A stretch of DNA of 23,355 nucleotides from a virus: the IMG/VR virus record IMGVR_UViG_3300046517_000247, positions 1 through 23,355 of that record. One strand, given 5' to 3'. Below, piece by piece: positions 1-23,355 of the stretch. The notes beneath the pieces were generated by a model. The model had not been told where the DNA came from and did not search any database. It worked only from the letters and a program-made list of their open reading frames with translations. The stretch's first letter is position 1, and each line of letters begins with the position of its first letter. The position numbers and the translations under genes were made by a program.

Positions 1-1734
1 GTTGTCCAGCCGCCAGCACCAGTAGCGGGTGCCCCGCTGATCCAGCCCCGGTCTCGCCAGCGCACGCCGCTTGTCAGGTTCCGTGCTTACCAGCCTACTG
101 CGCGGACCCTGTTTGAGACCGAGATTGCTGGCGCGGTTAGCGGCCTCGTCACCGGGGTTGCGTCTGCTGTCACGGTAGCGGGCGGGCTAGGTACCTTCTC
201 AGCCGCAGCCAGCGTGACGGGCGTTGGTGCTCTGGTCACGGTCGCGGGCGGGCTCGGTACGTTTGCGGCCGGGGCTAACGTGACAGGTGTAGCTGCTGCC
301 GTTGCTGTGCTTGGCGGTGTGGGCACGCTGTCCGGAGGCGCGAGCGTTACCGGGGTCGGCGCTGCCGTGACCGTAGCAGGCGGCACAGGGACGCCTAGCG
401 GCTCTGGCGGTGCGAACGTTACTGGCGTGGCCGCCCAGATCACGGTCGCAGGCGGAATTGGCACCCTATCGGCCGGGGAGAACCTGTCCGGCGTCGGCGC
501 AGCGGTCACCGTGGCCGGAGGAGCCGGGACGCCTTCAGGCGGAGCGGCAGTCACCGGGGTCCGGGCTGCGATCACGGTAGCTGGCGGCGCGGGAACTACG
601 GCTGGCTCCGCAGCCGTGACTGGCGTAGGCGCGGCCATCGCCGTGACTGGCGGGGTCGGCACAGCTTCCGGGAGCGCTGCGGTCACGGGCGTCGGTGCCC
701 GAGTCACGGTAGCCGGTGGGCTCGGTACGCTCAGCGCCGGTGACAACCTCGTGGGCGTCGGATCCCAGATTACTGTGGATGGCGGGGTCGGCATAGCGTT
801 TGGCGGCTTCAGCGGCGCAGCGAACGTTGCTGGTGCGGCTGCCCTCGTCACCGTGGCTGGCGGGGTCGGTACAACAAGTGCTGGGGCGGCTGCTACCGGG
901 GTAGGCGCTAGCGTCACGGTCACAGGTGGCGTGGGCACGGCTAGCGGCGCTGCGACCGTCACTGGTGTCGGCTCTGCTATCACGGTCGCCGGCGGAGCAG
1001 GGACTGCGTCCGGTGGGGCCGCTGTGGCCGGTATCCGGGCGGCCATCAATGTGTCCGTAGTGTCCGGTACGGCTTCGGGCGGGGCGGGGGTTACCGGGCT
1101 CGGGGCTAGCGTGACGGTGGCTGGAGGCGCTGGCACAGCCTCGGCAGGGGCTAACGTGGCCGGTGTGGCCGCACAGATAACCGTCGCGGGCGGGGCGGGC
1201 ACGCCTAGCGGGGCTGGCGCCGGGACAATCAGCGGGGTAGCGGCTCTAGTGACCGTGACCTGTGGAGCGGGCACGCTGACGACCGGGGGCAACGTAGCCG
1301 GGGTGGCAGCCCTGGTTACGGTGACTGGTGGCGCCGGTACACCGTCGGGTGGCGCGACGGTGACTGGCGTCCGAGCAGCCATCACGGTGACTGCCGGGGT
1401 AGGCATCCCGGGCGGAGGGGCTAAGGTCACCGGGGTAGCGGCGTCCATTCTGGTGAACGCTGGCGTAGGCCAGCTATCTGCCGCAGCCAATCTGGCTGGC
1501 GTCGCTGCCCTGGTGACCGTCCTGGGCGGCCACGGCACCGTGCTCGGGGGTGGTGCGGTCTTCCCTGGCACCGTCGTCATCACGCACTCGGCTGGAAGCG
1601 TTGTCGTCAGTAACACGACCGTGTACGCGGTCACGGTCAGCAACCGGGCCGGGAGCCTTCAGATAAGCAATCGTTCGGGACGAGTGGATATCTCCCAGAG
1701 GACGGGCGATGTCCAGGTTGGGAACCTGCCATGA
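1..1734 (+). CDS. Repetitive structural protein, 5'-truncated (probable capsid fibre/decoration or other virion protein)
   Basis: The frame is open from base 1 to a TGA at 1732-1734, so the true start lies before the window. The visible product is 577 residues. A proline/arginine-rich lead-in (VVQPPAPVAGAPLIQP...) of about 50 residues is followed by 21 tandem units of about 22 residues with consensus VTGVGAAVTVAGGAGTxSGGAA, then a C-terminal tail of 9-10-residue units such as RAGSLQISN, RSGRVDISQ and RTGDVQVGN. There are almost no charged residues in the repeats. The alternating V/T and G/A pattern suggests short beta strands with tight turns, that is a fibrous beta-solenoid-like fold; this is inference. 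It sits immediately upstream of head-tail connector genes and overlaps the next gene by ATGA, so a virion role is likely. I do not recognise a named family. The opposite strand is also open for 518 codons, an effect of the repeat composition. Confidence 0.75.
   Translation, partial: VVQPPAPVAGAPLIQPRSRQRTPLVRFRAYQPTARTLFETEIAGAVSGLVTGVASAVTVAGGLGTFSAAASVTGVGALVTVAGGLGTFAAGANVTGVAAAVAVLGGVGTLSGGASVTGVGAAVTVAGGTGTPSGSGGANVTGVAAQITVAGGIGTLSAGENLSGVGAAVTVAGGAGTPSGGAAVTGVRAAITVAGGAGTTAGSAAVTGVGAAIAVTGGVGTASGSAAVTGVGARVTVAGGLGTLSAGDNLVGVGSQITVDGGVGIAFGGFSGAANVAGAAALVTVAGGVGTTSAGAAATGVGASVTVTGGVGTASGAATVTGVGSAITVAGGAGTASGGAAVAGIRAAINVSVVSGTASGGAGVTGLGASVTVAGGAGTASAGANVAGVAAQITVAGGAGTPSGAGAGTISGVAALVTVTCGAGTLTTGGNVAGVAALVTVTGGAGTPSGGATVTGVRAAITVTAGVGIPGGGAKVTGVAASILVNAGVGQLSAAANLAGVAALVTVLGGHGTVLGGGAVFPGTVVITHSAGSVVVSNTTVYAVTVSNRAGSLQISNRSGRVDISQRTGDVQVGNLP
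148..1557 (+). repeat. 21 tandem 66-bp coding repeats
   Basis: Units start at 148, 214, 280, 346, 418, 484, 550, 616, 682, 748, 826, 892, 958, 1024, 1090, 1156, 1228, 1294, 1360, 1426 and 1492. Eighteen units are exactly 66 bp. Those at 346 and 1156 are 72 bp and that at 748 is 78 bp, so every length change keeps the reading frame. Units have diverged at the DNA level but keep the GTx-ACx-GGx-GTx opening codons. The array encodes the 22-residue protein repeat. Confidence 0.9.
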
Positions 1735-2036
1735 ACGTGTATCCGAGCGGGACCGTCGTACGGACCCAGGCCCAGAACTTCAAGGGGCTTGATGGCCTCG
1801 TGGCTGATCCGACGACTGTTACGCTGAAGTGGCGGCGAGGCTCGGGCGCCATCACCACGGCGGTGTACCCGGCTGCCCCAATCATCAAGGATTCTATCGG
1901 CAACTACCATGCCGACATGGACACGACTGGGTTCGTCGGGCCAGACCTGGAGCTCTGGCTGACGGAGTGGATCGGTACCGGCACCGTATCCGTAATTGGT
2001 AATGACTCATGGCAGGTTGAGCCACTAACCCTGTAG
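1731..2036 (+). CDS. Small head-tail region protein, Ig-like beta protein (hypothetical)
   Basis: A 101-residue protein starting MNVYPSGTVVRTQAQNF. Its ATG overlaps the stop of the repeat protein by ATGA (1731-1734), which implies translational coupling. The sequence alternates short hydrophobic strands (VTLKWRRGSGAITTAVYP, GNYHADMDTTGFVGPDLELW) and resembles small immunoglobulin-like proteins encoded between capsid and connector genes in actinophages. No catalytic motif is visible. Its position suggests a capsid-surface or connector accessory role, but that is inferred from gene order only. Confidence 0.75.
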   Translation: MNVYPSGTVVRTQAQNFKGLDGLVADPTTVTLKWRRGSGAITTAVYPAAPIIKDSIGNYHADMDTTGFVGPDLELWLTEWIGTGTVSVIGNDSWQVEPLTL

Positions 2037-2044
2037 GAGGAACA

Positions 2045-3127
2045 GTGACGATTAGCAGGGCCTGCTACGCCAACCGTGACTCAGTCATGCGTGCGCCCGA
2101 TATCAAGTTCACGGCCCGTATGGGCGAACAGGTGGACCGGGCCATTGAGTCAGCATCGGCATCGGTCGAGGACCGGCTCAACCGGGTATTCTTCAACACC
2201 GATGAGACCCGGAAATTTGACTACCCTGATTTCCAGTACAGTTACCCGTGGCGGCTCCGGCTGAACCAGAACGAGCTGGTCTCGGTGACCTTGTTTGTGA
2301 CCGGCTCCCTGCTTCCGTCTCCGGTCGTGATCCCGGCCGGTAGCTACATCCTCCAGCCAGCCAACTCAGGGCCGCCGTACCGCTTCGTTGACCTCCGGCG
2401 TGACAAGAGCGTTGGCTTCGGTTACAACCCCACGCCGCAGCAGGATATCGCCATCACCGGCACATGGGGCTACTGGGGCAAGACCAGGCTAGCTGGTGCG
2501 CTGTCGGCAGCCATGCCCGATGCGACCACCGGCACAGCTAGGGTCACGGACGGCAGCGCGGTGGGGGCCGGTGACGTCCTGACTGTCGGTACCGAGCGCA
2601 TGCTCGTCACGGATAAGACGATGGTCAGTACCGGGGTGATCTGGTCCGGGATGAGCACTGCCCAGGCTAACGATAACATCATCGCCGTGCCCGATGGGAC
2701 GCTGTTCCACGCCGGGGAGACCCTGCTGGCTGATTCGGAGCGGGTCTGGATCGCCGACATCGCCGGCAATACCCTGGTCGTGCGTCGGGGCTGGGACGGC
2801 ACCACGCTCGACGCCCATACGTCTGGGGTCCTGTACGCAGCCCGGCAGCTAGCCGTTACCCGGGGTGACTTCGGCACGACGGCCGCTAGCCATCTCAGCG
2901 CTGCGGCGTGTGTCACTACGCTGGTGCCCAGCCTGGTCCGGGATCTCACGGTCGCCGAGGCTGTTATCCAGCTGACCCAGGAGCCGAGCGCCTACTCCGC
3001 CGGCGGAAGTAGCACAGGCGGTACCGGCGGACAGAAGACAGAGCCCAACCCCGGTACCGGCATCGGTGACCTGCGGTGCCGTGTGGAGTCAGCCTACGGG
3101 CGCCAGGCAAGGAGCAGAGCGGTATGA
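2045..3127 (+). CDS. Head-to-tail adaptor (connector) protein
   Basis: A 360-residue protein starting at GTG 2045, four bases after the Shine-Dalgarno AGGAGG (2035-2040) that spans the previous stop. The first 150 residues (helical start, then VEDRLNRVFF, a WRLRLNQNELVSV segment and GTWGYWG) match what actinophage adaptor proteins look like; these join the portal ring to the tail. Residues about 160-275 hold two similar beta modules (AGDVLTVGTERMLV and AGETLLADSERVWI, the second followed by NTLVVRRGWDGT). The C-terminal part is helical (VRDLTVAEAVIQLTQEP) followed by a Gly/Ser/Thr linker. It is longer than simple adaptors because of the beta modules. Family assignment rests on pattern recognition and gene order. 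Confidence 0.7.
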   Translation: MTISRACYANRDSVMRAPDIKFTARMGEQVDRAIESASASVEDRLNRVFFNTDETRKFDYPDFQYSYPWRLRLNQNELVSVTLFVTGSLLPSPVVIPAGSYILQPANSGPPYRFVDLRRDKSVGFGYNPTPQQDIAITGTWGYWGKTRLAGALSAAMPDATTGTARVTDGSAVGAGDVLTVGTERMLVTDKTMVSTGVIWSGMSTAQANDNIIAVPDGTLFHAGETLLADSERVWIADIAGNTLVVRRGWDGTTLDAHTSGVLYAARQLAVTRGDFGTTAASHLSAAACVTTLVPSLVRDLTVAEAVIQLTQEPSAYSAGGSSTGGTGGQKTEPNPGTGIGDLRCRVESAYGRQARSRAV

Positions 3128-3531
3128 GCGGGGTGACGTATAGCCGTTCCGGACCGTTCTTCGATCCGGTGGTTCGCGATGGCACTATCAGGCACTATTG
3201 CGGGCACACCGAGGGCGCGATCGGCGATGACGGGGTGTCGATGGTCCAGGCATACCTGCCGGGCTCGTACAGGCGGGATCGGCCTGATCCGCATCCTGGG
3301 CTCTACGAGAGCTCGATCCATACCGAGCGGTCTGTCGTCGACCACCTGATCATTACCGACACCCCCGTGGTTTACGGGCCGTGGCTGGAAGGAGTAGGCA
3401 GCCGTAACTATCCGGTAACTAGGTTCGCCGGGTACCACACATTCCGCAGAGTCAGTCAGCTGCTGGATTCCATGGCCGAAGTAAAGGCCGACTCAGAACT
3501 CACACCCTACGTGGAGAGACTCAATGCCTGA
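3124..3531 (+). CDS. HK97 gp10-like head-tail / tail completion protein
   Basis: A 135-residue protein. I place the start at ATG 3124, which overlaps the adaptor stop by ATGA, rather than at the in-frame GTG at 3076, which would give a 48-nt overlap. The C-terminal half (VYGPWLEGVGSRN, then TRFAGYHTFRRV) is characteristic of the HK97 gp10-like proteins that Streptomyces-type phages encode between adaptor and tail terminator. These act at the head-tail joint or in tail completion. The 8-nt overlap with the next gene shows tight coupling. A head-tail stopper role is the main alternative. Confidence 0.68.
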   Translation: MSGVTYSRSGPFFDPVVRDGTIRHYCGHTEGAIGDDGVSMVQAYLPGSYRRDRPDPHPGLYESSIHTERSVVDHLIITDTPVVYGPWLEGVGSRNYPVTRFAGYHTFRRVSQLLDSMAEVKADSELTPYVERLNA

Positions 3532-3847
3532 GCAGATCGATCTCAACGACATCGACGGTGCCTACGGTTCGGGGCTTAAGTGCCTACAGTGCATCGGCGA
3601 GTATCAGCTGGCCGTCCAGGACAAGGAGGCCGGGGTGCTTCACGACGGCAAGGAGCCGGTCATCCCCGAGATCCGGGCAGCCGTAACGCTGGCTCCGTCC
3701 TGGCAGCAGACCCAGATGATGGGCCAGCTGGTGATGGCCTGTGTTCCGCTCCCTAGCTGCATGGAGCACCTGACGACCAAGAAGCAGAGCGCGGTTCAGC
3801 GGGCTACGGCTAGCGGGCTAGCGCTGGGCGGGAACGGGATGTCGTGA
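3524..3847 (+). CDS. Small four-cysteine protein (hypothetical)
   Basis: A 107-residue protein with ATG at 3524, overlapping the previous gene by 8 nt, and a GGAGAG Shine-Dalgarno about 7 nt upstream. It has a CxxC pair at residues 20-23 (KCLQC) and a second pair at 73 and 79 (ACVPLPSC) followed by H82, a spacing that could bind one zinc ion or form disulfides. There is no membrane segment. It lies between two head-tail joining genes and ends in a GTGA overlap with the tail terminator candidate. Function is unknown; a structural or connector-assembly role is inferred from position. Confidence 0.75.
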   Translation: MPEQIDLNDIDGAYGSGLKCLQCIGEYQLAVQDKEAGVLHDGKEPVIPEIRAAVTLAPSWQQTQMMGQLVMACVPLPSCMEHLTTKKQSAVQRATASGLALGGNGMS

Positions 3848-4320
3848 CGTCCAATTTCAACGATGAGGCCGTCAACACGGTGTTCAGCCGGGTTGTCAGC
3901 TACGCCATGCAGACCGGGCGTTTTGACAACGTGAACCAGCACGAGCCGAAGAACGCACCCGGTAACGGTCTCACCTGCTCCATCTGGATGCAGCGCATCA
4001 CGCCGATCGCGGCTGGTGGGCTGGACGTCACATCCGGAGTGGTGCTGCTCCAGGCCCGAATCTACACCAGCTTTGTTCAGCAGCCGTTTGACATGATCGA
4101 CCCGAGTGTCATGGCGGCCACTACCGATTTCATCGGAGCCATGAGTGGTGACTTTGAGTTCGGCGGTGAGGCGGACGTCAGGAACGTGGACCTGCTCGGG
4201 GCTTACGGGCCGTCCCTATCTGGCGAGGCCGGGTACATCGAGATCGACCGCAGGGTCCTGCGGGTCATGACAATAGCGGTACCGATCGTGATCAATGATA
4301 TGTGGGAGCAGGTGGCATAA
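3844..4320 (+). CDS. Probable tail terminator protein
   Basis: A 158-residue protein starting at GTG 3844 (GTGA overlap with the previous stop). The N-terminus (NDEAVNTVFSRVVSYAMQTG) is a helix typical of tail terminators, followed by alternating beta strands (VVLLQARIYTSF) and a C-terminal strand pair (YIEIDRRVLRVMTIAVPIVI). Tail terminators cap the tail tube and fix its length before head joining. Size and position directly before the major tail protein fit this role. Sequence identity alone is weak, so the call relies strongly on gene order. Confidence 0.62.
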   Translation: MTSNFNDEAVNTVFSRVVSYAMQTGRFDNVNQHEPKNAPGNGLTCSIWMQRITPIAAGGLDVTSGVVLLQARIYTSFVQQPFDMIDPSVMAATTDFIGAMSGDFEFGGEADVRNVDLLGAYGPSLSGEAGYIEIDRRVLRVMTIAVPIVINDMWEQVA

Positions 4321-5267
4321 TGCCAAAGCAGTCCGGGCTCGGCGACAACCTGTATTTCAATGGGTTCGACGTGTCGGGATCCATTCTGAGTGTTGACAAG
4401 ATCAGCGGTGGGCCGGCACTGCTCGAAACCACCAACATCAGGCAGTTCGCCAATTCGCGCCTCGGTGGCGTACGCGACGGATCGATGTCGTTCACCAGCT
4501 GGCTGGAGACGCTCCTTACCGTAGCCACGCCGGGCGTACCGGCTTCGGGTACGCCTCTGGTGAGCACAATCAACCAGCCGGTCCAGGTGACCATCACTGG
4601 CGGCACGATGACCAACGTGACGATCAACGGGTCGACTGTTGGCGTCGGGGCCGGTACCTACACGCTGCCGGCGCTCGGGACGATCGTGATGACCTATTCC
4701 GTGGCGCCTACCTGGAACTGGTTCTCGCTGGGCGTAGCGCACCAGGCCTTCAGCCCGCTGATTCGTACCGATGGGCAGGCCATGTACTTTCGGGGTACGG
4801 CGCTGGGCGCGCCATCAGCCTGCTGCGTATCCAAGCAGGCCAACTACGACCCGACCCGGGACAACAAGGGTGCCATCACGGCCAAGATCGACATCGATGC
4901 CAATGGCTTCGGGATGGAATGGGCAAACACGCTCACGCCGGGGCTCCGGACTGACAACGGGCCGACCACGGGTGCGTTCTTCGACCTCGGGGCTAGCTCA
5001 GCGTTCGGCTGCCAGGCCTACCTACAGCTGATCGAGCTTGTGGGCACAAACGTCCAGGTCACGATCACGCACGCCACTACCTCGGGCGGAACATACAACA
5101 CCCTGATTGACTTCGGGGTTCAGACCGTCATCGGTGGGTACCGGCAGGCTACGCTGAACAACGTAGCCGTCCGGGAATTCCTGAAGGTTGCTACGGCCGG
5201 TACATTCAGCCAGGCGGTTTTCGCCGTGACCTTTGTCCAGAATCCAATCGCTGGGGTGTCGTTCTGA
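4320..5267 (+). CDS. Major tail protein (tail tube subunit)
   Basis: A 315-residue protein. The start is ATG 4320 (TAATG with the previous stop), with AGGTGG five bases upstream; a GTG at 4302 is in frame but less likely. The N-terminus (MPKQSGLGDNLYFNGFDVSG, then SVDKISGGPALLETTNI) is a strong signature of actinophage major tail proteins, which stack as rings to form the tail tube. Residues about 78-140 contain a small beta module (VQVTITGGTMTNVTINGSTV then APTWNW) that looks inserted into the tube fold and could be surface exposed. The C-terminus is beta rich. Confidence 0.85.
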   Translation: MPKQSGLGDNLYFNGFDVSGSILSVDKISGGPALLETTNIRQFANSRLGGVRDGSMSFTSWLETLLTVATPGVPASGTPLVSTINQPVQVTITGGTMTNVTINGSTVGVGAGTYTLPALGTIVMTYSVAPTWNWFSLGVAHQAFSPLIRTDGQAMYFRGTALGAPSACCVSKQANYDPTRDNKGAITAKIDIDANGFGMEWANTLTPGLRTDNGPTTGAFFDLGASSAFGCQAYLQLIELVGTNVQVTITHATTSGGTYNTLIDFGVQTVIGGYRQATLNNVAVREFLKVATAGTFSQAVFAVTFVQNPIAGVSF

Positions 5268-5728
5268 TGGATGACCTGAACCGCATCATACCGGCCGTAG
5301 GGCCGGAGCACTACAAGACGTACACGATCACCGCACCTGTGACCACACACTGGCGGCAGGCGACGTGCGAGGAATACGAGTGTGACGACTTCCTGTACGG
5401 CTTTGTGCTGACCATCGATCCAACAACTGATCTCGGGCAGCGCCAGCTGGCTTACGTCAAGCAGGACAAGACCCGCAAGGGGGTCGTCCAGCAGGTCGGC
5501 CCGAATCTCATCAAGGTGGCCTACGGGCCGGGACAGTCGTGCTTCGAGCCGAAGCGCAGCACGCACCGTGTGCCTGTGGGTCGGCCACCGTTCTATCTGG
5601 TCTCGGGCGGTGACTGGCGGGGCAATCCGCGCGGTACCGAGACCCTCGTCCATCGTCGCCCGGATGACTGGGTGGACGATTGCGCAAACAATCAGAACAG
5701 GATCGCAGACGCGATCCGGAAAGGTTAG
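5267..5728 (+). CDS. Conserved cysteine-containing phage protein of unknown function
   Basis: A 153-residue protein with ATG 5267 overlapping the previous stop by one base. Conserved-looking features are CxxYxC at residues 34-39 (CEEYEC), a C92...H100 pair, the RPPFY and SGGDWRGNPRG segments, and C139 near the C-terminus. The C34/C39/C92/H100 set could bind a metal. I have seen similar proteins beside tail tube or capsid genes in actinophages but know no assigned function. It lies between two tube-like proteins, so a tail assembly or tail structural role is plausible; this is inference. Confidence 0.75.
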   Translation: MDDLNRIIPAVGPEHYKTYTITAPVTTHWRQATCEEYECDDFLYGFVLTIDPTTDLGQRQLAYVKQDKTRKGVVQQVGPNLIKVAYGPGQSCFEPKRSTHRVPVGRPPFYLVSGGDWRGNPRGTETLVHRRPDDWVDDCANNQNRIADAIRKG

Positions 5729-5731
5729 GCC

Positions 5732-6148
5732 ATGCCGAAGACCAGCGGCCTCGGGAGCGCAACGATCATTGACGATGCGTCCGGTACTCCGCGCACCATC
5801 AGCAACGACATCACCAACTATTCGTTCTCAACCCCGCGCGCCAGCCAGGACGTCACGGGCCTGGACAAGTTCGCCATCGAGCGCATCCTGCTCCTGGCCG
5901 ACTACACCAACACGCTAAACGGTGTGTTCAACTCGACCGCCAACTTCAGCCACGATGTCTTCAAGACCGTGCCCAGCACGAGCGCGCAGCGCACCACAGC
6001 CCTCCAGGTGCTGACCGGTGGTGGCACTCCGCAGCTGATCTGTGAGGTTCTGTACACCGACTATCAGCTGACCCGCGCGGCTACCGGCGAGCTGACTTGG
6101 CAGGTGCCTGGCTCACTGTCGGACGGCACCGTTCCGACCTGGACCTGA
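5732..6148 (+). CDS. Second tail-tube-like protein
   Basis: A 138-residue protein with ATG 5732, three bases after the previous stop and behind an AAAGG Shine-Dalgarno. It starts MPKTSGLGSATIIDDASG, sharing the MPKxSGLG opening with the major tail protein, and contains DVTGLDKFAIERILLLAD, LNGVFN, a central SHDVFKT and a C-terminal LTWQVPGSLSDGTVPTWT. This pattern is typical of small tail tube proteins in Streptomyces phages, where such proteins are often themselves annotated as the major tail protein. It directly precedes the tail chaperones, the usual place for the tube subunit. Which of the two forms the tube shaft cannot be told from sequence. Confidence 0.72.
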   Translation: MPKTSGLGSATIIDDASGTPRTISNDITNYSFSTPRASQDVTGLDKFAIERILLLADYTNTLNGVFNSTANFSHDVFKTVPSTSAQRTTALQVLTGGGTPQLICEVLYTDYQLTRAATGELTWQVPGSLSDGTVPTWT

Positions 6149-6157
6149 GGAGCAATC

Positions 6158-6583
6158 ATGGGGTTCCGTCCCGAGGAGACCATCTACACGCTGGAGTTTG
6201 ATGGCAGCAACATGGATGGCCTCCAGGTCAAGATGTCTGCGCTCAGCGTCGGTGAGTACGGCAAGATGATCAGGCTCATGAACGTCACCAGGCTAGAGGA
6301 AGCGGGTGATGCCAACGATGAGATCGTCCGCATGTTCGCAGCGTCTCTGCGCAACTGGAACGTCGAGGACAAGGCGGGTGAGCCGGTACCTACCACCCTG
6401 TCCGGCGTCGAGACACAGGAGCAGCCGTTCATCCTGCGCATCTTCACGGCATGGCAGAAGTCGATGTCCAGCGTCAGCGATGATCTGGAAAAAGACTCAG
6501 CCTCTGGCGCGACCACGCTGGAGGCTTCACTCGGGATGGCCGGCCAGTCACAGAGCCTCCCGAGTGGGCTGAGGCCGAACTAG
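6158..6583 (+). CDS. Tail assembly chaperone, G product
   Basis: A 141-residue acidic, helical protein (MGFRPEETIYTLEFDGSNMD) with a GAGGAGCAATC leader giving a good Shine-Dalgarno before ATG 6158. It lies directly before the tape measure gene, as tail chaperones do. G-type chaperones bind the tape measure protein during tail assembly. The last 29 residues (after LEK) lie in the region where the ribosome can instead shift frame to make the longer GT product. Confidence 0.8.
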   Translation: MGFRPEETIYTLEFDGSNMDGLQVKMSALSVGEYGKMIRLMNVTRLEEAGDANDEIVRMFAASLRNWNVEDKAGEPVPTTLSGVETQEQPFILRIFTAWQKSMSSVSDDLEKDSASGATTLEASLGMAGQSQSLPSGLRPN

Positions 6584-6717
6584 TCCTGGCGCTCTGTGAC
6601 AGGTTCAGGTGCCTGCCGTCCGCTGCCCGGGCGGAAGACATCAGCGTGTTGCAGATGATCCAGATGGAGGCGATCATGAAGCCGGCGAAGGAGGTGGATA
6701 TCCGGGATGCCGAATGA
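6158..6717 (+). CDS. Tail assembly chaperone, GT product by -1 frameshift
   Basis: This is the predicted fusion join(6158..6493, 6493..6717). After decoding GAA AAA at 6488-6493 a -1 slip continues as RLSLWRDHAGGFTRDGRP, then EPPEWAEAELVLALCDRF and ISVLQMIQMEAIM, ending at TGA 6715-6717, for about 186 residues. The downstream frame is open, has no start of its own and reads like the T half of actinophage chaperones. It overlaps the tape measure start by 11 nt. Programmed frameshifting here is a well-known property of long-tailed phages (lambda G/GT). The exact slip site is inferred. Confidence 0.75.
6487..6493 (+). other. Candidate -1 slippery site GGAAAAA
   Basis: In the zero frame the codons read CTG GAA AAA GAC. 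A -1 slip re-pairs the A-site tRNA perfectly (AAA to AAA), and the P-site tRNA shifts GAA to GGA with one mismatch. It is the only homopolymer-like run near the point where the coding signal changes frame. It departs from the commoner phage sites such as GGGAAAG. Confidence 0.6.
6688..6696 (+). promoter_or_regulatory. Strong ribosome binding site for the tape measure gene
   Basis: AAGGAGGTG is complementary to the 3' end of 16S rRNA and lies about ten bases before ATG 6707. It is inside the GT chaperone reading frame. It fixes ATG 6707 as the start. Confidence 0.75.
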
Positions 6718-9490
6718 AGTGCACATCAAGGTCACCGTCGACGACAATACCGGCCCAGGCATAGCTAAGGTCATTGTCGAGCAGAAGGCTCTTCAGCGTG
6801 AGGTGAACAAGTCTAGCGACAGCGTCAGGTCTGCCTTCCAGGGCATCAAGATGTCGGGCATGACGATGGCGGTGGCGCTAAGCCCTACCCTGCTACCCCT
6901 AGCGGCCGGGCTGTCGGCCGGGGTCGGCCTCGTCGCGGCTAGCTTCGGCTCGGCTATGATCGCGGCCGGTGGCTTTGGGATCATGGCCAAGTCTGTGTTG
7001 TCGTCGGCGTCCAGCGACTCCGACAAGCTGCTGACGGTAGCGACCTCCCGTGCACAGAAGTTGTCCGTGCTTCAGATCCAGCTGGGTGCGGCAACCACAG
7101 CTGCCCAGAAGAAGCAGATCCAGAGTCAGATCGACGCCGTCAAGAAGGCGTCGGACCTTCAGACGGCCACCATCAAGGCGGGCTGGACCAAGTCCTACAG
7201 CGCCGTCGTTGACAGCGTCTCCAAGGTTAAGGCGACCTGGAAGAGCACCAGCCGGGAGATCGCTAGCCCGGTACTGCTGCCGTGGCTGGACGTGGTCAAC
7301 CGTGGCATCGGATTCCTGGCCATTGCCGTCAAGCCGGTAGCCCTTGAATTCGAGGCCTGGGGTAAGGCCGTCGATAAGTATTTCAAGAGCAAGGCCGGCA
7401 GCGACAACATCAAGTCCATGGCGACCAGCTTCGGTCAGTTCGCGAGCCTCCAGCTGGCAAACATCGTCCAGTTCCTGCGCGACGTCGGAAAGGGCGTCTT
7501 CAACCTGTGGCATGATCTCAAGGGGACCGGCATCTACATGGGGGCATTCGGAGACCAGCTTGTCAAGTGGGGCGACGCATTCGCGAAGTGGTCGTCCAGC
7601 AAGCAGGCCCGGGATGACGTAGGGGCTTTCGTCAAGTACCTACGCCAGAATGGCCGCCTGGTCGTCGACTTTGTCAGCCAACTGGCCCAGGTGATGCCCG
7701 GGCTGTTCAAGGGTGCGAGCGCGGCCGGTGTTCTGGAGCTCCAGGCTATCACTACGTTCCTCACCTTTGTCAACTCGCTACCGAAGTCCTGGCAGGCTCC
7801 GATCGTTGAGCTGGCCGGCGCCATGCTTCTGCTCAAGAAGACCGGCGTCATCACGGTGGGCCTGAGGCTAGCCAAGATGGCCGGGGTAGGCGGATTGGGC
7901 GGGGAGGCGGCGAAGCATGGCGACACCGCAGCGGTAGCGGGCGGGGCTGGGGCAGCAGCTACAGAGCACATGATCGGCAAGGTTCTTGGCGGCGGAATGA
8001 AGTGGGCCATCCGGGGCGGCATAGCCTTTGGCGTGGCCGAGATCATCGTTAAGCCGATGCTGGAAAGCGCGAGCTCTGGCAAGGACAAGAACTGGTGGAA
8101 CAACCCGTTCGGTGCCGCTAGTCCGACAGCCCGGGACGCCTCCGGATGGAACAGTACTCGGCAGGCACTCAAGAACGTGACGCACTGGTTTGACATGACG
8201 CGCCACGACATCGGTCACATCTGGGACATGATGTGGGACAACACGGCAGGCCGGGCTATCCGGGGTGGCCACAACGTTGAGGCCACGGTCAACGGGGTCA
8301 AGCATACAATTGCCAATCAGTTTGACGGTGTGCGCCACAGCATAGCCAGCTCCTGGGACGGAGCCTGGGACAGCGTCAGGAACCGAGCCGTGAGCGGGGC
8401 CCACAACACGGCTGCCCAGCTAGACGGATTCCGGCACAACGCGGCTAACAACTTTGACAGCGCGCGGCACGCGGCTGCCAGTGCCTGGGACAAAGCCTGG
8501 GACGCGGTGACTAGCCGGACGGCCCAGGGGTTCCACGCTGTGATGAACTGGATTGGCGCCCTGCCGGGCCACATCCGGGATGCATTCTTCGGGGCTAGCC
8601 ACTGGCTTACGTTCGCTGGTCGCGAGACCATCCAGGGTCTGTGGAACGGCATGAGTGTGATCTGGCACAAGGTCACTGGCTGGATCTCCGGGCTGGCGGG
8701 CTGGATCAAGTCGCACAAGGGGCCGCTCTCGTTCGACCGCAACCTGCTGGTCCCGGCCGGCAAGGCGCTAATGTCTGGCCTTCATACCGGGCTGCTGTCT
8801 GGATTCCGATCTGGACCGTTCGGGTTCATCTCCGGGCTAGCCGGTACGATCGGCGGCCTGATCGCCAACAAGTTCTCTGGGTTGTTCGGGGGCGGGGGTG
8901 CCGGCTCGGGTGTTCAGCGCTGGAGCCCGCTTGTGCTCCAGGTCCTCAAGATGCTGCACCAGTCTCCCTCGTGGCTAGGGCTCGTGCTACGGCGCATGAA
9001 CCAGGAGTCCGGTGGTAACCCTAGGGCTATCAACCTCACGGACTCCAACGCCGCGATGGGCGACCCAAGCCGGGGCCTGATGCAGACGATCATGGGTACA
9101 TTCATGGCCTATGCTGGCCCGTTCCGCGGCCTCGGGATCTACAACCCTCTGGCGAACATCTTTGCCGGCCTGAACTACGCACTGCACCGGTACGGCTCTC
9201 TGGCCGCGCTGGGGCGGCCGGGCGGGTACGCAGCCGGTGGTATTGCTGGCGGCTGGATTATGGCCGGTGAGCATGGCCGAGAGCTGATCAAGATCCCGCG
9301 CGGTAGCCACGTCCGGTCCAACCCAGACACTGAGCGTATGATGGACGGCGGTGGACGGATTCACATTACGATCGGTCTGGGGCAGGGCTACGGTGACGGC
9401 AAGATCATGCGCGAGATCATTCGGCAGCTGAAGATCGTAGTGCACGATGAAGGCGGAAGCGTTCAGGACACCCTGGGCTGGAGGGCCTGA
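6707..9490 (+). CDS. Tape measure protein with lytic transglycosylase domain
   Basis: A 927-residue protein; tape measure length sets tail length. It begins MPNEVHIKVTVDDNTG, followed by a helix and a hydrophobic stretch at residues about 52-95 that could insert in the membrane during DNA entry. Residues about 497-617 hold a three-fold repeat of about 44 residues (motifs RHSIASSWDGAWDS and RHAAASAWDKAWDA). Residues about 735-835 form a soluble lytic transglycosylase-like domain: MNQESGGNP with the candidate catalytic E767, DSNAAMGDPSRGLMQ, and a YG helix. The C-terminus has the AGEHGRELIKIPRGS motif common in tape measure tails. The muralytic domain probably opens peptidoglycan locally during genome injection. 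It overlaps the next gene by one base (TGATG). Confidence 0.92.
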   Translation: MPNEVHIKVTVDDNTGPGIAKVIVEQKALQREVNKSSDSVRSAFQGIKMSGMTMAVALSPTLLPLAAGLSAGVGLVAASFGSAMIAAGGFGIMAKSVLSSASSDSDKLLTVATSRAQKLSVLQIQLGAATTAAQKKQIQSQIDAVKKASDLQTATIKAGWTKSYSAVVDSVSKVKATWKSTSREIASPVLLPWLDVVNRGIGFLAIAVKPVALEFEAWGKAVDKYFKSKAGSDNIKSMATSFGQFASLQLANIVQFLRDVGKGVFNLWHDLKGTGIYMGAFGDQLVKWGDAFAKWSSSKQARDDVGAFVKYLRQNGRLVVDFVSQLAQVMPGLFKGASAAGVLELQAITTFLTFVNSLPKSWQAPIVELAGAMLLLKKTGVITVGLRLAKMAGVGGLGGEAAKHGDTAAVAGGAGAAATEHMIGKVLGGGMKWAIRGGIAFGVAEIIVKPMLESASSGKDKNWWNNPFGAASPTARDASGWNSTRQALKNVTHWFDMTRHDIGHIWDMMWDNTAGRAIRGGHNVEATVNGVKHTIANQFDGVRHSIASSWDGAWDSVRNRAVSGAHNTAAQLDGFRHNAANNFDSARHAAASAWDKAWDAVTSRTAQGFHAVMNWIGALPGHIRDAFFGASHWLTFAGRETIQGLWNGMSVIWHKVTGWISGLAGWIKSHKGPLSFDRNLLVPAGKALMSGLHTGLLSGFRSGPFGFISGLAGTIGGLIANKFSGLFGGGGAGSGVQRWSPLVLQVLKMLHQSPSWLGLVLRRMNQESGGNPRAINLTDSNAAMGDPSRGLMQTIMGTFMAYAGPFRGLGIYNPLANIFAGLNYALHRYGSLAALGRPGGYAAGGIAGGWIMAGEHGRELIKIPRGSHVRSNPDTERMMDGGGRIHITIGLGQGYGDGKIMREIIRQLKIVVHDEGGSVQDTLGWRA

Positions 9491-12400
9491 TGCCCCTGTT
9501 CCCGCTGAACATCCTCTGCGAAATCCTGATCAACGGCACCTGGGTCGACATCAGCGATTTCGTTTACCAGCGGGAAGACATTGAGATCCAGGGTGGGCGC
9601 CAGGACGACATTCACGAGCAGTATCAGCCCGCCCAGATGACCCTGACGCTTAACAACCGAGACGGCCGGTTCACGCCGAACTACGCCAGCGGGCAGTACT
9701 ACCCGTTCCTCCAGAACAACGTCCAGATTCGCCTCAGCATCAACAGCGCCACGTCGTCATCGGGTAACGTGTACACCGGCTTCCGGTTCTGGGGTGACGT
9801 CAAGAAATGGCCGCTGCTGAGTGACCCGAGCGAGAAGGACGTCTACGTCAAGATCGTAGCTACCGGGCCGCTCCGTCGGCTCCGGTCTGGGGGTGGTGAG
9901 GGTAGCGCGCTCCAGCGGTACTATGCCGGCCTGAAGGGATCGTTCGCGCCTATCGCCTACTGGCCCTGTGAGGAGGACCCCAACACCGGGCTGATCGGTA
10001 CCGGCGTACAGGCGGGCGCCAACATGTCGATCGTCTCGGGCAGCCCGAAGTTCAAGGCGGTCAGCGACTTCAACGGCTCCAGCCCGATCGGGGTCGTGAA
10101 CAAGTCCATCTGGACCGGCGTCACCGGCACGTTCGGAACCTCAGGTGACGACCTGTTCCTGGTACCCGGCACCTATACGTTCGTCGCTAGCACAACGTCG
10201 GTCAACGCCAAGGTCCTATCTGGCGGTGGCGGCTCAACCAAGGGCCAGGCCGGAACGGCCGCAGGTGGCTCCTCAGGCGGTGGCAGTGCCTGGGCCGGCA
10301 ACACGGCCGTCCCCACGACCCCGGGCCAGCCATACACAGTCATCGTCGGCAACGGTGGCTCACCAGGCAACTGGAACTCAGGGGCCTCTGATGGTGATAT
10401 CAGCTCATTCACCGGCGACGGTGGTACGCTGGTTCAGGCTGATCCGGGCAAGGGTGCCAACGCCAATGCGGCCGCTGGTGGCCGGGGCCTGATAGCGAAT
10501 TCGTTCGGGACGGTTCTTCACAACGGTGGTAGCGGTGCCAACAACACCGGCCTTGCCAACGGTGGCGCGGGTGGCGGATCGTCCGGTGGCTCGGCTGCCG
10601 ATGGAGCGGCCGGTGCTGTCCCTAGTGGCCCGTTCGGCGCGGCAGGCGGTAGCGCCCCGGCCGGTGGTGGTGACGGTGGCCAGGGTGGCGGAGCAGGCCC
10701 ACCGCAGGCTGATGGTAGGCCTGGAATCAGCCCCGGTGGGGGTGCGGGTGGTGGCTGGGCTAACGCAACGGACAGCACCCAGGGTGCCTTCGGTGCGTCC
10801 GGTAGCGTCGAGCTTGTCTACACCGGCTCCGGTGGGGGCACCCAGCCCAACAACAACGTCATGCGGTTCATCCTGTTCGTACCGAAGCATACCGGGAACA
10901 GCCAGGCTGTCCTGGTTCGTATGCTGACGACCAGTACCAAGGTAGCCCGGGTTGACGTTCAGTACCGCTTCGGCGGCAACATCCGGTTGTTCGGATACGA
11001 CAACGCCTCGACCCAGCAGTTTGACTCGGGCAACCTGAACGTCGGGGCAGACGGACAGACGCTGATGGTGTCGGCTGAGCTAGCCAAATCCGGCACAAGC
11101 ATCGCCTGGGCGTTCTCCGCGATCCGGCCGGGCGATCACGGCGTGGTGGCAAAGACGAACGGAACGGTTGCGACAGCCACGATGGGATCGGTCTCCCAGG
11201 TCGTTGTCGATCCCGATGCTAACGTGACCAAGACCGCTATCGGGCACATCAGCCTTCAGTACGCGCTGATCCCGCTGTGGAAGGTCAGCCGGTCGCTACA
11301 CGGTCACCACATAGAGTCTGGTATCAACCGCTTCCGGAGGCTGTCTAACGAGACGGCCGTGGGTCATATTGAAGACATGGCCGAGGCGACCGAGCACTGG
11401 GGCTTCGAGACGGGCATACAGAGCTGGACGGCTAACGCTAACGGTGCGATCACCAACCCCACAACGAAATTTACAGACGTGGGCGGGGACGCCTGGCCGA
11501 CGCAGGGCACGCACAGCCTCCTTCTCACAGCCAACGGCGGGGGTGCGCCCAGGACGATCTCTCCGACCGGGCTAAGCGGACAGCCAGTCGTGGCCGGGGA
11601 CACGATATCCTGCTCATTCGACCTTTACAGCGATGTACAGATAACCAACTCCTACGTCGGCATATCCTGGTATGGGGCGGCCGGTGCCTTTATCAGCGAG
11701 GCTGACTCCAACGACTTCACTCTGCCCGCAAATGAGATCCACACGTTCACCCTCTCGGGCGCGCTGTCGCAGTCTCCTCCCGGGGCGGCCTTCTATGCCC
11801 TGATCTTCGGGGCCCATAGCACCCTGGCGAACGGGACCAAGCTGTACGGTGACCACATTCACACGACACCGCACATGGGACCGCAGACGCACAAGCACCT
11901 GCTTGATCTGCACAAGGAGATCGCGGAGCTAGAGCAGGGCATGATGAGAGAGGCGAAGACGCTCTGGGGCCTGGCCTACCGGACCAGAATGCGGCTTGTC
12001 AACCAGAGCCCGTCCATCACGCTGGATCACAACGCCAAGTACCTCGCGCCTGACCTGGTGCCGACCTTCGATAACCTGCATATCTGGAACGACATCACCG
12101 TTCATCGGCACAAGGGCAACAAGATCCAGGTCACGCTGAACAACGGTGCTATGTCTATCCTGGAACCGCCACAGGGGTCCGGCCGTCACAAGAAGACGCT
12201 CAAGGTAATTGCGGCCGCTGATGAGCAGCTGGCTGCACTGGCAACCCATCTCCTGATGATCGGCACCTCCAGCGACGGTACTGCCCGAGACACGGAACGC
12301 TACTCACCGCTCTCGATCGACATGGCGCACGCCGGGTTCACTGGGAACGGACTGGCGCCGCTGATGTCGGCCGTGGCCGGCGTCGAGATAGGCGACCGTG

Positions 12401-12561
12401 TTGACCTGAGCAACCTGCCGTTCTGGTTCCCCGGCTCAACGGCCAGGCAGCTGGTGATCGGGTATGCCGAGACGATCAACACATTCAAGTGGGAGATTCA
12501 CTGGAACTGCGTGCCGTACGCCCCGTTCGTCCAGGTGACCACCAACATAAGGAAGTGGTGA
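9490..12561 (+). CDS. Large minor tail protein with two inserted adhesin-like modules
   Basis: A 1,023-residue tail-tip protein, ATG 9490 behind GGAGGG. Residues about 1-200 form a distal-tail-like N-terminus (GGRQDDIHEQYQPAQMTLTL, NRDGRFTPNY, then AYWPCEE). Residues about 215-450 are a glycine-rich module opening with FLVPGTYTFVASTTSVNAKV and closing GSVELVYTG, similar to the Gly-rich domain family found in adhesins and phage tip proteins. Beta-rich sequence follows. Residues about 635-795 (HWGFETGIQSWTANANGA, later GTHSLLLTANG) look like a CBM4/9-type jelly-roll carbohydrate-binding module. The C-terminal part (MGPQTHKHLLDLHKEIAELE, YRTRMRLVNQSPSITLDHNA) is the conserved core of Streptomyces phage minor tail proteins. 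Likely roles are the tail tip and host receptor binding. Confidence 0.82.
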   Translation: MPLFPLNILCEILINGTWVDISDFVYQREDIEIQGGRQDDIHEQYQPAQMTLTLNNRDGRFTPNYASGQYYPFLQNNVQIRLSINSATSSSGNVYTGFRFWGDVKKWPLLSDPSEKDVYVKIVATGPLRRLRSGGGEGSALQRYYAGLKGSFAPIAYWPCEEDPNTGLIGTGVQAGANMSIVSGSPKFKAVSDFNGSSPIGVVNKSIWTGVTGTFGTSGDDLFLVPGTYTFVASTTSVNAKVLSGGGGSTKGQAGTAAGGSSGGGSAWAGNTAVPTTPGQPYTVIVGNGGSPGNWNSGASDGDISSFTGDGGTLVQADPGKGANANAAAGGRGLIANSFGTVLHNGGSGANNTGLANGGAGGGSSGGSAADGAAGAVPSGPFGAAGGSAPAGGGDGGQGGGAGPPQADGRPGISPGGGAGGGWANATDSTQGAFGASGSVELVYTGSGGGTQPNNNVMRFILFVPKHTGNSQAVLVRMLTTSTKVARVDVQYRFGGNIRLFGYDNASTQQFDSGNLNVGADGQTLMVSAELAKSGTSIAWAFSAIRPGDHGVVAKTNGTVATATMGSVSQVVVDPDANVTKTAIGHISLQYALIPLWKVSRSLHGHHIESGINRFRRLSNETAVGHIEDMAEATEHWGFETGIQSWTANANGAITNPTTKFTDVGGDAWPTQGTHSLLLTANGGGAPRTISPTGLSGQPVVAGDTISCSFDLYSDVQITNSYVGISWYGAAGAFISEADSNDFTLPANEIHTFTLSGALSQSPPGAAFYALIFGAHSTLANGTKLYGDHIHTTPHMGPQTHKHLLDLHKEIAELEQGMMREAKTLWGLAYRTRMRLVNQSPSITLDHNAKYLAPDLVPTFDNLHIWNDITVHRHKGNKIQVTLNNGAMSILEPPQGSGRHKKTLKVIAAADEQLAALATHLLMIGTSSDGTARDTERYSPLSIDMAHAGFTGNGLAPLMSAVAGVEIGDRVDLSNLPFWFPGSTARQLVIGYAETINTFKWEIHWNCVPYAPFVQVTTNIRKW

Positions 12562-12562
12562 A

Positions 12563-13282
12563 ATGGTCCTCGCAGCTTACACGCTAGAGCAGGCCGAGCA
12601 GGACATCTCGGACGTACGCGGGCTGCTTGACAGGATTCTTGAGGCCCACACATTCCTGGACGGGCCGACCCCGAACGCTCCGGATTCCAGCGGGGTGACG
12701 ATCTACTCGGCATCCGGCAACCTGGCCGTCATGAACGCCACCGGGCTCGCCGGGAACGTCCCGCTTGCCCAGTCGGCTTTCTTCCCGGGTAACACGGTGA
12801 CAGCGGCCAGCCTCCAGAATCTAGGCCAGGGCACGTACAAGGGTGGTGATGCGGACGTCGGAGCCGTCTACCAGACTGAGGTGTGGGGGAACGGCCAGGG
12901 TGGTTCGGTCGGCAACCGCCAGACATTGCAGTTCTCCATGGTGTTCGGCGGGACTACGATGTCCGGCCTTACGTTCGGCACAACGGTTCTCCCTGACACC
13001 GCTGCCTTCTTCCGGTTCTGGGCTATAGGCCGTGTGATCTGCCTGTCTACCGGGATTGCCGGGGCCTGGCAGTCATCCATGTTCGCCCAGATAAACCAGT
13101 TCGCCGCTAACATCGCCTCTGGCAACGACAACACAACTACCGGATTCTCCTGTGAGTCTACGGGAAGCACAGTCAAGGACACGACTGTGGATAACCAGGT
13201 ATCGGTATCGTGTGCATGGGGTGGTACAGGAGGGGGTCCAACGATAACGGGCCAGACCGTTAGCTTCGGAAGGGTGAGGTAA
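12563..13282 (+). CDS. Minor tail protein / tail fibre subunit
   Basis: A 239-residue protein, ATG 12563, one base after the previous stop with AAGGAAG upstream. Residues about 7-28 (TLEQAEQDISDVRGLLDRIL) form an amphipathic helix suited to trimerisation. Then comes a variable Gly/Ala/Asn-rich part and a beta-rich C-terminal domain (TLQFSMVFGGTTMSGLTFGT, FFRFWAIGRVICL, GQTVSFGRVR) that resembles the jelly-roll head of small actinophage tail fibres. It follows the large minor tail protein directly, where fibre subunits are commonly encoded. No enzymatic motif is visible. Confidence 0.75.
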   Translation: MVLAAYTLEQAEQDISDVRGLLDRILEAHTFLDGPTPNAPDSSGVTIYSASGNLAVMNATGLAGNVPLAQSAFFPGNTVTAASLQNLGQGTYKGGDADVGAVYQTEVWGNGQGGSVGNRQTLQFSMVFGGTTMSGLTFGTTVLPDTAAFFRFWAIGRVICLSTGIAGAWQSSMFAQINQFAANIASGNDNTTTGFSCESTGSTVKDTTVDNQVSVSCAWGGTGGGPTITGQTVSFGRVR

Positions 13283-13570
13283 ATGCCACAGATTGCGGCA
13301 GGCGTCGGGGCTGTCCTGGTAACTCAGGTAGGAGCGGCGGACCGGGTTGTCCTGGTCGGGCTGCGGAACGTCACGACTGGTGACACGCTAGATCTCGGGA
13401 AGCAGGGCATGAACATCCTGGCCGTCATCAACCGGGCGGTGATGATCTCGGTGACGTCGTTCGTGGAGATCTCTGCGCCGCACACAACCGGGAGCACCGT
13501 CGTCACGATGCCATCCGGCCTTACCAACGACGCAGGCTACCTACTAGCCTGGGGTTCAGGAATCGACTAG
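13283..13570 (+). CDS. Small beta-rich tail-region protein (hypothetical)
   Basis: A 95-residue protein, ATG 13283 next to the previous stop with a GGGTGAGG Shine-Dalgarno. The sequence (MPQIAAGVGAVLVTQVGAAD, DTLDLGKQGM, SGLTNDAGYLLAWGSGID) is rich in short hydrophobic strands and has no membrane helix long enough to be a holin. The position suggests a fibre or tail accessory protein. I recognise no named family. Confidence 0.7.
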   Translation: MPQIAAGVGAVLVTQVGAADRVVLVGLRNVTTGDTLDLGKQGMNILAVINRAVMISVTSFVEISAPHTTGSTVVTMPSGLTNDAGYLLAWGSGID

Positions 13571-13579
13571 GGAGGAACA

Positions 13580-13807
13580 ATGTCAGAACCAGACCGTGAA
13601 GCCACGGAGCAGGAGGACTGGCGAGATCGGCTCGGACGGTTCGCCGGGCTCGATCCGGACACCGATGACCGGCCGCAGGTGATGCCGGTACTCGAGCCGG
13701 AGCCGGGGCGGCAGACACACGCGGCGGATCACGAGCGCGCGGCACTATGGGACCGGGCTGGAGGTGACGATGATGAGCCTGATCCGGGAGTGGATAGCAA
13801 GCCCTAG
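13580..13807 (+). CDS. Small acidic protein (hypothetical)
   Basis: A 75-residue protein behind a clear GGAGGAACA leader, ATG 13580. It is strongly acidic (DREATEQEDWRDRLGRFAG, DDDEPDPGVDSKP) and proline rich, with no predicted membrane helix. It overlaps the endolysin start by about 35 nt in another frame. Its place just before the endolysin is where holins or lysis regulators often lie, but the composition does not fit a holin. Function is unknown. Confidence 0.65.
   Translation: MSEPDREATEQEDWRDRLGRFAGLDPDTDDRPQVMPVLEPEPGRQTHAADHERAALWDRAGGDDDEPDPGVDSKP
13760..13767 (+). promoter_or_regulatory. Ribosome binding site deciding the endolysin start
   Basis: GGAGGTGA lies eight bases before ATG 13773 and five before ATG 13770, counted from the end of GGAGG. 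The alternative GTG at 13764 sits inside this site and is therefore unlikely as the start. Confidence 0.7.
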
Positions 13808-14630
13808 CTACTCATCCCGTGGAGGGGCCACGGTTGACAAAATCGTCCTCCACACGGCCGAGGGAGCCCGCACGATTGAATCGCTGGGCAGCTTCTTTGC
13901 CAACGGCGCCAACCAGGTCTCGTCCCATACCGGGGCCGATAACCAGAAGGGGAGAATTGGCGAGTACGTCACCCGGGGCAACAAGGCCTGGACTGCCGCG
14001 AACTACAACCCGTACTGCGTGCAACTAGAGCTCTGCGGGTTCGCCTCGTGGACCAGGGATATCTGGATGAACCAGAACCGGAACATGCTCAACAACTGCG
14101 CTCAGTGGATCGCAGAGGAGTCGGCAAAGTTCGGCATCCCGATTACCAAGCTGACCCCGGGTCAGGCCCAGGGCAACGGCCGGGGCGTGTGCCAGCACGT
14201 AGACCTCGGGGCCGGGGGAGGGGGCCACCACAACTGTGGTCCTGGCTTCCCGATGGATGACGTGCTCAAGTGGGCGCGCGAGGGGCAGCCCAAGCCGCCA
14301 CCCGACAAGCAGTTCCTCTACTACGATGGAGACCATACCATGCAACTTCAATTCTCGGCCGGTAGCGACGGGAACGCGCCGCGCGCTCTGGTCGTCATAC
14401 CCAACCAGCACTCCGACGGCAAGTCCCGGATGGTGTTCGGCTGCGCCCAGCCGTCCGCGCTCCGGGTTGACATGATGGGCTTCGGCGCCACCGCCAACCT
14501 GGATCTGTCCTCCGACATGGGCCGGCAGGGCTTCGGGATCCAGGACGGATGCCATGCTGTCACGGTCCGCCGTGACTCTGGCACCGAGCCGGTCTCGATG
14601 GACTATTCGCGCAACAAGTCTGACATGTAA
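13773..14630 (+). CDS. Endolysin, N-acetylmuramoyl-L-alanine amidase
   Basis: A 285-residue protein; ATG 13770 is an equally possible start (286 aa). Residues about 15-170 form an Amidase_2-type zinc amidase, which cuts the bond between MurNAc and the peptide stem: KIVLHTAEGART with zinc-ligand candidate H27, QVSSHTGAD, YCVQLELCGFASWTR, CQHVDL (H142) and GHHNCGPGFPMDDVLKWA (H152/C155 candidates). Most actinophage amidases I recall have a D-P pair where this one has N-C before GPGFP. After a PKPPP linker, residues about 180-285 form a beta-rich domain (FLYYDGDHTMQLQFSAG) of no family I know, presumably wall binding. There is no signal peptide, so export would need a holin. Confidence 0.88.
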   Translation: MSLIREWIASPSYSSRGGATVDKIVLHTAEGARTIESLGSFFANGANQVSSHTGADNQKGRIGEYVTRGNKAWTAANYNPYCVQLELCGFASWTRDIWMNQNRNMLNNCAQWIAEESAKFGIPITKLTPGQAQGNGRGVCQHVDLGAGGGGHHNCGPGFPMDDVLKWAREGQPKPPPDKQFLYYDGDHTMQLQFSAGSDGNAPRALVVIPNQHSDGKSRMVFGCAQPSALRVDMMGFGATANLDLSSDMGRQGFGIQDGCHAVTVRRDSGTEPVSMDYSRNKSDM

Positions 14631-14638
14631 GTCCCGGG

Positions 14639-14644
14639 TATACT
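14639..14644 (+). promoter_or_regulatory. Candidate -10 box for a leaderless small gene
   Basis: TATACT ends six bases before ATG 14651, so a transcript starting seven bases after the box would begin at or next to the start codon. No good -35 is present at 17 nt; CTGACA at 14620-14625 is only 13 nt away. There is no Shine-Dalgarno before the ATG. Confidence 0.45.
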
Positions 14645-14650
14645 CAGAGC

Positions 14651-14878
14651 ATGAGCGTACCCTATAGCGAGAATGCCGTGGCCCCGATCACCGACCTCCA
14701 GGAACCAGTCCGGAAGCAGGTGATCGGGGTCATGGTGCGCGTTAGCGTGCCGGAAGACGTCGTACCTGAGGATGTTGTCCGGGACCTCCGGCACAGCATC
14801 GAGTTTGGTCAGGCCGAGATCAGTCTGGCCTATGTTCTTGCGCCTCCCGTTATCGAATCGCCACCCGATACGCCATAG
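14651..14878 (+). CDS. Small hypothetical protein at the strand-switch point
   Basis: A 75-residue protein, ATG 14651, on the plus strand but separated from the endolysin by a possible promoter. The sequence (VRKQVIGVMVRVSVPEDVVP, SLAYVLAPPVIESPPDTP) has the amphipathic strand and helix pattern of a small folded protein. It overlaps the convergent NlpC/P60 gene by 29 nt. There is no Shine-Dalgarno, so translation may be leaderless. An antisense frame of 103 codons also exists here, so the coding call is moderate. Confidence 0.55.
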   Translation: MSVPYSENAVAPITDLQEPVRKQVIGVMVRVSVPEDVVPEDVVRDLRHSIEFGQAEISLAYVLAPPVIESPPDTP

Positions 14879-15302
14879 TCGGGTGCCACCAGCCGGACGG
14901 GCGGTGCCAGCCAACCCTGGTGCCGCTCTCCAGCGCGCCGAAGGTTCCGTGCCGGGTCTTGAGCTCGACGTGGCCGGTGCCGTAGAACATCAGGTCACCA
15001 CGGCGCGCGTCGCGGATGCGTATGCGGTAGAGGCGGCCGGACGCCAGCATGCTGTAGGTTGAGTGGGGCAGGCTGATCCCGAGCGCACGCGCGTAGGCCG
15101 CCATCACCGCGCCGGAACAGTCATAGCACGTCGGCCCGGCTCCTCCCCAGCAGTACCAGTGCCCGGCTTCGTGGTTCTCGGCCCAGTGGAGCGCAGCCAG
15201 GGCCTGGGCTGCCGTGTCGGCGCGGGCCGGGGCCGAGGGGATCGCTAGCGTGCAGACGATCAGGAATGCGAGTGCGCTGAATAGCGCTATCCACCTTGTC
15301 AT
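14850..15302 (-). CDS. Secreted NlpC/P60 cell-wall peptidase
   Basis: A 150-residue protein. Residues 1-28 form a Sec signal peptide (RW, a hydrophobic core LFSALAFLIVCTLAI, then APARA before the likely cleavage). The rest is a compact NlpC/P60 domain that hydrolyses peptide cross-bridges of peptidoglycan: CYDCSGAVMAAYA with catalytic C62, GDLMFYGTGHVELKTR with catalytic H111, and the usual GI-LP-S-Y segment between. It starts two bases after the Rpf-like gene's stop (TGATCATG) without a clear Shine-Dalgarno, so it is probably translated by reinitiation and co-expressed with it. Export does not need a holin. Extra cysteines (C51, C59) may form a disulfide outside the cell. Confidence 0.85.
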   Translation of the reverse strand: MTRWIALFSALAFLIVCTLAIPSAPARADTAAQALAALHWAENHEAGHWYCWGGAGPTCYDCSGAVMAAYARALGISLPHSTYSMLASGRLYRIRIRDARRGDLMFYGTGHVELKTRHGTFGALESGTRVGWHRPSGWWHPTMAYRVAIR

Positions 15303-15304
15303 GA

Positions 15305-16072
15305 TCAGCAGCCGTCGTATGGCGACCAGGCGGCAGTTCCGCTCTGGGCGTACTCCTGAGAGAATGCCTGGTTCTGCTCAGCGACCGAGGCGTTCTCCGG
15401 CAGTCCGCCGTGCCCCAGCGCCTGCCAGGTGGACGGCAGGAAGCCGTACAGGCCACCCGCTCCGCTAGACGAGTTCACCGCCGACGGATTCCCGGCGCTC
15501 TCGGCCTTGATGACGCATGCCTGGAATCCGCTCCCGCCGGAGTAGCTGACTATCGGCTGGGCCGGGCTGGCTGGCTGGACGGCCGGGGTAACGGCCGGGG
15601 CGGCTTCGACGTGCTGTGGTGACGCCAGGACGGGCGCGGGCCGTGGAACGTGGCGCAGAGCCATGAGCAGGATCCAGTCCTTGCGCGGGTGCCATGGCGA
15701 CAGCCGGAGCTTCTGGCCGGGCTGTAGCACATTGGGATTGTGGATCTTCTGCCGATTGGCGTACCACAGAGATGGCCATCGGCTCGCATGGCCGTAGACC
15801 TTCCTAGCGATTGAGCTGAGCGTGTCGCCCTGCCTCACCTTGTACTCTGGGAATACCTCGTGAGGCCTGAGGTACCTTGTCGTGTAGACGGTGTCCCGTC
15901 CAGGGACCGAGGCTCCGCTCGGCACCATGCTGACTGATAGAACAGTTGTCCCTGCCAGAACCGCTACAGCGATTGACAGGGCAGCGATGCGATGATCCTT
16001 GCGACTTACGTGTCGGCCTTGCCTCCGACTAAACAGCCGGGTTACCGCAGATATCCTCCGTACACGTTTCAC
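15305..16072 (-). CDS. Membrane-anchored LysM plus Rpf-like transglycosylase
   Basis: A 255-residue protein with GTG start at 16072, four bases after GGAG. An arginine-rich cytoplasmic end is followed by a membrane helix or signal anchor at residues 29-50 (IAALSIAVAVLAGTTVLSVS). Residues 76-124 are a LysM domain (YKVRQGDTLSSIARKVYG, NPNVLQPGQKL) that binds the glycan chain. A Pro/Ala linker leads to residues 183-255, a resuscitation-promoting-factor-like transglycosylase domain: CVIKAESAGNPSAVN with catalytic E191, SGAGGLYGFLPSTWQALG, and the terminal AWSPYDGC; C186 and C255 probably pair. It would cleave the glycan backbone outside the membrane. It is followed by the NlpC/P60 gene. Confidence 0.88.
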   Translation of the reverse strand: MKRVRRISAVTRLFSRRQGRHVSRKDHRIAALSIAVAVLAGTTVLSVSMVPSGASVPGRDTVYTTRYLRPHEVFPEYKVRQGDTLSSIARKVYGHASRWPSLWYANRQKIHNPNVLQPGQKLRLSPWHPRKDWILLMALRHVPRPAPVLASPQHVEAAPAVTPAVQPASPAQPIVSYSGGSGFQACVIKAESAGNPSAVNSSSGAGGLYGFLPSTWQALGHGGLPENASVAEQNQAFSQEYAQSGTAAWSPYDGC

Positions 16073-16296
16073 GCTTCTCCAGTTGAGAGGGTTGTGTGCA
16101 GCCTACTAGGTCTATTCGGCGCACCTGTTAACGCCATAAGTTACGCCCCGATTACGATCCGAAGCTAGCCCCCGTTACTGAAACGTTACGGAGCCCTAGG
16201 GTTGCCTGTGCCGGCTCGGAGCCCCGGTGGGTCACCTATGTGTGGGCTAGCGGTATACCCTCGGGAGCGGCCACACAGGCTCCGTGCCGGACCCAT
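16073..16296. other. Intergenic region with repeated hexamers
   Basis: These 224 nt separate the small-gene operon from the cell-wall enzyme pair. They hold the GTTACG-like repeat cluster, a GGTATACC palindrome (16252-16259), and a GGCTCGGAGCC near-palindrome (16213-16223). No ORF with a convincing start was seen. It is the likely site of a leftward promoter for the Rpf-NlpC pair. Confidence 0.6.
16127..16190. repeat. GTTACG-like repeat cluster, possible operator
   Basis: GTTAACG (16127), GTTACG (16140), ATTACG (16151), GTTACT (16174) and GTTACG (16185) are all in the same orientation. Two pairs are spaced 11 bp and the pairs are 34 bp apart (16140 to 16174), close to whole helical turns, as expected for a protein binding one DNA face. 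Confidence 0.45.
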
Positions 16297-16566
16297 CTAG
16301 GACGTAGCCTTGATCCGGCTAGCGGGCCTACGGCCGGGCTCGGCCCGGTCCTCGGCCGGCCGGTAGGCGGCGTGCTCGTGCGGCAGGCCTACCCGCACGG
16401 CGTGAAGCCTGCGATGGAAGGAGCGCCACAGCCCGGCCATGATGTCAGTCTCGCTGCGGAAGGTCAGTTCTTCCAGCCCGCCCAGGCTGTCAGCGTGCCG
16501 GTGAGTCATGTGCTTGGCAAACGTTTCGTCGTCCATGTTGTCGGCTGAGATGACGAGATCAGTCAT
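16297..16566 (-). CDS. Conserved small phage protein (hypothetical)
   Basis: An 89-residue protein, ATG 16566 overlapping the upstream stop by ATGA. The start MTDLVISADNMDDETFAKHM followed by THRHADSLGGLEEL and WRSFHRRLHAVRVGLPHEH looks conserved; I recall similar small proteins in Streptomyces phages, with no known function. It is helical and soluble. It is the last gene of the DnaE-containing leftward unit before the 224-nt gap. Confidence 0.75.
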   Translation of the reverse strand: MTDLVISADNMDDETFAKHMTHRHADSLGGLEELTFRSETDIMAGLWRSFHRRLHAVRVGLPHEHAAYRPAEDRAEPGRRPASRIKATS

Positions 16567-16763
16567 CGCCTGGCTCCGGCCTTGAATACATCCCGCTGAA
16601 GGAGGACGTCCCCGAACACAGCCTTGATATCATGATTCCCCTCGAAGAAGCCGTCATTCTCCTTGCTGGTGCTTACCCCAGCCTTGTCTAGCTTTGCCTT
16701 GAGATCAATGAAGGCAGTCCTCATCTTCTGCCGGGCTTCCTCGAAACGTTCTCTCTCGTCCAT
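16563..16763 (-). CDS. Small helical protein (hypothetical)
   Basis: A 66-residue charged protein with an AAGGAG Shine-Dalgarno six bases before ATG 16763. The first 35 residues (MDERERFEEARQKMRTAFID, then LKAKLDKAG) form a likely coiled coil; the rest (FFEGNHDIKAVFGDVLLQRD) is less regular. It lies 11 nt after the DnaE palm gene and overlaps the next gene, so it is co-transcribed. Function is unknown. Confidence 0.7.
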   Translation of the reverse strand: MDERERFEEARQKMRTAFIDLKAKLDKAGVSTSKENDGFFEGNHDIKAVFGDVLLQRDVFKAGARR

Positions 16764-16774
16764 TACCTGTCTCC

Positions 16775-19027
16775 TTAGTCTGGGTCCACTACAAACAGCC
16801 TGTCCACCATTACCGGGGTACCGAACCCGGCGATGCGGTTGCCCTCTGCGATGACGACATCGTGGTTCACGGATATGCCCTCAATGATCCGCTTGAGCCT
16901 TGGGAACACCCATCGGCTGACCCGTAGGTACACCTCTTCATCGGTCGTGTCGTAGCAGCGCAGGGAACAGTACGCCAGCAGGTCCGGCCGCTTGAGCGTC
17001 CTGAGGATGTCCTCAACTTCCTCGCCGGTACGGCTGCGTCGGTTCTCCACCGCGTCCTGGTAGTTGCGCTGCTTGACGATGCCCGCGTAGATCACGCGTG
17101 GACCCTTGCCGTAGTTGCTTCGGGCGTTAGCTCCGTAATCCTGCTGGACCGCGATGGCGGCTACCTCGGTGCCGGTGTGCGTCGGGAGCGGTACCCGAAA
17201 CTGGCCCCGGAGCCACTTGTTCACCCGGGCCATGCGGTCCTCTGTGACGCGCAGCCCGAATGGGTCATCGGCTACCGAGAAAGCCTGCATGGTCTGGATG
17301 GTCTTCGGACCTATGCCCTTGATGGCATCCAGCTGGCCCCAGTCCTCATAGTTACCGAACTCGGCCTTGTCGGCCTCGATGTTCGCAGCCGTCTTGTCGC
17401 CGATGCCGGGGATCTGCTGCCAGCCAGCCACGATGCCAACATCGAGCACGGCTCGCCAGCTACGGCTGCTCTGGTTCAGCCGGGGCGGCACGATGGCGAT
17501 GCCGTGCGCCTGGGCGTCCTTCATCAGCTTGTAGGCCTGCTCCTCGTCTCCGGTCTTGCTCAGCGCCGCTGCGAAGAACGCGGTGGGGTGATGGACCTTG
17601 AGCCACATGCACCAGTAGCCGATCAGCGTGTAGCTAACGGCGTGGGCCGTGACGAACGAGTACGTTCCCGAGGTCACCATCAGCTTCCAGATGCGGTCGG
17701 CTAGCTTCCGGTCCATGCCGTGTAGCCGGGCGGCACCCTCGAGGAACTTCTCCTCGCTCATCTGGAACGCGGCCTCGCCTACCTTCTTGCTGATGATGCG
17801 CCGGATCTGCCCGACTGAGAACCAGTCGAACCCGCCCAGGTCCCGGAGGATCTGGAGGATCTGCTCCTGGTAGATGATCTGGCCCTTAGTCCGCTCAGTC
17901 ACGGCGTCCACGATCGGGTGTAGCCGGGCTGCCTTCTGACGACCGTGCCTTACGTCCACGTAGGTAGCGGTCGTGCCCGAGAACAGGGGCCCTGGGCGGC
18001 TGAGCGCATTGACGTCGGTGAGCTCGGTGAAGTCCCGGGCCTGAACATCGCGGGTAACGAGCCGGGTGGCCCGTCCCTCAAACTGGAACACGGCTACGAC
18101 GTCGGCCGCGCGGAATGCGGCCAGTACGTCCTTGTCATCGAGCGGGAGCGCATAGAGATCCTCCAGGCTCATCCCGACTGCAGCTAGCGTCCGGGCGATG
18201 ATGCTCATGGTCGTCAGCCCCAGGAAGTCCAGCTTGATAGCACCGGCCGCCTCGACGTCATACTTGTCAAGGCTCATTACCTGCACGCCGTTACGCTCAT
18301 AGATGGCACAGATGTCGGTGAGTGGCCCGTTCGCCACGACCAGCCCGGCCGCGTGTACGCTCATGCCCCGGACATTACCCTCGAGCCGGGTTGCCTTCCA
18401 CAGATCCGGGAATGCCTCGAACGCAGCCTTGGCGTTCGGGAACATCTCAACGGTGTCTTCTAGGGTGGCGTCAAACCGGCTGTCACCGCCCGAGCGCTCG
18501 ACGACCAGGTTGCTTACCGTCTCCTTGGCTGCGCTCGGGATGCGGTAGACGCGGGCTACATCAACCAGTGCGTTCTTACCACGGTATCGTATGAAGTTGC
18601 CAACCTGCCCCACGCATCCGCGTCCGTACTTGGATTCCAGGTACTCCCGTACTTCTCCCCGCCGCTCGTCTTCAAAGTCAGTATCGATATCAGGCGGGTC
18701 CGCACGGGACGAGTCAAGGAAACGCTCAAAGAGCAGTCCGGGGTGACGGTACGGGTCCACCTCGTGAATGCGGAGGAGCCACGCGACAACCGAAGCAGCG
18801 ACGCTCCCTCGACCCGGCCCAACAACAATGCCGTGATCTTTCGCCCATCGGATCGCGTCTGATACCACAAGGAATACATCCTGAAAATCCTTCTCTGTGA
18901 TGAGGCCGAGCTCATAGTCGACCCGGCTTGCGTACCAGTCACGTTCTACCTTGGGCCGCTTACCAACGCCCCGGTAGGCCCACCCGTACCGAGCCCACTG
19001 AAGCAGGAGCTCGCTGGAGGTGGTCAT
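16775..19027 (-). CDS. dnaE: DNA polymerase III alpha subunit, palm/fingers/HhH/OB protein (split DnaE, C part)
   Basis: A 750-residue protein. I choose ATG 19027, which overlaps the previous stop by ATGA, over an upstream GTG. It carries the whole catalytic core of a bacterial C-family polymerase: VGPGRGSVAAS (about 69-79), DPPDIDTDFEDERR with catalytic aspartates 113-117, GAIKLDFLGLTTMS with D267, NALSRPGPL, IIYQEQILQ, and YSFVTAHAVSYTLIGYW. Residues about 539-587 hold two helix-hairpin-helix DNA-binding motifs (IPGIGDKTAAN and IKGIGPKTIQ), and the last 110 residues resemble an OB fold. The PHP domain that normally starts DnaE is missing and is encoded by a separate gene upstream. It would replicate the phage genome together with the PHP protein. 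Confidence 0.92.
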   Translation of the reverse strand: MTTSSELLLQWARYGWAYRGVGKRPKVERDWYASRVDYELGLITEKDFQDVFLVVSDAIRWAKDHGIVVGPGRGSVAASVVAWLLRIHEVDPYRHPGLLFERFLDSSRADPPDIDTDFEDERRGEVREYLESKYGRGCVGQVGNFIRYRGKNALVDVARVYRIPSAAKETVSNLVVERSGGDSRFDATLEDTVEMFPNAKAAFEAFPDLWKATRLEGNVRGMSVHAAGLVVANGPLTDICAIYERNGVQVMSLDKYDVEAAGAIKLDFLGLTTMSIIARTLAAVGMSLEDLYALPLDDKDVLAAFRAADVVAVFQFEGRATRLVTRDVQARDFTELTDVNALSRPGPLFSGTTATYVDVRHGRQKAARLHPIVDAVTERTKGQIIYQEQILQILRDLGGFDWFSVGQIRRIISKKVGEAAFQMSEEKFLEGAARLHGMDRKLADRIWKLMVTSGTYSFVTAHAVSYTLIGYWCMWLKVHHPTAFFAAALSKTGDEEQAYKLMKDAQAHGIAIVPPRLNQSSRSWRAVLDVGIVAGWQQIPGIGDKTAANIEADKAEFGNYEDWGQLDAIKGIGPKTIQTMQAFSVADDPFGLRVTEDRMARVNKWLRGQFRVPLPTHTGTEVAAIAVQQDYGANARSNYGKGPRVIYAGIVKQRNYQDAVENRRSRTGEEVEDILRTLKRPDLLAYCSLRCYDTTDEEVYLRVSRWVFPRLKRIIEGISVNHDVVIAEGNRIAGFGTPVMVDRLFVVDPD

Positions 19028-19206
19028 CCGTACCGGCCCTCGGCCCTGGCGCGCCACCGGGCGGCGATCTCCAGCGGCCACACCCAGAACGGGAGCTTGC
19101 GGGTCGGCTTTGGCGGGCCACCACGCGGGCTGGCCGTCCGGTGCCCGGTAACTACCGAGCGGATCTCCAGCGGATCACCCGGCACATCCGGCTTGTTCAT
19201 GTCCAT
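19024..19206 (-). CDS. 60-residue basic protein between the two DnaE halves
   Basis: A short protein MDMNKPDVPGDPLEIRSVVT... ending RWRARAEGRYG. ATG 19206 has AGGAGGAGGA nine bases upstream; ATG 19200, which overlaps the PHP gene stop by ATGA, is an alternative. It is basic and proline rich, with one hydrophobic segment (KLPFWVWPLEIAARW) too short and interrupted for a standard membrane helix. It overlaps both flanking genes, so it is a translated cistron rather than a spacer. No homing-endonuclease, intein or intron signature is visible. It could bridge the two polymerase parts, but this is speculation. Confidence 0.65.
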   Translation of the reverse strand: MDMNKPDVPGDPLEIRSVVTGHRTASPRGGPPKPTRKLPFWVWPLEIAARWRARAEGRYG

Positions 19207-20273
19207 GGTTCCAGATCCTCCTCCTGGATTGGGTAGCGCAGCCGGTCTGCCTTCGGGAGCGTCACGTTGCACATATCGGCTATGACCCTGCTCTGCCGGA
19301 TGGCCTCCCATGCTGACCGGTCGTTCACCCCGGTCCTTACTAGCCTACCGTGTAGTTCGTCGTCAGTAGCGGGTAGGGTGAGCGGTACATCGTAGTTCCA
19401 TTCTCGCATAGCGTCATCAACGCTAGCCTTACCCCGGTGAACCGCGTGCAGCACCGCCTGCATCTCGGCGTCCTTCATCGCCGGGTAGTGAACGTCGTGC
19501 GTCACGACCAGCGGTACGCCCATGTCCTGGCTCAGCACGGCGTAGGCTGCGTTCATCGCGCTGGACCGGGGTAGCTCGTAGAACGGCTGGATTTCCAGGA
19601 AGTAGCGGTCCCCGAAGATGGCCCGGTACCGCTCGATCACATCTCGGGCGGCGTCGAAGTCTGGTTCATCAATGTGCTCTGGCGTACCCTTGCCGCCCAG
19701 TAGCGCACAAGCAAGCTGCGAGCCCGAACATCCGGAGAGCACGACCAGGCCCCGGGCATGAGCCACAAGAGCTGCACCTGACACAGTAGGGTGGTAGTAG
19801 AAATCCCGGTAGCTTTGCGTGACGAGCCGGCAGACATTACGGTACCCTTCCGTGTTGGCGGCCAGGATCGTGAGGTGGTGCTTGAACTGAGTACGTCCTC
19901 CGATTTGCCCCTTTCCATGGCATATCTGGCATTCCCAGTCAGGGTCTAGTTCCCGGCCGTCCAGGTCAATGACGGGGAGTGGCTCAGGAGCACGACCGCT
20001 GCCCCCGCACGCCCTGCATTCACCTCCCAGGTCGGTCGGGCCGCAGTAGGCCTCTACCCCGAAGATTGGTTTGATGCCTGCGGCCAGCGCTGCCTTCTCG
20101 AGCTGGAAGTGAGAGCTGATGTTGCCATGTTCAGTCAGCGCTATAGCCCCGTACCCTAGCTCGGCTGCGCGGGCTACGTGCTGGGCCGGGGTCCCGAAGC
20201 CATCACCGAAACTGAAGGTAAAGAGTGGTGATGCAAATTGACAAAGTTCACGCTCACCCGGAACCACCTCCAT
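19197..20273 (-). CDS. dnaE: DNA polymerase III alpha PHP-domain protein (split DnaE, N part)
   Basis: A 358-residue protein; ATG 20273 overlaps the previous gene by 20 nt and is the first good start before the PHP fold, but no strong Shine-Dalgarno is present. It corresponds to the DnaE N-terminus: AAELGYGAIALTEHGN (H49), IFGVEAYCG (E74), FKHHLTILA (H132/H133), LVVLSGCSGS and VVTHDVHYPAMKDAEMQ (D260, H262). The HxH metal motif at the start of the fold is replaced by S15-P16-L17, so exonuclease activity is probably lost. Residues about 87-122 hold an insertion with two DnaJ-type zinc motifs, CRACGGSG and CQICHGKG. It ends shortly after MCNVTLPKADRLRYP, the PHP-palm linker, with TGA. Confidence 0.88.
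   Translation of the reverse strand: MEVVPGERELCQFASPLFTFSFGDGFGTPAQHVARAAELGYGAIALTEHGNISSHFQLEKAALAAGIKPIFGVEAYCGPTDLGGECRACGGSGRAPEPLPVIDLDGRELDPDWECQICHGKGQIGGRTQFKHHLTILAANTEGYRNVCRLVTQSYRDFYYHPTVSGAALVAHARGLVVLSGCSGSQLACALLGGKGTPEHIDEPDFDAARDVIERYRAIFGDRYFLEIQPFYELPRSSAMNAAYAVLSQDMGVPLVVTHDVHYPAMKDAEMQAVLHAVHRGKASVDDAMREWNYDVPLTLPATDDELHGRLVRTGVNDRSAWEAIRQSRVIADMCNVTLPKADRLRYPIQEEDLEPWT
19216..19225 (-). promoter_or_regulatory. Strong ribosome binding site for the 60-residue ORF
   Basis: On the minus strand AGGAGGAGGA precedes ATG 19206 by nine bases and lies inside the end of the PHP gene. It supports independent translation of the ORF between the DnaE halves. Confidence 0.65.
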
Positions 20274-20724
20274 CGCCCATCTTCTTGAACCGATCCTCGA
20301 TGTACTTCTGGATGGCATCGAGATCAGTCGTGGGCATCTCGATCCTCGGGAACTCAGCCGGGCCGGGGCTGAGTTCAATCTTGACTCGCTCCCAGTCGAT
20401 TTGCTGGTACAGGCCCTTGGCGATCTCCTCCCTGGCTGGCATCTGGATGTCATTAGTCAGCCTCGGGTCCGGAGGGTTGGTCCAGTAGTCGCTGACTCGC
20501 ATCTGCTCGAACCCGCCGAGCTCAAGGGCCGGGGTGTCCTCGTCGTCCCGGGGCACGGTGACGCGTTCGGAGCAGACGTCGCACAGGAGATCTTCCTGGG
20601 TCGCCTTGCGAGGGCAGCTGCCCTCGGCCCCGTATCCGCAGCGGCACTGCCAGTTCTCGTTCGCTGCGATCTCGAAATCTGGGTGCCTTTCTTGCCACTC
20701 AGCCGGGTGGGTCCAGCAGCACAT
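20254..20724 (-). CDS. Cysteine-rich putative zinc protein (hypothetical)
   Basis: A 156-residue protein with ATG 20724 behind AGAGGTAGG. An in-frame GTG start 234 nt upstream would run through the 46-residue gene and is unlikely. The start MCCWTHPAEWQERHPDFEIA leads to a cluster CRCGYGAEGSC (C27, C29, C37) and CDVCSERV (C48, C51), a plausible zinc-binding site. A helical C-terminal part ends DAIQKYIEDRFKKMGDGG. The start resembles small Cys-rich proteins seen in Streptomyces hosts and phages. It overlaps the PHP gene by 20 nt, so it is co-expressed with the polymerase. Function is unknown. Confidence 0.75.
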   Translation of the reverse strand: MCCWTHPAEWQERHPDFEIAANENWQCRCGYGAEGSCPRKATQEDLLCDVCSERVTVPRDDEDTPALELGGFEQMRVSDYWTNPPDPRLTNDIQMPAREEIAKGLYQQIDWERVKIELSPGPAEFPRIEMPTTDLDAIQKYIEDRFKKMGDGGGSG

Positions 20725-20729
20725 GGCAC

Positions 20730-20870
20730 CTACCTCTGTCCGTTCCCGAACCCGGCCTGGATCGGAGCCAGTGCGCGCCAGATCCGGGGCTCGGTGGAGT
20801 CGTCTCCGTGGTTGTTGCTGTTGCCCTGGCTGACGCTTCCGGACTGCCCACCGTTGCCTAGCGTGTTCAT
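20730..20870 (-). CDS. 46-residue protein (hypothetical)
   Basis: A short protein MNTLGNGGQSGSVSQGNSNN... ending APIQAGFGNGQR. A near-ideal Shine-Dalgarno AGGAGGAACA directly precedes ATG 20870, and the stop lies five bases before the next start. The first half is a low-complexity Gly/Ser/Asn region, which may be disordered. No homologous family is recognised. Confidence 0.6.
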   Translation of the reverse strand: MNTLGNGGQSGSVSQGNSNNHGDDSTEPRIWRALAPIQAGFGNGQR

Positions 20871-21018
20871 TGTTCCTCCTAATTCGGGGCGAATCGGTCT
20901 TAGGTCCTGCATGGCCCTGCATTGGCAGCTGTGGCCACTTATCCCCTCCCAGGTACACTGACCCATTGACGAACTGCAGTGCGTTTTGGCTGGTCAGACC
21001 ATTAATTCAAAAACCAGT
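20871..21018 (-). promoter_or_regulatory. Untranslated leader / possible promoter region
   Basis: These 148 nt hold no convincing gene. They contain an AT-rich patch (21001-21013), the 11-bp dyad TGGTCAGACCA (20991-21001) and the AGGAGGAACA ribosome binding site (20871-20880). No clear -35/-10 pair could be read on the minus strand. It is the largest gap in the replication block and a likely place for a promoter or operator. Confidence 0.4.
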
Positions 21019-21384
21019 TCACGAGCCTCCTGGGTCCTCCCACCGGCCCCATGGCCTGCCCTTGCCCTCGAGACGGTACAGGAAACCGGCGTAGTTGATC
21101 ATGTCCACGGTGTTGGACTCGTCAAACCGGCCGCCTCGCCAGCTGTTGTGCACGAGGCGGCTCATACGCTTCCGCATCTCAAACAGCTGGCCCATCCAGC
21201 CCGACTCCTTCCAGCTTCCGCCATCCGGGTCGTACCCGCGCTGGCACATGATCCGGAGAGCCGGGAGGAACGCATCCACAAGCTGATGGACTGCGTCCGG
21301 GGTCGGGGTCATGCAGCATGCGTCCAGGAACGTGTACGCTGCGTCCAGATCCTTGTCACGATCCGGCACCGGGTCCATTGCCAT
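21019..21384 (-). CDS. Small helical protein, DUF1599/MazG-like
   Basis: A 121-residue protein, ATG 21384 overlapping the ThyX stop by ATGA with GGAGG five bases upstream. It begins with two helices (DLDAAYTFLDACC, HQLVDAFLPALRIMCQRG), followed by WMGQLFEMRKRMSRLVHNSW and FDESNTVDMINYAGFLYRL. The spaced E-x2-R-x3-R and DxINYA pattern resembles DUF1599 and MazG-type all-alpha NTP pyrophosphohydrolase relatives, which clean up nucleotides. Coupling to ThyX supports a nucleotide-metabolism role. The metal-binding ExxE motif of true MazG is not evident, so the activity is uncertain. Confidence 0.7.
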   Translation of the reverse strand: MAMDPVPDRDKDLDAAYTFLDACCMTPTPDAVHQLVDAFLPALRIMCQRGYDPDGGSWKESGWMGQLFEMRKRMSRLVHNSWRGGRFDESNTVDMINYAGFLYRLEGKGRPWGRWEDPGGS

Positions 21385-22532
21385 CACGCCCTCCTCGCTG
21401 CACCCTCGGTGAGGGGCTCCATCGGATTGATGTCTACCCACATGTCCGGAGCCTCGCCGGCCCGGTGGTGCGCCTCGACGCGATCCCGAATGGAACACCA
21501 CCGATCGGTGGCCGCCATGAACTCGCACTTCCCGGTCTGGTAGCAGACCGGCTTGAACAGCTGGCTGACGATGGCGTCGGTCTGCCAGTCATGCAGGTCC
21601 TGGAGGGCCCTGACGATCTCGCGCCAGACCTGCTTCCACTCAAATTGTGCCTGCGAGCACAGCCGCATCCCGGCGTGCTCGGCCAGGTTGCGCAGGTTGG
21701 TCTTGTAGTGGACCCGGGTTGTGATGTTCGTGGGCAGCAGCGAGCGGGCGTCCTCGGCCGGGATGCCTACGTTGACTAGCCCTAGGTAGGCTGAGGCTGC
21801 CTGGTACACGGCCGTCTGCCATACTTCCCGCTTCGGGTCGTCATCGGCCAGGCTGGCGATGCTGGGCGGCATGGCTACCTCGAACGCGGCGTTGTCCTTG
21901 ACGGCGAACCGCATCGACTCCTGGACGAACACGGCCGTGCGCTGCCGCACTAGCTGGTGGGTGAACGCACGGGTCACGTTCTCGATCAGGAAGTGGAAGT
22001 CAATGAACTCCAGCCCGGCCGAGAGGGTCGTCTTGGTCATGTCCTCCAGCCAGTGTTCGGCTACCTCCCGGCTGATCTCGGCCGGGTCGTGAACCACCCG
22101 GCCCCGGTAAAGCTCGGTTGCAGCCGCCATGACCTGGAGCGGGTCTTGCGTCATGCTTATCAGGGTCACCCGGGGCGTGACATCCCCATCCTCCGCCCGG
22201 TACATCGCCACGTCTGCGAACCTGGCTACTTCGCTGCTGTGCTCCCTGGGCTCGCCTACGATCACCACCTTGCTTTTGTCCTCTTGTGGTGGCCGGTTGC
22301 GCATAAAGGACCCGAGCGGAATCTTGTCGCTATTCCCGTGTCCTCGCAGCCACCCTACCCGGCATAGCACAGAGGCATTTGATGACACCTCATCAACAGA
22401 CTGCCCGGTATCCACTGAGATTACGTGCCTATCGACCATTACCCCGATAGGACGTTCCCGAAAGTATTCCAGAAGCTCCTTCTCGCCCTTCCACGTAGGC
22501 GGCCTACCCTGCCACAGTCTGCGCTCAGACAT
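21384..22532 (-). CDS. thyX: Flavin-dependent thymidylate synthase with N-terminal extension
   Basis: A 382-residue protein. ATG 22532 (GGAGG six bases upstream) is preferred over ATG 22535. The ThyX core spans residues about 120-345: FLIENVTRAFTHQLV followed by RQRTAVFVQESMRF (196-209), which corresponds to the family motif RHRxxSxNxxSxRY, then SLLPTNITTRVHYKTNLRNL and MRLCSQAQFEW with the substrate-binding Arg region. ThyX makes dTMP from dUMP using FAD, NADPH and methylenetetrahydrofolate. The first 120 residues are an extension absent from ordinary 220-250-residue ThyX proteins and match no domain I know. Several motif positions differ from the consensus, as in other actinophage ThyX proteins I recall. 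Confidence 0.88.
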   Translation of the reverse strand: MSERRLWQGRPPTWKGEKELLEYFRERPIGVMVDRHVISVDTGQSVDEVSSNASVLCRVGWLRGHGNSDKIPLGSFMRNRPPQEDKSKVVIVGEPREHSSEVARFADVAMYRAEDGDVTPRVTLISMTQDPLQVMAAATELYRGRVVHDPAEISREVAEHWLEDMTKTTLSAGLEFIDFHFLIENVTRAFTHQLVRQRTAVFVQESMRFAVKDNAAFEVAMPPSIASLADDDPKREVWQTAVYQAASAYLGLVNVGIPAEDARSLLPTNITTRVHYKTNLRNLAEHAGMRLCSQAQFEWKQVWREIVRALQDLHDWQTDAIVSQLFKPVCYQTGKCEFMAATDRWCSIRDRVEAHHRAGEAPDMWVDINPMEPLTEGAARRA

Positions 22533-23209
22533 CATCTTCCTCCGTTCACTTGCACGATTGAGCCGGTCAGGAACTCCGGGCCGTGGAGGACGTCATAGAC
22601 AACCTCGGCTACCTCGTCCACGGTGCCCCTCCGGCCTATGGGAGACTGGGATGCCTCGTACCGGGCTGAGGCCTCGGGGGTCCAGCCACGGAGCTCGGGC
22701 ACGGTCTTGTCGATGTACCTGGTCATCCCAGTCCCGTCGATCATCCCGGGACTCACCGCGTTGACCCGGACGTCCGGCGCTAGCTCGCGCGCCGCACACC
22801 GTACAGCGGCGTCCAGCGCGGCCTTGCTTGCGCAGTAGGCCATAGACGTCCGCATCGGCCGAGTAGCGGCATCGGACGAGATAGCCACCACAGAGCGACA
22901 CCGGTGGCCTCCGGCTGCGTTGTAGCCGGCCACGACCTGGAGCAGGCGCATGAAACCGGTCACGTTGACGTCCATGATGTCGGCGGCTGAGAACGGGTCC
23001 AGGTCCCTGATCCAGCTGAGCCGGTTCATCCCGGCCGAGTAGACCACGCCGTCAAACCAGGACTCATCATTGAAGTACCTATCCAGCTCATCACGAGAGC
23101 GGACGTCTATGGCCTCCCCGGTAGCCCGGACGTCATCGCCCATGAAGGCGCAGCGCTCCACTACGGCAGCCCCGATTCCGGACGTACCGCCTATTACCCA
23201 GACCTTCAT
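22532..23209 (-). CDS. Short-chain dehydrogenase/reductase (SDR)
   Basis: A 225-residue NAD(P)-dependent oxidoreductase. ATG 23209 has AAGGAG six bases upstream and overlaps the previous stop by ATGA. Classical SDR features are present: the dinucleotide-binding GGTSGIG (7-13), VYSAG in place of NNAG (56-60), N82 of the tetrad, ISS (110-112), YCASK with catalytic Y125 and K129, VNAVSPGMIDG, and a C-terminal VNGG. The best resemblance is to FabG-like reductases. Substrate is unknown. It is translationally coupled to ThyX, which suggests a role in nucleotide, folate or base-modification metabolism, but that is inferred from context. It may be of host origin. Confidence 0.88.
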   Translation of the reverse strand: MKVWVIGGTSGIGAAVVERCAFMGDDVRATGEAIDVRSRDELDRYFNDESWFDGVVYSAGMNRLSWIRDLDPFSAADIMDVNVTGFMRLLQVVAGYNAAGGHRCRSVVAISSDAATRPMRTSMAYCASKAALDAAVRCAARELAPDVRVNAVSPGMIDGTGMTRYIDKTVPELRGWTPEASARYEASQSPIGRRGTVDEVAEVVYDVLHGPEFLTGSIVQVNGGR

Positions 23210-23355
23210 CTGCGCTCCTTGATTGCCCCTAGTATTTCCTTGCGCCACGGATCGTCCGTGAAGTCATACACGCGCGGGTACATATCGGTGTAGCGGTTGT
23301 ACGGCTGATCCCGGAGGTAGGCGGGCAGCCCAAGGACGGTAGCCTGAACAACCAG
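23206..23355 (-). CDS. C-terminal end of an unidentified gene (truncated by window edge)
   Basis: The minus-strand frame is open from the window edge to TGA at 23206-23208, giving the last 49 residues of a protein (...LPAYLRDQPYNRYTDMYPR, ending DPWRKEILGAIKERR). The stop overlaps the SDR start by ATGA, the same coupling seen at other junctions in this block. The fragment is too short to identify; a nucleotide or sugar enzyme would fit the context. Confidence 0.65.
   Translation of the reverse strand: MVVQATVLGLPAYLRDQPYNRYTDMYPRVYDFTDDPWRKEILGAIKERR

Follow-up and report, generated by a model that had tools for sequence, protein, structure and literature searches.

An Exported Transglycosylase and NlpC/P60 Peptidase Gene Pair of Actinophages with a Candidate Host-Type Operator

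Why would a phage carry two exported cell-wall hydrolases side by side, and what would decide when they are made? The question is raised by an IMG/VR virus record of 23,355 bases from a soil bacteriophage (IMGVR_UViG_3300046517_000247), which was analysed as a whole and is called the window here. This phage is also present in two further contigs, with 99.96-100% identity. An earlier note on this DNA had described two adjacent minus-strand genes, one for a LysM and Rpf-like transglycosylase and one for an NlpC/P60 peptidase, and had likened them to RpfB and RipA of actinobacteria. Both ORFs were found at the coordinates that it gave. The features used below are the following:

13764..14630 (+), Amidase_2 endolysin, neighbor outside the pair, on the converging late strand
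14850..15302 (-), NlpC/P60 (C40) peptidase, export predicted; 150 aa, C62 and H111 present, L124 at the third position
15305..16072 (-), LysM and Rpf-fold lytic transglycosylase, export predicted; 255 aa, GTG start, catalytic E191
16073..16296 (-), 224-nt upstream gap with candidate promoter/operator; Rfam gave no match, and the RNA fold is unremarkable (z -0.19)
16140..16155 (-), second, weaker repeat of the same kind as the next, GTAAT-N6-GTAAC, beginning 83 nt upstream of the transglycosylase start
16173..16189 (-), operator candidate GTAACG-N5-GTAACG, 117 nt upstream of the transglycosylase start

Results

Two Wall Hydrolases in the Window

The minus strand holds, in order, an SDR/FabG-like gene, ThyX, DNA polymerase III alpha (two genes), two small ORFs, and the pair. 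The structural genes, the tape measure protein, and the Amidase_2 endolysin are on the plus strand. The NlpC gene lies 2 nt downstream of the transglycosylase gene; the two are therefore operonic, and this spacing makes translational coupling plausible. The pair had been thought to lie away from the late lysis gene; in fact, the amidase endolysin converges on it, and 219 nt separate the end of the amidase gene from the NlpC stop. The window, a 23-kb fragment, showed no holin-like ORF.

Other parts of the window deserve a brief description. DNA polymerase III alpha (16775-20453, minus strand) is encoded by two genes, PHP at 19197-20453 and NTPase/finger at 16775-19081, which lie 115 nt apart, and a sequencing error is an unlikely cause because the relative L013 has the same split. 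The FabG-like short-chain dehydrogenase beside ThyX (22532-23248, minus strand) has a PHROG match classed as moron, auxiliary metabolic, or host takeover. At 1-1734 (plus strand) stands a long Gly/Val/Ala-rich protein with repeats like VTVAGGxGTxSxGAxVTGV; its frame is still open where the window begins, and from base 214 onward neither Pfam nor PHROG gave a match.

The GTG start of the transglycosylase is preceded by GGAGAAG. Pfam matches to LysM (4.6e-10, aa 77-124) and to Transglycosylas PF06737 (6e-8, aa 188-250) both exceeded the curated cut-offs, the latter with 33.7 bits vs 27. E191 is present and was invariant across 18 aligned phage sequences. In an AlphaFold model, the best structural alignment of the catalytic domain was with RpfC (Z 11.8, 73 residues, 2.0 A); RpfB gave Z 11.6, and lysozymes were lower (Z about 8). 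By its Pfam score, Rpf fold, and catalytic glutamate, the protein belongs to PF06737. C186 and C255 probably form a disulfide. The protein had been called membrane-anchored; the export signal was found, whereas an anchor is not established, as the hydrophobic segment near aa 31-45 could be either a long signal peptide or a membrane anchor. RpfB orthology was rejected, as the RpfB traits DUF348 and G5 were absent and all Pfam families matched at E<=1 were of the LysM or transglycosylase type.

The 150-aa peptidase matched NLPC_P60 in Pfam (1.8e-13, 50.8 bits), and its fold was confirmed structurally. Its signal peptide is clear and includes an AXA-type site, and C62 and H111 were invariant in the phage alignment. 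The third catalytic position is L124, next to E125, where most relatives have H or Q, so the activity may be altered. RipA orthology was also rejected: the NCBIfam RipA model scored 31.2 bits against a cut-off of 625 bits, and the short protein has no RipA N-terminal region. The earlier assignments of both enzymes, of their three catalytic residues, and of the NlpC signal peptide were thus borne out.

The Pair in Other Viruses and in Bacteria

Relatives in viral contigs were found with a profile built from four NlpC sequences, and partners were detected with small HMMs of three domains (LysM, transglycosylase, and NlpC). Besides the window, 17 distinct contigs have a transglycosylase gene ahead of NlpC on the same strand, and a second scan added six, for a total of 24 with the window. 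The intergenic gap is longer in some of them (468 nt in L031, 204 nt in L027). Additionally, at least four contigs have the two enzymes fused: L036, L173, and L181 encode single-protein LysM-transglycosylase-NlpC fusions, and in L026 a different transglycosylase type is fused to NlpC. The search for the same pair in other phages, which the earlier note had proposed, was therefore productive, with these four fusions and with the cultured phages BRock and pSt2308 as well. The NlpC gene had no adjoining partner in L029, L015 (pair elsewhere in the contig), and L226. Export signals were detected in most pair members across the relatives. With the same HMMs, 80 bacterial loci with related NlpC genes had no adjacent or fused partner. 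That the pair is a non-accidental unit, in its enzymes and in their partnership, is solid.

The partner is Rpf-like in most contigs and SLT-like in L014, L022, L025, L030, L034, and L159; hence, what is conserved is a glycan cutter and not the Rpf type itself. Among other viral contigs, L186, L190, and L199 encode single proteins ordered transglycosylase-NlpC-LysM. A GDGDGDGxDMPC-like motif, which resembles the calcium-binding Excalibur motif, occurs in the transglycosylases of L014, L016, L018, L019, L021, L030, and L034; the window protein is without it.

Seven cultured phages carry exported NlpC genes. In the Streptomyces phages BRock and pSt2308, a canonical Rpf-LysM gene comes next, and the annotated endolysin lies about 1 kb further on; the Rpf-LysM proteins (BRock gp43, pSt2308 XTS03804) have a canonical Rpf domain and a C-terminal LysM. 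For Zuko, KimJongPhill, Galactica, Muntaha, and Teutsch, no Rpf neighbor was detected. Patelgo, Faust, and Shaeky have exported Rpf-like or LysM-SLT genes near ThyX.

Neighboring Genes and Lysis Functions

The genome G001 (L013/L135) shows full synteny with the window, and its converging amidase is 60% identical. The tail genes of G007 match those of the window; there, the pair follows on the same strand, at the site of the window's amidase and just after a 90-aa ORF with two hydrophobic segments (holin-like). In other relatives, the pair shares its strand with the genes around it: it precedes a terminase gene in L017, L021, L022, and L031 and has tail or portal genes close by in L025, L029, L030, L033, and L044. 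These neighbor annotations are partial, because greedy ORF calling overlooked pair genes in some loci. A place on the strand of the replication genes, as the earlier note had it, holds for the window phage and its closest relative; in the other relatives with placeable neighbors, the pair is on the structural strand, which speaks against a generally early location.

A separate Amidase_2 was found in the window, G001, G012, and G014, and a separate GH25 in G003, G007, G016, G021, G022, and, weakly, G017. The pair as the sole endolysin of G007 was rejected on account of its GH25 domain. PHROG matches to holin families beside the pair were weak (E 0.01-0.05) or absent.

A Host-Type Repeat Upstream of the Pair

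The upstream repeat GTAACG-N5-GTAACG is identical at 12/12 positions in the window and L013, whereas the spacers differ; its position is -117 in the former and -123 in the latter. It is a direct repeat in an 11-bp register, as would be expected of host MtrA regulon boxes. The C. glutamicum MtrA box is (A/G)TAACAATttn(A/G)TAACAAT, with nlpC and rpf2 among the targets (PMC3353115); in M. tuberculosis, rpfA-E and ripA belong to the targets of MtrA (PMC6265350). S. coelicolor MtrA recognizes direct repeats of 5-6 nt with a five-nucleotide separation (PMC5650626). The S. venezuelae GlnR box is GTnAC-n6-GTnAC, and binding of MtrA to GlnR boxes has been reported (PMC10704036).

A relaxed pattern, RTNAC-N6-RTNAC, was derived from the published boxes and scored within 300 nt upstream. 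It occurred in 7/22 pair loci vs 5/175 other ORF upstream regions (p=4.6e-5), to be read knowing that the pattern is short and was picked after the window had been inspected, and that the loci are incompletely independent because some relatives share ancestry. Shuffled controls never gave more than 2 loci. When window and L013 were excluded, the p value was 4e-5; of eight loci fetched after the pattern had been fixed, three had it (p=0.003). The pooled count was 10/30 vs 5/175. Most matches lie at -104 to -123, where start sites are ORF calls and the -122 of L173 depends on a start shifted by 93 nt. An unsupervised motif search also yielded a TAA-N9-AAC dyad. As a positive control, host NlpC genes carried the relaxed repeat in 18/77 cases vs 20/1416 tiles (p=1e-14). 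Upstream of the NlpC genes of the cultured phages, it was found in 3/7 vs 1/67 (p=0.002), namely before the lone genes of Zuko, KimJongPhill, and Galactica. In Zuko and KimJongPhill, it follows, by eye, a promoter-like TTGACN-N17-(T/G)ATAGC, an arrangement that would suit repression if MtrA binds.

The strict repeat is missing from about two thirds of the loci and is therefore not universal. The proposed host-style control is well supported statistically, and its agent would be ambiguous between MtrA and GlnR, as the box type is common to MtrA, GlnR, and other OmpR-family regulators. A limited literature search turned up no relevant work on Rpf in phages or on their use of MtrA. A ydaO or other riboswitch upstream of the pair was rejected, since no Rfam family matched and the fold was no better than that of shuffles. 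A sigma-70 promoter scan of the window's pair region found none.

Some repeats were observed elsewhere. A second perfect GTAAC-N6-GTAAC stands at 3404-3419 (plus strand), within the structural genes of the window. Palindromes like GTGATTCAC/GTGAATCAC recur upstream of the pair in L014, L030, L034, and L166 and are possibly another operator. RTNAC-N6-RTNAC repeats also precede NlpC genes in L059 and L060 (Lacticaseibacillus), with GTAACGGGGCTGTAAC in L059, and are presumably in keeping with a WalR-type box.

Terminators and Lifestyle

In L019, L025, and L159, terminators with perfect stems of 14-15 bp stand about 170 nt before the pair; that of L173 is farther off, and L019 has an additional one downstream of the pair. 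Upstream terminators were found in 4/28 loci vs 6/539 tiles, and none precedes the pair in the window. This suggests that, at least in those relatives, the pair is transcribed separately from the late genes that precede it. A search of 30 records gave no tyrosine or serine integrase, which is weak evidence because the records may be fragments and the search tool also missed the window's amidase. With this sensitivity in mind, lytic use is likelier than prophage expression, and a reading of the pair as a temperate moron was set aside on the same weak absence.

Discussion

The reading that we prefer, and which we hold to be evenly balanced against all others together, is an autonomously transcribed actinophage wall-hydrolase cassette that is wired to a host cell-wall regulator and whose products act together outside the membrane. 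The cassette would have its own promoter, independent of the late operon, and a host OmpR-family cell-wall regulator, MtrA or GlnR, may bind the direct repeat, so that the phage enzymes would be expressed like members of the host hydrolase regulon. Outside the membrane, the LysM-bound lytic transglycosylase would cut glycan strands, and the NlpC/P60 endopeptidase would jointly cut stem peptides. Most tentatively, the thick actinobacterial wall might thereby be loosened or remodelled before or alongside the action of an ordinary, separately kept endolysin. As to purpose, we lean toward such loosening over accessory lysis or host resuscitation.

An ordinary late lysis module is the strongest competitor, though we think it rather unlikely: under late regulation, the pair would be an accessory, signal-peptide-dependent endolysin set that supports the principal endolysin as infection ends. 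Many relatives do have the pair near tail, holin-like, or terminase genes. The G007 pair follows window-syntenic tail genes and a two-TM holin-like ORF at the amidase site, holin-like ORFs lie just upstream of the pair in L025 and L030, the pair of BRock and pSt2308 is near the annotated endolysin, and the window pair itself is 219 nt from the amidase stop. However, in L019, L025, and L159 strong terminators stand between the pair and the late genes before it, a gap with the host-type repeat precedes it in many loci, the window pair is on the strand opposite the late genes, and the holin matches are poor.

The remaining alternatives concern the living host. An RpfB-RipA mimic that resuscitates a dormant host, or keeps it growing for phage replication, would suit the Rpf fold of the window enzyme, the canonical Rpf of BRock and pSt2308, the host-type operator candidate, and the published RpfB-RipA synergy (PMC2262848). 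Yet the transglycosylase is SLT-like or of another type in many relatives; Rpf identity is therefore not the conserved feature, which argues against an Rpf-specific role, and we judge the mimic improbable. More improbable still is superinfection exclusion, or an alteration of the host surface, through early-expressed wall enzymes. The cultured Streptomyces phages Faust, Patelgo, Shaeky, and Zuko do carry exported hydrolases among ThyX and replication genes, but the 30 records without an integrase make a lysogen-protecting role less likely.

The cassette reading would have wider consequences. Should the repeat function as an MtrA-type box, phages would have tied a pair of wall-cutting enzymes to a regulon essential to the host, and such wiring would be a new way to time wall attack. 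That lytic actinophages carry host regulator-controlled hydrolases, with host growth or envelope state timing the opening or remodelling of the wall apart from holin-timed lysis, is a speculative extension that we would not expect to hold. The matter bears on how phages breach the thick walls of filamentous actinobacteria. Cultured Streptomyces phages give a testable system, BRock and pSt2308 for the pair and Zuko, KimJongPhill, and Galactica for a lone NlpC gene with the repeat. The pair also offers ready candidate synergistic hydrolases for study.

Comparison with Known Systems

RpfB has DUF348 and G5 domains, and RipA has a long N-terminal region. The phage pair resembles mycobacterial RpfB and RipA in joining an Rpf-fold transglycosylase to an NlpC/P60 endopeptidase, both exported and predicted to make complementary cuts, and in that both gene kinds are published MtrA targets; it differs in that its genes are adjacent and small, with LysM. 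Thus, the proposed resemblance stood for an exported, conserved pair with an MtrA-type repeat, and failed for orthology. The analogy gains regulatory support because the repeat before the pair is of the same type as the boxes of MtrA, which targets rpf, ripA, and nlpC (PMC6265350, PMC3353115). At most, the pair may be RpfB-RipA-like in its working, that is, in wall loosening, while non-orthologous.

The Streptomyces-type Rpf with LysM (BRock gp43) is likewise exported and combines an Rpf domain with LysM. In the window protein, the LysM is N-terminal, so the domain order is reversed, and a cysteine stands five residues before the catalytic E rather than one. The Borockvirus genes BRock gp44-gp43 and pSt2308 XTS03803-XTS03804 are also adjacent, exported NlpC/P60 and Rpf-LysM genes, but they differ from the window in reverse gene order, canonical Rpf, location on the endolysin's strand, and low sequence similarity.

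CwlT-type bifunctional muramidase/NlpC-P60 enzymes of mobile elements serve conjugation. By description, the fusions of L036, L173, L181, and L026 are like them, with a glycan cutter and NlpC/P60 in one exported protein. Mycobacteriophage LysA endolysins also combine peptidase and glycan-cutting domains, some with transglycosylase domains (PMC3314691); they are single proteins that usually reach the wall with the aid of a holin, whereas the pair has an exported two-gene layout.
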